From positions 2,728,001-2,792,000 of the forward strand of contig NC_019745.1 in NCBI RefSeq assembly GCF_000317555.1: 64,000 bases of DNA, written 5' to 3'. The DNA is from Gloeocapsa sp. PCC 7428 (GTDB lineage Bacteria; Cyanobacteriota; Cyanobacteriia; Cyanobacteriales; Chroococcidiopsidaceae). Each line of letters starts with the position of its first letter. Within the stretch, counting starts at the first letter, position 1. The notes under the pieces were generated by a model that saw only the letters and a list, made by a program, of their open reading frames with translations, had not been told where the DNA came from and ran no database searches. Shown here in pieces: positions 1 through 64,000 of the stretch. A program made the position numbers and the translations under genes.

Positions 1-1968
1 CAGTTATTGAGTGCGAGAAATTTATTCTATTGGCGGCGGGTTGGTATTGATCTACAACAACTTGATGTTGCTCTTCTTGTGCAGCCATTACACAATGCGA
101 TCGCCTCTGGTACACTGCACTGTCAAACCGACAGATTAGAAATTCAAGCAAGTTATGGATTAGGGCTTGCGATCGCCCGCGGCGAAGTTATCCCCGATTT
201 TTACTCGGTAGATCCAAAATCGGGAACAGTGCGATCGCAAACGCTAGGGTACAAAACAATTGCGTATGGTGTGACTAATTTACCCGTACCAGCAGGATTC
301 ACCCACCATACATCTTTTAGCAACCAAAATGACTTGCAAGTTTTTCTACTCAATGCTGCACAACAGCAACAATATGTCTTGCAACACAATTTACAGCAAT
401 TAATTCATCTGGGACAAAAATTCATTCAAGAAACGCATTCCGCGATCGCGTGCGAGTGGGCGTTAGAAACCGCAGGCGTTGAGCCACATTTAGTGATTAC
501 TCAATACCGCGATTCTCCAGTTGTAGGAGAAACCCGCCCTCAACCGCTTGCGTCGTCTTCAGCATTGCTGCAAGGGCTAGCTGCTGCGCCAGGACGTTCG
601 ATTGCACCTGCGTACGTTGTTAGCGATCCTCAACAGACGCCGCACTTACCACCAGGAGTTATTGTTGTTACAACGGCGATCGCACCTGATTGGTTGCCCA
701 TACTACAACACGCTGCGGGCTTTATCACCGAACACGGCGGCTTAACGTCGCATAGCGCGATCTTAGCAAGAGAACTTGGAATTCCCGCCGTCGTCAGCGT
801 CGCGCAGGTAACTCAGATTTTGCAAACGGATGATTTAATTGATCTCGATGGCGATCGCGGTGAAATTCATCGTCTCAGAAGTCAAACCGAACAAACGCGA
901 TCGCACCCCATAACTGCGCTACCAACACCCAACCGCAAAAATTCAACGCATCGCCGTATCATACCATATAAGCGCTACAGACAATTCAATAAATCTTTAT
1001 CAAATCATCATGTGCCAATTGCAACTCAAATTTTCCTCAACTTAAGTCAGCGTCATCTATTGAATAAAATGCAAAAGCTACCAGTGGATGGCTTAGGTTT
1101 GTTGAGGTCTGAGCTTATGGTATTGAATATGCTAAAGGGTCAATCGATACTCGAATGGTTGCCGCAGCGCCAGTCAGAATTACTCGAACTTTGGCAAGAA
1201 CACATTGCGCAGTTTGCCCGCGCCTTTGCACCAAAACCCGTGTTTTATCGCTCACTCGATTGGCGATCGCCTGAGTTTCAATTACTTTCTAATCCAGCGC
1301 TATCCACAGGTGACGCTCATTTTAGCTCCGGCTATCGTGGCATTGTCAGCTATTTGCAAGATCCTACGCTGTTTGATTTAGAACTGACTGCTTTAGCAGG
1401 CGTACAGCAAGCAGGCTACGATAATATTCACTTACTTCTACCGTTTATGCGGACTGTAGAAGAATTTGTCTTTTGTCGGCAGCGAGTTGAACAAGTCGGA
1501 TTAACTCAATCTCCGCAGTTTCAATTGTGGATTATGGCAGAAGTGCCATCAGTGTTATTTTTGCTTCCAGAATATGTGGCGGCTGGCGTTCAAGGCGTTT
1601 CAATTGGGACAAACGATTTAACACAGTTGCTGCTAGGCGTTGACCGCGATTTTGGGCATTTAGCTCATTTTGACGCCCGCCATCCTGTCGTGATGCGCGC
1701 GATCGCCCAAATTATTCAACAAGCGAAACAAGCACGCATTCCCTGTACGATCTGCGGCCAGGCACCTGTTTTGTATCCCGAATTAATCGATTCTTTGGTA
1801 GAGTGGGGAATTACGGCAATTTCAGTCGAAGCTGATGCGGTGGAAGTAACGTATCAGGCGATCGCCCGCGCCGAACAACGCTTACTTTTGAAGAGTGCGC
1901 GTCATCAATTACACGCAGAAACTAGCAAATTTGCTACAGAACCAACACCAGAAGATCTGGAATATTAG
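1..1968 (+). CDS. PEP synthase-like phosphotransfer enzyme, 5' end cut by window edge
   Basis: The reading frame is open to the first base, so the N-terminus lies outside the window; the TTG at position 7 is probably not the start. The visible part begins in the end of a PPDK/PEP-synthase N-terminal ATP-binding domain. It continues into the mobile phosphohistidine domain (GGLTSHSAILARELGIP, catalytic His near base 752) and ends in a PEP-utilizing TIM-barrel domain with EVPSVLFLLPEY, SIGTNDLTQ and the cysteine motif CTICGQAP. The family interconverts pyruvate and PEP with ATP (PEP synthase) or transfers phosphate from PEP. A basic linker of about 60 residues between the mobile and C-terminal domains looks poorly conserved. 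The family is certain; the exact substrate is not, because the nucleotide-binding domain is missing. Confidence 0.85.
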   Translation, partial: QLLSARNLFYWRRVGIDLQQLDVALLVQPLHNAIASGTLHCQTDRLEIQASYGLGLAIARGEVIPDFYSVDPKSGTVRSQTLGYKTIAYGVTNLPVPAGFTHHTSFSNQNDLQVFLLNAAQQQQYVLQHNLQQLIHLGQKFIQETHSAIACEWALETAGVEPHLVITQYRDSPVVGETRPQPLASSSALLQGLAAAPGRSIAPAYVVSDPQQTPHLPPGVIVVTTAIAPDWLPILQHAAGFITEHGGLTSHSAILARELGIPAVVSVAQVTQILQTDDLIDLDGDRGEIHRLRSQTEQTRSHPITALPTPNRKNSTHRRIIPYKRYRQFNKSLSNHHVPIATQIFLNLSQRHLLNKMQKLPVDGLGLLRSELMVLNMLKGQSILEWLPQRQSELLELWQEHIAQFARAFAPKPVFYRSLDWRSPEFQLLSNPALSTGDAHFSSGYRGIVSYLQDPTLFDLELTALAGVQQAGYDNIHLLLPFMRTVEEFVFCRQRVEQVGLTQSPQFQLWIMAEVPSVLFLLPEYVAAGVQGVSIGTNDLTQLLLGVDRDFGHLAHFDARHPVVMRAIAQIIQQAKQARIPCTICGQAPVLYPELIDSLVEWGITAISVEADAVEVTYQAIARAEQRLLLKSARHQLHAETSKFATEPTPEDLEY

Positions 1969-2685
1969 AGAAGGGACTTACTAGCTTAATAAGCTGAATA
2001 CAATTTAAAAGCTCTCTCTTAAGGAAGGTGCAAAAAAATTATTCTTGAAGTTCTTTTGATGTAGTTGTACTCAAGAAAGCTTATGAATAATTGAGTAGAA
2101 ACGCGAACCGATAGCTAAGCAATTTACAGTTTGCTGACGCTTGTATGTAAAGAGTATGTGAAGAACGCTGGGAATTATCCTCCTTGACGCTGCTATTTGT
2201 TAAAGTTTCTGTGAAGTGTGACTTGCAATACACACTATTTTTACTCATACCTGGTAATTAAAGTCATGTTTCTCTTAATTATTGCAGCGTTTATCAATCA
2301 AAAAAAACTGACTCCGTAAATGTAGCGATAAGTATCAAATCAAGCTAGTATGTTTACTAAACTTAACTAAATGTCTGAGATTCTGCCGAATAGAGGCAAT
2401 AACTGTATGTAAACGTAAAGTTTAGTGATATTACTCCCACACAAAAGTTAATAGAGCGAGGAACTTATTTTCCACAATTAAGTCCATGTCTCGGTAAACC
2501 CTCACACATAAGTGTTTTTTTATTGCACAACCTTCTCAAGACGAATTGAATAGATGTGTAAAAAAGTGTACCTTGTAGTGATGAATATTCCGAATTATTA
2601 CTAGGGAAGCCGTAAATTAAATGAAGTTCTTGTGTAATGGTGACAACAAAAGATTTTCCTAGGTTCTAGGGTGGAGGTGCAGCTA
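1969..2685. other. 717-bp intergenic region upstream of the sugar transferase
   Basis: No convincing coding frame, tRNA or repeat is visible here. The stretch is AT-rich and ends with a good ribosome-binding site for the next gene. It may hold the promoter and a long 5' leader of the exopolysaccharide gene, but no conserved RNA fold is recognisable by eye. Confidence 0.5.
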
Positions 2686-4131
2686 ATGACGTCTACGACT
2701 TCCTTATCAATCAACAAATTAGATCTCCGCGCCCCCGTATTCACGAGACTACGCAGAGGCACAGGTGTTAGGTGGCTGCGTGTTACATCATTGATGTCGC
2801 TTGATGCCACAATGTTATATACAGCATGGCACTTGGCAGAAAAGCTTGGCACCCCACTCGATTCTCCCTGGAACACAGCTTATAATCCGTTCTCGATTTT
2901 GCCAATCCTCGCAACTGAAATCGGGTTAATCGCAGCTAAAAAACTGTATGATGCAAGGCAAGAGCGGCGAGACTACTTCAATCTTGTCAAAGCGCTAACG
3001 ATCGCGCACTTACTCTTGTTACTCGCAGCATTTTTCTATCAGCCGAATGGCTTTGTTTCGCGATCTACTTTCGTTTTGTCGTGGGTGTTTAGCATATCGC
3101 TCACGTTTATTGCTCGTTTTGCATTTGATAGCACTGTAGAATACGTACGCAAGCAAGGTGCGGTTTGTTATCGTACCTTTATCATTTCGCGCCCAGAAGA
3201 TCGAGAGAAAGCAAATCGACTGATTGCGCGCGAAAACTGCTACAAAGTTTTAGGCTGGGCTGATGTCAGTGCTTTAGTAGCAGATAAAGATAACCTTGAC
3301 GCTACAATTGAGCAGATATGCAGCTTAGGCGTATCCGAAGTCTTTGTTTGCTCGTGGGCATCGATTAAAAGCCGGATGTTTCTTTACTGGAAACTACGGA
3401 ATGCCGGAATTACGCTGCATATTTTGCCAATCGATGTTGATTTAGAAGGAATTCAAAGAAACTTAGAACTCAAGATGGTGGGTGGATTACCAGCACTCAA
3501 GCTGTCTCCCCCGTTGATCACTGGTAGTGACTTTTTGATGAAGCGTTGCTTTGATTTTATCTGTGCAACAAGCTTTGTTTTACTCGCATCACCGCTTTAT
3601 CTTTTAATCGCGTTACTAATTAAAATAGACTCTCCAGGTCCTATCTTCTACAAGCAAACTCGAATTGGTTTGCACGGTAAACCATTTAAGGTGTGGAAGT
3701 TCAGAACGATGGTAGTCAATGCAGATAAGCTGCAAAAAGAACTCGAAGCCAGAAATGAAAATAAAGACGGAATTCTCTTCAAGATTAAGGACGATCCGCG
3801 AATTACGGGTGTGGGTAAGTTTCTCCGCCGTTACAGCTTAGACGAGTTACCGCAACTGTTTAATGTGATGTTTGGCGAGATGAGTTTGGTGGGTCCGCGT
3901 CCGTTACCCGTGAGAGACGTCGAGAAGTTTTCGGAACATCATTTTATTCGCCAGGAAGTTTTACCAGGAATTTCAGGATTGTGGCAAGTTTCTGGTAGGT
4001 CAGATATTACGGATTTTGAACAGGTAATCCGCCTCGATGTCACTTACATGGAAAATTGGTCATTATGGTTAGATATGCAAATCTTGCTGCAAACGGTCAT
4101 GGTGATTGTAGGTAAAAAAGGCGCGTACTAA
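2686..4131 (+). CDS. Polyprenyl-phosphate sugar-1-phosphate transferase (exopolysaccharide initiation)
   Basis: Membrane enzyme expected to move a sugar phosphate from a nucleotide sugar to undecaprenyl phosphate, the first step of exopolysaccharide assembly. The N-terminal part has hydrophobic segments (roughly residues 60-150) and a nucleotide-binding-like middle domain. The C-terminal third is a classic bacterial sugar transferase domain: hydrophobic helix, then DSPGPIFYKQTRIG, KVWKFRTM, DELPQLFNV, MSLVGPRP and GISGLWQVSGRS. I chose the ATG at 2686 over the GTG at 2671 because GGAGG lies 8 bases before the ATG. It stands alone, with a strong terminator about 110 bp downstream, so it is probably monocistronic. 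Sugar specificity cannot be read from sequence. Confidence 0.9.
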   Translation: MTSTTSLSINKLDLRAPVFTRLRRGTGVRWLRVTSLMSLDATMLYTAWHLAEKLGTPLDSPWNTAYNPFSILPILATEIGLIAAKKLYDARQERRDYFNLVKALTIAHLLLLLAAFFYQPNGFVSRSTFVLSWVFSISLTFIARFAFDSTVEYVRKQGAVCYRTFIISRPEDREKANRLIARENCYKVLGWADVSALVADKDNLDATIEQICSLGVSEVFVCSWASIKSRMFLYWKLRNAGITLHILPIDVDLEGIQRNLELKMVGGLPALKLSPPLITGSDFLMKRCFDFICATSFVLLASPLYLLIALLIKIDSPGPIFYKQTRIGLHGKPFKVWKFRTMVVNADKLQKELEARNENKDGILFKIKDDPRITGVGKFLRRYSLDELPQLFNVMFGEMSLVGPRPLPVRDVEKFSEHHFIRQEVLPGISGLWQVSGRSDITDFEQVIRLDVTYMENWSLWLDMQILLQTVMVIVGKKGAY

Positions 4132-4243
4132 TATCACGTCCAGTTAAAGAATTATCTCATTAAGGCAGCAGAGGAGGGGAGGAGCAAGGGTGCAGAGGAG
4201 AAAAGTTTTTAGGCTTTATGTATAGGTTTGGAAATTAGTACTT

Positions 4244-4273
4244 AGCTAGTCGCAACACGGCTAGCTTTTTTTT
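4244..4273 (+). terminator. Rho-independent terminator of the sugar transferase gene
   Basis: A 9-bp stem (AGCTAGTCG paired with CGGCTAGCT, one G-T wobble) with a 5-base loop is followed by a run of seven T. It ends at the convergent stop codon of the next minus-strand gene. Confidence 0.85.
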
Positions 4274-5846
4274 AGGAAAGCGAGGGTAAAGATTCTAATG
4301 CTGCACCTGGGACTTTTTCTAACACAGGTAGCGTTACCGTAAAAGTTGTTCCTTGCCCTTCACCTGCACTATCAACTGCAACTGTACCATGATGTAGTTC
4401 TACTAAATGGCGGACAATGCCCAATCCTAAACCAAGCCCGCCATGGCTGCGCGTTGTAGTGCTATCGCCTTGGCGAAAAGTGTCGAATACATAGGGAAGA
4501 AAGTCAGGACTAATGCCAATACCAGTATCTTGCACGTGAATCTGCGTATGCGCAGCATCAATCGATTCTACACGTACTGCTACGATACCGCGTTCAGGAG
4601 TAAACTTAATTGCATTCGTGAGTAAATTCCAAATGACTTGTTGTAAACGTTCAGGATCGGCACAGACAAGATTGGTGTTGGTGTCAAAATACGTTTCGAG
4701 TTGAATCGCTTTCGCCTCAGCTGCTGGGCGTACTGCATTGATTGCGGCTTCGATGATGGGTATCAAGTTGACTGGACAAAGGTGCAACCGCAGTTTACCT
4801 TGAATAATCCGTGAAATATCGAGGATGTCCTCGATGAGTTGAGCTTGCGATTTGGCGTTGCGTTCGATTGTTTCGAGGGCTTTGGCAATTGTTTTTTCGT
4901 CAAACTTGCGCGTACGTAAAAGCCTCGCCCAGCCGAGAATCGAGTTTAGAGGGGTACGTAGTTCGTGGGATAGAACTGCGAGAAACTCATCCTTCATACG
5001 GTTCGCAGCTTCAGCTTCGGCGCGTGCGGCTTGCTCGTAAATGAGTTTACTGCGTTCTGCTTCTGCTTGCTTGCGATCGCTAATGTCTTCTAAAGTTCCG
5101 ACATAACCAATGACTTCGCCTTTGTCACAAAGCATCGGCGACGATCGCAAATGCACCCAACGTACGGTAGATTGTGTTTGAATGCGAAACTCGTTTGAGT
5201 ATTCTTGTCCACTCTGAAAACACGCAGACCATTCATTAAAAATGCGATCGCGTTCTTCAAGATGAATTATTTGCCACCAATTTTCGGTAATTTGCTCTCG
5301 CGTACACTCACAAATTATTTGACACCGCGAGTTCATATACGTACATTTTCCTGCGGGATCAATTAAAAAAATTCCGACTGGGGAACTTGCACTTAAGCGC
5401 CGAAAGCGTTCTTCATTTTTTTTGAGTTCGGCGGCTTGTCTTTCAATTTGTGCGGTTTTTTGGTACAGTTCTACAAAAACAGCAACTTTGGAAGTTAAGA
5501 TTTCCGGCTGAATCGGTTTAAATAAATAATCTACCGCCCCTAGCGAATAACCTCGAATTTGTAGCGTATCACTGGTGCTAAAAGCTGTGAGGAAAATAAT
5601 GGGTGTCGAGTGCGATCGCGCCCGTTGACGAATGAGTGTAGCCGTTTCAAACCCATCCATATCAGGCATTTGCACGTCGAGCAAAATGACGGCAAAATCT
5701 TGATTTAATAAGCATCGCAGTGCTTCCATCCCCGAATGCGCTTTGACAAGGTTTTGTCCCAAGCCCTCTAAAATCGCCTCCAGCGCCAAGAGATTCTCTG
5801 GATGGTCATCTACCATAAGAATATTGACTTTCGGTTCTGATGGCAT
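4272..5846 (-). CDS. Response regulator-PAS-histidine kinase
   Basis: Soluble sensor kinase of 524 residues with a receiver domain in front. Order: REC (about 8-130, phospho-Asp in VILLDVQMPDMDG), PAS/PAC (about 150-270, ending DISDRKQAE), HisKA with the [14 protein letters not shown] His box (about 295-360), and HATPase with DTGIGIS and GGLGLGLGI. The architecture suggests a phosphorelay element that takes phosphate from another kinase and senses a ligand through PAS. I prefer the ATG at 5846, preceded by AAGGTGA, over the TTG seven codons upstream, which has no ribosome-binding site. It lies downstream of a CheR and a larger hybrid kinase on the same strand, which are plausible partners. 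The input signal is unknown. Confidence 0.9.
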   Translation of the reverse strand: MPSEPKVNILMVDDHPENLLALEAILEGLGQNLVKAHSGMEALRCLLNQDFAVILLDVQMPDMDGFETATLIRQRARSHSTPIIFLTAFSTSDTLQIRGYSLGAVDYLFKPIQPEILTSKVAVFVELYQKTAQIERQAAELKKNEERFRRLSASSPVGIFLIDPAGKCTYMNSRCQIICECTREQITENWWQIIHLEERDRIFNEWSACFQSGQEYSNEFRIQTQSTVRWVHLRSSPMLCDKGEVIGYVGTLEDISDRKQAEAERSKLIYEQAARAEAEAANRMKDEFLAVLSHELRTPLNSILGWARLLRTRKFDEKTIAKALETIERNAKSQAQLIEDILDISRIIQGKLRLHLCPVNLIPIIEAAINAVRPAAEAKAIQLETYFDTNTNLVCADPERLQQVIWNLLTNAIKFTPERGIVAVRVESIDAAHTQIHVQDTGIGISPDFLPYVFDTFRQGDSTTTRSHGGLGLGLGIVRHLVELHHGTVAVDSAGEGQGTTFTVTLPVLEKVPGAALESLPSLS

Positions 5847-5910
5847 TGCTTCACCTTGAATAGACAATTGGGGAGATATGGCAGTACACTCTGAAGTTCT
5901 AGCGATGAAG

Positions 5911-5945
5911 AGTGGCTAGTAGTTAGTCACGAGTTACTAGCCACT
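5911..5945. repeat. Intergenic palindrome with 11-bp stem
   Basis: AGTGGCTAGTA pairs perfectly with TACTAGCCACT across a 13-base loop. The same CTAGCCACT word recurs near 45090, between clpR and clpP, so it looks like a member of a short dispersed palindromic repeat. There is no T-run on the minus strand, so it is not a simple terminator for the flanking genes. Confidence 0.6.
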
Positions 5946-6032
5946 TTTACTTACCTTCGTAATCAACTAGATTGGGAATAAACTCTCACTTGACAATGAT
6001 CTTTTTTTAGCAAATGATGACCTGAATCGCTA

Positions 6033-6851
6033 CTAACTGATTTTTTGATAAAGTCGTTCACGACCTGCTAATTGTTTATAGTATCTTTCTCGTTGACTTA
6101 AAGGGAGTGTTTCTTGATTTCCCAACCCCAAAATGCCAAACAAGCACAAACTTTCATAAAAAAGCTTGTGGACTTGCTGCTGGAGTGACTGATTAAAGTA
6201 AATGAGGACATTGCGGCACAAAATTGCATTAAATTCATTGAACGAGCGATCGCATACTAGATTGTGTTGCGCAAAGACGATGTTTTCTTTGAGAAACGCG
6301 CGGAAAATTGCACGATCGTAGGCTGCGGTGTAATACTCGGAAAATGATTGCTTACCTCCTGCTTGTAAATAGTACTGAGTATATTCTTGCATCAGTCGCA
6401 AAGGAAAAATTCCAGCTTTGGCAGTTTTTAATACCGTCTCATTGATATCTGTTGCGTAAATGCGACAACGATGATATATTTCTTCTTCATGCAATAAAAT
6501 TGCTAGTGAATATACCTCTTCACCAGTGGAACACCCCGCGCACCAAATACGAACAAACGGATAGGTTTTGAATAAAGGTATCACTTTTTGTCTGAAGGTG
6601 AGATAAAAGCTAGGATCGCGAAACATTGCAGTTACATTAACTGTCATGTAGCCAAGAAATTGCTCGAAAAAAGCGCGATCGTGCAAAACTTTTGCTTGCA
6701 GTGCTGAAACAGTAGCTAACTTCTCTAAGTATAAAATATTCTGAATGCGGCGTTTGATAGCAACAGGAGCGTAACGGCGAAAATCCAAACCGTAGTAATT
6801 AAATATACCTTCTAGCAATAGCTGAATTTCAATATCTTCAAGTTCGTTCAT
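6033..6851 (-). CDS. CheR-type protein-glutamate methyltransferase
   Basis: SAM-dependent methyltransferase of the CheR family, which methylates glutamates of chemoreceptors. Visible are the N-terminal helical domain (about 1-75) and the SAM-binding segment VRIWCAGCSTGEEVYSLAI, then IYATDINETVL and FNAILCRNVLIYF, all typical CheR motifs. The start at 6851 gives MNELEDIEIQ, a usual CheR N-terminus; ATGs at 6875 and 6980 are alternatives, and the longest form would overlap the upstream kinase by 77 bases. No ribosome-binding site decides it. No CheB or chemoreceptor is visible nearby, and the flanking genes are hybrid kinases, so it may act in a non-chemotactic signalling module. Confidence 0.88.
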   Translation of the reverse strand: MNELEDIEIQLLLEGIFNYYGLDFRRYAPVAIKRRIQNILYLEKLATVSALQAKVLHDRAFFEQFLGYMTVNVTAMFRDPSFYLTFRQKVIPLFKTYPFVRIWCAGCSTGEEVYSLAILLHEEEIYHRCRIYATDINETVLKTAKAGIFPLRLMQEYTQYYLQAGGKQSFSEYYTAAYDRAIFRAFLKENIVFAQHNLVCDRSFNEFNAILCRNVLIYFNQSLQQQVHKLFYESLCLFGILGLGNQETLPLSQRERYYKQLAGRERLYQKIS

Positions 6852-6903
6852 ATTGCTAATTGCAATAGTCAACATAGTTAGTACGAATCTGGTCTCTGAC
6901 CTC

Positions 6904-9900
6904 TTACTGATACAACCAAACACGCATGAGCGATAGCAGTTGCTCGATATCAACTGGCTTAGTAATATAATCTGACGCACCCGCAGCGATGCATTTTTCG
7001 CGATCGCCTACCATCGCTTTCGCCGTCAGTGCAATAATTGGTAGCGATTGAAACTGTTCTTTGGCACGAATTGCCTGCATTGTCTGATAACCGTTCATCT
7101 CTGGCATCATCACATCCATCAGGACAATATCAATATTTGGTGTTTGTTCTAACAGAGCAATTCCTTCTTTACCATTTTCCGCAAATAAAACGTGCATTTG
7201 ATAGCGCTCTAGCACGCTTGTGAGTGCGAAAATATTGCGTACATCGTCATCAACAATCAAAACGTGTTTTCCTGTCAGTAAACTATCGCGCTGTGTTGGA
7301 GGTTCGTGACGTTTAGGTGTAGGTAAAGAGGCTTGCACGCGGTGCAAAAATAAAGCGGTTTCATCTAATAACCGTTCGAGGGAGACACCGAGTTGCAGAT
7401 CGCTTCCTTGGGGTTGATCCTTGATCACGATCGCTTGTGCAATGCGCTTGAGTTCAGTTTCTTCTTGGCGTGTAAGTTCAATACCCGTATAGACTATGAT
7501 GGGTAATTCGCTACTATACTGCTGTTTAATCGCTTGAATTAGCTCAAACCCACTCATATCGGGTAGCCCCAAATCGAGGATTAGGCAATCAAAATGATGA
7601 TGTTGCAGTGCAATTAAGGCTTCTGCGCCCGTACCCACAGCCATCACCTCAACATCTTTGTTTTCCATCAACTCGGCAATATTTTGGCGCTGCGCGGCGT
7701 TATCTTCGATGACAAGGAGATTTTTGACTTGATGCGCGGCGATTTCTTTGATGTCAGCGAGAACTTTGGCTAAAGCTTCACTATTAACAGGCTTTTGTAC
7801 ATAAGCGATCGCCCCAGGAGATAAACTGTAAGTAAAATGTTCGCGTCCCGCAATTGTATGTACTGGAATGCGTTGCGTTTTGGGATGATGCTGTAGACGC
7901 TCTAGTAAGGCACTACTATCGAGATCGGGTAAGTTGATATCAACCATAATGCCATTTGGTTGAAACTGCTGGGCTAGCAGAAGTCCATCATTGGCATTTT
8001 GGGCTAAGAGAACTTTAAACCCGTGTTGTTGTGCCATGTTAAGTAAAACGCGAGCAAAGTTAAGATCGTCTTCAACGATTAACAGCGTGCGATCGCCTTG
8101 TTGAATTTCGTTGCGATCGTCTTGAAGGAAGGGGCGAGAAGTGGGGGGTGAGGGATGAGAGATTTTTTTATCTTGTTTGTTTTCTTGTTTTTCCCTCACC
8201 TCCGATCTCTGAATTTTGTTTCCTGTATCATTAAGCGGTAGATAAAGCGTGAACGTACTACCTACGCCTAACCGGCTGACAAGCTGTATATCTCCGCCTA
8301 AAAGTCGGGCGATTTCGCGGCTAATCGATAAACCTAAGCCAGTACCGCCGTATTTACGATTTGTTGTACCATCAGCTTGTTGAAACGCCGCAAAAATTAA
8401 TTCGTGCTTATCTTGTGCAATACCAATTCCGGTATCTTCTACTGCGAAAGCTAACACGACATCCGCACGATTCAACGATTCTTGCTTAGGGTTCCATCCT
8501 TCAGTCGCAATATCAATCTTAAAGCTAACCTTTCCTTGTTCGGTAAATTTAAAAGCATTCGCCAACAGATTTTTTAAAACTTGTTGTAAGCGTTTACCAT
8601 CGGTATAGATAACATCAGGTAAGCGATCGCGAGCAAACTCGACAGTAAATTCTAGCCCTTTGTCTTGCGCAATTTGCTGAAATGTCCGCTCAATATTGAC
8701 ACGCAAATCGGTTAACGTCAGCGGATTGATATCAACGGACATTGTTCCCGATTCAATTTTGGCAAGATCGAGAATGTCGTTAATGAGTCCGAGTAAGTCT
8801 TTTCCTGAAGCATAAATTGTGCGGCTGTATTCTACTTGTTTTTCGGTTAAGTTACCCGCACCATTATCCGCAAGTAATTTCGCTAAAATTAATAAACTGT
8901 TGAGCGGTGTCCTGAGTTCATGGGACATATTCGCGAGAAACTGCGATTTATATTGCGAAATTCGCTCTAATTCAGTAGCTTTTTCCTCTAAAGACTGTCT
9001 GGCGCGATCAACTTCTTCATTTTTTTGTTCTACTTCTTGATTTCGCGCCGAAAGTAACTCAGCTTTTTCTTCAAGTTCTTCGTTGAGTTGCTGCAATTCT
9101 TCGTTTGTCTGCTGTAACTCTTCTTGCTGCTGTTCGAGGCGGTGATTGCTGTTTCGCAGTTCTTCTTGCTGCGCTTGAAGTTTGATTGTTAAAGCCTGTG
9201 CTTGCTGTAGTAGTTGTTGCGTGCGCGAGTCAGAGGCGATCGTATTGAGGACAATTGCCAGGTTATCACTTGCTTGCTCTAAAAACGTCACGTGAAGTTC
9301 GCTTAGACGTTGTAAGGATGCAAGTTCAATCACGGCGCTAACTTGGGAATTAAATACTATCGGTAAAACAATAATCGTTTGCGGTGTCGCTTCGCCTAAA
9401 CCAGAACGAATTCGCAGATAGTGACTTGGTACTTCAGTGAGTAAAATTTTTTGCTGCGTTAAGGCACATTGTCCGATTAAACCTTCGCCTAATTGAAATT
9501 TTTGTGGTATTTCTTCTTGATGTGCGTAGCTGCTTAGAAGTTTAAGAACTGGTTTCTCATTGCTAGTATCCATCAGGTAAAAAACACCTTGTTGGGCATT
9601 TACCAAGGGAACTAATTCAGATAAAACAGATTCAGCAACCTTCTCGATATTTCTTTGACCTTGAAGCATGAGTGCAAACTTTGCTAAGTTTGACTTGAGC
9701 CATGCCTGCTCATTATTTTTTATTGTTGTTGTGCGTAAACTCGCAATCATCTGATTAAAAGTACGAGTTAAGACACCAACTTCATCTTGGCGATTTTGTT
9801 CAGGGACACTAACAAATAAATCTCCTGCGGCTAGCTTTGTCACCACTGCTGAAACTTCGGCGAGAGGTTGTGAGATATTTTTGCTGAGAAAATAAGCAAT

Positions 9901-10503
9901 TAAAATTAACGTGCCAAAAGCTAGAGGAATACCGAAAAGAATAGTAGAAATTGTTTGTTGCGTTGCGGCTTCGGCTAGTTGCGATCGCTGTTGTAATAAT
10001 TCGCGTTCTTCTACTTCTATATCGGCTAATACGGCGCGAATGCGATCCATCAAATCTTTGCCCTCACCAGTCAGGACAATTTGTCGTGCAGCTTCCAAAC
10101 CTTGGGTTTCTTGTAGCGTTAGTGTTTGTTGAATAAGTGCTATTCTGCGATTGACTAAGGGTTCTAAAGTAGCAATTCTGTTTTGTTGACTAGGATTATC
10201 CGATGTCAGTTGCCGCAGATCGTTAATGTTTCTTTCTATAACTGTAATTGCCGCGTTATAAGGCTCAAGATAGCGTCTATCTCCTGTCAGAATATAGCCT
10301 CTTTGTCCAGTTTCAGCATCTTTAATTCTTGAACTGAGGTCTTCTAACTCTGTAATAACTCGATAGCTATGATTTTCTCTGCGTGCAGTATCGACAAGCT
10401 GTGCTGTATTGCGATAAGAAACTAAGCCAATTGTGCTTAGCATTGTTAATGCCAAAGCAAAACTCGCACCTATTTTTGTCCCTATTTTTAAGTTGCTCAA
10501 CAT
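6904..10503 (-). CDS. Large hybrid histidine kinase: CHASE3-HAMP-GAF-HisKA-HATPase-REC-REC-REC
   Basis: Membrane-anchored sensor kinase of 1199 residues. In order: transmembrane helix (12-32), a CHASE3-like extracellular domain containing [13 protein letters not shown], a second helix (about 186-207), HAMP, GAF (about 285-425), a long Gln/Glu-rich coiled coil (430-520), HisKA with [12 protein letters not shown], HATPase with DTGIGIA and GGTGLGLS, and three receiver domains (about 805-920, 930-1045, 1080-1195) each with a conserved acidic pocket and phospho-Asp. This is a multi-step phosphorelay protein. Its ATG overlaps the stop of ureG by 7 bases, implying translational coupling to the urease maturation genes. 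The cheR follows within about 50 bases. The signal is unknown. Confidence 0.93.
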
Positions 10504-11099
10504 TCCTCACAATTCATGCGCACAAATTCAATAATTGTTGCGAGTCCTTCGTGAGTTTTTAAGTTAGTAAAAACAAAAGGTTTATTGCCTCGCATTCGCT
10601 TAGCATCGCGTTCCATAATATTAAGGTCAGCCCCTACAAAAGGTGCTAAATCAATTTTATTAATGACTAATAAATCTGACTTGGTAATTCCTGGACCACC
10701 TTTGCGCGGAATTTTATCGCCAGCAGCAACATCAATAACATAAATTGTTAAATCAACTAATTCGGGGCTAAACGTCGCTGCTAAATTATCACCACCACTC
10801 TCTAGAAAAACTAAATCAAGATCGCCAAATCGCTGTTCGAGTTGTTCAATCGCGGCTAAATTCATTGAAGCATCTTCGCGAATTGCAGTGTGCGGACAGC
10901 CACCAGTTTCGACACCTAAAATGCGATCGCTTGTTAATGCTTGCGAACGTACTAAATATTGTGCATCTTCCTGCGTATAGATATCATTCGTCACCACCGC
11001 TAGATCATACTTTTGGCGCATTGCTTTACACAATGCATCAACTAACGCCGTTTTCCCCGACCCGACAGGACCCGCGACACCTACTCGAAACGCACTCAT
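10497..11099 (-). CDS. ureG: Urease accessory GTPase UreG
   Basis: SIMIBI-class GTPase that powers nickel delivery to apo-urease together with UreE, UreF and UreD/H. Seen: the P-loop [15 protein letters not shown] near the N-terminus, the Cys-Pro-His nickel motif ([17 protein letters not shown]), the ESGGDNL segment and the NKIDLAP guanine-specificity motif. Length 200 residues is normal. It lies 51 bases after ureF and its stop overlaps the start of the hybrid kinase. The urease structural genes and ureD are not in this window. Confidence 0.97.
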
Positions 11100-11150
11100 A
11101 ATTAGCGATTAGCAGTTGTAAGAATTTCGCTCACTATTCTAAACTCTATA

Positions 11151-11825
11151 CTAACTACGAAATAATCTTGTATACTGGATTTCGTGTACCATACTCGCCA
11201 GCGATAATCCCCAACCGCAGCTACACAAGTCATCATCACTCAAGCTTAAAATCTCTGTTGCAGCATTCATCAGATCGGGAAATAAATTTAATATGAGTTG
11301 TTGTCCCGCCGTTTGTCCGAGTGGAATCAATTTCACTCCAGCGGTGACAAGATTCGTTGTCCAACTGTGTAAATATCCTAAAACAACTGACAATAAGGGA
11401 TCTATCTTCCAGGAAGCCGCCGCAATACCAAACGCGATCGCATAATTACAAGGTTCTAGTGCATCAACGAATGGCGCTACCTGTGGTTGTAGTTGTAGAA
11501 GAAGTTTAGCGAGCGATCGCCCCATTTGCCAACTTGATAAACGTAATTCCTCGGTTTCTCGCGCCGCCGATAGCCAATCGTTCCAATAACTTAAAGCTGC
11601 AATGTTTTCACTTTGTACTGCATGATACGCCCGCACCATCACTGCGGTTTCTAGTCGAATTGCCCCATAAAGTAATTCTTGTTCTAACCAATGCTGTAAG
11701 CTTTGTGCATCGCTAATCGTACCCATATCTATCAGTGCTTCAATTCCCTCAGAATAACTGTAAGCACCCACAGGTAAAGCTGGGCTAGCAAGTTGCAAAA
11801 GATACAATATACGCTCAATTGTCAT
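11151..11825 (-). CDS. ureF: Urease accessory protein UreF
   Basis: Helical urease maturation factor that bridges UreG to the UreD-urease complex. Typical features are the N-terminal [19 protein letters not shown] segment, which marks the family, and the central and C-terminal alpha-helical pattern ending near [23 protein letters not shown]. Length 224 residues is normal. It precedes ureG directly and is separated from ureE by a 316-bp stretch filled with repeats, so ureE and ureFG may be uncoupled transcriptionally in this organism. Confidence 0.95.
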
Positions 11826-11865
11826 ACCATTTATTGCTCATCGTTGCAGTAGACTTTCTAGATGA

Positions 11866-12000
11866 ATCCTAGATGCCCTTCGACTTTCTTCGGATCTACC
11901 CAAACGAAGTGTGCCTTCGCACACTAAAATAACAGGAATATCAGTAATTGCACGGAGGCAAACAGGGTTTATTTAGCGGCGAATTCATTTGCGCTTCTCT
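11866..12000. repeat. Dispersed two-hairpin repeat, degenerate copy between ureE and ureF
   Basis: Shares with the copy at 16018-16175 the ACTTTCTTC...AAGTGTGCC...CGCACACTAA block and the later GTTTATTTAGC...GCGAAT...ATT..GC block. The first palindrome of the other copies (GTCCAC-GCAG-GTGGAC) is eroded here. The rest of the 316-bp ureE-ureF gap contains no gene. Confidence 0.7.
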
Positions 12001-12110
12001 TCATGTAGGAGGTCTAGTAATCCTAAATTGTTCATGAACATCTCTCCAATCTCTTTCTTTGTGACCTAGCCTAGCGACAACCCCCTTGGGGAATGCGTTC
12101 TACCCTATGC

Positions 12111-12132
12111 GAAGGCTACGCCAATGTGGTTC
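12111..12132 (+). repeat. Short dispersed repeat also found at the potB start
   Basis: A 22-base word beginning GAAGGCTACGCC and ending ATGTGGTTC is identical to 47995-48016. Here it lies just downstream of ureE and is non-coding. Confidence 0.8.
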
Positions 12133-12141
12133 GTTATATCG

Positions 12142-12573
12142 CTAATGATGATGTCCATACGCACCAATTTCTGGCTGAAATGGCAACACGGCTTCGTATA
12201 CTTGCGCTCCAAGTTGTTCTAGCATAGTGCGTAAAACAGGATCGGGCGACAATCGCAAATAGTCTTGGGTCACTTCTACAGGTACGTGACGATTCCCTAA
12301 ATGATACGCAGCTTTCAGTAATAATACTGGAGTCGCTTTCACCACAAGCACAGGTTCCGGTTTAGCTATAACTCGCACTACAATCCTCGCATCTTCAGCT
12401 TGTAGCAAGTCACCATCGCGCAATACCGTACCTCTGGGTAAGCGTAAAAAGACAATTTCATCTTGAATTTCAAGGCGATAGCGACTCCGAGTTCGTTCTT
12501 CCGCAGTTAGTGCCAGAGTAAAATCTACGGGAATATCAGTATTCGGTGGCTGACGTTGCGTAAGTGCAATCAT
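12142..12573 (-). CDS. ureE: Urease accessory nickel chaperone UreE
   Basis: Dimeric nickel-binding metallochaperone for urease. The N-terminal half fits the UreE peptide-binding domain ([20 protein letters not shown], then [18 protein letters not shown]) and the C-terminal half the metal-binding domain with [14 protein letters not shown], whose His is the conserved nickel ligand. The tail ends in HHH, a short version of the His-rich tail. Length 143 is normal. Its start overlaps the pyrD stop by 4 bases (ATGA), so the two are probably translated from one mRNA. Confidence 0.96.
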
Positions 12574-13751
12574 ATGTTCTTGGTTGACTGTAATCCTACC
12601 GCATCGACAATTGAATTGAGTTTGTGTTCTTCGAGTTTAAGCAGCAACCCTTGTAAGATCCGGCTTACCATCAATGGTCCTTCATAAATCCAACCAGTGT
12701 AAACTTGCACTAGACTCGCACCTGCAATGATTTTCTCCCAAGCATCTTGCGCAGTAAAGATCCCGCCAACGCCTATAATCGGAAGTTGACCTTGTGTTTG
12801 TTGGTAGATAAACCGGATAATTTCGGTAGCGCGATCGCGCACAGGTAAACCACTAATTCCACCAGCTTCTTCGGTGACAGGTTTTCCGGTTTGTGCCAAG
12901 ATTTTTGTCGTGATGCGATCGCGACTGATTGTCGTATTTGTCGCAATCATTCCCGCAAGTTTGTACCTTTGGGCTATTTCAACGATCGCCGCGATTTCTT
13001 CCCATTCAAGATCGGGGGCTATTTTGACGCAAATCGGCTTAGAAGCTTGATTTTCTTGTTGTAATGCATCCAGAATTGAACTGAGTTCTGTGGTATTTTG
13101 CAGCGATCGCAATCCTGGAGTATTCGGGGAAGATACGTTGACAACAAAATAATCTCCCAACTCTTTGAGTAATCGAAAACTTTCTAAATAGTCAGAGGCT
13201 GCGGCTTCTAGCGGGGTAATTTTTGATTTTCCTAAATTCACTCCAATTGGTATCAAATGAGAGGCGTTTTGCAATCGTTTCACCATCATTGCCGCGCCAG
13301 AATTGTTAAATCCCATGCGGTTTAAAGCTGCGCGATCTTGTGGTAAACGAAATAATCGCGGACGAGGGTTTCCTGGTTGCGCGTGAAATGTCACTGTACC
13401 AACTTCCGCGAAGCCAAATCCAAAATTTGCCCAAACACTCGCCGCAACACCATCTTTATCAAAACCTGCGGCTAAACCGACGGGATTGCGAAATTGAAGT
13501 CCCCAAAGTTTTTGTGCTAAGCGTTCATCACTCAAACACAATGATTTTTGTAATAAATTTTGCGTTGATTTTGTAACTGGATGATGTGGCGAATTTTCTA
13601 GCCAGCTAAGCGCGCTAATTGTTCTTTGATACAACCATTCTGGGTCAATTTTTAATCCAGTAAATAATACAGGTCGAATGACGAGTTTGTAGAGATCCCA
13701 CTCGTGTTTTAAATTCAAGTTTAATCTTGCCACGCTCTTGCTGCTGTCCAA
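12570..13751 (-). CDS. pyrD: Dihydroorotate dehydrogenase (quinone type, class 2)
   Basis: FMN flavoprotein oxidising dihydroorotate to orotate with quinone, the fourth step of pyrimidine synthesis. Visible motifs: [52 protein letters not shown] with the class 2 catalytic serine region, [19 protein letters not shown] and [15 protein letters not shown]. The N-terminal helical extension ([20 protein letters not shown]) is the membrane-association part that defines class 2. The start is uncertain: no ATG exists before the domain; TTG at 13751, GTG at 13733 and TTG at 13718 are possible, the first two overlapping the upstream methyltransferase. It is followed by ureE with a 4-base overlap. Confidence 0.95.
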
Positions 13752-14425
13752 TGTCGATCCGAAGATTGATAAACTTTTACATCGCTCAAATTGGCTTGCC
13801 CTATTAAATCACGAACCTCATCCAAAGTCAGCGCAGCATGAAGCGAGTCGCGAAATAATTTCTTTTGTTGTTCGTCATATTCTGCACCAATGCTTGCAAC
13901 TAAAGCATCCATTGTCTCGACATCCGCAGGGCGAATCAAGTCACGAATAAATATCGCGCCTTGTGGTTGTAGTACGCGCGCTATTTCATGGAAAAAGCGT
14001 AGAGGATCGGGTAAGTGGTGGACTAAGCTATTAGAAATCACCATCTGAAATTGTCCGTCAGAATAAGGCATTTTTTTAGCATCAACAGTTTCCAGAAAAA
14101 TCTGTTGTTCTAAGCCAGCATTTTTAACGTGCTGCAAGCCAAGCTGCAACATATTTTGAGCTAAATCAATACCCCAAATCTGCCACTGCGGACACTTTGC
14201 TGCGATTAATACCGGAATTCGTGCTGTACCTGTCCCAACATCCAGAACTTTCGCCGGAAAATGAGGTCCTAACTCAATCACACTTTCGGCAAAGGCAGTA
14301 TTAACTTCTGTAAAGTCCATTGCATCGTATTCTATCGCCTCTTCCCAGCTATCCATCACTTCTGGTTCTAAAACTCGTGGCAGTGTTACTTGATTTTGAC
14401 TTTGCGATTGATGTTGGATTGACAT
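13721..14425 (-). CDS. Class I SAM-dependent methyltransferase
   Basis: Methyltransferase fold of 234 residues with motif [17 protein letters not shown], the acidic loop GIDLAQNML, motif II-like [16 protein letters not shown] and the post-motif [14 protein letters not shown]. These resemble the UbiE/COQ5-like Methyltransf_11/25 group. The substrate is not recognisable. It sits between a phosphoribosyltransferase and pyrD on the same strand, and its end overlaps the longest pyrD frame by 31 bases. An operon is likely but gives no firm clue to the substrate. Confidence 0.85.
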
Positions 14426-14457
14426 GATAATACCAATTCGTCACAAACTATTCTCCC

Positions 14458-15135
14458 CTACTCCTCTGCTTCTTTATGTTGCTGTAAATAAGCCAAAGCT
14501 TCTTCGGTTTCAACTTGGGGAAATTCAGCATAGAAGCGACTGACACTCATGAATGATTGCGGCGTTTCTAGAACAATCACGCGATCGCCCCACTGTTCCA
14601 GCCAAGGAATCAACCCATGAGGTGCAACTGGCGCACATAGTAAGATAGCAGCAGGATTTTGGGCTTTTAAAGCTTGGGCGGCGACAGCGATCGTCATTCC
14701 TGTTGCAATACCATCATCAACAATAACCGCGATCGCACCTTCAGCGCTCACTTGAGGACACGCAGGCGTAAGTTGGGCAAGTTGTGCTTGTGCTTTTGCC
14801 ATCGCTTCTGCTAGCGCGGCTTTTCCTTGACGCGAATAAGGAATGTAAAATGGCGTTTCCTCAGCCCACAACACGTTACCATCAGCAGTAACAGCACCAA
14901 TCGCCAGTTCGGGGTTCTTAGGATGGCTAATTTTTTTAGCAATTAAGATACTTAAAGGGCAATGTAATAATTGTGCGACTGGCAAACCTACAGGTATACC
15001 TCCGCGTGGTAGTGCATAGACAATTGGTTGAGCATTGATCGTTGATAAAGGTGGCTGAGTTAAAACAAAGGAAACAGTTTGCGCTAACTGTTCGCCAGCA
15101 TCAATGCGATCGCGAAAAAGGGGAAAATCTGACAT
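14458..15135 (-). CDS. Type I phosphoribosyltransferase-family protein
   Basis: PRTase fold with the PRPP loop AVIVDDGIATGMTIAVAAQAL, an N-terminal FRDRIDAGEQLAQ segment and ALPRGGIPVGLPVA. This is the widespread stand-alone family often annotated as putative phosphoribosyl transferase; its true substrate is generally unknown. I chose the ATG at 15135 (MSDFPLF), which fits family N-termini; an ATG six codons upstream at 15153 is an alternative. It is the first gene of the minus-strand run that leads to pyrD and ureE. A nucleotide-salvage role would fit the neighbours but is inference. Confidence 0.82.
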   Translation of the reverse strand: MSDFPLFRDRIDAGEQLAQTVSFVLTQPPLSTINAQPIVYALPRGGIPVGLPVAQLLHCPLSILIAKKISHPKNPELAIGAVTADGNVLWAEETPFYIPYSRQGKAALAEAMAKAQAQLAQLTPACPQVSAEGAIAVIVDDGIATGMTIAVAAQALKAQNPAAILLCAPVAPHGLIPWLEQWGDRVIVLETPQSFMSVSRFYAEFPQVETEEALAYLQQHKEAEE

Positions 15136-15301
15136 GAGTGCGCCTAACACCATAGCGCGACAGTCTTATTTCTATGATGACTGATTTTAGCTTTTCAGTG
15201 TGACGATCCTGAGACCGAACGCACTAGAGTAGAATTGAGGGGCAACCAGGATGCTGCGCGAAGCGCAATTGCATTTTATTTAAACTGACGCTATTTCAAT
15301 C

Positions 15302-16000
15302 ATGACTAGCAGCGAAGAGCAACTTAGTCTTTTTCAAAATCCTACTACTGATTCAGAAGCATCGGCAGCAGCGCAGCCTGAATTAATTCCCACAGACGCT
15401 AAAATTCCGATTCCCCCAGGTACGTATTCCGCGATGACGGAAATCGCACAGCATTGCAATGCTTGTCATCGCTGTGGACTTGGCGAAACTCGCACGCACG
15501 CTGTCGTTGGACGCGGAAATTTGCAAGCACCAATTATGATCATTGGCGAAGCACCAGGGCAAAATGAAGATGAAACCGGATTGCCCTTCGTCGGTAAAGC
15601 GGGGCAACTTCTTGATAAAATTTTAGCTTCGGTAAAACTTGATACAGATAATCACATTTATATCTGTAATGTAATCAAGTGCCGCCCACCCAACAACCGC
15701 GTTCCTACCACTGACGAAATTAGCGCGTGTAAACCTTACCTTCTAGAGCAAATTCGTTTGGTTGACCCGAAAATAATTCTATTTACTGGTGCAACCGCCC
15801 TCAAAGGCTTGACAGGTGAAAAACGCGGAATTACAAAGATTCGCGGAAACTGGATTGAGTGGGAAGGACGTTTATGTATGCCGATTCTCCATCCAGCATA
15901 TTTATTGCGTAACCCTTCTCGCGAACGTGGTAGCCCTAAATGGCTGATGTGGCAAGATATTCAAGCGGTACGCACCAAGTTAGATGAAATGCAAAATTAG
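15302..16000 (+). CDS. Type-4 uracil-DNA glycosylase (iron-sulfur)
   Basis: Removes uracil from DNA as the first step of base-excision repair. Family 4 markers are clear: the CNACHRCGLGETRTH Fe-S cysteine segment, GEAPGQNEDETGLPFVGKAG with the catalytic region, YICNVIKCRPPNNR giving further cluster cysteines, and the C-terminal HPAYLLRNPSR. The N-terminal 50 residues are low-complexity and Ser/Ala-rich. Length 232 is usual. It stands alone, divergent from the phosphoribosyltransferase, with the 150-bp gap as shared promoter region. Confidence 0.95.
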   Translation: MTSSEEQLSLFQNPTTDSEASAAAQPELIPTDAKIPIPPGTYSAMTEIAQHCNACHRCGLGETRTHAVVGRGNLQAPIMIIGEAPGQNEDETGLPFVGKAGQLLDKILASVKLDTDNHIYICNVIKCRPPNNRVPTTDEISACKPYLLEQIRLVDPKIILFTGATALKGLTGEKRGITKIRGNWIEWEGRLCMPILHPAYLLRNPSRERGSPKWLMWQDIQAVRTKLDEMQN

Positions 16001-16017
16001 ACCTTGTTTGTAAATCG

Positions 16018-16175
16018 CGGATGCCTGCCGACTTTCTTCAGCGCTACTCAAACAAAGTGTGCCTACGCACACTAAGAGGTAAGGAATGCCCGTTGAGTTT
16101 TGATGCGTAAGGTTTGAGCGATAGTCCACGCAGGTGGACTTCGTTTATTTAGCCGCGAATGAATTCGCTAGGCTG
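16018..16175. repeat. Dispersed two-hairpin repeat, best-preserved copy
   Basis: Contains the palindrome GTCCAC-GCAG-GTGGAC and, about 20 bases on, GCGAAT-GA-ATTCGC. Much of the last 50 bases recurs at 32581-32634, and the first part recurs at 11866-12000. It is intergenic, after the uracil-DNA glycosylase. Confidence 0.8.
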
Positions 16176-16205
16176 AATAATCAAGAATTGTAAATTTGTG
16201 ACAAA

Positions 16206-16802
16206 CTACAAATTAGTTTGACAATCGCGTAACCATGTCCGTATTGCCTGGGCAATGATGCCGTTACTACTATCTCTAGGAGGTGTCACAGGTCTTTGAG
16301 AAGGATACGACCCTGTGCGCGAAAACATGATAGCAAGTCGCCAAGTACCTTCCGCGCGCGTGAAAAACAGCCAGTGAAACTGTTGTAGTTCAACGGGTTT
16401 GCCATCGATATACTGTCGTTCGAGTGTTGTGATAAAGACTTGTTGCGGCTGTTGTGCGTTAGTTGCTTCTACGTCAGGAGTATATTCGCCAGGACCAAGC
16501 GTTAAGGGTGCAAACTCAGGGCGTCCAGCAATAATTACGTAGGTATAAATATCAACGATCGCATCGCGCCGACGAGTACGTTGACTAATCCGATTTGCAT
16601 AGCTTGGTAAAGCTGGTAATAGTTGTGTGGTTAATGTTTCCACATCTTCGGTTTGGCACTGCGGCGATCGCTTCGCCAATCCTACAGATTGTTGAAGATA
16701 TATACTATTTACTGGCTTTAGTCCGATAAATTCTAGGTTGAAGCTATAAGCAAGCAAGTAAACAGCGTAAATCGAAATGTGCCGCCTTCTCACAGCTATC
16801 AT
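16206..16802 (-). CDS. Hypothetical protein following pyrF
   Basis: A 198-residue protein I do not recognise. The N-terminal 25 residues after a basic start ([19 protein letters not shown]) look like a signal or membrane anchor. The remainder has a [36 protein letters not shown]-type region (split here for length: the core is [20 protein letters not shown]) that suggests a small beta-rich folded domain. A C-terminal [11 protein letters not shown] forms a short amphipathic helix. Its ATG overlaps the pyrF stop by 4 bases, implying co-translation. Function unknown; likely exported or membrane-attached. Confidence 0.7.
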
Positions 16803-17512
16803 GACGCTGCTAACTCGTCACAAATGCGCGCCCACGCACTTTTTGGGTCTTCAGCCGCCGTAATCGGACGCCCAATCACAAGATAATCGGCTCCAGCTTT
16901 GAGCGCTTGTGCGGGAGTAAGCGATCGCTTTTGATCTCCCCCTTCTGCCCAAAGGGGTCTTACTCCAGGACAAACGAGTAAAAAGTCGTCCCCGCAAATT
17001 TGACGTAACTGCGCGACTTCTTGCGGCGAACAAACCGCACCATCTACACCTGCTGCTTGGGCTAACAGCGCCATTTGTAGCGCATATTCAGGTAACTCTA
17101 ACGGAATTTTTAACTCAAACGCCAGTTGTCGCGCTGAAATACTCGTCAGGAGTGTAATCGCTAGCACTTTCGGGGGTGTCACACCGGCTGAGGTAGCACC
17201 TGCTTGTACCGCCTGATGCGCTGCGGCGATCGCATCTTTCCCTGCTGTGGCGTGAATGGTGAGCAAATCAACTCCATAACGCCCCACCGCCCGACACGCG
17301 CCCGCCATTGTGTTAGGAATATCGTGAAACTTCAGATCCAAAAAAATCCGCTTTTGCTGGTTTTTGAGTATTTTTAAGATCCCTGAACCACTATTGACAA
17401 AAAGCTCTAAACCAACTTTCCAGAAAGTAACTTCTGGTAATGTTTCGAGTAAAGCGATCGCTTCAGCTTCGCTGGCGACATCTAAAGGTACAATAATGCG
17501 TTCTGGGGACAT
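16799..17512 (-). CDS. pyrF: Orotidine 5'-phosphate decarboxylase
   Basis: Converts OMP to UMP, the last step of de novo pyrimidine synthesis. Seen: [13 protein letters not shown], the catalytic [12 protein letters not shown] (Lys-Asp network), [19 protein letters not shown] and the phosphate-binding [12 protein letters not shown]. The ATG at 17512 gives the normal N-terminus ([11 protein letters not shown]). The 22 codons upstream run through a CCCCTGACCCCCGACCCC tract of the intergenic heptad repeat, which argues that they are not coding. Length 237 is usual. Confidence 0.96.
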
Positions 17513-17612
17513 TGAATAGGGGTCGGGGGTCAGGGGTAATTGGGTAGTAGGAAAATCGTATCTTAATCTTGCCAACACTCCTACTCTTTCACTAGCCAGC
17601 CACTCAATTTAA

Positions 17613-18869
17613 TCACGGTACTAAGCGGACAAACTTATTTTTTCCCACTTGCAGAACTTTTTCGTACAGTTGTTCGGGTTTTTCAAACGCTAAGTCAAGT
17701 TGCGTAACGCGATCGCTATTTAATCGCACCGCACCGCCTTGAATTTGTCGGCGAGCATCGGAACTGCTTTTACACAATTTACTTGCACTCAGAATATAAA
17801 ACAACTTCGCTGGAAACTCTACCTGTGATAAAGAAAATTCTGGAACAGTAGATGTATCCGTTGTTGCACCTTGAATCAGCGACATTGCGGTTTGCTGTGC
17901 TTTTGCGGCAGCTTCTTGACCGTGATATTGAGCAACAATATTTAATGCTAAGAGCTTTTGGCGATCGCGCGGATTTTCTGGTAAACGGTCTAAAGGTAAA
18001 TCCGTCAACAACTCAAAGTATTGTTCCAAGAGATGGTCAGGAATTTTTTCTAACTTGGAATACATTGTCAGTGGATCTTCGGATAAACCAATGTAGTTTC
18101 CCAAAGACTTAGACATTTTCTGCGTTCCATCAGTTCCGATGAGAATTGGCATTAGTACGCCGAACTGCGGGGGAAACCCGAAGTGACGTTGCAAATCTCG
18201 ACCTACCGCAATATTAAACTTTTGGTCTGTACCCCCTAATTCGACATCAGCTTCGACCGCCACCGAATCATACCCTTGCATAATCGGGTACAAAAACTCA
18301 TGCAAGTAGATAGGGTTTTCTTGGGCATAACGTTCCGCAAATCCTTCTTTGGCTAACATCTGCCCGACAGTCATCGTGGAAAGTAACTCCAAAATTTTCG
18401 CCAGATCCAACTTGGAAAGCCACTCGGAGTTGTAGCGAACTTCTAGCCTGCCTGGCGTGTCAAAATCTAAGATAGGACGCAACTGATTTAAGTATGTTTT
18501 AGCATTTTGTGCCACAATTTCATCACTCAGTTGCCGACGGACTTCTGATTTACCTGTTGGATCGCCAATTCTTGCAGTAAAATCGCCAATAATGAGTACT
18601 GCTGTATGCCCCGCATCTTGAAAAGCTCGGAGCTTTCTATAAGGAATACTATGACCAAGGTGAATATCGGGACTCGTAGGATCGATACCCAGTTTGACGC
18701 GCAAAGGTCGATGCGTATCTGTCAAGCGTTTTTCGAGGTTTTCCAGCGGATCGTCCGAATGCACTTGTTCAGGAAAAATCTCGCTGACACCACGGCGTAG
18801 CCACGTAAAATTTTTTACGGCATTATCAGTCGTCGGTTGAATTTTGGTTTCTCCTTGGCTTTGCGTCAT
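17613..18869 (-). CDS. tyrS: Tyrosyl-tRNA synthetase
   Basis: Charges tRNA-Tyr. Class I signature DIHLGHS (HIGH-like), the tyrosine-binding [21 protein letters not shown] region, and QKMSKSLGN (KMSKS loop). A C-terminal S4 RNA-binding domain holds [16 protein letters not shown]. The lysine-containing KMSKS and HLGHS forms fit the TyrRS family that lacks the long N-terminal extension. The ATG at 18869 (MTQSQGE) gives 418 residues; an in-frame ATG at 18998 would add 43 residues without family resemblance. It is separated from pyrF by about 100 bp on the same strand. Confidence 0.95.
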
Positions 18870-19030
18870 ACTAGGAACTTGATAGCTAAACTGGTCTTCA
18901 TATAATTGATTCAGGATCGCGTGTATTCTCATTCGCTCAGGTGTCAGATTACTATAATTGCAAAAAATATTTGTTTTTAGCGCATCACTCAATTTCAACC
19001 CTTGTCTACAAGTGAGGAAGTTAAACCGCC

Positions 19031-20953
19031 GTGTCTTCTAGTATTGTTCATAAAAAACAACAACGAGGCTCTTCACCCAGTTATCAGTTTGTCAAAGAAG
19101 TCGGTCAGGTAACTGGCGGTACACTATTGGCAATTACAATGCTGACGAGTGCTGTTGTAGCTGGGGGATTAATTGGGTTAGCAACCAGTTTCCGCAACCT
19201 ACCCGATGTCAGAGCTTTACGTAACTATTTTCCCTCAGAAACGTCTTATATTTACGACATTAAAGGTAGACTACTTGCCAGCATTCACGGCGAAGCGAAC
19301 CGCGAAGTTGTACCTTTAGACCGTATTTCGCCAGACCTCAAACGTGCCGTTATGGCGATCGAAGATAGCCACTTTTATTATCATCACGGTATCAATGTTG
19401 GCAGTGTTGGTCGGGCGTTACTGGTGAACTGGCAACGCGGTGCTGTCGCGGAAGGTGGTTCTACCGTCTCGATGCAGTTGGCAAGAAATATTTTCTTGAC
19501 ACAAGAGCGGAAATTTAGTCGCAAAGTTGCCGAAGCTGTCTTAGCCGTTCGCCTTGAGCAAGTTCTGAGTAAAGAAGAAATTTTAGAGTTGTACCTCAAC
19601 CAAGTTTATTGGGGACACAACAACTACGGCGTCCAAACCGCAGCCCGAACGTACTTTAATAAATCAGCCGCGAATCTTAACTTGGCTGAAGCCGCGATGA
19701 TGGCAGGTTTGATTCAAGCCCCAGAGCAATATAGTCCGTTTAATAACATGGAACGGGCAAAACAACGTCAGGAAATTGTGCTCAATCGAATGTTGCAGTT
19801 GGGTTGGATTACACCAGAAGAAGAAGCCGCAGCGCGTAACACGGAAATCAAACTCGGTCGCATCCGCTCATTCCAAGGTAGTGCGATGCCTTATGTCACA
19901 AATGCAGCCGCGCAAGAATTAGCTAAACGCTTTGGTCGCGATGCGGTACTCAAAGGTGGAATGCGCGTACAAACGACTGTCGATGCTGATATGCAGCGGA
20001 TGGCAGAAGAAACTGTCACAACTTGGCATAAACGAATTCGCGCGCAGGGCGTCAATGGCGATCAAATGGCATTAGTTGCGGTCGATCCGCGAACTCAGTT
20101 TATCAAAGCTCTCGTTGGTGGTGTCGATCCCAGAAAAAGCGAGTTTAACCGCGCGACTCAAGCACAGCGTCAGCCTGGTTCAGCCTTTAAACCGTTTGTG
20201 TATTACGCAGCGTTTGCCTCTGGCAAGTATACTCCTAACTCAATTGTGGAGGATACCCCAGTTAGCTACAACGATGGTAGCGCTGAACGCTATATACCTA
20301 AGAACTATGACAATTCCTTCCAAGGACCAATGTCGATTCGCAGAGCCTTAGAAGTTTCGCGAAATATTCCGGCAATTAAAATTGGACAAGCTGTTGGACT
20401 GAATAAAGTTATTGAAATTTGTCGGGTTCTGGGAATTAATAGTCCAATGGAGCCTGTCATTTCCTTACCCTTAGGCGCAATTGGCGTAACACCACTCGAA
20501 ATGGCTAGCGCTTATGCGACTTTTGCGAATTATGGTTGGCACTCGCCGCCGACCGCGATCGTCCGTGTAAGTGACAGTAGTGGTAATGTATTACTCGACA
20601 ATACACCTAAACCTCAACTCGTACTAGATCCTTGGGCTGCGGCTTCACTTAATAGTGTAATGCAAGGAGTCATTACCAACGGTACTGGTAGAGCAGCACA
20701 ACTTGACCGTCAAGCTGCTGGTAAAACAGGAACAACATCTTCAGAGCGTGACATTTGGTTTGTCGGTTATGTACCACAGCTAGCAACTGCCGTTTGGGTA
20801 GGAAACGACAATTATCGACCGTTAGGTAAAGGCTCGACTGGCGGTGGTTTTGTTGCACCTGTATGGCGTGACTTTATGCAAAAAGCTTTAAAAGATCAAC
20901 GAGTAGAGTATTTCCGCTCGCCTTCGCAGTTTCAACGCCCTAGTGCTAACTAA
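19031..20953 (+). CDS. Class A penicillin-binding protein (PBP1A-like)
   Basis: Bifunctional peptidoglycan synthase anchored in the plasma membrane. One transmembrane helix lies at about residues 30-57. The glycosyltransferase-51 domain has [12 protein letters not shown] (catalytic Glu), [13 protein letters not shown] and [13 protein letters not shown]. The transpeptidase domain has the active-site SXXK in QPGSAFKPF, the SRN triad and KTGTTS. The start is GTG, with GAGGAAG about 11 bases upstream. Length 640 is typical. It is divergent from tyrS, with little space between, and no downstream partner on the strand. Confidence 0.95.
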
Positions 20954-21038
20954 TAGCGCGAAGAGGGGTTAAGGATCAGGGTAAAAAACAGAAAAAGTTA
21001 CAGTTAAACTCAGTAGGCTTTGTGTCAAGGTTAATTTT

Positions 21039-21066
21039 CTGACCTCTGACCTCCGACCCCTGATCC
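21039..21066. repeat. Heptad repeat tract (CTGACCT-like)
   Basis: Four consecutive 7-base units of the type CTGACCT, CTGACCT, CCGACCC, CTGATCC lie between convergent genes. The same heptad type appears at 21795-21822, 56925-56945 and 63068-63088 and, on the other strand, near 17519. This matches the short tandemly repeated repetitive (STRR) class known from cyanobacteria. Confidence 0.75.
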
Positions 21067-21071
21067 CTATT

Positions 21072-21395
21072 TTATGGCTGTTTATCGACTTCTGCTTTCA
21101 TCCGTTCCAGTGTTAGATTCATCTGGTCAAACATCTGCTGTGGTGTCATTCCAAACTGTCCTAACTGCGTTTGCAGTTGCTGCGCCGTCATTTGAGCCAT
21201 AAAGTCTTCTGATAGTTCAAAGCGCTTCATAAAAATGCGATAGCGCTCCATCAAAGCTTCCATTTGCTCAATAAACATCTTTTTACCTTCACGGTCAAAC
21301 TTGCCGTAGTTCTGCCCAAGTTTGATTAAGGCTTGGTAATCTTCAAAAAGCTGCTTGGCTTCTTGTTGAACAATCTCAGAGTCAAAAAATCCCAT
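21072..21395 (-). CDS. DUF1825 family protein
   Basis: A 107-residue, mostly helical protein of a family found widely in cyanobacteria, with no established function. The sequence MGFFDSEIVQQEAKQLFED at the start and a Gln/Met-rich amphipathic C-terminal half are characteristic. I chose the ATG at 21395 over an upstream TTG at 21410. No signal peptide or membrane segment is present. It is monocistronic as far as can be seen. Confidence 0.88.
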   Translation of the reverse strand: MGFFDSEIVQQEAKQLFEDYQALIKLGQNYGKFDREGKKMFIEQMEALMERYRIFMKRFELSEDFMAQMTAQQLQTQLGQFGMTPQQMFDQMNLTLERMKAEVDKQP

Positions 21396-21840
21396 GGCAC
21401 TTATGTTCAACTGAGTGCTATCACTCAGGAGACTTTACTGTTGCATTTGGTATCATTCTAGTCTAAACTCAAATGCTACGCTTCATCGTATTGTTGTCGA
21501 GATTTCACTACTTGACAAACTATAGGGATCAAAGGTCAAAGATTAGAGGTTAGCTTTGAAAGCGCTGAAATAGTCCAGCGAGTTTAGATTACGTAAATAA
21601 CGCTTGCTTAAGACTTTTTATATGTTAAAACAATCAATAATTGCAGCAATGGTCAATATGGTTAGGATATTAAAGTTTTGAGTTACGAGTTTTGCATTGT
21701 TTGTGCAGCGTGCTGGAGGCATTATTATCAGCTTTGAGTTTTGAATTAAAGAATTCTCTCACCTCAACACTTTTAACGAGTAACTCTTCTTCACCTGACC
21801 GCTGACCGCTGACCGCTGACCTCCAACCTCTGCTATATCT
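21396..21840. other. Intergenic region with heptad repeats
   Basis: No gene is visible in this 445-bp stretch. It contains four heptads CTGACCG/CTGACCT at 21795-21822, directly before the next gene, and AT-rich sequence likely to hold promoters for the two divergent genes. Confidence 0.6.
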
Positions 21841-22236
21841 ATGTTAGGTAAACTGAAAAGTAGAAAAATTGCCGCACTTTTGGCTTTCAGCGGAACAGTC
21901 ATACCGATCGCCGGTTTACATAAGTTCTATCTAGGACAACCGCTGTGGGGCGTATTGTATTTACTTCTATCATGGACGCCAATTCCGCGCGTCGCAAGTG
22001 CAATTGAAGGCGTTTGGTATCTAGCTCAAGATGAGGAGGAATTTGACCGGAATTTTAATAACTCTGAAGGAAATATCGAAGTTTTCGCGGCGACACCAAA
22101 TCAATCAGCAACTCCTCATCGTGTAAGTGCGATCGCCGATGCGTTACGTCAACTCGACGATCTACGTCAAGATGGATTGATTTCTGAGTACGAATTTGAG
22201 CAAAAACGCCGCCAATTGTTAAATAAAATTGTTTGA
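21841..22236 (+). CDS. TM2 domain protein with C-terminal SHOCT-like motif
   Basis: Small membrane protein of 131 residues. Residues 8-60 form a TM2 domain: two hydrophobic helices around GLHKFYLGQPLWGVLYLLLS. The C-terminus ALRQLDDLRQDGLISEYEF followed by a basic helix is a SHOCT (short C-terminal) motif, common at the ends of bacterial membrane proteins and thought to aid oligomerisation. The start ATG directly follows the heptad repeat region. The helix-hairpin-helix gene lies 38 bases downstream, so the two may be cotranscribed. Function unknown. Confidence 0.85.
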   Translation: MLGKLKSRKIAALLAFSGTVIPIAGLHKFYLGQPLWGVLYLLLSWTPIPRVASAIEGVWYLAQDEEEFDRNFNNSEGNIEVFAATPNQSATPHRVSAIADALRQLDDLRQDGLISEYEFEQKRRQLLNKIV

Positions 22237-22274
22237 ATAGAGATAGGCTTCACAAATAAAATCCTGACTCCACC

Positions 22275-22793
22275 ATGCTTCAGAACTGGTTGCAGTCTCA
22301 GACAATCCGCACAAAGCTCCTCAATGACCCATACTACCGCATGGAGTCGCTAGCTGAAATTGCGATCGCCGCCGCGTTAGGTATTCGCATCGATGTCAAT
22401 CAAGCGAGTGTTGATGATTGGTTAAGACTACCAGGAATCTCTATTCATCAAGCGCGATCGCTCGTAGAATTACGTCGCAGTGGCGTTCAATTTTACTGTA
22501 TCGAAGATATTGCAGCCGCATTGAATATGCCGTTACAACGACTGAAGCCTTTGGAAGTTGTGCTGAAGTTTTGCTACTACGACGAAGAACGCTATCTACA
22601 ACCGCTAGTCAACCCCAACACAGCTACAGTTGAAATGCTCGCACAAATTCCAGTTATCGATCGGACACTAGCAGCAGCTATAGTACAAAACCGCACATCT
22701 TTAGGACCATACCGCAATCTGGTAGACCTGCAACGGCGTTTGTCATTAGCCGGAGTCACAATTAGCAAGTTAATGCATTATCTGTGTTTTTGA
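22275..22793 (+). CDS. Helix-hairpin-helix (ComEA-like) protein
   Basis: A 172-residue protein with two HhH units: IDVNQASVDDWLRLPGISIH (about 36-56) and LVNPNTATVEMLAQIPVIDR (about 111-131), each followed by a second hairpin segment. HhH pairs of this kind bind DNA backbone non-specifically and occur in the competence protein ComEA. There is no signal peptide or membrane anchor here, so a ComEA role in DNA uptake is not supported. A cytoplasmic DNA-binding or protein-binding role is more likely. Confidence 0.82.
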   Translation: MLQNWLQSQTIRTKLLNDPYYRMESLAEIAIAAALGIRIDVNQASVDDWLRLPGISIHQARSLVELRRSGVQFYCIEDIAAALNMPLQRLKPLEVVLKFCYYDEERYLQPLVNPNTATVEMLAQIPVIDRTLAAAIVQNRTSLGPYRNLVDLQRRLSLAGVTISKLMHYLCF

Positions 22794-22874
22794 TAATAAT
22801 CCTAGTCAACATTAGTGACGTTATAGAAGCTCATCATTTCCCAAACTAGAGCTTAACCTAACCTCTGCTATAAC

Positions 22875-23444
22875 TTACACAAATCCACTACGCTTCAAAG
22901 GCCAAAATCGAAAACAAGCGTGTCCGATGATATTTTCGCGTGGTAAAAAGCCCCAAACGTGAGAATCGTTGCTATCGTTGCGGTTGTCTCCCATCACAAA
23001 AAACTCGTTTTCCGCCACCTGCTGGGGTCCCCATTGATACTTAGGAGGCTCAGCAATATAATCTTCAGTTAATGGCTGATTATTGAGATAGACCTTGCCA
23101 TTCGCGACAGCTACGATATCGCCAGGTTTACCAATCACGCGCTTAATAAACGCTTGGTCTTTGGCATAACCCATCGTTTGTAGTTTTGGCGGTGGTTCAA
23201 AAACGATAATATCGCCCGTCATTGGCGGATGCAGCCAGTAAGAGACTTTTTCGACGACTAAGCGATCGCCCATGTGTAACGTCGGTAGCATTGAATCGGA
23301 AGGAATGTAGCGCGGTTCCGCCACAAACGTTCTGATCAAGAATGCTAAAACTAAGGCAATCAGAATTAGAATCAAGTTTTCCTTCTGGTTGTGCCATACT
23401 CGCAACCAAAAAGATTCTGGAGAGTTACTTTCTTTTGAGGTCAT
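22875..23444 (-). CDS. lepB: Signal peptidase I
   Basis: Membrane-bound protease that removes signal peptides. One N-terminal transmembrane helix (about 24-41) is followed by YIPSDSMLPTLHMGDRLVVE, where the Ser of DSM (residue 51) is the nucleophile. The box with the general-base Lys is FIKRVIGKPGD, and further family motifs are FFVMGDNRNDSNDS and FRFWPL. Length 189 is normal for a cyanobacterial LepB with one transmembrane helix. It is monocistronic and divergent from moaE. Confidence 0.96.
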   Translation of the reverse strand: MTSKESNSPESFWLRVWHNQKENLILILIALVLAFLIRTFVAEPRYIPSDSMLPTLHMGDRLVVEKVSYWLHPPMTGDIIVFEPPPKLQTMGYAKDQAFIKRVIGKPGDIVAVANGKVYLNNQPLTEDYIAEPPKYQWGPQQVAENEFFVMGDNRNDSNDSHVWGFLPRENIIGHACFRFWPLKRSGFV

Positions 23445-23587
23445 AAAAGTCTGCTAAAGCCTCTGATCCAAATCAACACTTTGATTATTGTGACGATAAA
23501 TGAGGTTGGAAGCTAGGGGCGAGGTTAATTGTCCAGGAGTCGGCGCGATTTGTAATAATTTGTGAATAAGCTTAATCGCGATGAATA

Positions 23588-24082
23588 ATGAATCAATTGA
23601 CTTCATCTTTTACCGCCCCGATTCCTCAGCAAGCTGAAGATAGCTTTGCAATTACCTTCGCGCCTTTATCACTTGAAGAAGTTTATGCGCTTGCAGATGA
23701 CGCTGCGAATGGGGCGATCGTTGTCATGAGTGGGATGGTGCGCAATCAAACCGACGGTAAGCCAGTCGTATCCTTAGAGTATCAAGCGTACGAACCGATG
23801 GCGATGCAAGTATTCCGCCAAATTGCTGCTGAAATTCGTAAAACTTGGTCTGATGTCAATCGAGTTGTGATTTATCACCGCGTTGGACGCTTACACGTTG
23901 GCGAAATTAGCGTACTTGTGGCGATTGGTTGTCCGCATCGATCGGAAGCCTTTGAAGCTTGTCGTTATGCGATTGATACCTTAAAGCACAACGCCCCAAT
24001 CTGGAAGAAAGAACACTCTCTAGATGGTTCAAGTAGCTGGGTTAGCATCGGTGCGTGTGAAACACAATCAGAAAATTGTTAA
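23588..24082 (+). CDS. moaE: Molybdopterin synthase catalytic subunit MoaE
   Basis: Large subunit of molybdopterin synthase, which transfers sulfur from the MoaD thiocarboxylate to precursor Z. Conserved features: GAIVVMSGMVRNQTDGKPV, LEYQAYEPMA, HRVGRLHVGE and the active-site KHNAPIWKKE with catalytic lysines. The N-terminal 20 residues are an unconserved extension. A likely MoaD partner is encoded 22 kb away at 46401-46658, not adjacent. Confidence 0.95.
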   Translation: MNQLTSSFTAPIPQQAEDSFAITFAPLSLEEVYALADDAANGAIVVMSGMVRNQTDGKPVVSLEYQAYEPMAMQVFRQIAAEIRKTWSDVNRVVIYHRVGRLHVGEISVLVAIGCPHRSEAFEACRYAIDTLKHNAPIWKKEHSLDGSSSWVSIGACETQSENC

Positions 24083-24207
24083 AGCAAGATACTAGCCAAC
24101 GCACCACTTAACACTCGTTCATAATATTGAGGTTTGTAACTATTTTTGTATACCAAGACACTAATCCTTTAGACTGATTTGCGATTGGATTATTAATATA
24201 CAACTAT

Positions 24208-24531
24208 ATGCAAATACTCCACTCTGTTTGGCACGATGTCATCCTATCGCTTTCTTTCTTGGCTAGTGTTATTGGTTTAGTCTTGCTAGCTAAAACAAAT
24301 CAAGCACAAGTCGAAGAGTTAGAAGAAGCTGAACTCATTTTGTTTAGAATGAGCTTTGCTTACTGGCTGGTATATTGTATTGCTTGTGTTGCACAAAAGC
24401 TGATTCTTCCAGATTGGGAAATTTTAGCGCTTAGTGTCAAATTAACCGCAGCGTTGTCTTATTTTCTAACGTTTGCTTGCATTATTTGTTTGCCATTGCA
24501 TCGAGTCGCAGTCAGACAAGTCGAAGAATAG
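24208..24531 (+). CDS. Small membrane protein, hypothetical
   Basis: A 107-residue protein with three predicted hydrophobic segments (about 10-28, 49-66, 75-95). It contains a charged stretch QVEELEEAELILFRM between the first and second. I do not recognise a family. It is probably an inner- or thylakoid-membrane protein. It follows moaE by 125 bp but the gap suggests its own promoter. Confidence 0.65.
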   Translation: MQILHSVWHDVILSLSFLASVIGLVLLAKTNQAQVEELEEAELILFRMSFAYWLVYCIACVAQKLILPDWEILALSVKLTAALSYFLTFACIICLPLHRVAVRQVEE

Positions 24532-24573
24532 CTATTTCACAACAAAACCTGTTTAATTACACCGATAATAAAC

Positions 24574-24867
24574 TTATTTAGTTAAAGCGATCGCGATCGC
24601 ATCCTCAAGCTTATCCTGGCTCAATGTAGTCAGGATAAATACTTCTTGCACAGTTTTGCCTTGGCGAACAATGATTTTAAATCCTCCCCGAATGGGGACA
24701 GAAACGCGCAGTTGCATTCGGGGAATGTGCCCTTTAACCCGCCCAATCACTCCTGGAGTGATGGTTTGTATGCCTTCAACTTTAGTGAGGCGTTCCAAAA
24801 CAGGAATTAAACCAGGAATATGCGTGGAGTGGTTTAACACTAATCTACCACTAGCGGGATTATTCAT
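24574..24867 (-). CDS. DUF2103-like small protein
   Basis: A 97-residue cytoplasmic protein. The opening GRLVLNHSTHIPGLIPVLER, with two conserved His, and VTPG/GRVKGH-like segments resemble the DUF2103 group, annotated elsewhere as predicted metal-binding. It lies immediately after clpS (5 bases apart) on the same strand, so it is very likely cotranscribed with it. The function is unknown, and I assign the family only from memory of its motifs. Confidence 0.72.
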   Translation of the reverse strand: MNNPASGRLVLNHSTHIPGLIPVLERLTKVEGIQTITPGVIGRVKGHIPRMQLRVSVPIRGGFKIIVRQGKTVQEVFILTTLSQDKLEDAIAIALTK

Positions 24868-24871
24868 TAAA

Positions 24872-25198
24872 TTATGCTGCCTCTAGTGGTGCCATTGTTA
24901 AATCTGCACGTCGCAGCTGCTGGTGATAAAGTTCTGCTTGTTCTAATGGACCTACCCAAACGATCGCCTGCCCTTCGTAGTGAATTTGATTGGTGAGTTC
25001 CCACGCGCGATCGCTTGTCATTCCTGGAATGTATTTCGCAAGACACTCTGCTACGTGCTGAAACGTATTAAAATCATCATTCAACACGATGATTTTGTAG
25101 TTAGGATACAACTTTGGCGTAACTTGACTCGATTTCTCAGGAGCTACTGTTGGTGAGGCTGCCATCGCGTAAACACCTGTTGCAAATCTCATAGTCAT
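24872..25198 (-). CDS. clpS: ClpS adaptor protein
   Basis: Adaptor that binds N-degron substrates and delivers them to the ClpC/ClpP protease. The core NYKIIVLNDDFNTFQHVAEC, YIPGMTSDRAWELTNQIHYEGQA and VWVGPLEQAELYHQQL (each a contiguous family block) are diagnostic. The N-terminal 25 residues are variable. Cyanobacteria often carry two ClpS paralogues, and I cannot tell which this is. Starts at 25198 and 25192 (both ATG) are equivalent. A ClpR/ClpP pair is encoded elsewhere in the window. Confidence 0.93.
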   Translation of the reverse strand: MTMRFATGVYAMAASPTVAPEKSSQVTPKLYPNYKIIVLNDDFNTFQHVAECLAKYIPGMTSDRAWELTNQIHYEGQAIVWVGPLEQAELYHQQLRRADLTMAPLEAA

Positions 25199-25476
25199 AA
25201 GCTAGCTAAACGAATTTTTCAATGGGTGCATTTTAAGTACCTAGTTTAACTAAAATTTCGACTGAACTAAATAGTTTCTAGGCAGTAGCAAAATACATTG
25301 TGGTTATAGTATAATTATTTAAAAAATGGGATATAAAACCACTTTTTTTACTTGCACAGATTTCCATTATAAAGAAAATCATAACATAATTTCCTCAAAA
25401 AGTAAAGATTGAGGAAATTATTGCTTCAATCACAGGCAGGCAAAGGCTTATCCCTGTTTTAATCCTAACCTCTAAA

Positions 25477-27492
25477 TTACTGCCAATCTTCCCAAGCTTC
25501 ATTAAAAATCGAAGTATCGGGGAAAGCGGTAGGATTGCCATTTTGCGCTAGGCGGCGCTGTAAAGCTTCAAGCTGCGGTTCGGGAAAGGGGATTCGGGCG
25601 ATGAGTTGATAGGGTGCGATCGCGCGTTCTAAGGCGAAAGCGGCAGTAGTACCCGCAGCAGCACCAGCCGACCATTCAAAAGAATGTACGCGATAGGCAG
25701 CCGCCGCAATATGACTCACAGCAATACTTTTTCCCGACACGAGTAAGTTGTCGATTTGCTGGGGAATCATTGCCCGCAGGGGAATCTGAAAAGGATACGC
25801 TTGACCTGCACCGAGACGCTCGCCAGGGCGCTCGATATTACCAGGAAGTTCCGCAGGGCTTTGGAGCATACAAGGATGGAAGTCGATCGCATAGTGACCG
25901 ATACCGACAGCATCAGGATAAATCGTAGAGCGCGTTCGCCGCATCACATCTCTAGGAGGAATCGTTCCTGCAATCACCGATGCAGCTTCCAAACCTGCTA
26001 ATGCAGCTTTGAGACTACGATAGCTTTGTGGTGATAAAACCAAGCGATAGTAACTATCACTATAATCGCGACGCGAAATATCAATTTCTGATATTGCAAA
26101 ACCTTGAGGATAAGCTAGGGTAGGTCGTCCTAAAATCCGCCGTCCTTCGCGCATATAGGGATACTTAGATAATCCATGCGCCGTTCCCATAGGCGAATCA
26201 AGTCCCGCGAGGTAGCGATTGTTTGGGTGCGGTTCCTTCACACCAGGACCAAGTTGCGAATCGGTCGTTCCCGCAACAAGCCAATGAAAAAAGCCTTTGG
26301 CGTGTTCTTCACCTTTACGCAAAGTTTCGACCCGTAAGCCACCCAGCCAACCACCAGGTTGCAACTGTCCTGTAGATTGTAGTTGGTTGCGCGTATAAAC
26401 TAAGTTGTCAGCAGCAGTACCAGGGCGGTAGTCATTACCCCAAGTCCAGTTTTGCATCGAGATATCGCCTGGAGTAGGAGCCGTGAACGAGATACCACCA
26501 AAGCGCATATCTTCACCTTGGCGCGGACTCCAGATACGACGGTAGGTAAAGACTAAAGGAAAGCTTGCAAGGCGTGGTAACTCATAGCTATAGTAACTTG
26601 CATACTGTTGATAAAATGGTGGTTCTGCGTGTCTTTGCGGCTGTTCGGTTGCTTCCATCGCAAAGGTGTAAGTAAAACCTTGCGTGCAATAGGGATCGTT
26701 TGTCGCGCTAGAAGAAGACGGTTCGAGATAAGAACGCGGATCGATACCTAAGCGATAAGGAACATCTGCTAGTGCAATCAGTTCGCCCGTTTCCGTTGCA
26801 TCAATTACGTACCAATTAGGAGCATTTCCTGCTTTTGCAGCAGGGACAAACCGCACAATGTTTTTCGTAAACAAGCGCGAGTTTTGATAGCTATAGGCAT
26901 CGGTAATTGTTTGCGATAGCGGATAAGTATTGAGAGGTGGCGCACCATTAGCAGGTTGATGCTGAATGGCGATCGCACTTTGAATGCGCCTTTCACCACC
27001 CGTTTGCGCAATTTGCAAATCTTTAATGACTGTCGTCGGAAACCATTTAAACTGTCCTCGCCCTCTTCTTGCAGCATCGCGTAACATTTCCGAAAGGATA
27101 ACGTGACCGTCACGCGGCAGAAAGCAAGAATCACTTACCCAACAGTCACCAGGATCTAACTCGCCGTATTTACGTTCAATCCGCCGACGTAACTCTAAAT
27201 AACCACGCGAGTAAAACAACTGCTGTCGTTGCGTTGCGCGTTCGTCAAGGGCGGAAGTTCCTTGCGCAGAAATTTGTCCTCCTACCCAGTCGGTGATTTC
27301 GGTTAAACAAACCGTTCTTCCAGCTAGCAAGGCTTCATACGCTGTCGCCACGCCCGCAAGCCCACCTCCAGCCACTAAGAGTTCGCACTCTACGGTTTGA
27401 TCCACAGTTCGAGACGGTGTCGCCAAGGCAATTAAAGGAAAAGAGGCGATAAAAGTTGAAATTAAAGTCAGACTAACAAGCGATCGCTTCAT
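25477..27492 (-). CDS. Secreted FAD-dependent oxidoreductase (FAD_oxidored family)
   Basis: Large flavoprotein of 671 residues with a Sec signal peptide (MKRSLVSLTLISTFIASFPL, cleavage likely after ALA). The FAD-binding Rossmann motif is LLVAGGGLAGVATAYEAL with the acidic EITDWVGGQ following. The rest contains the FYSRGYLELRRRI and WYVIDATETGEL segments and a C-terminal region with MIPQQIDNLLVSGKSIAVSH, typical of the FAD-dependent oxidoreductase family often found in polysaccharide- or secondary-metabolism clusters. It is probably periplasmic. The substrate is unknown. It lies alone between AT-rich gaps, divergent from none of its neighbours. Confidence 0.82.
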   Translation of the reverse strand: MKRSLVSLTLISTFIASFPLIALATPSRTVDQTVECELLVAGGGLAGVATAYEALLAGRTVCLTEITDWVGGQISAQGTSALDERATQRQQLFYSRGYLELRRRIERKYGELDPGDCWVSDSCFLPRDGHVILSEMLRDAARRGRGQFKWFPTTVIKDLQIAQTGGERRIQSAIAIQHQPANGAPPLNTYPLSQTITDAYSYQNSRLFTKNIVRFVPAAKAGNAPNWYVIDATETGELIALADVPYRLGIDPRSYLEPSSSSATNDPYCTQGFTYTFAMEATEQPQRHAEPPFYQQYASYYSYELPRLASFPLVFTYRRIWSPRQGEDMRFGGISFTAPTPGDISMQNWTWGNDYRPGTAADNLVYTRNQLQSTGQLQPGGWLGGLRVETLRKGEEHAKGFFHWLVAGTTDSQLGPGVKEPHPNNRYLAGLDSPMGTAHGLSKYPYMREGRRILGRPTLAYPQGFAISEIDISRRDYSDSYYRLVLSPQSYRSLKAALAGLEAASVIAGTIPPRDVMRRTRSTIYPDAVGIGHYAIDFHPCMLQSPAELPGNIERPGERLGAGQAYPFQIPLRAMIPQQIDNLLVSGKSIAVSHIAAAAYRVHSFEWSAGAAAGTTAAFALERAIAPYQLIARIPFPEPQLEALQRRLAQNGNPTAFPDTSIFNEAWEDWQ

Positions 27493-27770
27493 ATTTCAGG
27501 TAGCTTAGCTCCATAAGTCTAAGTAGCTCCTAGACGTTACCACCCTGAAAATGTTCATCGCAAGAGGGAGGAATTAGGAATTAGGGATCAGGTCTTAAAG
27601 AGAGATTTTGTGTTGATGAAGGCGTTAATCTGCAATCTTCCACTTTTCAATGTAAATTCCCCTGATCTTTGACCTCTGGCTAGTGACTAGTGATGAGTCT
27701 TGAGTGGTTAGTGATAAATTTTGCAATCGAAAAAATTCTCCTCTGCTTCCTCTGCTTCCTCTGCACCTCT

Positions 27771-28844
27771 CTAAATGGCTGGTGCAATTCCTGAAGATTC
27801 GCGTACCACAAGTCTTGTTCCCAAAACTTTGGAAGCTTTCGTTACCGATTTACTCAATAATAATTCTGCTGCGAGGACTCCTTTTTCAATCAGTGGTTGT
27901 TGAACTGTTGTAAGTCTTGGGCGAATTTGCCAAGCTAAAGGAATATCATCAAAGCCGACGATTGATAAATCTTCTGGCACTTTTAAACTCATTTGCTGTG
28001 CAGTGCGCAAAGCACCAAAAGCCAAAATATCGCTCATCGCCAAAATGGCAGTTGGTCGAGGATGGCGCTGCAACAAAGTCATGGCGACTTCCCGTGCGTG
28101 ATTCTCGTCATTGCGACATTCGTAGATCGGAACTTGGCTAAAGTCGATTCCCGCCTCCTCCAGCGCATCGCGGTAGCCTTGCAGCCGTAGCTTGGTTATT
28201 TGGTGCGTACAGTGTTCGAGTCGTTGAGCGTCTACTAAACCAACGTATAAATCAGAGAGTAACTCCATCGCTATAATGGCGATTTGCTGGTGATGGAGAC
28301 TTAATAAGTGCGTTGCGGCTTTTCTTGCAGCTTGGCGATCGTCAATCCCAACCGAAGGGACATTTTTTAACGAAGGCTGATCGACGGCGACAACTGGTAG
28401 CTGACGGTCTAAAACGCGTACGAGTGCTTCGCTGTCATCGGGGAGATTGTAAATAATAAACCCGTCTACTGTTGCTTGCTCAATTGTCTTTTGTGCTGCA
28501 TCGCTTTCAAGTGTGGGTACGATGAGCAAACTTGCTTTGACACGTTCGCAAACTCTTGAAACTCCTCTTAAAAACGCGATCGCAGCTAAGTCATTAAATG
28601 CATACGGTAGCGATTCACCAAAGACTAAGCCAATTGCACCTGTTTGCCCTGTCCGCAGCATCCGCGCCATCGGATTAGGACCTGGATAGCCCATTTCTTT
28701 GGCTGTTTCAAGGATTTTATCGCGCAGTTCCGGTGAAAGTTGATCCGGTCGATTGAAAGCATTTGATACCGTTGTCCGCGAAACTCCGACAGCTTGAGCA
28801 ATATCCTGAAGTTTGATGGATTTTCTTGCTTTGTCGTGTTCCAT
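27771..28844 (-). CDS. LacI-family transcriptional regulator
   Basis: DNA-binding repressor or activator of 357 residues. The N-terminal helix-turn-helix (IKLQDIAQAVGVSRTTVSNA, then FNRPDQLSPELRDKILETA) and hinge RMLRTGQTGAIGLVF precede a sugar-binding-type periplasmic-binding domain (GFIIYNLPDDSE, SVGIDDRQAARKAATHLL, IVGFDDIPLAWQIRPRLTTV). The effector is unknown. Upstream, between it and the divergent gene at 28989, are two short perfect palindromes at 28898-28911 and 28942-28957, the second with the central CG dyad expected of a LacI-type operator. Autoregulation and control of the neighbour are likely. Confidence 0.92.
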   Translation of the reverse strand: MEHDKARKSIKLQDIAQAVGVSRTTVSNAFNRPDQLSPELRDKILETAKEMGYPGPNPMARMLRTGQTGAIGLVFGESLPYAFNDLAAIAFLRGVSRVCERVKASLLIVPTLESDAAQKTIEQATVDGFIIYNLPDDSEALVRVLDRQLPVVAVDQPSLKNVPSVGIDDRQAARKAATHLLSLHHQQIAIIAMELLSDLYVGLVDAQRLEHCTHQITKLRLQGYRDALEEAGIDFSQVPIYECRNDENHAREVAMTLLQRHPRPTAILAMSDILAFGALRTAQQMSLKVPEDLSIVGFDDIPLAWQIRPRLTTVQQPLIEKGVLAAELLLSKSVTKASKVLGTRLVVRESSGIAPAI

Positions 28845-28897
28845 GCATTTTTTGAGATACTATTCGTCGTTTTGCCTGTAATTGAAACACACTTTTA

Positions 28898-28911
28898 CTT
28901 GATCGATCAAG
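28898..28911. promoter_or_regulatory. Candidate LacI-type operator 1
   Basis: Perfect 14-bp palindrome CTTGATCGATCAAG overlapping the likely -35 box (TTGATC) of the gene at 28989. It lies in the divergent region of the LacI-family gene. Binding is inferred, not shown. Confidence 0.6.
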
Positions 28912-28926
28912 AAAAGTTGTTACAAT
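28899..28926 (+). promoter_or_regulatory. Candidate promoter of the small gene at 28989
   Basis: TTGATC and TACAAT with a 16-base spacer form a plausible sigma-70-type promoter. It is flanked by palindromes at both ends. Confidence 0.5.
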
Positions 28927-28941
28927 GGTTAACGTAAGCGA

Positions 28942-28957
28942 TCTGAATCGATTCAGA
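28942..28957. promoter_or_regulatory. Candidate LacI-type operator 2
   Basis: Perfect 16-bp palindrome TCTGAATCGATTCAGA with a central CG, the classic LacI-family form. It lies about 16 bases after the candidate -10 box, where a bound repressor would block transcription. Its centre is 45 bp from operator 1. Confidence 0.7.
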
Positions 28958-28988
28958 AAGCGAAGTAAGTAATTTAGTGAGAGAGTGT

Positions 28989-29294
28989 ATGAATTACCAA
29001 CAGTGGCTCAATTACAGAGAACAAGAACTGCTAGTTCCTCGGTCAAAGCCGGCATCGAAATCCACGCAAAGTCAATTCAATTCGTTGCTCAATCGCGTGG
29101 GGCGTTATTTCTCCGAGTTGTTCGCGTTTAGCAATGAACCTCAAGTTCGAGAAATCATTGATGATGGCAAAATGCAGTGGCGAGTTTACGATCCCGAAAG
29201 CGATCGCACATTGCAACTCAACTCACCACCAGAAGTTTCCATTTGGTTAGAAGAACGCTACCACAATCGTCAGCGACACAATGTTTGGGATTAA
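28989..29294 (+). CDS. Small hypothetical protein divergent from LacI-type gene
   Basis: A 101-residue protein, start at the ATG at 28989, which follows a GAGAGAG ribosome-binding site; the upstream GTG at 28977 is less likely. The N-terminal MNYQQWLNYREQELLVPRSK and a C-terminal MQWRVYDPESDRTLQLNSPP with a Trp/Tyr-rich WLEERYHNRQ look like a small alpha/beta protein. I do not recognise the family. Its promoter appears to be controlled by the divergent LacI-family regulator. No membrane segment or signal peptide. Confidence 0.65.
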   Translation: MNYQQWLNYREQELLVPRSKPASKSTQSQFNSLLNRVGRYFSELFAFSNEPQVREIIDDGKMQWRVYDPESDRTLQLNSPPEVSIWLEERYHNRQRHNVWD

Positions 29295-29345
29295 GAAGAG
29301 TAGCACTTGTTTAACCCCCGTATTGACCCTGACCTCCGACTCTTA

Positions 29346-30575
29346 CTATACCTCCAGTTCACTTCCTAGCTGACGAAACAACCTTGCAAGTACGGTGTTG
29401 GAAAATAAAAATCCTTCGGGATCGCTTAGGCGTATTTGTTCAGTTCCCACAAGTTCCACCCAACCTTGTTCGTAGTAGGGTTGTAAACACTGCCAAATTT
29501 TTGCCACCATCTCCACACCGAATTGTTGCGTTAGTGTAGTAAGGTCGATACCTTCCTTTAAGCGTAGCCCTAGCATGAGTGTTTCCAACAAAACCTCATT
29601 CAACGGTGTCTGCGGACAGTCAAGTACACCATCAGCAGCAATGTAATCTTTCACCCACTGATAATATTCCTGTGTCTTGCGCGGACGAGTGAATCGTTGT
29701 CCTTGAACGTAGCTAGTCGCACCCATACCAAAGCCGTAGTATGGTTGATTGTACCAATACACGCGGTTGTGACGACACTGATGGAGAGGTTGAGCATAGT
29801 TAGAGATTTCGTAGTGTTCGTACCCAGCAGATGCTAAAACTTGTTGCGCCATGCGGTACATCTGCGCCGTCGTGTCATCAGTTGGTAAGGGCTGTTCTCC
29901 AGCTTCGTAGTAGCGATTAAACGCGGTACCAGGTTCGATTTGTAAATCGTAAATTGAAATATGATTGGGGGCGATCGCCACCACTCGATCTAAACTATCT
30001 CGCCACTGTGCTAAGGTTTGATAAGGTAAGCCAGAAATCAAATCAAGGCTAAACGAAGAGACATTGACAGTCTGGATCGTCTCGATTGCGGTGTAGATAT
30101 CTTCAACCGCGTGCGATCGCCCGCAAATCTTCAGTAATTCTGGTTGAAATGCTTGGACACCGAGACTAACGCGATTCACTCCCGCCTGACAATAACCTTG
30201 TAACTGTTCTAAGGTAAACGTCCCTGGGTCAATTTCAATCGAAATCTCTGCATTATTGGCGATCCCAAATTGCGATTTGAGTGCATTAATAATTTGTTGC
30301 AGTTGATTAATTGATAATAACGAAGGAGTTCCACCACCAAAGAAGATCGTTTTGAGTGGTTCACCTGCTGGGGTGGTGTGAGCAATTTCTTGACACAACA
30401 CTTCTACATAACGCGAAATTGTGCCAGAGTTTTCGCCATGCAGGCGATCGCCTACAACTGATACCGGAAAGTCGCAGTAATAACACCGCCTTCTACAAAA
30501 AGGAATATGTACGTAGGCGGAGATTGGCTGAACGTAATTAATTATGTTTTTGCTTAAATCTAATTTGGCTATCAC
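29346..30575 (-). CDS. hemW: HemW-type radical SAM protein (heme chaperone, HemN-like)
   Basis: Radical SAM protein of the HemN/HemW group. Seen: YVHIPFCRRRCYYCDFPVSV with the CxxxCxxC cluster site, FFGGGTPSLLS, ISIEIDPGTF, GVNRVSLGVQAFQPELL and DLISGLPYQTLAQWRDSL. The HemN family decarboxylates coproporphyrinogen III anaerobically, whereas HemW proteins are heme chaperones. The CxxxCxxC loop CRRRCYYCDFP followed by no extra fourth cysteine favours HemW, but sequence alone does not settle it. Length 409 is normal. It is monocistronic, followed by a heptad tract. Confidence 0.88.
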   Translation of the reverse strand: MIAKLDLSKNIINYVQPISAYVHIPFCRRRCYYCDFPVSVVGDRLHGENSGTISRYVEVLCQEIAHTTPAGEPLKTIFFGGGTPSLLSINQLQQIINALKSQFGIANNAEISIEIDPGTFTLEQLQGYCQAGVNRVSLGVQAFQPELLKICGRSHAVEDIYTAIETIQTVNVSSFSLDLISGLPYQTLAQWRDSLDRVVAIAPNHISIYDLQIEPGTAFNRYYEAGEQPLPTDDTTAQMYRMAQQVLASAGYEHYEISNYAQPLHQCRHNRVYWYNQPYYGFGMGATSYVQGQRFTRPRKTQEYYQWVKDYIAADGVLDCPQTPLNEVLLETLMLGLRLKEGIDLTTLTQQFGVEMVAKIWQCLQPYYEQGWVELVGTEQIRLSDPEGFLFSNTVLARLFRQLGSELEV

Positions 30576-31125
30576 GCGCTTTTCTACAAAAATTAAAATA
30601 ATGGTGAATAAGTGTAAACTCTTTTTCTAAAAATTAAATATTTCTTGTAAATTCTTCTCAGATGATGATTGATTTAATATTTATTTAACTGTCTGAGGTT
30701 GTGGAAATATCAACATCTTCAAGCAGCGGATAGGCATAAAACAAAGAGTTGAGGTAAATAATTAGAATTAAATATCAAAGTGAAATTATTGTATCTATAT
30801 CAGTATGAGAAACAACTACAGTAGATAAGAATTTATAAAAGTCCTACTCCTCAAGCTGTGTTAGCTTACAGGATATTGTTGAAAGAAATCTAATGGAGGA
30901 AAATCGAAGTGCAATAAACTTAGTTTTTACTCATTATGTTACCTAAGTCACCTATTTCCGTAATGTCATATTAGGAGTAGTGATTTAATACAACAACTGT
31001 AAATCTGCGGTGAAGAACACTAAAGATATAATGAAAGTACTCAACCAAATGGGTGAGGAAACAAAAGTTCAGTTGTTGCATCCTGGAAAAACAGACTTGC
31101 AACTTAAATATCTTGGATTTGCACA
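30576..31125. other. 550-bp AT-rich intergenic region
   Basis: Divergent promoter region between hemW and the PIN/TRAM gene. I see only AT-rich sequence and a short open frame at 31031-31162 that overlaps the next gene's start and has no convincing features. No RNA gene is recognisable. Confidence 0.5.
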
Positions 31126-32205
31126 ATGCTTGACGCAATTATTATTATTTCATTCATTGTAGCAGGCGCAGGCATAGGTTATTACAGCATAGAACTGCTG
31201 CCTGAAAACGTGCAGCAGCAGGTGACTAACGTTGAAGCTTTGCGCTTGGTTTTTGCCGCTTTCGCTGCCTTGATTGGTGGTGCTGGGGGATTGAGTTTCC
31301 AGATTAGTTATCGTCGGATCGAGAAACAAGTCAGAGAAATGCCGATTGAGGTAATCTTGACGCGCGCGATCGGCTTAGTACTGGGGTTACTCATTGCCAA
31401 TTTAATGTTGGCACCATTATTTTTACTGCCAATTCCTGCGGATTTTAGCTTTATTAAGCCGTTGATCGCAGTGTTGGGCAGTATTATGTTTGCCTTTTCG
31501 GGCGTGAGTTTAGCAGATACTCACGGTCCTGCACTACTTAGACTGATTAATTTCAACAATGTCGAGTCGGTGTTGCTAGCCGAAGGAACCCTCAAAGCAG
31601 CCGCAACGAAAGTTGTTGACACTAGCTGCATTATCGATGGACGTCTGGAAACACTGCTAGAAACTGGCTTTCTCGAAGGACAAATTTTAGTTCCACAATT
31701 TGTTTTACAAGAACTGCAACAACTCGCCGACGGTGCTAAAGATCAAAAGCGCGTTCGCGGACGGCGGGGGTTAGAAATCCTCAATCGTTTGAAGGAAACT
31801 TACGCGGATCGAATTTTGATTCATCCAGTAGACTATGATGATGTACCAACTGTTGATGCTAAATTAGTGCGATTTGCGCAAGAGATCAGCGGTACATTGG
31901 TGACGAATGATTACAACTTGTCTAAAGTTGCGAGTGTTCAGAAAGTGCCAGTCCTCAATATTAATGATTTGGTGCAAGCGGTACGTCCGACTTACTTACC
32001 TGGTGATAGCATTGATTTGAAGGTTCTCAAAGAAGGTAAAGAACCAAGTCAAGGTGTCGGTTATCTCGAAGATGGCACAATGGTTGTGGTAGAAGAAGGC
32101 AGTAGCTACGTTGGTGGGGAAGTGAGGGTGATTGTGACAAGTGCGCTGCAAACGACCGCAGGAAGAATGATTTTTGCGAAACCACAAGCTTCAGCTTTGG
32201 CTTGA
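31126..32205 (+). CDS. PIN and TRAM domain membrane protein (YacL-like)
   Basis: A 359-residue protein. Four hydrophobic helices occupy about 1-135. The PIN domain (VVDTSCIIDGRLETLLETG, then VPQFVLQELQQLAD and GTLVTNDYNLSKVA) carries the acidic residues of a possible ribonuclease. A C-terminal TRAM domain (GVGYLEDGTMVVVEEGSSYV then VRVIVTSALQTTAGRMIFA) likely binds RNA. This is the conserved YacL-type arrangement of Gram-positive bacteria and cyanobacteria. Start at the ATG at 31126. A 69-residue frame follows 27 bases later, so they may be cotranscribed. Nuclease activity is inferred from the domain. Confidence 0.9.
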   Translation: MLDAIIIISFIVAGAGIGYYSIELLPENVQQQVTNVEALRLVFAAFAALIGGAGGLSFQISYRRIEKQVREMPIEVILTRAIGLVLGLLIANLMLAPLFLLPIPADFSFIKPLIAVLGSIMFAFSGVSLADTHGPALLRLINFNNVESVLLAEGTLKAAATKVVDTSCIIDGRLETLLETGFLEGQILVPQFVLQELQQLADGAKDQKRVRGRRGLEILNRLKETYADRILIHPVDYDDVPTVDAKLVRFAQEISGTLVTNDYNLSKVASVQKVPVLNINDLVQAVRPTYLPGDSIDLKVLKEGKEPSQGVGYLEDGTMVVVEEGSSYVGGEVRVIVTSALQTTAGRMIFAKPQASALA

Positions 32206-32232
32206 GGAAATGTATCGACAGCTACAAAGAAT

Positions 32233-32442
32233 ATGACGTTGCGATCGCTTCAGGCACTACGCTACGCGCAATCGCGCATCAAACTCTGTAACCGGTGCAA
32301 ACAACCTGCGCCGGTTTTATATCGAATTCAGTTTGACGAATCGGGTACGTGGATTTTTGTTTGTCCTGAGTATTGGCTACCGTTGAGTCAAAATAACCCG
32401 CATTACGCTTACGGTGGTACTTGGAAAGCGCGAAAGAAATGA
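32233..32442 (+). CDS. Small zinc-binding-like hypothetical protein
   Basis: A 69-residue protein with CNRCKQPAPVLYRIQFDESG and a WIFVCPEYWLPLSQNNPHY region. The CxxC plus one later Cys could form an incomplete zinc site. It follows the PIN/TRAM gene by 27 bases, suggesting one operon. I know no function. Confidence 0.6.
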   Translation: MTLRSLQALRYAQSRIKLCNRCKQPAPVLYRIQFDESGTWIFVCPEYWLPLSQNNPHYAYGGTWKARKK

Positions 32443-32477
32443 TGTGTAGATTTGATATGGATAATTATGCGTGGCTC

Positions 32478-32636
32478 AATCGTAGAAGCCCTCCGACTGA
32501 ACTCGGGGGCTAATTAAGCGAAGTCTGCACGGCGGCACACTAATAGAAGATATATTGTTTCTATAGCTATAATTCTTGTGTTAGTCCACGCAGGTGGACT
32601 TTGTTGATCTAGCCGCGAACTTATTCGCCAGGCGTT
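32478..32636. repeat. Dispersed two-hairpin repeat, third copy
   Basis: Carries the same GTCCAC-GCAG-GTGGAC palindrome and GCGAA...TTCGC block as 16018-16175, plus a diverged first half (CCGACTGAACTC, CACACTAAT). It lies between two unrelated genes. Confidence 0.72.
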
Positions 32637-32654
32637 TCGTCAAATCTAAGAAAT

Positions 32655-33038
32655 CTAAGACTGATAAATTTCTAAAGGTAAGGCGTCAGGATCTTGAAAG
32701 AAAGTGAAGCGTTTACCTGTTATTTCATCAACTCGAATTGGTTCTACCTCGACACCTTTTGATTGCAGTTCGAGTACAGTTTTCTCTAAGTCTTCTACCG
32801 CAAAAGCAAGATGTCTTAAACCACAAGCCTCTGGCGTACTTGGTCTTGTAGGAGGATTAGGGAAGGAAAATAACTCAATTTGGTCTTTGCCAATTTGTAA
32901 ATCTAATTTGTAAGAGTTTCTTGCAGCCCGAAAAGTTTCGTTAATTATTGAACAGCCTAAAACTTCGACATAAAATTTTTTAGAGCGTTCGTAGTCAGAA
33001 CATATGATCGCAACGTGATGAATTCCTGTAGTTTGCAT
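32655..33038 (-). CDS. VOC superfamily (glyoxalase-like) protein
   Basis: A 127-residue VOC-fold protein resembling the SMU1112c/YaeR glyoxalase-like group. It begins with GIHHVAIICSDYERSKKFYV, holds a central ELFSFPNPP, and ends with RHLAFAVEDLEKTV and FFQDPDALPLEIYQ, each supplying metal-ligand positions (His, Glu) of the fold. The family binds divalent metals and acts on varied small molecules; the substrate here is unknown. It appears monocistronic. Confidence 0.88.
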   Translation of the reverse strand: MQTTGIHHVAIICSDYERSKKFYVEVLGCSIINETFRAARNSYKLDLQIGKDQIELFSFPNPPTRPSTPEACGLRHLAFAVEDLEKTVLELQSKGVEVEPIRVDEITGKRFTFFQDPDALPLEIYQS

Positions 33039-33289
33039 GGAACATTCTGTTTAAATCTTGAATGTAACAGAAAGTCATATTGAGCGTCCTCAAAAAACAG
33101 AAACAACTTTCTGGCAGCAAAATACTCACATCTATCCTCAAGTTCTAACTACTAATACCAAGGAGAAAGAACTTGACTTTATTGTAAGTCCAGCCAAGCT
33201 CGTTTCCTACTAGGAGTTATATGAGCGGGTAGAAAATATCAAAGTATTGCTAAGATTCATCTAAAGACTCGTATGACGATAAAGCAACA

Positions 33290-33775
33290 TTATTGCATAG
33301 CCCCAATTAAGTAATCGAAGTATCCACCAGCTTCACTCGCATCTTCTGTAGACATCATTGTACTAGTAACATTTTTCATTGCGCGGACGCTCTCGACCAC
33401 AGCCTCTAGGGGAGTACCTAAGGAGCGATACATTTGACGGACACCAATAACCCCAATTTCTTCAATCGGCGTAGCATCACCAGCTACAATAGCATAAGTG
33501 ATCAAACGCAGATAATAATCCATATCGCGCAAGCAAGTTGCCGTCATTTCCCGACCGTAGGCGTTACCTCCAGGAGAGACAACATCAGGACGCCTTTGAA
33601 ACAGTTGGTCTCCAGCTTGCTTAATAATGCGCTCTCGGTTGGCTGTCAAGGTCTGAGCAAGGTGCAGGCGACGCTCACCACTCTCAGCTAAAATCTTCAT
33701 TTGTTCTAGTTCACCAGGACTAGGATAGCGAGTTTCGGCATCTGCATTTACAATCAACTTTTTGACAATACTCAT
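33290..33775 (-). CDS. Allophycocyanin alpha-subunit paralogue (ApcA-like)
   Basis: Phycobilisome core protein of 161 residues. Typical ApcA text: [40 protein letters not shown], the chromophore Cys in [20 protein letters not shown] and the end [10 protein letters not shown]. It differs from common ApcA in several positions (for example [20 protein letters not shown] and [15 protein letters not shown]), so it is a diverged paralogue rather than the housekeeping copy. It is not ApcD, which has a different chromophore segment. Unlike the usual apcA it has no adjacent apcB or apcC and sits in a stress gene set with OCP and NblA. It may make special core cylinders or act as an OCP docking subunit. 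Confidence 0.9.
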
Positions 33776-33991
33776 TAAAGGATTCCTTTATGTAAAGAAT
33801 GAAATCAAATCTAGTCAAATCACAATTCAATTGATTTACTATGTTTTCGTTCACTTGAGCTAAAAAATTAAACACAGCCATTACTAATAGATTCTAGTTT
33901 CTAGTTAGAAACTCATTACTTTATTCAGCAATATCACGTTTAACTAATAATTCAACAAAAACATAATTATTTGGTTAAGGGATTAAACAAA

Positions 33992-34027
33992 CAAGAATTC
34001 ATTGTCTAGTTAGACCGTGAATTCTTG
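33992..34027 (-). terminator. Probable terminator of the pentapeptide-repeat gene
   Basis: CAAGAATTCA pairs with TGAATTCTTG around an inner GTCT/AGAC stem. On the minus strand the hairpin is followed by a T-rich stretch (about 33981-33991). Confidence 0.55.
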
Positions 34028-34034
34028 TTACTTT

Positions 34035-34319
34035 TTAACCGAAGTAATTTGCAGAAGCTAGGAGATCGTTGTGTAACCTACCATCTGGCATTTTTGTTCC
34101 CCTCAAGTTAGTTCGCTTTAGATTTGCTCCTTTCAAACTAGCCCAATTGAGATTAGCATTGCTTAAATCTGAGCCACTTAAATCTGAGTTTCGTAAGTTG
34201 GTTCCGCTCAAATCTACTCCGCTGAGATTTGCCTTAATTAAGCTTATTCCTTGCCAGTCTTCTTGCCTAAAATCTCTGTTGCCGGCTGCATATCGTTTTA
34301 AAACTTCATTGGCATCCAT
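34035..34319 (-). CDS. Pentapeptide-repeat protein
   Basis: A 94-residue protein containing about ten A(D/N)LXX repeats: KANLSGVDLSGTNLRNSDLS, then GSDLSNANLNWASLKGANLK and RTNLRGTKM. Such repeats fold as a right-handed quadrilateral beta helix. The function in cyanobacteria is generally unknown. It sits between the ApcA paralogue and the OCP gene on the same strand, with about 410 bp to OCP and a terminator-like hairpin after it, so it may have its own transcript. Confidence 0.9.
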   Translation of the reverse strand: MDANEVLKRYAAGNRDFRQEDWQGISLIKANLSGVDLSGTNLRNSDLSGSDLSNANLNWASLKGANLKRTNLRGTKMPDGRLHNDLLASANYFG

Positions 34320-34732
34320 ACTGGCTGCCTCACTGATGATTAGCGCGATCGCTATTTATATATTCATCATACATCACAATCAGTAGACTTACCAAAATAA
34401 TGTTTTTCTTAATCATTAACAGGCAAAAAAATGACAATAATACTATTTAATTTGTATTTTTTAGCTATATTTAATATAGATATGTATCCCCACAATTTTC
34501 TTTAACAAATGCTTTGTTTAGAAAGTTTTTAAGAGATGCAGGTAAGCACAAGTTGCAAAAATGGGGCTTACAAAAACATTTTAGAGTATTAACTAATATT
34601 TGATAAACTCGAAAAAAAAGTAGCACAGGTTATACAAAAGGCAAGATTGCTTATTTGTCTCACGCTTACCAACACTCAGAGGATAGGATGTCTAACAAAC
34701 TTGCCTATTATACTTGCGTTCAGGAACTTCCT
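34320..34732. other. AT-rich gap between pentapeptide-repeat gene and OCP gene
   Basis: 413 bp with no gene, repeat or clear hairpin; probably the promoter and leader of the pentapeptide-repeat gene and the 3' end of the OCP transcript. Confidence 0.5.
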
Positions 34733-35689
34733 TTATTTTACAAAGCCCATGTTTAGGAGTTCTTGAGGAGAGGCTAGCACGTCAATTGCCACAAAGAAAA
34801 TCTTGCCTTGAGGATTGAGCAAAAACCGCCATGCTAAATTTATGCTCACACTGTCACCAGCCCAGGGAGTCTGCACTTTACCCGTCACTTTAATCTGAGT
34901 AAATCCTTCTACAGGTTCAGAGATCCCTTGTTCAGGTATCAGCTTGAGTCCGTAGCATTCTTCATGCATATACGCCAGGATGGATTCTTGACCGACAATT
35001 GGTTCTTGGAAAGGGGGTTGTAAGGCACCGTCTTCAGTAAATAAAGCAACAGCCGCTGGGAAATTAAAGGCGTTCATATTCTCCATGTAACTCAGAACTG
35101 TTTCATTGTTGATGCCTTCAATGTTGATCTGAGTTCGGGGTGCAACTTGTTGAGGAGGAACTGCGGGTTCTTTGATTTTTTGAGTGTCAACTGATGAGGT
35201 ATATCCCATGTTGACAACAATATCTTGTAATACAGTAAGTTGCTGCCCTGGTTCAAGTTGACGAATGGCTTGCAGCACATCCGATGCTTTCGTAGATAGT
35301 TGATAGCCTTCTGGGATAGGGGCAACAATTCCCTGTTTCATCCACTCGCTTAACTGATACCAGAAACCTAATTTGACATTCGTACCGAAAGACGAATAGG
35401 TACGACAGATAGGAGTATCAGTATGGTTAACTAAATCGCACATCACTTGCGTTTGCTCTTGCGCAGGCATCTGCTGGATTTGAGTTAGGGTTTTTTCGGC
35501 GAAGATCATATTGGCTGCCCCTACAGCAGCAGGAGTGATTGTCACTCCCATCTCGGTATAGACAAACCAAAGTAAAGCTAACTGATCTTCACCACTAAGT
35601 TGATTGAATGATTCAACCGTAGCCGGAATTACATTAGCAACTTGAGTATCAGGAAAAATGGAACGTGCAGACTCGATAGTAAACGTCAT
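34733..35689 (-). CDS. ocp: Orange carotenoid protein (full length), unusual at residue 155
   Basis: Blue-light sensor that binds a keto-carotenoid and, when photoactivated, binds the phycobilisome core and quenches it. Both domains are present: N-terminal helical domain (1-165) with FTIESARSIFPDT, MGVTITPAAVGAANM and the carotenoid pocket residues Tyr44 and Trp110, and the C-terminal NTF2-like domain with Tyr201 and Trp287 (equivalents of the ketone-binding Tyr201/Trp288 of Synechocystis OCP). The linker is 165-190. Glu244 is kept (HEEC) but the partner Arg155, needed for phycobilisome binding in Synechocystis, is Gln (TVLQDIVVNMG). Position 101 is Phe, not Trp. It may belong to an OCP2/OCP3-type group. 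It is flanked by the ApcA paralogue side and ftsH. Confidence 0.96.
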   Translation of the reverse strand: MTFTIESARSIFPDTQVANVIPATVESFNQLSGEDQLALLWFVYTEMGVTITPAAVGAANMIFAEKTLTQIQQMPAQEQTQVMCDLVNHTDTPICRTYSSFGTNVKLGFWYQLSEWMKQGIVAPIPEGYQLSTKASDVLQAIRQLEPGQQLTVLQDIVVNMGYTSSVDTQKIKEPAVPPQQVAPRTQINIEGINNETVLSYMENMNAFNFPAAVALFTEDGALQPPFQEPIVGQESILAYMHEECYGLKLIPEQGISEPVEGFTQIKVTGKVQTPWAGDSVSINLAWRFLLNPQGKIFFVAIDVLASPQELLNMGFVK

Positions 35690-35828
35690 AATCGAAACTT
35701 CTCCAAAACGAAATTATATTGATTTGTTAGCAAGGATTAATTTTGTGGCTGTGCAAAATCGAATTGGGATAAAATCCGTTGCGCGATCGCATATTTAGAA
35801 TCGTTAAACGCCCAACGCAGTGGTAGCC

Positions 35829-37703
35829 TTAATGTGTCAATTGCATTGAGTTGCCGTCTTGAACTTGACTAAGTAGGCTGTGCAGTTTCTCACCCTCAAT
35901 AACTTCTGTCTCTAACAGTTGAGTAGCGATCGCCTCAAGTAAGTCGCGGTTCAGCTTGAGCGTATCCAAAGCTTGACGATGAGCGGTCTCTACAATGTCT
36001 TTCACCTCGCGGTCAATTGCCTGCGACGTTTCTTCACTGACCATCCGGCGGGGATTGGGCGCACCATCAGTCAGAAACATAGCTTGCTGTCCCTGTTGGT
36101 AAGCGAGCGGACCTAACACTTTACTCATACCATACGTTGTCACCATTCGCTCTGCTAGATCAGTCGCTCGTTGCAAATCGTTAGATGCACCAGTCGTGAT
36201 ACTGCCAAATACAATTTCTTCTGCCGATCTGCCACCAAGTAGAGTGGCGATCTGACCTCGGAGTTCAGCTTCGTCTAGAAGGAATCGATCTTCGGTTGGC
36301 AGTTGCAAAGTATAACCCAATGCTGCCATCCCTCGGGGTACGATCGAGATTTTCTCAACCCGACCACTTCCCTGCGTTAAGGCACCAACTAGTGCATGAC
36401 CTACTTCGTGATAAGCAACAATCTTCTTTTCCTTGTCATTAAGAACGCGGCTTTTCTTTTCAAGTCCAGCTACCACCCGCTCAATTGCCTCAGCAAAGTC
36501 TTTTTGTGCCACGGTTGGACGTTGACTGCGGGCAGCTAATAGTGCCGCTTCATTCACGAGATTTGCGAGATCTGCGCCAGCAAAACCAGGGGTGCGAGTT
36601 GCGATCGCTCTTAAATTCACGTCCCCATTCAACTTGACTTTTTGGGCATGAATATTTAGAATCGCCTCACGAGCCGATAAATCAGGGCGATCGACTAAAA
36701 CTTGACGGTCAAATCGACCAGGTCGCAAAAGTGCAGGGTCTAATACTTCTGGGCGATTGGTCGCTGCTAGGACAATCACAGTAGCATCACCAGCCGCAAA
36801 CCCATCCATTTCTGCTAACAGCTGGTTGAGTGTTTGTTCTCGCTCATCGTTACCGCCATAAAACCCACCACTGCTACGAGACTTGCCGATCGCATCTAAT
36901 TCATCAATAAATACGATACAGGGAGCCTGTTTCTTCGCTTGCTCAAACAGATCGCGCACCCGCGAGGAACCAACGCCGACAAAAAGTTCCACAAATTCAC
37001 TACCAGAGATACTAAAGAACGGTACTCCTGCTTCTCCTGCAACCGCCTTTGCCAGCAGCGTTTTACCGGTTCCTGGTGGACCTACTAACAGCACACCCTT
37101 GGGAATCCGCGCGCCAATTTGGGTATAGCGCTCTGGAGCCTTGAGGAAATCTACAATCTCAACTAATTCGGTCTTGGCTTCTTCAACCCCAGCTACGTCA
37201 GTAAAGGTAGTCTTGTCAGATTCTCCTTCTACATAAACTTTGGCTTTACTCTTACCAATCGAGAGTACACCTTGGGGACCACCCCCACCGCGTCTGCTAA
37301 AAAACTGCCAAATTGCTACAAAAATTAGAGGCGGAATCACCCAACCCAGCAGACTAGTAAACCAGCCATTCTTAGGTGGCGGTGCGGCTGCAAACTCAAC
37401 GCCTTTCTCTTCTAACAACTTGGGCAAGCTCAAATCAAAAATGGGTGTCGTTGAAAACACAGTTCCAACTTCGTCATCGACAGCTTTCAATTGAAACCGA
37501 ATCTGGTTTTGACCAATTTGAGCGCGACCAACTTCTCCTTGCTGCACCTGATGAATAAACAAACTATAGGGAACAGCAGGAATTTGAGGACCAAAGAAAC
37601 TAGGCAAGATAAAGTTTGCGAGCAAGAATAATACAGGCAACGCTAGTAAAAGATTACCAATCAGGCGAGAACGAGGAGAATTAGGTTGTTTTTTAATGGG
37701 CAT
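35829..37703 (-). CDS. ftsH: FtsH membrane protease
   Basis: AAA+ zinc metalloprotease of thylakoid or plasma membrane; cyanobacterial FtsH complexes replace damaged photosystem II proteins. Two transmembrane helices (about 15-35 and 115-135) flank a lumenal domain. Then come Walker [15 protein letters not shown], Walker [13 protein letters not shown], the second-region-of-homology [20 protein letters not shown] and the zinc site [11 protein letters not shown]. Length 624 is normal. I chose the ATG at 37703, preceded by GGTGA; an upstream TTG/GTG is less likely. Which of the four cyanobacterial types (FtsH1-4) it is cannot be fixed here; the position next to OCP suggests a stress-specific copy. 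Confidence 0.96.
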
Positions 37704-37810
37704 GAGTATCACCAATATTGAGCATTTGAGCAGCTTTATTTATAAATATTAAAAATAGCTACAGAGCGGTAAAGGGCAGTGTGCAAATGTGTCGGTCACT
37801 CGGCTTGACT

Positions 37811-38368
37811 TCATTTGGGGTTAATTTTATGGCGATCGCTTTCCGAACGAGTATGACGCGAAAAACGAAGTATGAATCCCTTCGGCTTGATACCCCGATC
37901 TGGGTAGTCTTTTAAGTCAGTCCAAGAATGCATATATCCGAGACGTTCCATTTCTCTGGCAAATGCACGGTGCGCTCCGCGTCCAGGATCGACGATGATG
38001 ACATCCACTTGACTACTAGAGTGGCGATCGATAAATGAGGATACCAGATCTATATGTTGATGTTCGTATAAAACATCGCTGCCTATGATTAAGTCAAACT
38101 TTCCCAAGCTCAGTGCAGTGTTCCAATCTCCGGTTTTAAAGCGTATTGGAGCTAAAGAGTTTAAGATCGTATTTTCAAGCAGAAAAGACTGAGCAAGAGG
38201 ATGGTAGTCGCTAGCAGTAATATCTCCGCCGAGTTGTTTAACTACGATGCTAGGTAGACCAATACCGCAACCAATTTCTAAAATACGTCTTCCTTCAAGT
38301 GGCTCCTGAAGCATTACCATAGCCAAAATCTTGCTCATCGGCCATATCTGTCCAAATAGAGACCACAT
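37811..38368 (-). CDS. Class I SAM methyltransferase (Methyltransf_16-like), N-terminus probably longer
   Basis: Methyltransferase with SAM motif ILEIGCGIGLPSIVVKQLGG, the acidic ASDYHPLAQSF loop, FDLIIGSDVLYEHQHIDLV and VDPGRGAHRAF, resembling lysine methyltransferases of the METTL21/Methyltransf_16 group. The first ATG is at 38368, but the frame continues upstream to 38533 with family-like sequence, including FETICIGGIEYTIQSLLDLQ and FSDPNEEALRLGISSA, that contains no ATG, GTG or TTG. The true start is likely a rare codon, perhaps ATC at 38506, eight bases after GGAG, or the gene has lost its start. Its substrate is unknown. It lies between ftsH and an HLIP gene. Confidence 0.82.
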   Translation of the reverse strand: MWSLFGQIWPMSKILAMVMLQEPLEGRRILEIGCGIGLPSIVVKQLGGDITASDYHPLAQSFLLENTILNSLAPIRFKTGDWNTALSLGKFDLIIGSDVLYEHQHIDLVSSFIDRHSSSQVDVIIVDPGRGAHRAFAREMERLGYMHSWTDLKDYPDRGIKPKGFILRFSRHTRSESDRHKINPK

Positions 38369-38731
38369 AGCTGAGGATATTCCGAGCCGCAGCGCTTCCT
38401 CATTTGGATCTGAAAACTGTTGGAGATCGAGTAAGCTTTGAATTGTGTATTCTATACCACCAATGCAAATCGTCTCGAATTTTACTTTGTAGTTATGTTT
38501 TGAGATAAGGATAGCTCCAAGGATTAGTTCGATTTAACTGTGTTGTCGTGTTCTATGCCATATTGGACGTATCTTTGATCGGTTCAGGAATGCGAATGAA
38601 GTTAAAGATTTTCATGCTTTGCCTTGGGCATATTACCGACTAGCAGTTGATTCTAGCTACGTCTTAGATAGCTCATTAAATCTGGTTATCCTAGCTTCTC
38701 TAAAAAAACCAATTTGTGAGCGAAGCTCAAC

Positions 38732-38908
38732 TTATAAAAGACCCCAATAGTGAAGAAAACCTTGACCAGAAAATACCTCAATTAAAACGGCAGACAAAAA
38801 ACCAATCATCGCCAAACGACCGTTCCAAATTTCAGTTTGAGGTGTAAATCCCCAGCGCCAGGCATTGCGATTCTTGTTCAAGGAGGTAATGTTTGTGTTA
38901 GCTGACAT
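38732..38908 (-). CDS. hli: High-light-inducible protein (HLIP / small CAB-like)
   Basis: A 58-residue protein I found outside the longer frames. The chlorophyll-binding helix [20 protein letters not shown] carries the ExxNxR signature. After a short N-terminal region ([13 protein letters not shown]) and the single membrane helix comes a hydrophobic tail ending GFLHYWGLL. HLIPs bind chlorophyll and carotenoid, quench excess energy and assist photosystem II assembly under light stress. GGAG lies 8 bases before the ATG. It sits between the methyltransferase and nblA on the same strand. The identification is strong; a specific subtype (HliA/B/C/D) is not assigned. Confidence 0.93.
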
Positions 38909-38975
38909 GGTTAATACTCCAATTTTTATGGCTGTAGCGACTCATTCAATGATGCAAAACCATCACTTCGTAGTT

Positions 38976-39173
38976 TTATCGAGAAGTAGAATTTTGATCT
39001 AAATTCCATTCGTGTTTGAGAAGTTCTTGATAAATTGTTTCCCGAACCATCATGTATCTATACTGCGCGAGTAAAAACTCTTGAGCTTGTTCGCGAGACA
39101 TTTGCTGCACTAGGTCGGAAAAGCTTCTGAGGCTAAATTCTTGTTCTAAAGTTAATTCGATAGTCTGATCCAT
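38976..39173 (-). CDS. nblA: Phycobilisome degradation protein NblA
   Basis: Small (65-residue) adaptor that binds phycobiliproteins and helps disassemble phycobilisomes, delivering them to Clp protease, in nutrient starvation and high light. The text IELTLEQEFSLRSFSDLVQQ, MSREQAQEFLL and YQELLKHEWNLD is diagnostic of NblA. It has an AGGAG ribosome-binding site 6 bases before the ATG. It is the first gene of the minus-strand group that includes the HLIP, ftsH, OCP and ApcA paralogue genes, although no single operon can be proven because gaps of 60-400 bp separate them. Confidence 0.95.
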   Translation of the reverse strand: MDQTIELTLEQEFSLRSFSDLVQQMSREQAQEFLLAQYRYMMVRETIYQELLKHEWNLDQNSTSR

Positions 39174-39700
39174 AGCTAACTCCTATCCCCAATCGGGGTG
39201 ACAACTGTCAGTTTGATGTTGCAGTAAATCTCTTCGCTGGATCTGACCCAACGGATTTGTCACTATTAACATCTTGATAAAGGTATTTACCATCAGCACA
39301 GCGGCGACATCTTGGGAAGCACAACGACGCTGGTGTTTCAGGTGTATACACTCAGATAAAAAATTGGTTCTTAAATTGCTTGGGCATTGAACGCACCTCT
39401 ATCACCGATGGCGTACAAAGCTAGCTTTCCTACTTTTCACCTCACCTTCTAAATGTAACATATTATTTACAAGTTTGAAGGTGTTTAGCAAAATATGTTA
39501 TATTTTCTTGCCTCTTTAATCGCGTAAAGAGTCACAACTTTGACGTTGTCAGAATTTATTTATCTCGCTTCAAAGCAACTGAGGCGATCGCAACTACAAA
39601 AAGTTTAAATCTTATTTGAGTCAGCACCGATATTCTGGAAAATCGCCTAAAGCGTAGTTATCTAAGCCACAATGGAGAGAACCTCTATTGAGGAGTGGGT
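39174..39700. other. 527-bp region upstream of nblA
   Basis: Holds the nblA promoter, a weak possible small gene (39208-39351) and AT-rich sequence. No NtcA box of the form GTA-N8-TAC was found near nblA. Confidence 0.5.
39208..39351 (-). CDS. Doubtful small cysteine-rich frame
   Basis: A GTG-started frame of 47 codons encodes a peptide with CFPRCRRCADGKYLYQDVNS, a CxxxCxxC pattern that could bind metal. No clear ribosome-binding site is seen. It could be a remnant of a larger gene or chance. I report it because the cysteine spacing is unusual. Confidence 0.22.
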   Translation of the reverse strand: MYTPETPASLCFPRCRRCADGKYLYQDVNSDKSVGSDPAKRFTATSN

Positions 39701-39814
39701 ATGTCAAAAGAGAAGAAAGGCAACAGAGAAGCCAAAAAGCCGAAGGTAAAATCTGATGGCACAAAGAAGCAGAAAAAAGACCCAAATAGGCATGATGGGC
39801 TAGGAGGGAAATAA
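39701..39814 (+). CDS. Small Lys-rich protein
   Basis: A 37-residue, strongly basic peptide (MSKEKKGNREAKKPKVKSDG ... HDGLGGK) with AGGAG about 5 bases before the ATG. Short proteins beginning with SKEKKGNKEAKKPK-like text recur in many bacteria and have no known function. The good ribosome-binding site and typical start support a real gene. Confidence 0.65.
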   Translation: MSKEKKGNREAKKPKVKSDGTKKQKKDPNRHDGLGGK

Positions 39815-39941
39815 ATCATAGTCCTTTCCGTTGTTCCTTAATTACCCAGATATGCCTCTGATCTAAAAAATCGGGGGCAAGTTTTAAATAATTAACCTGA
39901 GAATTTGGTGGCACGCACCAAATAGAGTGCTGAAGAAAGTT

Positions 39942-40169
39942 TTAGTTTGCTAAATCAACTAAAGCGTCCCACTGGAAGCGGATAACACGTAAGACTGAAT
40001 TGCGATAATGCTCGGATGTAAATACCGAGAGCGTGACTTTGTTTTGATTACTTTCTAGAATATGTTTTACTGTGCAGATTTGCTTTTTATTATTGCAGTA
40101 GGCAACAATGCGATCGCCAGCCTTGATATTCAACGCTTTAATTTTCAAGTAATTCTCGACTTTAGACAA
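39942..40169 (-). CDS. Hypothetical small protein
   Basis: A 75-residue protein with AGDRIVAYCNNKKQICTVKH and VLRVIRFQWDALVDL. It may be a small beta-barrel, but no family is recognised. It has no membrane segment. It stands alone between two gaps. Confidence 0.5.
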   Translation of the reverse strand: MSKVENYLKIKALNIKAGDRIVAYCNNKKQICTVKHILESNQNKVTLSVFTSEHYRNSVLRVIRFQWDALVDLAN

Positions 40170-40329
40170 GGAAATAGCTGAGCTAAAGATATATCTTGCT
40201 ACGCTCTATTTACCCAGCAAATTTATTATTGATCTTATCACACAATCGAAAGAAACATCTCTATTATCAGATCCAGTATTTTTCTGTCAAGGTAGTTTAT
40301 ACTTAAATTAATAACAAGAGGTCATTAAA

Positions 40330-40533
40330 ATGAAAGCTTTGTTAAAAAGCTCGATGCAATCCCCAGTTCGATTTATCGCTGGAGATAGCTTAAGGAAGAC
40401 TTCGATAACAGTTGGACAATCTATGAATGGCGCGCATACTTGCCCTTGCTGTTCAGATACTTTACTGTGTCACATACGCTTAGGAAAACTTTACTGGCGT
40501 TGTAGCCACTGTTATCAAGAAATGCCTGTTTAG
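40330..40533 (+). CDS. Small zinc-ribbon-like protein
   Basis: A 67-residue protein whose C-terminal half has a zinc-ribbon pattern: CPCCSDTLLCHIRLGKLYWR then CSHC. The two CxxC pairs (CPCC and CSHC) could bind one zinc. The N-terminal part is variable. It has no known role. The start ATG follows ATAACAAGAGGTC, with an AGAGG ribosome-binding site. Confidence 0.62.
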   Translation: MKALLKSSMQSPVRFIAGDSLRKTSITVGQSMNGAHTCPCCSDTLLCHIRLGKLYWRCSHCYQEMPV

Positions 40534-40629
40534 ACAACGATTGCAGACATTGAAACCTATATTCTAACTGAGGGAGGATGTCAAGGCAACCGGTTATGTC
40601 AAAATAGACCAAAGCTACGCCGAGGTCTT

Positions 40630-42213
40630 ATGAAAGCGTTGTTGCTTTATCCTCAGTTTCCCCAGTCCTTTTGGTCTTACGATCGCTGCATGGAAATCGC
40701 AGGACTCAAAGCGGTCATTCCACCACTCGGAATCATTACAGTCGCAGCACTACTACCGCAAGATTGGGAAGTTAGATTTTGCGATCGCAACGTCAATCTT
40801 GAAACTGAAGCTGATTGGGAATGGTGCGATCTGGTCATTATTTCGGCGATGTTAGTGCAGAAGCCGGATTTTCTTGCCCTCATTCAAAAAGCAGTGCGAT
40901 TAGGCAAAAAAGTCGCTGTCGGTGGACCTTATCCGACATCTGTTCCGCAAGACGCGCTTGACGCTGGCGCGCATTATCTAGTTTTAGACGAAGGGGAAAT
41001 GACGGTTCCCCAATTTCTTGAAGCGCTAACGCAAGGCAAAGCACAGGGAATCTTTCGCTCAATTGAAAAACCAGACGTCACCCTTAGCCCAATGCCCCGC
41101 TTTGATTTGCTACAGCGGGATGCTTACTTCATGATGGCGATTCAATTTTCTCGCGGTTGTCCGTTCAACTGCGAGTTTTGCGACATTATCTCGCTGTATG
41201 GTCGCAAACCACGCACCAAGGAACCAAACCAGACTATAGCAGAATTACAAGCACTTTATGATTTAGGCTGGCGAGGGTCACTCTTTATTGTTGACGACAA
41301 CTTTATTGGCAATCAGCGTAATGTCAAACGCTTTTTACGCGAATTGATTCCTTGGGTAAAGCAGCACAACTATCCATTCACCTTTATGACCGAAGCGTCG
41401 GTAAATTTAGCAGAAGATGATGAATTACTCCATCTCATGAGTGAAGCAGGCTTCTATGCAGTTTTTCTTGGTATTGAAACACCCGATCAAGATAGTCTGC
41501 AAGTGACGCGTAAACTGCAAAATACTCGCAATCCATTAGTCGAAGCCTGTCGCAAAATTAATCAAGCAGGTATGCTGATTTATGCAGGGTTTATCCTTGG
41601 CTTTGATGGAGAACGTTCGGGTGCAGGTCAACGAATACAAGCATTTGTTGAACAAACAGGTATTCCTCAACCTATGTTAGGTATTTTGCAAGCATTACCT
41701 AATACTGCGTTGTGGAACCGACTTCAGCAAGAGCAACGTTTAATTGCGGATAATGGTATGACTCCTGTAGGGGATCAGAATAACTTGATGAATTTTGTCC
41801 CTACTCGCCCTATTAGTGAAATTGCGAAAGAGTATACCGAAGGCTTTTGGACATTGTATGACCCTGCGAATTATCTCAGACGCTGTTTGCAGCAATGTCT
41901 CAGTATCGGTTCACTTACAGGGCGGAAGCAGACAATGCAATTTCCTTCTGGTAAGGGATTGCGACTTGTTGCCCAGTTGTTGTGGCATCAGGGCATACGG
42001 CGATCTGAAATTAGGATGCAGTTTTGGCAACAACTCTGGATAATTCTACGCAGAAAACCGCAAGTTCTCAATATGTATTTAGGTTTATGTGCTGCTGGAG
42101 AGCATTTTTGGGAGTATCGCGTTTTAGCCAGAGAACGGATTACTCAACAGTTAGGGTACGATCCATTGCAAGCTATGCTACCTGAGCAAGAACCAATGTT
42201 AGTAAACACTTAG
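40630..42213 (+). CDS. B12-binding radical SAM protein (DUF4070 type)
   Basis: A 527-residue enzyme. The N-terminal cobalamin-binding domain (IPPLGIITVAALLP, VGGPYPTSVP) is followed by a radical SAM core with QFSRGCPFNCEFCDII (the Cys of CxxxCxxC bind the Fe-S cluster), SLFIVDDNFIGNQRNVKRFL and the tail region of DUF4070. The subgroup includes hopanoid C-2 methylase HpnP and many uncharacterised paralogues, so B12-dependent C-methylation is a fair guess. I did not assign hpnP because the paralogues are hard to tell apart by eye. It is not obviously in an operon. Confidence 0.88.
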   Translation: MKALLLYPQFPQSFWSYDRCMEIAGLKAVIPPLGIITVAALLPQDWEVRFCDRNVNLETEADWEWCDLVIISAMLVQKPDFLALIQKAVRLGKKVAVGGPYPTSVPQDALDAGAHYLVLDEGEMTVPQFLEALTQGKAQGIFRSIEKPDVTLSPMPRFDLLQRDAYFMMAIQFSRGCPFNCEFCDIISLYGRKPRTKEPNQTIAELQALYDLGWRGSLFIVDDNFIGNQRNVKRFLRELIPWVKQHNYPFTFMTEASVNLAEDDELLHLMSEAGFYAVFLGIETPDQDSLQVTRKLQNTRNPLVEACRKINQAGMLIYAGFILGFDGERSGAGQRIQAFVEQTGIPQPMLGILQALPNTALWNRLQQEQRLIADNGMTPVGDQNNLMNFVPTRPISEIAKEYTEGFWTLYDPANYLRRCLQQCLSIGSLTGRKQTMQFPSGKGLRLVAQLLWHQGIRRSEIRMQFWQQLWIILRRKPQVLNMYLGLCAAGEHFWEYRVLARERITQQLGYDPLQAMLPEQEPMLVNT

Positions 42214-42243
42214 ATAACTTCGATAAACTTTTCATATAATTGT

Positions 42244-42272
42244 GGGATAGCAACTCTAGAATTTGCTATCCC
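42244..42272. terminator. Stem-loop between convergent genes
   Basis: GGGATAGCAA pairs perfectly with TTGCTATCCC over a 9-base loop. There is no T-run on either side, so it is at most a weak terminator or RNA-stabilising hairpin for the radical SAM (+) and FAS1 (-) genes. Confidence 0.5.
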
Positions 42273-42302
42273 AAAAATAATATTGCCTATCGCAGCGTTG
42301 GC

Positions 42303-42704
42303 TTACGCAGGAAGTAAAACTGTGTCAATGACGTGAATAACACCATTATCAGCAGCGACATCCGGTGTTGCAACGGTGGCATCGTTTACCTTAACACCAT
42401 TAGAAGCATCAATTTTCACATCTGATCCTTCAACGGTGGTAGCTGACTTTAGCTTGACCACATCAGCCGCCATTACCTTGCCTGAAACGACATGATAAGT
42501 CAAGATTTTCTTGAGCTTGGGAATGTCCTTAAGTAATGCATCTACTGTACCTTTAGGAAGCTTAGCGAATGCTTCATCTGTAGGTGCAAAGACGGTGAAT
42601 GGACCCGCGCCTTTTAAAGTATCTACTAAATTAGCAGCTTTGATTGCAGTAACTAGGGTATCAAACGAACCAGCCTTAACGGCAGTATCAACAATGTCAG
42701 CCAA
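42303..42704 (-). CDS. Fasciclin (FAS1) domain protein
   Basis: A 133-residue protein consisting of a single FAS1 domain: [35 protein letters not shown] and [15 protein letters not shown], ending [15 protein letters not shown]1 domains support cell-surface adhesion in many organisms. No signal peptide is visible, which is unusual for a surface role. It is convergent with the radical SAM gene. Confidence 0.93.
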
Positions 42705-42784
42705 GTATGTTACCTAGTTTTGTGAATCTATTAACAACTATAAACTACTTTCTCAAAAATCGCACTGAGTCCAGGGTTTTATAG

Positions 42785-44038
42785 TTACTCCTGCAATATA
42801 GTTTTAGAAACGATCCGCGTTTTCTTGCGATCGCTTTGTGAAAGTTCTTCTCCGGCTTGTAATCGCGTTGCAGAGGTTTGTAATACAGTCGCCGCGCCTT
42901 TGTCGCCCATTTGTAATGCGGTTTTGGCTGCGGTTTGTAGCATTGTGGCTGCGCCTGCGCGATCGCCTTGTTGGAGTTTTGTCTCGGCAAGTTGCGTTTG
43001 GCGATATTTTGCTAATGCCAAGATGTGCGTTTGCACTTGTGAATTGATCGCGGGTTGATACGCGCGCGTTACGTTAATTACCACAGGGATCGTTTCTGAA
43101 AGTAATCCTGTGCGATTCATTCCAGGATCGTCATAGCGGACTTGCAATTGCGCGATCGCGCTTCTACCTTCAGGTAACTGTCCAATGTACAAGTTGGTCA
43201 AGATAACACGCTGTACTTTCATCAAATCTCCTAAACGAACCGCAAAGCGTCCATCAGCTTCTTGTTGAACTGGTAACTCAATCGTATCCGGTGCAACTTG
43301 GGCGATCGGTTTAAGTTCCGCAAGGCGCACTTTCGGCATCAGTGAAAATAGCAAATAAGCATTTGTTAATCCCACCGTTGAGATGCGGTTAAACAAACGA
43401 CTAAACTCATCAACAGCTTGTTCAGGTTGCTCAATATACGATAAAGTACCACCACCAGCATCTGCAATTTGCTCTAAAATATCTTGATTCCAGTGGTCGC
43501 CAAAACCTAAAGTATTAAGTGTGAGATTGTAACTTGCCGCAAGTTCTGCAAATTTGAGACAGCGTTGATTGTCACCGTGTTCATTTTCACCATCGGTTAA
43601 TAAAAATGCTTGGGAAATGGACTCTTTTTTACCCTTAGCAAGTTCTTCGATTCCTAGTCGCATTCCTTCATCAATTGCAGTTCCCCCAGCGGCTGAGAGG
43701 CGCTTGATTTGCCGTTTGATGCTTTCGGGATCGTCAACAATTTGACTCGGAACTAAAACTTTGGCACGGTGATCGAAAACGACAACGCTTAAGCGATCAA
43801 CTCCAGGAGTCAGGCGATCGACAAGTCCATTTGCTGCTTGTTTTACAGTTTCGAGGGGATGTCCTTTCATCGAACCGCTGTGGTCGAGAATCAGACAGAG
43901 ATTGAGTGGTACACTGCGATCGAACTCAAAGTCAGTTTGCGTATCCGCAGCGATCGCGATCGCTAACTGCCGTTGACTATTGGTTTGAGTTGCATCTAAA
44001 TTAGCATCATTCAGTGCCGGTTGAATAAAAACCTTCAT
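42785..44038 (-). CDS. VWA domain protein
   Basis: A 417-residue protein with a von Willebrand factor A domain: the metal-site motif LDHSGSMKGHPLETVKQAAN, VVVFDHRAKVLVP and LLTDGENEHGDN. The C-terminal part is helical and Ala/Gln-rich with internal repetition (QLAETKLQQGDRAGAATMLQ, AAKTALQMGDKGAATVLQTS). VWA proteins of this type act as scaffolds or stress-related factors. No signal peptide or transmembrane helix. It is alone, 81 bp upstream of the FAS1 gene on the same strand. Confidence 0.9.
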   Translation of the reverse strand: MKVFIQPALNDANLDATQTNSQRQLAIAIAADTQTDFEFDRSVPLNLCLILDHSGSMKGHPLETVKQAANGLVDRLTPGVDRLSVVVFDHRAKVLVPSQIVDDPESIKRQIKRLSAAGGTAIDEGMRLGIEELAKGKKESISQAFLLTDGENEHGDNQRCLKFAELAASYNLTLNTLGFGDHWNQDILEQIADAGGGTLSYIEQPEQAVDEFSRLFNRISTVGLTNAYLLFSLMPKVRLAELKPIAQVAPDTIELPVQQEADGRFAVRLGDLMKVQRVILTNLYIGQLPEGRSAIAQLQVRYDDPGMNRTGLLSETIPVVINVTRAYQPAINSQVQTHILALAKYRQTQLAETKLQQGDRAGAATMLQTAAKTALQMGDKGAATVLQTSATRLQAGEELSQSDRKKTRIVSKTILQE

Positions 44039-44365
44039 AACTTTAAATTCCTAATTTTTTATGTGGTTAATGGGTAATAAGAAAGCTTTTAGCACTTGGC
44101 AATTAGCATTTAGCGACAACAGACGCTAACAGCTAACCGAAGAACGCTAATTGCTACTAATAACCAGTTACCATCCTTAAAATGACATTTATTTTTACGA
44201 ATTACTGATATAAACAGTTATAACTAATACTCAGAATATCCTACGCCTGGAATTGTCCACAGGCTTAATGTGTACTGATAGCGAGTAAACCGTACTCCTG
44301 CTTCGTTTCAGCACACGTTAGGATGTACTAAAGATAAAAGCTATATTTTAGGCAATTAATTGTCT
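44039..44365. other. Intergenic region with short dispersed repeats
   Basis: No gene. Contains GCATTTAGC ... CAGACGCTAAC text that recurs near 53990-54015, part of the dispersed-repeat family seen in other gaps. It also holds the clpR promoter. Confidence 0.5.
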
Positions 44366-45025
44366 ATGGAATCACCCATCAAGGCTGTTCAAGCGCCCTA
44401 CTATGGCGATAACTTCTACCGTACACCGCCCCCCGACTTACCTTCCTTGCTACTCAAGGAACGAATTGTTTACTTAGGGATGCCGTTAGTCCCTGCGGTG
44501 ACAGAATTACTTATTGCCGAACTACTATACCTCCAGTCAGAAGATCCCGACAAGCCGATTCGAGTTTACATTAACTCGACAGGTACTTCAGGTTACAGTG
44601 GCGAACTTGTTGGTTTTGAAACCGAAGCTTTTGCGATCTATGACACGATGAAGTACATCAAGCCCCCGATCCATACAATCTGTATTGGAATGGCGATGGG
44701 GATGTCTGCGATGTTACTCAGTGCGGGAACAAAAGGCTGTCGCGCTAGCTTACCTCATGCGACGATCGTACTGCATCAACCAAAGAGCTATGCTCAAGGT
44801 CAAGCAAGTGATATTCAAATTCGCGCCAAAGAAGTGCTAGCGAATAAAGCTGCAATGCTCGATATCTTAGCAAGCACGACTGGTCAAGCCCGCGAAAAAA
44901 TCGAAAAAGATATGGACCGGATATTCTATATATCTCCTGAACACGCTGTAGAGTACGGTTTAATTGATCGCGTGTTGACAAAAGAAGATCTCGCGAGTCC
45001 TCAACTTCCCGCAGGAATTATTTAG
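44366..45025 (+). CDS. clpR: ClpR, inactive paralogue of ClpP
   Basis: A 219-residue ClpP-fold subunit of the cyanobacterial ClpP3/R protease core. Motif ICIGMAMGMSAMLLSAG shows Gly where active ClpP has the catalytic Ser (compare the next gene: [13 protein letters not shown]), while the His of LHQPKS is kept. The family therefore forms the ring without being catalytic. Start at the ATG at 44366, two codons after a TTG. It is followed 116 bp later by clpP, matching the conserved clpR-clpP order. Intergenic CTAGCCACT palindromic repeat lies between them. Confidence 0.93.
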   Translation: MESPIKAVQAPYYGDNFYRTPPPDLPSLLLKERIVYLGMPLVPAVTELLIAELLYLQSEDPDKPIRVYINSTGTSGYSGELVGFETEAFAIYDTMKYIKPPIHTICIGMAMGMSAMLLSAGTKGCRASLPHATIVLHQPKSYAQGQASDIQIRAKEVLANKAAMLDILASTTGQAREKIEKDMDRIFYISPEHAVEYGLIDRVLTKEDLASPQLPAGII

Positions 45026-45141
45026 TGACTAGTAGCTAGTGGGTAGCAGCCTAGTTTTAAAATTTCACTAAGCATCAAGTATCTAATCACTAGCCACTTA
45101 TATATCAATAGCTCAACTTCCTACTCAACTTGGAGTGTACT

Positions 45142-45735
45142 ATGCCAATTGGCGTTCCTAAAGTCCCCTATCGGATGCCAGGGGAAGCTTATACACAGTG
45201 GATTGACATTTACAATCGCCTCTACCGCGAACGTATTATTTTCCTAGGTAGAGATGTCGATGACGAAATTGCGAACCAAATCATCGCGGTAATGTTGTAT
45301 CTGGATTCCGAAGATCCAGGTAAGGATATTTACCTTTACATCAACTCGCCTGGTGGGATGGTGACATCGGGTATGGCAATCTACGACACAATGCAGCACA
45401 TCAAATCAGATGTCGTAACAATTTGCGTCGGTTTAGCCGCCTCAATGGGATCTTTCTTGCTAGCTGCTGGAACTAAGGGTAAACGACTTGCATTACCCCA
45501 CTCGCGAATCATGATTCACCAACCTTCTGGTGGAACGCGCGGACAAGCAACCGATATCGAAATCGAAGCGCGAGAAATTCTCCGAATTCGCCACCAGTTA
45601 AACCAGATTTATGCTGATAATACTGGTCAGCCACTAGAAAAAATTGAAAAAGACATGGATCGTGACTTTTTCATGTCGGCTGAAGAAGCGAAGCAATACG
45701 GTTTGATTGATAAAGTGATTGAAGAAAGACCGTAG
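45142..45735 (+). CDS. clpP: ATP-dependent Clp protease proteolytic subunit (ClpP3-type)
   Basis: Serine protease core subunit of 197 residues. The catalytic Ser is in [13 protein letters not shown], His in MIHQPSGG, and Asp in the C-terminal [20 protein letters not shown]. Preceded by TTGGAG about 8 bases before the ATG at 45142 (an ATG at 45130 is the alternative). It pairs with the upstream clpR as the ClpP3/R core, which acts with ClpC. ClpS and NblA, both substrate adaptors of this system, are encoded in the same window. Confidence 0.96.
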
Positions 45736-45793
45736 AAGTTAGCCATTAGTTAGTAGCTTCTTGCTAATGGCTAATGGCTAATTGACGATCGTG

Positions 45794-46396
45794 ATGAAGA
45801 TGATAGGTTATTACCAAATATTAGGATTAACAGCGGAAGCAACACTTGAGGAAATCAAAGTAGCTTACCGTAAATTAGTACAAAAGTATCATCCTGACCT
45901 TAACCCTGGCGATCAGCAAGCCAGGGATAAATTTATTGCGATTACAGAGGCTTATAAAAAACTACTTGACTCGGTGCAATCAACACAAGCGCTACAACAA
46001 GACAACACTCAAAAGCAACCGTCAGGACAACGAAAGTCTTCCGCAACAAAAGTTACTCGCAAAGATACCTCCCCTTATATACCCCCGCTATCGGCATTTG
46101 AATTTCAGGTGAAGTGGAATTCTTACCGAGAATTGCAGAAATTGTGGAAGAATAACAGACTTACCCAAGCGATCGCACTCGCCGAAACCCTCGCCCAAAA
46201 ATTACCGCAAGATCCTGAAGTCAGATCGTGGCTAGCAAGCACTTATCAACGCTGGGGACGACAACTAATCGGCGATCGCCAACTGGAAACCGCGAGAATT
46301 TATCTGAAAAAAGCCTTAAAAACCGATCCGCATAACCGTTCTTTATGGTCAGAAGTCGAACGCGATTTTCGCCGTATGGAAAGGATTTTTAGATAA
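45794..46396 (+). CDS. J-domain (DnaJ-like) protein
   Basis: A 200-residue co-chaperone-like protein. The J domain [20 protein letters not shown], then [20 protein letters not shown] with the HPD tripeptide, occupies the first 65 residues. A Gln/Lys-rich linker follows, and the C-terminal 90 residues hold TPR-like helices ([40 protein letters not shown]). It may recruit Hsp70 to a specific partner. Starts at 45794 or 45800 (both ATG) are equivalent; a TTG at 45782 is less likely. It ends 4 bases before moaD, so the two are cotranscribed. Confidence 0.9.
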
Positions 46397-46400
46397 AACT

Positions 46401-46658
46401 ATGATAGACACTATCACAGTAACAGTTAAATTATTTGCTGCGTATCAAGAAGCTTATGGTACGTCAGAGTTGATACTAGAATTTCCGCAAGGAACTTCAG
46501 TCGTTGAAGTCCGCGATCGCCTCATCCAAGAACACCCCGAACTCTACCAATGGCGCGATATCACTCGGTTTGGAATTAACTTGCAATTTGTCGAACCAGA
46601 AACTCTCCTCAGCGATGGTGATGAGGTGGTGTTAATTCCGCCAGTCAGCGGGGGTTAA
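46401..46658 (+). CDS. moaD: MoaD/ThiS-family sulfur carrier
   Basis: An 85-residue ubiquitin-fold protein, the likely small subunit of molybdopterin synthase. Its end PPVSGG carries the C-terminal Gly-Gly that becomes a thiocarboxylate. The length and KLFAAYQEAYGTSELILEFP pattern fit MoaD more than ThiS. Its partner MoaE is encoded far away. It follows the J-domain gene directly. Confidence 0.88.
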   Translation: MIDTITVTVKLFAAYQEAYGTSELILEFPQGTSVVEVRDRLIQEHPELYQWRDITRFGINLQFVEPETLLSDGDEVVLIPPVSGG

Positions 46659-46820
46659 TTTATCTAATCGCCCTTACGCAGCAAGTAAGCAAGAATCGTT
46701 AAACATTTGAATACTTTTATTGCAGAATGTAGCAAAATTTATAGAAAGCGTTATCTTCTACGAGCTAGGTTTTAATCTGCTATTAGGAAAAAGCTTATTG
46801 AGGACAATCTTCAATAAGTT

Positions 46821-46834
46821 GTAGCTAAGTATAC
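46821..46834 (+). promoter_or_regulatory. Candidate NtcA box upstream of potD
   Basis: GTA-GCTAAGTA-TAC matches the GTA-N8-TAC form. No TAN3T -10 box lies at the normal spacing, and the site is only about 40 bp from the potD ATG. Such sites occur by chance about once per 4 kb. Confidence 0.3.
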
Positions 46835-46874
46835 ATTTTAGCCACCAATAACGACTCGCTAGGAATAACAAACG

Positions 46875-47939
46875 ATGAAAAATAAGCCATTAATGTTCAT
46901 TCTCAGTATTTGCATTGCAACCTTAGTGGCTTTCTTCTTTCCAGATTCCGCACAAGCAAAAAACTGTACTTTGCGAATTATTGGCTGGGAAGGATACATG
47001 GATCAATCGTTTACAAAGCCATTTGAACAAAAGTATGGGTGCAAAGTTGTTGCTAGCTATGCAGGTTCTTCGGATGAAATGTATGCCAAAATCAAAGCGA
47101 GTAAAGGCAAAACTTACGATTTAGTCACAGCATCAGGAGACTTGACAAAACGTTTATATGATGCTGGTTTAATTGAACCACTAGATTTATCCAAAGTACC
47201 AAATTATCAAAACCTACTACCAACTTTTCAAAAACCACCTTACAACACTTTTGACGGTCAACCTTACGGTGTTTCGATCGCCTGGGGACCTGATTTTCTG
47301 ATTTACGATAAAACAGTTATTAAATCAGAACCACAAACTTGGAAAATTCTCTACGAACCGCAATACAAAGGTAAAGTTTCACTACCCGACTACCCAATTT
47401 TTAACGCAGATATTGCACTTTGGAATGGGTATCCTAATATTTTTGAACTCAGTAAAGAAAAGTTAGAACAAGAGATAAAACCAAAGCTTTTCCCACTACG
47501 TCCGCAAGTACGTAAATTTTGGAATAGCCAAGGCGAACTTGCACAATTATTCTTAAATAAAGAAATAGCATTAGCCTGGGGATGGCCCGTTGCAATCGAA
47601 GAACTCAAACGCGCCAACTTTCCCGTTGCTGCAACAATTCCCCAAGAAGGAACAACCGGCTGGAGTGATTCGTGGATGATGATTAAAAACTCACCCAATC
47701 AAGACATAGCCTACGCTTGGATGGACTATATGCTGACTGGTACAGCACAAAAACAAATGACCGAAATTACAGGTTACTGGCCAGTCTCCAGCCAAATCTT
47801 ACCACTCCTCACCACCGAACAACAAGCAGAATTACATCTCGACGACGTAGCCAACTTCTACAGCAAAATTCACTTTTGGGAAACAGTCCCCAACTACGAC
47901 AACTGGGTAGCACTGTGGAACGAATTCCGAGGACAATAA
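46875..47939 (+). CDS. potD: Polyamine-type ABC transporter substrate-binding protein
   Basis: Periplasmic-binding protein of 354 residues with a Sec signal peptide (ILSICIATLVAFFFPDSAQA). The mature part fits the spermidine/putrescine PotD family: LRIIGWEGYMDQSFTKPFEQ, VVASYAGSSDEMYAKIKASK, YDLVTASGDLTKRLYDAGLI and YGVSIAWGPDFLIYD. Substrate is probably putrescine or spermidine, but PotD-type proteins also bind other amines and peptides. It heads the cluster potD-potB-potC-dehydrogenase. The ATG follows AGGAATAACAAACG. Confidence 0.92.
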   Translation: MKNKPLMFILSICIATLVAFFFPDSAQAKNCTLRIIGWEGYMDQSFTKPFEQKYGCKVVASYAGSSDEMYAKIKASKGKTYDLVTASGDLTKRLYDAGLIEPLDLSKVPNYQNLLPTFQKPPYNTFDGQPYGVSIAWGPDFLIYDKTVIKSEPQTWKILYEPQYKGKVSLPDYPIFNADIALWNGYPNIFELSKEKLEQEIKPKLFPLRPQVRKFWNSQGELAQLFLNKEIALAWGWPVAIEELKRANFPVAATIPQEGTTGWSDSWMMIKNSPNQDIAYAWMDYMLTGTAQKQMTEITGYWPVSSQILPLLTTEQQAELHLDDVANFYSKIHFWETVPNYDNWVALWNEFRGQ

Positions 47940-47994
47940 CCAGAGGTCAGAGGAGACGCGCGCTAGTCCTATTTTCTTTGTGCCTACCCGCAGG

Positions 47995-48016
47995 GAAGGC
48001 TACGCCAATGTGGTTC
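47995..48016 (+). repeat. Short dispersed repeat providing the potB ribosome site and start
   Basis: Identical over 22 bases to 12111-12132. It contains GAAGG followed by CTACGCCA and an ATG that opens the potB frame (ATGTGGTTC). The same word next to ureE is non-coding. Confidence 0.7.
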
Positions 48017-48904
48017 ATTAAAAACTCCATCTTAATGGCAACAACAGTACCCATTCAACAAAAGAACCTCCCAACAGGATTTTGGACAAGCTTTCTTCCA
48101 CCATCCTTATGGATGATTAGCTTCTACTTCATTCCCATAATAGTATTACTCAGCTATGCCTTTATGCAGCACGAATACGTGCAAATCATCCCCAAATTTA
48201 CCTGGCAAAACTTCATTCAAATTATCAATAATCCAGGCTACCGCAACACACTATTTCGCACCATATACATCGCAACAATTGTAACAGCAATCAATGCCAT
48301 ATTAGCCTTTCCAGTAGCATACTTTCTCGCTTTATATGCAGGAAAATACAAACAAATACTAACGCTGTTAATCTTACTTCCACTATGGTCAAGCTACTTA
48401 GTAAGAGTATTTGCGTGGCGGGTTATTTTAGGTTACAACGGAGTTCTCAACAGCTTTCTAGTTTCACTAGGAATTTTTACAGAACCTTCTTCTTTATTTC
48501 TCTATAATCAATTTTCGATGGTAGTGACGCTGTGTTATGTATGGCTACCATTTATGATTTTGCCATTAGTTACCGCCTTAGAAAGATTACCAAAAAATCT
48601 ACTCGAAGCCTCAGCAGATTTAGGCGCAAATTCTTGGAATACTTTCCGCAAAGTCACATTTCCTCTAGTTTTACCTGGACTTTTAGCAGGAGGAATCTCC
48701 GTTTTTAGCTTAACTGTAGGAGACTATATTACTGCTTCATTAGTTGGCGGTGCGGGAGATATTCTTGTGGGAAACATTGTTGCTAGTCAGTTTGGCGTAG
48801 CAGATAATTGGCCTTTAGGTGCGGCGTTTGCACTAGTAATTCTACTGTTATTATTCGGGCTAATGACAATTCTCTCGCGTCAAAGTGTATTGGAGAATCT
48901 ATGA
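48008..48904 (+). CDS. potB: Polyamine ABC transporter permease PotB-like
   Basis: Inner-membrane permease of 298 residues with six hydrophobic helices and the EAA loop EASADLGANSWNTFRKVTFP contacting the ATPase. The start could be the ATG at 48008, which lies in the dispersed repeat after GGGAAGG, or the ATG at 48035 (MATTVPIQQ), which lacks a ribosome-binding site. The frame continues open to 47717 but upstream sequence overlaps potD. The end overlaps the potC start by 4 bases. Forms the membrane channel with PotC. Confidence 0.93.
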   Translation: MWFIKNSILMATTVPIQQKNLPTGFWTSFLPPSLWMISFYFIPIIVLLSYAFMQHEYVQIIPKFTWQNFIQIINNPGYRNTLFRTIYIATIVTAINAILAFPVAYFLALYAGKYKQILTLLILLPLWSSYLVRVFAWRVILGYNGVLNSFLVSLGIFTEPSSLFLYNQFSMVVTLCYVWLPFMILPLVTALERLPKNLLEASADLGANSWNTFRKVTFPLVLPGLLAGGISVFSLTVGDYITASLVGGAGDILVGNIVASQFGVADNWPLGAAFALVILLLLFGLMTILSRQSVLENL

Positions 48905-49659
48905 AACAGCTTTTGGGTGGGTTAACAATTCTCGTTTACTTGTTCATGTATCTACCCATCCTGGTGATTGTTGTTTTTAGCTTCAGTCAGGGAAGGGTTT
49001 TAGCGTTACCGATTCAAGGTTGGACAGTAGATTGGTACAATGCAGCTTTATCCGACGATCGCTTACAAGCGGGTTTGTTTAACAGTATACGAGTTGCGAT
49101 CGCCGCGACTTCCATCGCCGCTATTTTAGGAACACTTGCCGCTTTCGCCATCCAAAAATATCAATTTTTCGGTAAAAATGCGTTTCGTACCGCCGCCGTA
49201 TTACCCATAATTCTGCCAGGAATCGTCACTGGTGTCGCGATGTTGAGTTTCTTCTCGACATTAGATGTCCCACTAGGACTTTTAACCGTAATTATCGGTC
49301 ACGCCACGTTTGGTTTTCCCGTCGTTTTTAATACCGTCGCCGCCAGAATTTCACAGTTACCCCGCAGTTTAGAAGAAGCCGCCGCTGATTTAGGCGCGTC
49401 GCCGTGGGCAGCGTTTTGGAGAGTGGTGTTTCCAGGGATACGTTCGGCTTTGATTTCAGGAACACTTTTAGCTTTTACTTTAAGCTTTGACGAAATCATT
49501 GTCACAATTTTTCTCACAGGTCAAGATAACACTTTACCAATGGAAATTTGGGCGAGGTTGCGTTTTGGAATTACACCCGAAATCAACGCTACAGTGACAT
49601 TAATTCTTGTGTTTTCGATTTGTTTGGTGTTGTTAAGTCAAAAATTTGCCCGCGAGTAG
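48901..49659 (+). CDS. potC: Polyamine ABC transporter permease PotC-like
   Basis: A 252-residue permease with six transmembrane helices and the EAA motif LEEAAADLGASPWAAFWRVV. It starts at the ATG at 48901, overlapping the potB stop by 4 bases (ATGA), so the two are translationally coupled. Together with PotB, PotA and PotD it would make a spermidine/putrescine-type importer. Length is typical. Followed 10 bases later by the aldehyde dehydrogenase. Confidence 0.94.
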   Translation: MKQLLGGLTILVYLFMYLPILVIVVFSFSQGRVLALPIQGWTVDWYNAALSDDRLQAGLFNSIRVAIAATSIAAILGTLAAFAIQKYQFFGKNAFRTAAVLPIILPGIVTGVAMLSFFSTLDVPLGLLTVIIGHATFGFPVVFNTVAARISQLPRSLEEAAADLGASPWAAFWRVVFPGIRSALISGTLLAFTLSFDEIIVTIFLTGQDNTLPMEIWARLRFGITPEINATVTLILVFSICLVLLSQKFARE

Positions 49660-49669
49660 GATACTTGCT

Positions 49670-51148
49670 ATGGAACAGTACAAGATGATCGTCAATGGCG
49701 AAGCAGTCGTAGCGGTAAGCGCCAATTGGGAAACAGTAATTAACCCCGCAACCGAAGATGAAATCGCCGAAGTTCCCCAAGCTGATTATACCGATGTTGA
49801 TAACGCGGTCAAAGCCGCGAAATCTGCCTGCACAAGTTGGTCACAATTAAGCCCAGCAGAACGCAGTACATTAATCTATAAACTCGCCGACGCTTTAGAA
49901 GCCAAAATTGATAAACTTGCCCAAATTGAAAGCCTCAGCGCCGGTAAACCGATTAAACTTGTTGCCAATGGTGACGTTCCCTTTGCGATTGATAATATCC
50001 GTTACTTTGCTGGTCAAGCAAGAGTGATTGAAGGAATTGCCACAAAAGAATTTGTTTCAGGCTACACTTCGACAATCCGCCGCGAACCTGTGGGAGTTGT
50101 CGCTTCGATCGCACCGTGGAATTATCCGATTATGATGGCAGCGTGGAAAATAGCACCTGCGATCGCCGCAGGAAACACCGTTGTGATTAAACCTGCGCCG
50201 CAAACACCGTTAACGACTTTGATGTTGGCACAAACCGCATTAGAAGTCGGCTTTCCGCCTGGGGTGATTAATGTTGTCACAGGTGGTGCAAGTGTGGGAG
50301 AACCATTAGTATCGCATCCTGATGTCCGAATGGTGTCGTTTACAGGTTCGACACGTACCGGAAAACGCATTATGGAACTCGCCGCGCAAAAAGTGACGCG
50401 GGTACATTTAGAACTTGGTGGGAAAGCGCCGTTCGTTGTCTTTGCCGATGCGGATATCGCCGCTGCTGCGCAAGGTGCAGTTGTGGGTGCTTATATCAAT
50501 ACTGGACAAGATTGTACTGCTGCTACACGCATTTTAGTCGAGCGATCGCGCTATCAAGAGTTTCTTAGCACATTTAGTGAATTAGCGCAACAAGTGCGTT
50601 TGGGAACACCCCAAGCCGAAACTACCGACATGGGACCATTAATTTCTGCCGATCAACGACAACGAGTGCATGGCTTTGTCGAACGCGCTAAAAATGATGG
50701 TGTTTCTCTGAAATTAGGCGGAGAAATGCCGGATGGTAAAGGCTTTTTCTATCAACCGACAATATTCTGTGATGCACCTACCTCTAGTGAAATTATGCAA
50801 GAAGAAGTGTTTGGTCCTGTGGTAGTCGTCAATGCCATTGATTCGGAAGAAGAAGCGATCGCGGTTGCCAACGATGTGAAGTACGGCTTAGCTGCATCCG
50901 TCTGGACAAAAGATGTTACTAAAGCTTGGCGCGTCGCTAGTGCGTTAGAATTTGGCACAGTTTGGATCAACGATCACTTACCCTTAGCTTCCGAAATGCC
51001 GCATGGCGGTTTTAAAGAATCTGGCTTTGGTAAGGACTTATCGCGCTACGCGATGGAAGAGTATACGATTGCGAAACATATCATGTTCGATCTCAGTGGC
51101 GATGTGAAAAAGCCCTGGCACTTCACTGCATTTGGGGATGCAGAATAA
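49670..51148 (+). CDS. patD: Aldehyde dehydrogenase, gamma-aminobutyraldehyde dehydrogenase-like
   Basis: NAD-dependent aldehyde dehydrogenase of 492 residues. Visible: SIAPWNYPIMMAAWKIAPAI, VHLELGGKAPFVVFADADIA with catalytic Glu, and YINTGQDCTAATRI with the catalytic Cys. The GQDCTA box matches E. coli PatD, which oxidises gamma-aminobutyraldehyde from putrescine breakdown to GABA; betaine-aldehyde dehydrogenase is an alternative. It lies inside the polyamine transporter gene group, 10 bases after potC, which strongly favours the putrescine role. Start at the ATG at 49670, with AGGA upstream, rather than the TTG at 49646. Confidence 0.9.
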   Translation: MEQYKMIVNGEAVVAVSANWETVINPATEDEIAEVPQADYTDVDNAVKAAKSACTSWSQLSPAERSTLIYKLADALEAKIDKLAQIESLSAGKPIKLVANGDVPFAIDNIRYFAGQARVIEGIATKEFVSGYTSTIRREPVGVVASIAPWNYPIMMAAWKIAPAIAAGNTVVIKPAPQTPLTTLMLAQTALEVGFPPGVINVVTGGASVGEPLVSHPDVRMVSFTGSTRTGKRIMELAAQKVTRVHLELGGKAPFVVFADADIAAAAQGAVVGAYINTGQDCTAATRILVERSRYQEFLSTFSELAQQVRLGTPQAETTDMGPLISADQRQRVHGFVERAKNDGVSLKLGGEMPDGKGFFYQPTIFCDAPTSSEIMQEEVFGPVVVVNAIDSEEEAIAVANDVKYGLAASVWTKDVTKAWRVASALEFGTVWINDHLPLASEMPHGGFKESGFGKDLSRYAMEEYTIAKHIMFDLSGDVKKPWHFTAFGDAE

Positions 51149-51154
51149 TTTTGT

Positions 51155-51182
51155 AGGGTGGGCGTTTTGTCTACCCTTTTTT
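51155..51182 (+). terminator. Terminator between the dehydrogenase and potA
   Basis: AGGGTGGGC pairs with GTCTACCCT (two G-T wobbles) over the loop GTTTT, then TTTTT. It separates patD from potA, so potA may need its own promoter or read-through. Confidence 0.75.
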
Positions 51183-51252
51183 ATACGAACCACAGAGACA
51201 CAGAGAACCCAGAGATGAAGAGTTTGAGAGAGTTCTTGCGTAAGTTCTACAA

Positions 51253-52329
51253 ATGAAAATAGCAGTCAGATTAGAACAAGTTAGCAAGAATTATGGTGCT
51301 GTGCAGGCGGTTAAGGAAGTAAGCCTCGTAGTCAACCAAGGTGAATTTTTTACGCTTCTTGGCGCTTCTGGCTGCGGGAAAACGACGCTTTTGCGGCTGA
51401 TTGGTGGCTTTGAAATTCCAAATAGCGGCAAGGTTTGGATTGGCGATCGCGATGTCAGCCGTTTACCGGCGTATCGTCGTAATGTGCATACTGTGTTTCA
51501 AGATTATGCGTTGTTTCCGCATTTATCAGTGTTTGAAAACATTGGCTTTTCTTTACAAGTTAAACGATTGACGCGTGATGAAATTGGTACGCGCGTGACT
51601 GATGCACTCAAGTTAGTTCAACTATTGGAAATGCGCGATCGCTTTCCTTCCCAACTTTCTGGCGGACAACGCCAACGAGTTGCGATCGCCCGCGCGATTG
51701 TCGATCGCCCTGATGTGTTGCTATTGGATGAACCTTTATCTGCTTTGGATGCTAAAATCCGCGTTGAACTGCGCGAGGAATTAAAACAACTCCAGCGTCA
51801 AACTGGAATTAGCTTCGTCTATGTGACGCACGATCAAGAAGAAGCATTAGCATTATCCGATCGCATCGCTGTACTACACAATGGCGAACTTTTACAAGTA
51901 GGCACGCCCTTAGCAGTTTATGAGCATCCTGTCAACCTTTATGTCGCAGAATTTATTGGACGCGCCAACTTTTTAGCAGGAGTTCTCGTACAAGTTAAGG
52001 GCGATCAAGGTCAAGTAAATATCGACAATCAAGTTGTTACAGGGACTTTAGCAGCGGAAATAGCGCCCAATAGCGCCGTAAAAGTTGTCATACGTCCAGA
52101 AAATATCAATCTTACTGCTAATACTAGTGATACAGCATATGCAGCCCAAATCGTGCAAAGTCAATATCTCGGCTATGCGACAAGTTACCTCGTTGAAATG
52201 TCAGGTTTAGAGTTTCACGTTTTAGAACTACGGCGACGCGGATCAAGTCCATACCAAGAAGGCGATCGCATTTTTCTTTCCTGGGAATGGCAAGAAGCGC
52301 TGATATTTCCTGATACCAGCAAATCCTAA
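51253..52329 (+). CDS. potA: Polyamine ABC transporter ATP-binding protein PotA-like
   Basis: ATPase of 358 residues. Walker A GASGCGKTTLLRL, signature LSGGQRQRVAIARAI and Walker B VLLLDEPLSALD are all present. The C-terminal third (about 240-350) is the TOBE-like regulatory domain seen in PotA/MalK-type ATPases. It would energise PotB/PotC. The gene lies after a terminator hairpin, unlike the tight potB-potC-patD run. Confidence 0.94.
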   Translation: MKIAVRLEQVSKNYGAVQAVKEVSLVVNQGEFFTLLGASGCGKTTLLRLIGGFEIPNSGKVWIGDRDVSRLPAYRRNVHTVFQDYALFPHLSVFENIGFSLQVKRLTRDEIGTRVTDALKLVQLLEMRDRFPSQLSGGQRQRVAIARAIVDRPDVLLLDEPLSALDAKIRVELREELKQLQRQTGISFVYVTHDQEEALALSDRIAVLHNGELLQVGTPLAVYEHPVNLYVAEFIGRANFLAGVLVQVKGDQGQVNIDNQVVTGTLAAEIAPNSAVKVVIRPENINLTANTSDTAYAAQIVQSQYLGYATSYLVEMSGLEFHVLELRRRGSSPYQEGDRIFLSWEWQEALIFPDTSKS

Positions 52330-52362
52330 ATATATTCTCTATCACCAATTACCGATTACCGA

Positions 52363-53646
52363 TTACCTCTTCTTTATCGTAAAATAATCCCGAATTTCCC
52401 CATAATCGTCAACGAACGTCACATCAAGCCGCTTCCCTTGTACATCGATGACTAACGATCCAGGAATGCTTAACGATGTATGCATTGCAGGATGCGGTGA
52501 AACTTCATCAGCACGCGCCGAAGTTCCAGCAACGATATATACTGTGCCTGCATGAGGTACTGAAGACTTATAGTATGCTCCTGATTTATCTTCTTGACCG
52601 CTACCTTGATCTTTTTTCATCTGGGAGCTAAAAGTGTCTGAGGTACCATAATGCCCGTCGATTAAGTATGAGCGTTCGTAGGAATGACTGTGACCAGATA
52701 GCACTAAGTCTACACCTGCTGCTTCCAAAATTGGCAAGGCACGTTCGCGCATTTCAATCAGTTCAATTTCTGTATCTGAATCGTGCGATCCTTTCGTATA
52801 TGGAGGGTGATGCCAAAAAGCAATTTTCCAATCTTTATCAGACAAAGTTGCATCTTTAGCAGCCCAGGTTAGCATTGCGCCTGTAGACGTGCGATCGCTA
52901 CCGTAAGAATCGAGACAAATAAAATGAATATTACCGTAGTCAAACGAATAATACGCAGCGGTTCCCGACGCTATCCCGCCCGCTTCGCCTTGTGTGGGAG
53001 GATTGAATAGTTCGTAATACGGTCCAGTTTGCCACTCAGAACTCGCACTTCCAGCATCGTGATTGCCAATTGCTGTCCACAGTACGCTGTTACGGAGAAT
53101 CTGCGGATACATCTGAAAAACTCCCCGCTGATATTCATCCCAAGTACCAGTGTCGTAAGCATTATCCCCCAACATCAGCCACAAATCGGTATGACGCGTG
53201 CCAGTAAACTTTAAATATCCATCTCTAACCTGCGCCGCAATCTCGTTTCCGCGCCCTGAATCGCCAACAACCCAAATGCGAGTCGGCTTCGGTTGTTTTG
53301 GTGCGGTAACAAAAAAGAAACCTTCGTCTCTTTCAGTTGAATGGGCGATCGCATAATAATATTTTGTATCTGACTCAAGTTCCTGAAGTTTTACTGTATG
53401 GTCGCAGGTTACGGCTGCTTCTGTCGCACTTAACGATAGTTTATCTGGCGCAGTACCATACAACACTCTTCCTTGAACTGGATTGTTAGTCGCCCAACGG
53501 ATAACGATACTAGACTCTGTTCCCTGTTGTAGATAGGGACCGCGAATAATTGCGGAGTGAAATGTTTTTTGATATTTTTCGGTTGCTGTTGCTTGGGTTG
53601 ATGCGGTTTGTACCTCCAGCAAATCAAAACTTGAATCTTTACTCAT
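52363..53646 (-). CDS. Purple acid phosphatase-type metallophosphoesterase
   Basis: A 427-residue enzyme with an N-terminal fibronectin-like domain (about 35-120) and a calcineurin-like core with the five metal-ligand blocks: VVGDSGRGNE, LMLGDNAYDTGTWDEYQ, AIGNHDAGS, AFWHHPPYTKGSHDSD and VLSGHSHSYERSYLIDGHYG. It hydrolyses phosphate esters. No signal peptide is seen, although related enzymes are usually exported. The ATG at 53646 is preferred over a GTG at 53655. Convergent with the potA gene. Confidence 0.92.
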   Translation of the reverse strand: MSKDSSFDLLEVQTASTQATATEKYQKTFHSAIIRGPYLQQGTESSIVIRWATNNPVQGRVLYGTAPDKLSLSATEAAVTCDHTVKLQELESDTKYYYAIAHSTERDEGFFFVTAPKQPKPTRIWVVGDSGRGNEIAAQVRDGYLKFTGTRHTDLWLMLGDNAYDTGTWDEYQRGVFQMYPQILRNSVLWTAIGNHDAGSASSEWQTGPYYELFNPPTQGEAGGIASGTAAYYSFDYGNIHFICLDSYGSDRTSTGAMLTWAAKDATLSDKDWKIAFWHHPPYTKGSHDSDTEIELIEMRERALPILEAAGVDLVLSGHSHSYERSYLIDGHYGTSDTFSSQMKKDQGSGQEDKSGAYYKSSVPHAGTVYIVAGTSARADEVSPHPAMHTSLSIPGSLVIDVQGKRLDVTFVDDYGEIRDYFTIKKR

Positions 53647-53694
53647 TTGTGCCACTTCTAAAAATCATTAAACGCTTTTGAACTCAAACAATGC

Positions 53695-53829
53695 TTAAGT
53701 ATGAGTTTTCGGCGTCCAATGCGTGCAAAAGCCTTTGGAAATTGCATCGTGTGTTTCAGGAACGAATAACACTTTTTGCTGCAAAGGACAAGAAATAGAG
53801 CCACGGTGCTGACAGTTAGAACAATTCAT
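53695..53829 (-). CDS. Small cysteine-rich hypothetical protein
   Basis: A 44-residue frame, MNCSNCQHRGSISCPLQQKV with a further Cys in GFCTHWTPKT, has a CxxC pair and two single cysteines. No clear ribosome-binding site. It lies directly upstream of the phosphatase on the same strand, so it could be real; small cysteine-rich proteins often bind zinc. Confidence 0.42.
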   Translation of the reverse strand: MNCSNCQHRGSISCPLQQKVLFVPETHDAISKGFCTHWTPKTHT

Positions 53830-54055
53830 GAACTTTTGTAGCTAAACACCAACTCTATGTTTAACGCACTTATTCACGATTTGAATGTAGGCGCGATCGC
53901 TTTTACCACTTTTTTTACAAAATCTACACTTAGCAGTAGCTATTTGTACTCAAGTGGCTGCGCGGTAACGGGTAATGGGGAATGGGAAAGCATTTAGCTA
54001 CACAGACGCTAACCAAAGAGCGCTCATTGTTACCAATTACCAATTACCAACACCT

Positions 54056-54832
54056 TTAGACACTTAACTCACGCTTAATTGCAATCCATTCATCGGTGGA
54101 AAGTGGTTGAACGTCAAACTCAACATCAAAGCCATCTTGCGCTGCGGTACTCAAAGCCTCTACAATCTTGACAATCAAGCCATTATGTGCAGTTATTGGT
54201 AGTGCAATCGCTTTGGTATGAATACCAAAAACTTCAGTAAACAATGCCGCATCAGGTTCTAAACGAATCGAACCGTGTTGTAAAACAGCCCCTTGATAAA
54301 ACAATTGGGCGCTACCAATCAACTTTGTACCATCGGCTAAAACCAAATCCGCACTAGTCGCCGTACCGAAACAGTTGGGATTGTGAATATAGCTGCGTCC
54401 CGCCGTACCATAGTGTAACTCGACGCCCAGCGATCGCCAGCCGCGAATCAAAAACTCACAAAGCTGTTGATAAACTTGCACGCGGCTACCAGTTAAACCT
54501 GAGGTAACTACCGCATAGGTGAGATCGCCTTGGTGCAAAACCGCACGTCCGCCGGTAGGACGACGCACTAAATCAACAGGCTGACCTTGATAAGTTAAAT
54601 GCTGCCAAGCTTCTGGGTATTTATGCTGATGATACCCCAAAGAAATGGCAGTTGGCGACCATGTATAAAATCGTAAAGTAGACGGATGCAAACCCGCCGC
54701 GTGTTGTTCAACTAGCCAGCGGTCAATTGCCATTTGCACCCGCCCTGGGGCTGCAAAAAGCGGAATCAGCCGCCAAGTGTCTTTGGTGCGTTTATTGTCC
54801 AAATTCAGATTGTAAGGCTTCGTCGTTGTCAT
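54056..54832 (-). CDS. Lipoate-protein ligase / octanoyltransferase family protein
   Basis: A 258-residue BPL/LPL-fold protein with LRFYTWSPTAISLGYHQ, the family loop VRRPTGGRAVLHQGDLTYAV and YIHNPNCFGTATSADLVL. It transfers lipoyl, octanoyl or biotinyl groups to carrier proteins; whether it is LplA-like or LipM-like is not clear from sequence. The longest frame overlaps the YbjN gene by 41 bases. A TTG start at 54802, after the YbjN stop, is an alternative. Probably cotranscribed with it. Confidence 0.85.
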   Translation of the reverse strand: MTTTKPYNLNLDNKRTKDTWRLIPLFAAPGRVQMAIDRWLVEQHAAGLHPSTLRFYTWSPTAISLGYHQHKYPEAWQHLTYQGQPVDLVRRPTGGRAVLHQGDLTYAVVTSGLTGSRVQVYQQLCEFLIRGWRSLGVELHYGTAGRSYIHNPNCFGTATSADLVLADGTKLIGSAQLFYQGAVLQHGSIRLEPDAALFTEVFGIHTKAIALPITAHNGLIVKIVEALSTAAQDGFDVEFDVQPLSTDEWIAIKRELSV

Positions 54833-55289
54833 CAGCGATCGTAGCCACGATGGTTATCAATCGCGAAATCTCGCCTGGCGACACTCCAGCTAAGGTGCGT
54901 GTCGCGACAACAACGACTTGATCGTTAAAAATTCCAAAACACGCTTCAAAAGTTCCTGACCAGTTCATTTCCATGAGTTTACGCATGAGTTGCGGCTCAT
55001 TTTTGGTAGGAAGTTGTAAAACAGTAGACCAAACCGTTAGAGTATCATCGTCACTTAGCCCAGTCAGTTGAACAAAAACTTCAACGCTACCATACTTAAA
55101 CTTCCACAAATGACCTTCTTGAGTATGGCTGACCATCGCAGTGTCATCTTCTTCTAGACTAGCGATGACGGTTTGAATAACTGCTACAGGGTCGTCGCTG
55201 GTTGCTGAATCAAGCAACTCATCGATCATTTCGTTCGTAGATAACGATTGAGTAGCAACTGTTTCTGGATCAGCTTGATAACTTGTCAT
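54792..55289 (-). CDS. YbjN domain protein
   Basis: A 165-residue protein with a YbjN-type fold: VEVFVQLTGLSDDDTLTVWS, LMRKLMEMNWSGTFEACFGI and VVVATRTLAGVSPGEISRLI. The N-terminal 30 residues are polar. YbjN proteins affect stress and motility phenotypes in enterobacteria, but the cyanobacterial role is unknown. Its 3' end overlaps the lipoate ligase frame. Confidence 0.82.
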   Translation of the reverse strand: MTSYQADPETVATQSLSTNEMIDELLDSATSDDPVAVIQTVIASLEEDDTAMVSHTQEGHLWKFKYGSVEVFVQLTGLSDDDTLTVWSTVLQLPTKNEPQLMRKLMEMNWSGTFEACFGIFNDQVVVVATRTLAGVSPGEISRLITIVATIADDNDEALQSEFGQ

Positions 55290-55445
55290 AGAAATTTAGA
55301 TTTGTGCTGATGTGTGAAATGGACTTATACCAATTGATTTCAAGACTGCCATATTTGGACAGTAGAATCCTCACCCTTCAGTCTCAATCCAAAATGGTAT
55401 AGACCCAATGTATCGTCTGTAGACACGCTCCTGAGTAAATAAGGG

Positions 55446-55466
55446 GGGCAAGGTAGTGCCTTGCCC
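55446..55466. repeat. GGGCAAGG palindromic repeat
   Basis: GGGCAAGG and CCTTGCCC form a hairpin with a TAGTG loop. A longer relative is at 59307-59339. It lies after the methyltransferase on the minus strand. Confidence 0.65.
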
Positions 55467-55517
55467 GTAGCTAGAAATCTGAGTATTAAATTATACTTTA
55501 CCCTCTTGATTTCCTCT

Positions 55518-56573
55518 TTAAGCAGGTTTGTGCGCTACAAAGACCTTGCTCATAAAATGAGTCTGAGTCGTGACATTTTGGAAACCTGCTTTTTCCAAGC
55601 GTTCAACCAAATCATCAGTCATATAGTGCTTGTAAAAAGGTTCGTGGAAAGTTTCATGAAAACTCTCCATGACAGGAATCATATCAGGAGAATCACTGAC
55701 TTGAATTGAATCACAAATAACAAATACTCCTCCTGGTTGAGTTACGCGGAAGCATTGGTCAATCACTTTTTGACGCACTGGCCCTGGTAACTCGTGAAAC
55801 AAAAATACACAAGTTGTTGCATGAAAATAATTATCGAGGTAAGGTAACTCCTCGGCATTAGCTTGCAACAGTTGTGGCAACTCGCCAGGATTTTGTGATA
55901 GCAGTTGATTGGCTTTACGTAAGTACGCTGGTGACAAATCTGTTCCAAATAGCGATGCTTCGGGTAAAGCTGCGCGAATTAACTTGAGTGTACGCCCAGT
56001 ACCACACGCGACGTCTAAAATACGTACTTGGTGCGGCGGTACGTTTGCAAATGCTTGCAAGCCCTGCTTAAGTGGTGCAAGAATGCGCCGCCGCATTGGA
56101 TCGGCTGTTCCACCAAAAAGAATTTCTACTTGTAAGTCATAAAGCTTGGCAGAGAAATCACTAAAATAGCCACCCGTTTGATGATGGAAGTTGCGGACGT
56201 AGTAATTTGGATAACCTTCGGTATTGATATCCGGTGAAAAGTCTTGATGCTGTTTTTGCTTTGCCCGTTGCCAAATTTGCGGTAAATCTAACCAAACGGC
56301 TGGGTAGTAAAGGAAAAACTCATCCCAAGGATTATCAAATAATAAACTTTCAGGATATACACCCTGTTCCGCGTCTTGCCAGTCAGTTTCGAGTAGCTGA
56401 TTTAGCCTTTGTTGAATTTTTAATAAAACGTCCGGAGATATCGGTCGAGATTGGATTTCAGTAGGAGAAACCAGATTCATTAACCGAGTACTAAGTATTT
56501 TGTGCGCTAAACCAAAGTAGTTTTTGCCCTGCTGAAAAGTTTGGTAAGTCAGCTTGGTTAAAGTGTCAGGCAT
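55518..56573 (-). CDS. SAM-dependent methyltransferase with N-terminal extension
   Basis: A 351-residue protein. The C-terminal half has SAM motif VRILDVACGTGRTLKLIRAA, FGTDLSPAYLRKANQLLSQN, FHATTCVFLFHELPGPVRQK and VTQPGGVFVICDS, a UbiE-like methyltransferase. The N-terminal 150 residues are a helical region containing PEIW-like aromatic clusters (FFLYYPAVWLDLPQIWQ), seen in conserved cyanobacterial/plastid methyltransferases. Substrate unknown. Monocistronic. Confidence 0.86.
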   Translation of the reverse strand: MPDTLTKLTYQTFQQGKNYFGLAHKILSTRLMNLVSPTEIQSRPISPDVLLKIQQRLNQLLETDWQDAEQGVYPESLLFDNPWDEFFLYYPAVWLDLPQIWQRAKQKQHQDFSPDINTEGYPNYYVRNFHHQTGGYFSDFSAKLYDLQVEILFGGTADPMRRRILAPLKQGLQAFANVPPHQVRILDVACGTGRTLKLIRAALPEASLFGTDLSPAYLRKANQLLSQNPGELPQLLQANAEELPYLDNYFHATTCVFLFHELPGPVRQKVIDQCFRVTQPGGVFVICDSIQVSDSPDMIPVMESFHETFHEPFYKHYMTDDLVERLEKAGFQNVTTQTHFMSKVFVAHKPA

Positions 56574-56774
56574 GAGAGTGGCGTAAATTATCTTGATGAC
56601 GGCGATTTACTGTGAATAATTGTAACGAATTTATGAGGGGTCAGGGGTCTGAAGATCAGGAGTCAGGGAATTGCTGATACATTTTTTTGTGCGGATAAAT
56701 CTAGGAATTTGTAATGAAACAGCGATCGCGCGTTTTTTTACTGTTGTCTAACCGCCGACCCTTTCATCATTAAC

Positions 56775-56799
56775 AAAAAAGCCACCTTTAATAGGTGGC
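56775..56799 (-). terminator. Terminator of glnA
   Basis: On the minus strand GCCACCT pairs with AGGTGGC over the loop ATTAA, followed by TTTTTT. It lies 150 bp after the glnA stop. Confidence 0.82.
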
Positions 56800-56947
56800 A
56801 ACAACTTATAGCAGTGTCAGTATGACGAGGACATTCAAGCGGTTCAGAACTATTGATCCAATTACTGGCTAGACATTGCCTTGCTCTTGTTTTAATCCTA
56901 AACCGTAAATCTGCGCAGCATCCTCTGACCTCTGACCTCTAACCTGA

Positions 56948-58372
56948 TTACACATCATAGTAGAGGGCAAACTCGTAAGGGTGAGGACGCAGCCGCATCG
57001 GGTTGATTTCTTTATCAATCTTGTACGTAATCCAGTTATTGATAAAGTCTTCTGTGAAGACTCCGGTCGCAGTCAAGAAGCTGTGATCGTCTTCGAGTGC
57101 TTGTAAAGCCTCGATTAAAGAACCAGGTGTTGAGGGAACTTTGGCTAACTCTTCGGGGCTGAGTTCGTAGATATCGACATCCAAAGGATCGCCAGGATCG
57201 ATTTCGTTCTTGATACCGTCGATACCCGCGCATAACATCGCCGCAAACGCAAGATAGGGGTTGGCAGTAGCATCAGGACAACGAAACTCTAAACGCTTCG
57301 CTTTGGGGCTAGAAGCGATGGGAATCCGCACCGAAGCCGAACGGTTTCCTTGGGAGTATGCTAAGTTTACAGGTGCTTCAAAACCAGGAACGAGACGCTT
57401 GTAAGAGTTGGTGCTGGGGTTCGTGAAGGCTAACAACGCCGGAGCGTGCTTTAGAATACCACCGATGTAATGCAGCGCCATTTGGCTTAAGCCTGCGTAG
57501 CGATCGCCTGCGAATAAAGGCTGACCTTCTTTCCAAATTGATTGGTGCGTGTGCATACCCGAACCGTTATCGTTAAAGATCGGCTTAGGCATGAACGTGA
57601 CTGTTTTACCGTATTTCTTCGCGACGTTCTTAATGACATATTTATACGTCATCAAGTCATCAGCGGCTTTGATTAACGGAGCAAACTTAAAGCCTAACTC
57701 GCACTGACCGCCTGTCGCCACCTCGTGGTGATGCTTTTCAATCACAACGCCACACTTTGCCATTGTCAGCAGCATTTCACTGCGCATATCTTGCAACGAG
57801 TCGGTGGGCGAAACAGGGAAGTAACCCTCTTTGTAACGTGGTTTATAACCTAAGTTACCGCCTGCTTCCTCGCGACCCGAATTCCAACGACCTTCGGCGG
57901 AATCGACGTAGTAGTAGCTTTTGTTTTCGGTTTGGTCGAAGCGGACATCATCAAAAATGAAAAATTCGGCTTCGGGACCAAAGAACGCGGTATCGCCAAG
58001 GTTTGCTGCTTGGAGGAAATCTAACGCTTTTTGTGCGATCGCTCGCGGACAGCGATCGTAAAGTTCCCCAGTACGTGGCTCTAAGATGGTACAAATCAGC
58101 GAGAGCGTTTTATCTGCCATGAACGGGTCAATCCAGGCAGTATTGGGGTCTGGTCGCATCGCCATGTCTGATTCATGAATTGACTTCCAGCCACGAATAC
58201 TGGAACCATCAAACGCTACCCCTTCAACAAAGCTTTCTTCTTCGATCAGCGATTTATGCACGGTGAGATGTTGCCACGTACCTAAGGGATCGACAAATTT
58301 TAAATCGATCAGTTCAATATTTTCGTCTTGAATCATCTTCAAGACATCTTGCGGGGTTTTCTCTTCAGACAT
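56948..58372 (-). CDS. glnA: Glutamine synthetase type I
   Basis: ATP-dependent synthesis of glutamine from glutamate and ammonium, the main ammonium entry in cyanobacteria. The beta-grasp domain ([18 protein letters not shown]) and catalytic domain with [81 protein letters not shown] and [10 protein letters not shown] are present. Length 474 is normal. A canonical NtcA promoter precedes it. A heptad tract and terminator lie downstream. No gifA/gifB-type inactivating factor gene is visible next to it. Confidence 0.97.
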
Positions 58373-58443
58373 GGGTAACTCCTTAACTTTTTTATCCTGC
58401 TGCCGCCACTAGGTTCAGACTAAAACTGTGCCACTTTTGGATC

Positions 58444-58485
58444 ATCCTAAGGATAGAGTTGGGGCAGTTTTGTAGTTTATTATAC
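58444..58485 (-). promoter_or_regulatory. NtcA-activated promoter of glnA
   Basis: On the minus strand GTA-TAATAAAC-TAC (58472-58485) is followed, 22 bases later, by TAGGAT (58444-58449), matching the consensus GTA-N8-TAC-N20-24-TAN3T. The glnA start lies about 70 bases downstream. Confidence 0.85.
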
Positions 58486-58794
58486 AAAAAACTGTTTTTA
58501 CGGATTCTATTAGGATTCTTTGCGAAAGATTGTGAGATTGACTCGCTTTGCCCAACAATACGACTTGTAAAGTTGAATATCATCGAGTACAACGATCAAA
58601 GATGCAGCATGTAACGACATCATTATTCATAAAATCTCAAATCAGTAGTCAAATTGGCATAGAATCCATAAGTAGCCAGTAAATTGCCTGTATCGCTATT
58701 TCATAGTTCAGGCACCATAGTCATAAATACTAGGTACAAAAAAATCGAGTAAGAATATCAAACCACAAATAGGAAATATTTGGAGAGCAATTTC

Positions 58795-59304
58795 ATGCGG
58801 GACGCGATTACAACTTTAATTGGAACTTATGATGTCGCAGGTCGGTACTTTGACCGCGATGCGATGGAACGGCTGAAATCTTATTTTGAAACAGGGACAG
58901 CACGAGTCCAAGCCGCCGCCGCAATCAATGGCAACGCCGCCGCAATTGTCAAACGCTCAGGTTCGCGGTTATTTGAAGAACTCCCTGAACTCATTCGTCC
59001 TGGTGGGAATGCTTACACCACACGGCGATACGCCGCTTGCTTGCGCGACATGGACTACTACCTACGCTATGCTACTTATGCGCTCGTCGCTGGCAGTATG
59101 GATGTATTAGATGAACGCGTGCTGCAAGGTTTGCGGGAAACTTACAATTCGTTGGGCGTGCCAATTGGTCCCACGATTCAAGGTATCCAAATTATGAAGG
59201 ACATTGTTAAAGAGCAAGTTGCCGCAGCCGGAGTCAGCGATACCAGTTTTGTCGATGAGCCGTTTGATTATATGACAAGCGAGTTGGGCGAACAAGATAT
59301 CTAG
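58795..59304 (+). CDS. apcF: Allophycocyanin beta-18 subunit ApcF
   Basis: Minor core phycobiliprotein of the phycobilisome, part of the terminal-emitter trimer next to ApcE. The start MRDAITTLIGTYDVAGRYFD, the loop RLFEELPELIRPGGNAYTTR and the chromophore Cys in [20 protein letters not shown] match ApcF. ApcB differs in the loop. Start at the ATG at 58795, with GGAGAG before it; the upstream TTG is not used. It is alone, 420 bp from the divergent glnA. Confidence 0.95.
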   Translation: MRDAITTLIGTYDVAGRYFDRDAMERLKSYFETGTARVQAAAAINGNAAAIVKRSGSRLFEELPELIRPGGNAYTTRRYAACLRDMDYYLRYATYALVAGSMDVLDERVLQGLRETYNSLGVPIGPTIQGIQIMKDIVKEQVAAAGVSDTSFVDEPFDYMTSELGEQDI

Positions 59305-59306
59305 AG

Positions 59307-59339
59307 GGGCAAGGCAATGCCTTACCCAATGCCTTGCCC
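59307..59339. repeat. GGGCAAGGCA palindromic repeat after apcF
   Basis: GGGCAAGGCA can pair with either TGCCTTACCC or the perfect TGCCTTGCCC that follows. It could serve as an apcF mRNA 3' hairpin but lacks a T-run. Confidence 0.65.
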
Positions 59340-59555
59340 ATTGGTTTCAATTCCCTCCTAAATATAAATTGAGCGATCGCGGTTTGACTAGTTTGGGTTA
59401 AAGTGCGATCGCTTTTGCTTATGAAGCAACTCTCAAACAAAACGGTATCAATACCAACTTGGCAACTCCTTGACAAAAGCCCTATGATGGTGAATTCAAA
59501 CTCATCGCAGTTCCGCACCCAGTTTTAATACACTACCTTCATAGCTATTGCATTT

Positions 59556-60812
59556 ATGCCAAACAAAAAGCACGTTCCTCGGCATATTGTTCTAACTTCG
59601 CATCCCAGTCAATTTGGTCCTAAACCGATTCCGATTTCTTGGGGCGCAGCAAACCCAGGCGCTCGCGGTCCGATCATCGCGACATTGACCAATCCAGCCC
59701 ACCGTAATGTCATTGGTACGCATTCGGGTAGTTATGCTGTTTATCGTGCTTTAGCAGTCGCTAGAGGAGTGCTGCAATCTGATTATCGTGCGGATTTGAC
59801 AAACACCTCTCCCGTTGAGCAAATTGGACCGCATCCAAGCTGGGCAGATCCTGAAAAAATTGTCTCACTCGATCCGTTCGGGGCAATGGTAGGAGAAGCA
59901 TTCACGAGCTACTACGAGCAAGGATATGATATCCGCCCGACGATCGCGATTACCAAAGCTCATATTAATATGCCAGAGCTACAAGATGCGGTAGCCGCCG
60001 GACGATTACGCATCGATGGTGCAATTCTCAAACCACGCGGCGATTTAGTCGTTACAAAAGCCGCAATTGATCCGGTGTGGTATTTACCAGGAATTGCCAA
60101 GCGCTTTGGAATTACCGAAGCTGATTTACGCCGCGCCTTGTTTGAACAAACTGGCGGTATGTTTCCTGAGTTAGTCACGCGGTCTGATTTAGAAGTCTTT
60201 TTACCACCCATTGGCGGTATTACCGTGTACATTGTGGGAGATGTCGCGGCGATCGCCGATCCGCATAAACCTTTAGCGGTGCGAGTCCATGATGAATGTA
60301 ACGGTTCTGATGTTTTTGGTTCGGATATTTGTACGTGTCGTCCTTATTTAGTTCATGGCATTGAAGTGTGCGTCCAAACTGCGCAAGAAGGTGGTGCGGG
60401 TGTGATTGTCTATTGCCGTAAAGAAGGACGCGCCTTAGGCGAGGTGACAAAATTTTTAGTTTACAACGCACGCAAACGCCAATCCGGAGGCGATCGCGCT
60501 GATGCTTACTTTGCACGTACTGAATGCGTCGCAGGTGTCCAAGATATGCGCTTTCAAGAATTGATGCCTGATGTTTTGCACTGGCTAGGAATTACGCGCA
60601 TCGATCGCATGGTGTCAATGAGTAATTTGAAATACGACGCCGTTACGCAGTCTGGTATTGAAATTGTTGAGCGCGTACCGATTCCAGAGGAGTTGATTCC
60701 GCAAGATGCACGCGTAGAAATTGAGGCGAAAAAGGCAGCGGGATACTATACCAATGGAGAAGTCGCCGATACCGTAACTTTATCTGAGATTAAAGGGCGA
60801 AGCTTGGATTAA
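59556..60812 (+). CDS. URC1-like GTP cyclohydrolase II-related uracil catabolism protein
   Basis: A 418-residue protein. The C-terminal half is a GTP cyclohydrolase II fold with the three zinc cysteines in HDECNGSDVFGSDICTCRPY, an altered RKEGRALGEVTKFL box and RMVSMSNLKYDAVTQSGIEI replacing the TNNPRK-type loop of RibA. The N-terminal half (about 1-180) is specific to the family. In the yeast Lachancea kluyveri the homologue URC1 is required for the URC pathway of uracil breakdown and is proposed to open the pyrimidine ring of a uridine nucleotide. Neighbouring URC4 and uracil phosphoribosyltransferase genes support this over riboflavin synthesis. No ribB-type domain is attached. Confidence 0.9.
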   Translation: MPNKKHVPRHIVLTSHPSQFGPKPIPISWGAANPGARGPIIATLTNPAHRNVIGTHSGSYAVYRALAVARGVLQSDYRADLTNTSPVEQIGPHPSWADPEKIVSLDPFGAMVGEAFTSYYEQGYDIRPTIAITKAHINMPELQDAVAAGRLRIDGAILKPRGDLVVTKAAIDPVWYLPGIAKRFGITEADLRRALFEQTGGMFPELVTRSDLEVFLPPIGGITVYIVGDVAAIADPHKPLAVRVHDECNGSDVFGSDICTCRPYLVHGIEVCVQTAQEGGAGVIVYCRKEGRALGEVTKFLVYNARKRQSGGDRADAYFARTECVAGVQDMRFQELMPDVLHWLGITRIDRMVSMSNLKYDAVTQSGIEIVERVPIPEELIPQDARVEIEAKKAAGYYTNGEVADTVTLSEIKGRSLD

Positions 60813-60816
60813 TCGC

Positions 60817-62046
60817 GTGAAGGAATTGAAAATTGTGTCTTCTCAAAAGGAGATCGCGTATATACGTTCGGCGCAAGCAATTCGCGATCGCTGTGGCATT
60901 TTATTCGATTTGGCGTGTGAGGATCGCCTAGAACATTTTCGCTGCGATTTGACGCAGTTAAGACCCGTGGCAGATTATGTCATTGAGGTCATGCGTGAAG
61001 ATTATCCCGATTTACAAATTCCCTTTCATAGTCGCTGGCGTCATTTTGAAGCAGGGAGATCGCGTTTAACCCAGCTAGATCGAGAGTTGGCAGAATTAAC
61101 ACCGCTTGCCAAAGCCCAAGCAAAGTTTGATTTAGCGATCGTGAGTGTATTGCTCGATGCGGGCGCAGGCGCAACATGGCAGTATCATGAACCTGGTACG
61201 AATTTAGTGTTTCGTCGCTCCGAAGGTCTTGCGGTTGCAAGTTTTCAAATGTTTTGTCAGGGAACTTTTTCGAGTCATTCTGACAAGCTGCAAGCGGATG
61301 CCTTGGGCTTGCAAAAACTCACAGAAGATATCCTTGCTGCTGGCTTTCAACTCAGTCACCAAAATCCGCTAGTAGGTTTACCTGGAAGGTTAAATCTGTT
61401 ACGTCGATTAGGACAAACAATTGTTAGTCATCCGCAATTATTTGGCAATGATCATCCCCGTCCTGGGGGGCTAGTCAACTACTTATTAACGAAAGCGTCT
61501 CACGGGCAACTCGCGGCTGAAACGGTTTTCAGTGCAGTTTTAGAAGGATTAGGAGATATTTGGACAGGAAGATTAACAATTGATGGGATAAATCTAGGTG
61601 ACGTTTGGTATCATTCAGCACTTAGTGACAACAAATTAGTACCTTTTCACAAACTTTCGCAGTGGCTTACTTATTCTCTACTCGAACCACTCCAAGAACT
61701 TGGTTTAGAAATTACTGGGTTAGATGCTTTGACTGGATTACCAGAGTATCGCAACGGTGGTTTATGTCTCGACCTCGGATTATTGCAGCCCAAACATCCA
61801 AATTTATTACAGCAAGCACATAAAGTCGATTCAGAAGTGATTGTTGAGTGGCGAGCTTTAACGGTGATTTTATTGGACTATATTGCTGCGACGATTCGCG
61901 AAAAATTGGGGATGGATGCTCAAGAATTACCACTAGTTAAAGTCCTCCAAGGTGGAACGTGGAGTGCAGGACGTAAAATTGCAGCACAGTTAAGAAGCGA
62001 TGGTGTGCCACCGATTCAAATTGACAGCGATGGTACCGTATTTTAG
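60817..62046 (+). CDS. URC4-like protein (DUF1688)
   Basis: A 409-residue protein of the DUF1688 family. Recognisable blocks are AIRDRCGILFDLACEDRLEH, VIEVMREDYPDLQIPFHSRW, RWRHFEAGRSRL, LLDAGAGATWQYHEPGT, DALTGLPEYRNGGLCLDLGL and VEWRALTVILLDYIAATIRE. Homologues (yeast URC4/Urg3) are needed for uracil catabolism; biochemical activity is not established. It begins 4 bases after the previous stop, with a GTG start, so it is cotranscribed. Confidence 0.9.
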   Translation: MKELKIVSSQKEIAYIRSAQAIRDRCGILFDLACEDRLEHFRCDLTQLRPVADYVIEVMREDYPDLQIPFHSRWRHFEAGRSRLTQLDRELAELTPLAKAQAKFDLAIVSVLLDAGAGATWQYHEPGTNLVFRRSEGLAVASFQMFCQGTFSSHSDKLQADALGLQKLTEDILAAGFQLSHQNPLVGLPGRLNLLRRLGQTIVSHPQLFGNDHPRPGGLVNYLLTKASHGQLAAETVFSAVLEGLGDIWTGRLTIDGINLGDVWYHSALSDNKLVPFHKLSQWLTYSLLEPLQELGLEITGLDALTGLPEYRNGGLCLDLGLLQPKHPNLLQQAHKVDSEVIVEWRALTVILLDYIAATIREKLGMDAQELPLVKVLQGGTWSAGRKIAAQLRSDGVPPIQIDSDGTVF

Positions 62047-62100
62047 CAACTGGTAATGCAAGAGAAGTTTCAAATTAATAAAACCTAATATAAACACTAT

Positions 62101-62736
62101 ATGCAAGCGGAAGTAACCGTTATCGACCATCCCTTAATTCAGCACAAGCTGACGCTAATGCGCAAAGCTGACACGAGTACAGCCAAATTTCGCACGCTGT
62201 TAAAGGAAATTAGCTTGCTGCTAGCCTACGAAGTGACGCGAGATCTACCGTTAAAAACGGAAACAATTAAAACGCCTTTAGCGACGATGGAAGCCCCAGT
62301 CCTCGCCCCAGATAAAAAGTTAGTTATTGTTTCCATCTTAAGAGCGGGACAGGGAATTTTAGATGGAATGTTGGAACTGATGCCTTCAGCTAGAGTCGGG
62401 CATATTGGTTTGTATCGCGACCCGAAAACACTGATTGCGGTTGAATACTATTTCAAAGTTCCTCACGACGTTGATAAGCGCGATATGTTAGTGGTCGATC
62501 CGATGCTGGCGACAGGAAACTCAGCAGCAGCGGCGGTGACGCGATTGAAGTTAACAAATCCTGTTTCTATGAAGTTTGTTTGTTTACTGGCTGCACCCGA
62601 AGGAATTGAACATTTTCACGAACAACACCCTGATGTTCCAATCTACACTGCGGCGATCGATCAGCAGTTGGATGAGCATGGGTACATTGTGCCAGGATTA
62701 GGCGATGCAGGCGATCGCTTATTCGGTACGCGCTAA
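62101..62736 (+). CDS. upp: Uracil phosphoribosyltransferase
   Basis: A 211-residue type I PRTase converting uracil plus PRPP to UMP. Motifs: [68 protein letters not shown] (PRPP loop) and the C-terminal [15 protein letters not shown] uracil-binding segment. In the URC pathway this enzyme supplies the nucleotide that URC1 acts on. It starts 54 bases after URC4. Confidence 0.97.
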
Positions 62737-62839
62737 GTCATTATGATAAAAAGAGGTCAGGGGTCAGGTTAAGCGAAACAACTCTTGCGACATTGGTTTC
62801 TAGCCGGAAGATGAATCGCTGGTGAACTTGAAAACATTT

Positions 62840-63002
62840 AGGAGTTACGCACTTGCCCCCTAAATCCCCCATGAGTGGGGGACTTCAACTCAGATTCCCC
62901 CCGCCCCCTCTCACTCTCCCCCAATGCATGGGGGAGAAGATAAGGATGAAACTTTTGTGTTTGGGGCTAGGGGGGCGGAATAGATTCAACTGCGTAAGTC
63001 CT
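62840..63002. mobile_element. MITE-like element with inverted ends between upp and the AllA-like gene
   Basis: 163 bp bounded by AGGAGTTACGCACTTG and its near-inverse CAACTGCGTAAGTCCT (16 bp with two mismatches). The interior is C-rich on one side and holds CCCCCTAAATCCCCC and GGGGGAGAAGATAAGG text. There is no transposase. No target-site duplication is clear. It lies inside the URC gene group. Confidence 0.68.
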
Positions 63003-63067
63003 GACATTGTTTTCCCTAAAAAAGCCAGAAAGTTAAAACCCCGAAGCAAAGCATCAAAAGAATCTCT

Positions 63068-63088
63068 CTGACCTCTGACCTCCGACTC
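63068..63088. repeat. Heptad repeat tract
   Basis: CTGACCT, CTGACCT and CCGACTC units directly upstream of the ureidoglycolate-lyase-like gene. Confidence 0.7.
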
Positions 63089-63107
63089 CCAAAACCCCTC
63101 TTAAATT

Positions 63108-63599
63108 ATGGCTTTAGCTAAATCGCTTCACCAACTCACCGCGCAGTTGATTACACCAGAAAGCTTTCAGCCTTATGGTCAAGTTATCGCTGCTAGCACT
63201 GACGGTAAGGCTTATGACCACACCGATGCACAGTTGGTATTAAATAACGGCATTCCTCGCTTCTACATTATGCGCTTGCACCGACGCGGGCGCAAATTCC
63301 ACACGATTACCCGTCACCTCCAATGTACTCAGTGTTTAGGTTCGCTTGCAGGTAAAGAATGGTTGTTGGCTGTCGCACCCCCAAATTCTGCGCCACAGCC
63401 GGAACTTGACAAAATTGCCGCGTTTCGCATTCCTGGCGATCGCTTTATTAAGTTAGAAGTCGGTACTTGGCACGCGGGACCCTATTTTGAACACGAGTTT
63501 GTCGATTTTTATAATTTAGAACTGAGTGACACCAACATCAACGACCACGACACTTATAATTTTCGGCAGCAAGCGAATCTAGAATGGGAAATAGTGTAG
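63108..63599 (+). CDS. Ureidoglycolate lyase family (AllA-like) protein
   Basis: A 163-residue cupin-fold protein resembling AllA: ITPESFQPYGQVIAA, HRRGRKFHTITRHLQCTQCL, VAPPNSAPQPELDKIAAFRI and GDRFIKLEVGTWHAGPYF with the conserved His/Glu. The family splits ureidoglycolate into glyoxylate and urea at the end of purine breakdown. Here it sits in a uracil-breakdown gene set, so it may instead act on a ureido intermediate of that route or serve allantoin degradation. No allantoinase gene is visible. Confidence 0.86.
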   Translation: MALAKSLHQLTAQLITPESFQPYGQVIAASTDGKAYDHTDAQLVLNNGIPRFYIMRLHRRGRKFHTITRHLQCTQCLGSLAGKEWLLAVAPPNSAPQPELDKIAAFRIPGDRFIKLEVGTWHAGPYFEHEFVDFYNLELSDTNINDHDTYNFRQQANLEWEIV

Positions 63600-63720
63600 T
63601 AGAGATAACGAGGCTTATGTTTTGATTTAACTCGACACTCCTGAAATCTGGTCAACTACAATACGGTTCTGAGATGCCACTCGGAGTCAAGATAGCTGCA
63701 ACAATAGTTGATGATTTTTC

Positions 63721-64000
63721 ATGAGTAGCACGTCGGAACAAAACTTAGCACCGCGATCGCCCGTAAGTGAAGACTATCCGCTTAGTGCTGTCCCGCCAGA
63801 AGCGCGTAAGTCACTTTGGTCGGTGGCTCCTTTATTAATAGGCTTTACGTTATATTCTGGGACTTTGTTCGCTGGAGGAAGAGTAGGTCCTGCTTACCGC
63901 TTTACTGATTTAGTCGGTCTAATTTTGGCAGGTAATCTGCTTTTAGGTATTTATGCGGCACTACTAAGTTATATCGCAGCGCGTAGTGGTTTAAGTACAG
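63721..64000 (+). CDS. NCS1-family nucleobase transporter, 3' end cut by window edge
   Basis: The first 93 residues (MSSTSEQNLAPRSPVSEDYP, LSAVPPEARKSLWSVAPLLI, FAGGRVGPAYRF, LILAGNLLLGIYAALLSYIA) match the N-terminus of cytosine/uracil/allantoin permeases of the NCS1 family, including the first two transmembrane helices. The rest lies beyond the window. It is preceded by the URC genes and probably imports pyrimidine base or allantoin for them. Confidence 0.85.
   Translation, partial: MSSTSEQNLAPRSPVSEDYPLSAVPPEARKSLWSVAPLLIGFTLYSGTLFAGGRVGPAYRFTDLVGLILAGNLLLGIYAALLSYIAARSGLST

Follow-up and report, generated by a model that had tools for sequence, protein, structure and literature searches.

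The window, the whole 64,000-nucleotide stretch of DNA analysed here, carries on its minus strand a gene for an OCP, here called ocp2, which is flanked on the same strand by genes for an FtsH protease, a pentapeptide-repeat protein and a paralogue of ApcA. The features considered below are:

34733-35689, minus strand: ocp2, an open reading frame of 318 amino acids with its ATG at 35689 and its TAA at 34735-34733
ocp2 residues 15-164: Carot_N N-terminal domain (PF09150, 224.6 bits)
ocp2 residues 195-305: NTF2-type C-terminal domain (PF02136, 50.5 bits)
35227-35225, minus strand: codon 155, CAA, Gln (Arg in the aligned OCP1 and OCP3 rows)
34958-34960, minus strand: codon 244, GAA, Glu (the partner of Arg155 in OCP1)
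35609-35611, minus strand: codon 27, TCA, Ser (Arg in the OCP1 rows)
35387-35389, minus strand: codon 101, TTC, Phe (Trp in the OCP1 rows)
33290-33775, minus strand: apcA paralogue, 161 amino acids, downstream of ocp2 and 957 bases past its stop codon (301.8 bits to the NCBIfam equivalog model of ApcA)
34035-34319, minus strand: pentapeptide-repeat protein, 94 amino acids (PF00805), between ocp2 and the apcA paralogue
35829-37715, minus strand: FtsH protease gene (TIGR01241, 810.8 bits), upstream of ocp2 across a gap of 139 bases

The protein consists of a Carot_N domain followed by an NTF2-type domain in one chain, the domain arrangement of an OCP, and the carotenoid-contact residues Y44, W110, Y201 and W288 are all present, as window residues 44, 110, 201 and 287. 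Alignment with the Synechocystis chain 7sc9, with which the window numbering stays in step past 244 and is one short at 277, confirmed the residue states listed in the original prediction: S27, F101 and Q155 stand in place of R27, W101 and R155, and E244, Y201, Y44 and W110 (as well as N104 and W277) are common to both proteins. The interdomain salt bridge described for OCP1, R155-E244, is absent from the window protein, which has Q155 and retains E244. Codon 155 is a plain CAA, indicating that Gln155 is a clean sequence state and not the product of a frameshift. Nor is it a sequencing slip, given that Gln is shared with orthologues from the same genus and the same family (L133, L104) and with most natural OCP2 sequences (47 of 54). 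Comparison of ocp2 with L104 gave a dN of 0.018 and a dS of 0.16 (dN/dS about 0.1), indicating that the gene is under purifying selection. A scan of positions 33000-36000 for promoters and terminators found no excess over shuffled sequence (8 versus 7.3 and 1 versus 2.2, respectively).

In a search of the host genome (5,882,710 bases in 5 contigs), the window gene was the sole full-length OCP found. The remaining Carot_N matches are single-domain or broken; residue 155 is Arg in all four that are intact and Thr in the broken match. One locus (L001 1420-2535; G000:C1 near 1213681) holds a split OCP-like pair, a single-domain HCP gene followed 135 bases on by a CTDH-like gene on the same strand. 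Another (L006 1234-1734; G000:C1 3488625-3489116) is a further HCP-like copy that lies in tandem beside an intact HCP and has an internal TAG and Thr aligned to 155.

Among PDB chains, 8pzk_A matched best, sharing 317 of 318 residues with the window protein; the sole difference is residue 26, which is Glu in the window and Ala in the chain. The window protein is thus almost certainly already known, as GcapOCP2 of Gloeocapsa sp. PCC 7428, crystallised as PDB 8PZK. The second PDB match, 8pyh_A, likewise differs only at residue 26 (E26 to A) from the OCP of another genome (G424, L145), and we infer that 8PYH is CrinOCP2 of Crinalium epipsammum PCC 9333. Because both crystallised chains have Ala26 where both genomes encode Glu26, one construct change, E26A, was seemingly made in both, and the Glu of the window protein seems to be the natural residue. 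The near relatives L104 and L133 also have Glu26. The GcapOCP2 construct is described as spanning residues 1-318 of UniProt K9XH36 and as half-melting at 66-67 C (PMC11009388, whose text gives the strain as PCC 7418 in one place and PCC 7428 in another). An article from 2025 (PMC12525769), which credits both OCP2s to a structural paper of 2024, states that GcapOCP2 and CrinOCP2 quench Synechocystis phycobilisomes upon photoactivation and reports no quenching of Gloeobacter phycobilisomes by either protein.

We compared residue 155 across OCP families in an alignment of 197 full-length sequences, comprising the window protein, 8 PDB references and 188 distinct proteins from the loci collected; two loci with 452-residue frames (L194, L062), two with separate HCP and CTDH genes and stops (L001, L084) and all loci whose match did not span query residues 20-300 were left out. 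The OCP1 group was defined by R27 with W101 for residue tallies, or by W101 alone for the FRP tally described below, in agreement with the tree. OCP2 formed one clade of 56 rows that includes the window protein, 8pyh and 8pzk (FastTree support 0.996), and a reduced tree that omitted columns 155 and 244, as well as 8pzk as a near copy, recovered the clade with an SH-aLRT of 99.7. The 86 OCP1 rows, which carry the group-defining R27 and W101, join OCP2 in a larger clade of 142 rows. An assignment to OCP3 or OCPX (the clade with 8A0H or 7YTF) was ruled out, as the window protein falls within OCP2 in both trees, and membership in OCP1 was ruled out by S27, by F101, by the position of the OCP1 rows outside the OCP2 clade and by the lack of an FRP match in the genome. 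Hence, of the suggested "OCP2/OCP3-type variant", the OCP2 half stands and the OCP3 half, a separate clade, does not.

With the two PDB rows excluded, residue 155 is Gln in 47 of 54 natural OCP2 proteins and Arg in the other 7; outside OCP2 it is Arg in 141 of 141 rows (86 OCP1, 13 of the 7yth type and 42 OCP3, 6 of them PDB references). On this census, Gln155 appears to be a character of the OCP2 subfamily, and its usual state, rather than the oddity of one protein for which it had been taken. Together with the dN/dS ratio, the census rules out Gln155 as a private oddity or a sign of decay. Ser27 and Phe101 had also been singled out, but F101 is found in 56/56 OCP2, 13/13 7yth-type and 36/42 OCP3 rows, and being so widespread outside OCP1 it leaves both residues of the window protein ordinary; R27 with W101 is the OCP1 state. 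Within OCP2, codon 155 is CAA (21) or CAG (26) for Gln and CGA (3) or CGG (4) for Arg, a single transition apart. No residue other than R or Q occurs at 155 among the 197 rows, and parsimony on the reduced tree requires 3 amino-acid changes at the site compared with 7 changes at the third position of its codon, which together suggest that site 155 is constrained and not drifting. Both OCP2 copies of one genome (G007; L105 and L150) have Arg155 and are nested among Gln155 sequences, an arrangement best read as a return from Gln; this apparent return indicates that Arg is not useless in OCP2. The same genome has one ApcA match only, and its two Arg155 copies offer a useful natural control protein.

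The other half of the salt bridge varies as well. Residue 244 is acidic in 140 of the 141 rows outside OCP2, the exception being a Gln244 in L110. Of the 8 Arg155-OCP2 rows, 3 have Gln244 (8pyh, L144, L145) and 5 keep both Arg155 and Glu244 (L022, L139, L150, L105, L037), so that, with PDB rows included, 48 of the 56 OCP2 rows have Gln155 and 3 have Gln244. The two solved OCP2 structures therefore both lack the canonical pair, by opposite halves: 8PZK has Q155 and 8PYH has Q244. OCP2 is further marked by replacements of its own, L151 (56/56 rows), F208 (56/56) and Y246 (55/56), which among the 141 rows outside OCP2 occur in 0, 10 and 0 rows, respectively. Because L151 and F208 are already present in 8/8 and Y246 in 7/8 Arg155-OCP2 rows, these replacements are suggested to have preceded loss of the bridge. 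We infer from this order that they arose first and may have made the Arg155-Glu244 bridge dispensable, residues 151, 208, 246 and 284 having a putative role at the interface.

Position 155 has been invoked for both dark-state closure and phycobilisome docking in OCP. In Synechocystis OCP1, replacement of Arg155 by Leu is reported to suppress quenching without loss of photoactivity (PMC5686206). Quantum calculations on the OCP-phycobilisome complex are reported to assign to the charge at 155 the largest single OCP contribution to the carotenoid quenching state, Arg155 having the largest effect on the carotenoid dark-state transition dipole on the phycobilisome side; ApcA K61 and R62 and ApcB K53 contribute to the same transition dipole, and ApcA D64 opposes it (PMC10997198). 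The original prediction had taken Arg155 to be needed for phycobilisome binding and had expected Gln155 to weaken the closed dark state and alter docking. The need for Arg does not carry over, since GcapOCP2, with Gln155, is reported to quench Synechocystis phycobilisomes (PMC12525769); by that report docking is not lost, and charge at 155 would not be needed in every OCP. We found no support for a weakened closed state; the reported half-melting at 66-67 C (PMC11009388) is at most an indirect gauge of closure. OCP2 mostly lacks the charge at 155 yet includes proteins reported to quench, and so offers a natural counter-example to the Arg155 rule.

A profile search of the host genome gave no PF18032 (FRP) match. 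The model works, as it matched 12 of the 40 relatives searched and, in the phylum sample, 81 of 386 genomes. Among the 102 genomes with an OCP class assigned, FRP was found in all but one of the 72 that have OCP1 and in none of the 30 that lack it. This tally classed 71 of the 81 FRP genomes. The ten left over comprise seven with OCP matches that were not included, one (G038) with partial OCP frames only and two (G149, G308) with no full-length OCP match. These last two either carry FRP without a known partner or have an OCP that was missed in the assembly, and they indicate that FRP and OCP1 are not perfectly tied. The expectation that the window protein does not respond to FRP agrees with its place in the OCP2 clade, with the empty search of the host genome and with the 71/72 versus 0/30 distribution, and the window OCP2 is expected to work without FRP. 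Recovery of OCP2 has been described as passive and faster than that of OCP1, and OCP2 itself as monomeric (PMC10172135, PMC9157063); OCPx and OCP3 are also described as recovering passively (PMC10172135).

The nearby ApcA paralogue on which part of the original prediction rested proved both real and recurrent. It is 80.7% identical to the canonical ApcA of the host genome. Another phycobiliprotein gene, with 123.5 bits to the ApcA model, lies at 58780-59304 on the plus strand of the window, and we take it to be ApcF-like. Linkage was counted over those distinct OCP loci for which 5 kb or more of a 7 kb flank was available, an ApcA homologue being scored at 60% or more within 3.5 kb. Such a gene was found near 10 of 39 Gln155-OCP2 loci (11 of 40 if the window locus, which is outside the 39, is added), compared with 0/5 Arg155-OCP2, 0/11 7yth-type, 0/24 OCP1 and 0/30 OCP3 loci (10/39 versus 0/70, Fisher 1.5e-5, relatedness ignored). 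All ten linked genes are on the OCP strand, upstream or downstream, 76 to 2674 bases from the OCP match. A pentapeptide homologue occurs near 9 and an FtsH match near 8 of the 39 Gln155-OCP2 loci, and neither near any of the 70 others. One OCP3 (L272) has a distant phycobiliprotein gene (37% identical) at 4.06 kb, beyond the 3.5 kb limit. Counted by hand with at most 9 candidates scored per genome, 8 of 21 OCP2 genomes had at least two ApcA genes, as did 19 of the 367 others in an order sample of 388 (Fisher 2e-5, relatedness ignored); 13 of the 21 had one ApcA match or none. On the OCP2 tree, linkage required 9 changes for 11 linked tips of 45 scored, close to the mean of 10.0 in 500 shuffles, indicating that the linked loci are scattered over the tree, as frequent loss of an old cluster or repeated gain may explain.

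The OCP2-adjacent ApcA proteins formed one clade (SH-aLRT 92.7) together with three copies that are not beside OCP2 (G003_L311, G377_L315, G669_L304), and where one genome (G673) has two relevant genes, the OCP2 neighbour (L302) falls in this clade and L313 is a canonical ApcA. In L241 (G450; 5440-6963, minus strand) the ApcA paralogue starts 72 bases past the OCP2 stop codon (76 between aligned ends), a gap short enough that the two genes may share one transcript; L026, from Microseira wollei, has the same arrangement. Two OCP2 loci (L138 3164-2928 and L060 2794-3030) have beside them a 79-residue ApcA-like stretch, 45.6% identical, possibly a decayed or distant phycobiliprotein. By eye, the ORF lists of L009, L020, L241 and L245, from several genera, contain receiver-like frames just upstream of OCP2 or the ApcA paralogue, and those of L009 and L245 share a small protein with the stretch QQRYIF. 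No description of an OCP2-ApcA pairing was found in the literature searched, which did not take in the main OCP2 papers. A review describes a variant ApcA2 that Nostoc PCC 7120 induces when starved of nitrogen (PMC2327270). The far-red protein also named 'ApcA2' is a different one and resembles ApcD (PMC4390838).

Residues 61-64 of ApcA, which include the charged residues named above, are KRPD in 14 of 15 canonical proteins compared. The window paralogue has RRPD and differs there from the canonical ApcA of its own genome only by K61R, keeping the charges of R62 and D64. Elsewhere the paralogues have R/KFPR (Nostoc, Tolypothrix, Calothrix), KRPT, RRPS, SRPY, KRRD or, in one case, KRPD, and Asp64 is changed in 6 of the 12 compared. 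Of 95 positions that are invariant in canonical ApcA, 21 vary in at least 4 of the 12 paralogues, and position 64 is one of these; D64 as the single altered spot was thereby ruled out. The patch is not singled out, and it provides a lead rather than evidence of matching surfaces.

Very probably, the window encodes the OCP2 of PCC 7428 (or of a strain whose gene has the same sequence), a functional photoswitch that quenches phycobilisomes and recovers without FRP in a lineage in which the Arg155-Glu244 bridge is dispensable. The residue states, the clade, the single-transition codon path and the lack of an FRP match were observed here; the quenching of Synechocystis phycobilisomes by GcapOCP2 and the FRP-free recovery of OCP2 are as reported in the papers cited. 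Under this explanation, the interdomain bridge would have become dispensable in the OCP2 lineage as OCP2 gained L151, F208, Y246 and mostly I284 while keeping N104, W277, Y201, W288, Y44 and W110; most OCP2 proteins would then have lost the bridge when Arg155 became Gln, and the Crinalium line, independently, when Glu244 became Gln. The OCP2-wide replacements would have taken over the closing role, and OCP2 would dock without a positive charge at 155. Against this explanation stand the suppression of quenching by Arg155 to Leu in Synechocystis, the large dipole effect of Arg155, the apparent return to Arg in G007 and the presence of FRP in two genomes with no full-length OCP match.

Gln155 could instead be a tuning change, in which closure without the bridge gives OCP2 its fast FRP-free kinetics and selection has been for speed and not through loss of need. 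The reported passive and fast recovery of OCP2, the loss of the bridge in two different ways in a subfamily outside which both halves are nearly invariant, and the want of any third residue at 155 are consistent with this idea, which we consider possible but hold only tentatively, because five OCP2 rows keep both Arg155 and Glu244, and OCPx and OCP3, which keep the bridge, are also said to recover passively. Loss of the bridge is thus neither necessary nor universal for FRP-free recovery. That Gln155 marks a decayed OCP which no longer quenches and serves only as a carotenoid carrier or singlet-oxygen scavenger is highly improbable. The Arg155 to Leu result in OCP1 would favour decay, but the frame is intact, dN/dS against L104 is about 0.1, Y44, W110, Y201 and W288 are kept, the gene is the sole full-length OCP found in the genome, and quenching reported for GcapOCP2 in vitro contradicts it.

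The original prediction itself, in which Gln155, by weakening the dark state and altering docking, would fit the protein to the adjacent ApcA paralogue, draws on the linkage of paralogue and OCP2 on one strand, on the excess of OCP2 genomes with at least two ApcA genes, and on the alteration of several paralogues at the 61-64 patch that meets OCP. We nevertheless regard it as unlikely: 29 of the 39 loci have no such neighbour, and 13 of the 21 OCP2 genomes have no second ApcA match; only five Arg155-OCP2 loci could be scored (0/5), a number too small to link the neighbour with Gln155 in particular and not with OCP2 as a whole; and the window paralogue has only K61 changed to R in a patch that is not singled out among the varying positions. 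GcapOCP2 is also reported to quench the phycobilisomes of Synechocystis. We know of no such ApcA paralogue in that organism. More speculatively still, and in our estimate quite improbably, OCP2 and this non-far-red ApcA paralogue could form a dedicated photoprotective pair, in which the paralogue would partly replace canonical ApcA in the core under stress and present an altered docking patch, at which OCP2, no longer dependent on Arg155, would quench. In several lineages, the window not among them, the paralogue lacks Asp64 and in some cases Arg62, charged OCP-docking residues in the OCP1 complex, and charge loss on the OCP2 and paralogue sides may have gone together. Genomic linkage makes functional pairing a candidate, and the recurrent adjoining paralogue provides a specific candidate core subunit that would be matched to OCP2. 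The value of the window gene lies in this candidate pairing and in its being a natural exception to the Arg155 rule.

Among characterised proteins, GcapOCP2 (8PZK, by the inferred link) has Q155, S27, F101 and E244 as in the window protein and differs from it only at residue 26. CrinOCP2 (8PYH, by the inferred link) shares with it the OCP2 clade, F101, a residue other than Arg at 27 and the lack of the R155-E244 pair, but retains Arg155 and has Gln244 instead of Glu. The split switch of PMC9157063 likewise uses an OCP2, that of Fischerella thermalis; the gene of F. thermalis PCC 7521 (L013) encodes Gln155 and a product 83% identical to the window protein. Synechocystis OCP1 (3MG1, 7SC9) resembles the window protein in its two domains and in Y44, W110, Y201, W288, N104, W277 and E244, but differs in having R155, W101 and R27 and, according to the papers, in being regulated by FRP. 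Gloeobacter OCP3a (8A0H) and OCPX, like the window protein, have F101 and a residue other than Arg at 27 and are described as FRP-free in recovery, yet OCP3 proteins form a separate clade and have R155 in 42 of 42 rows aligned.
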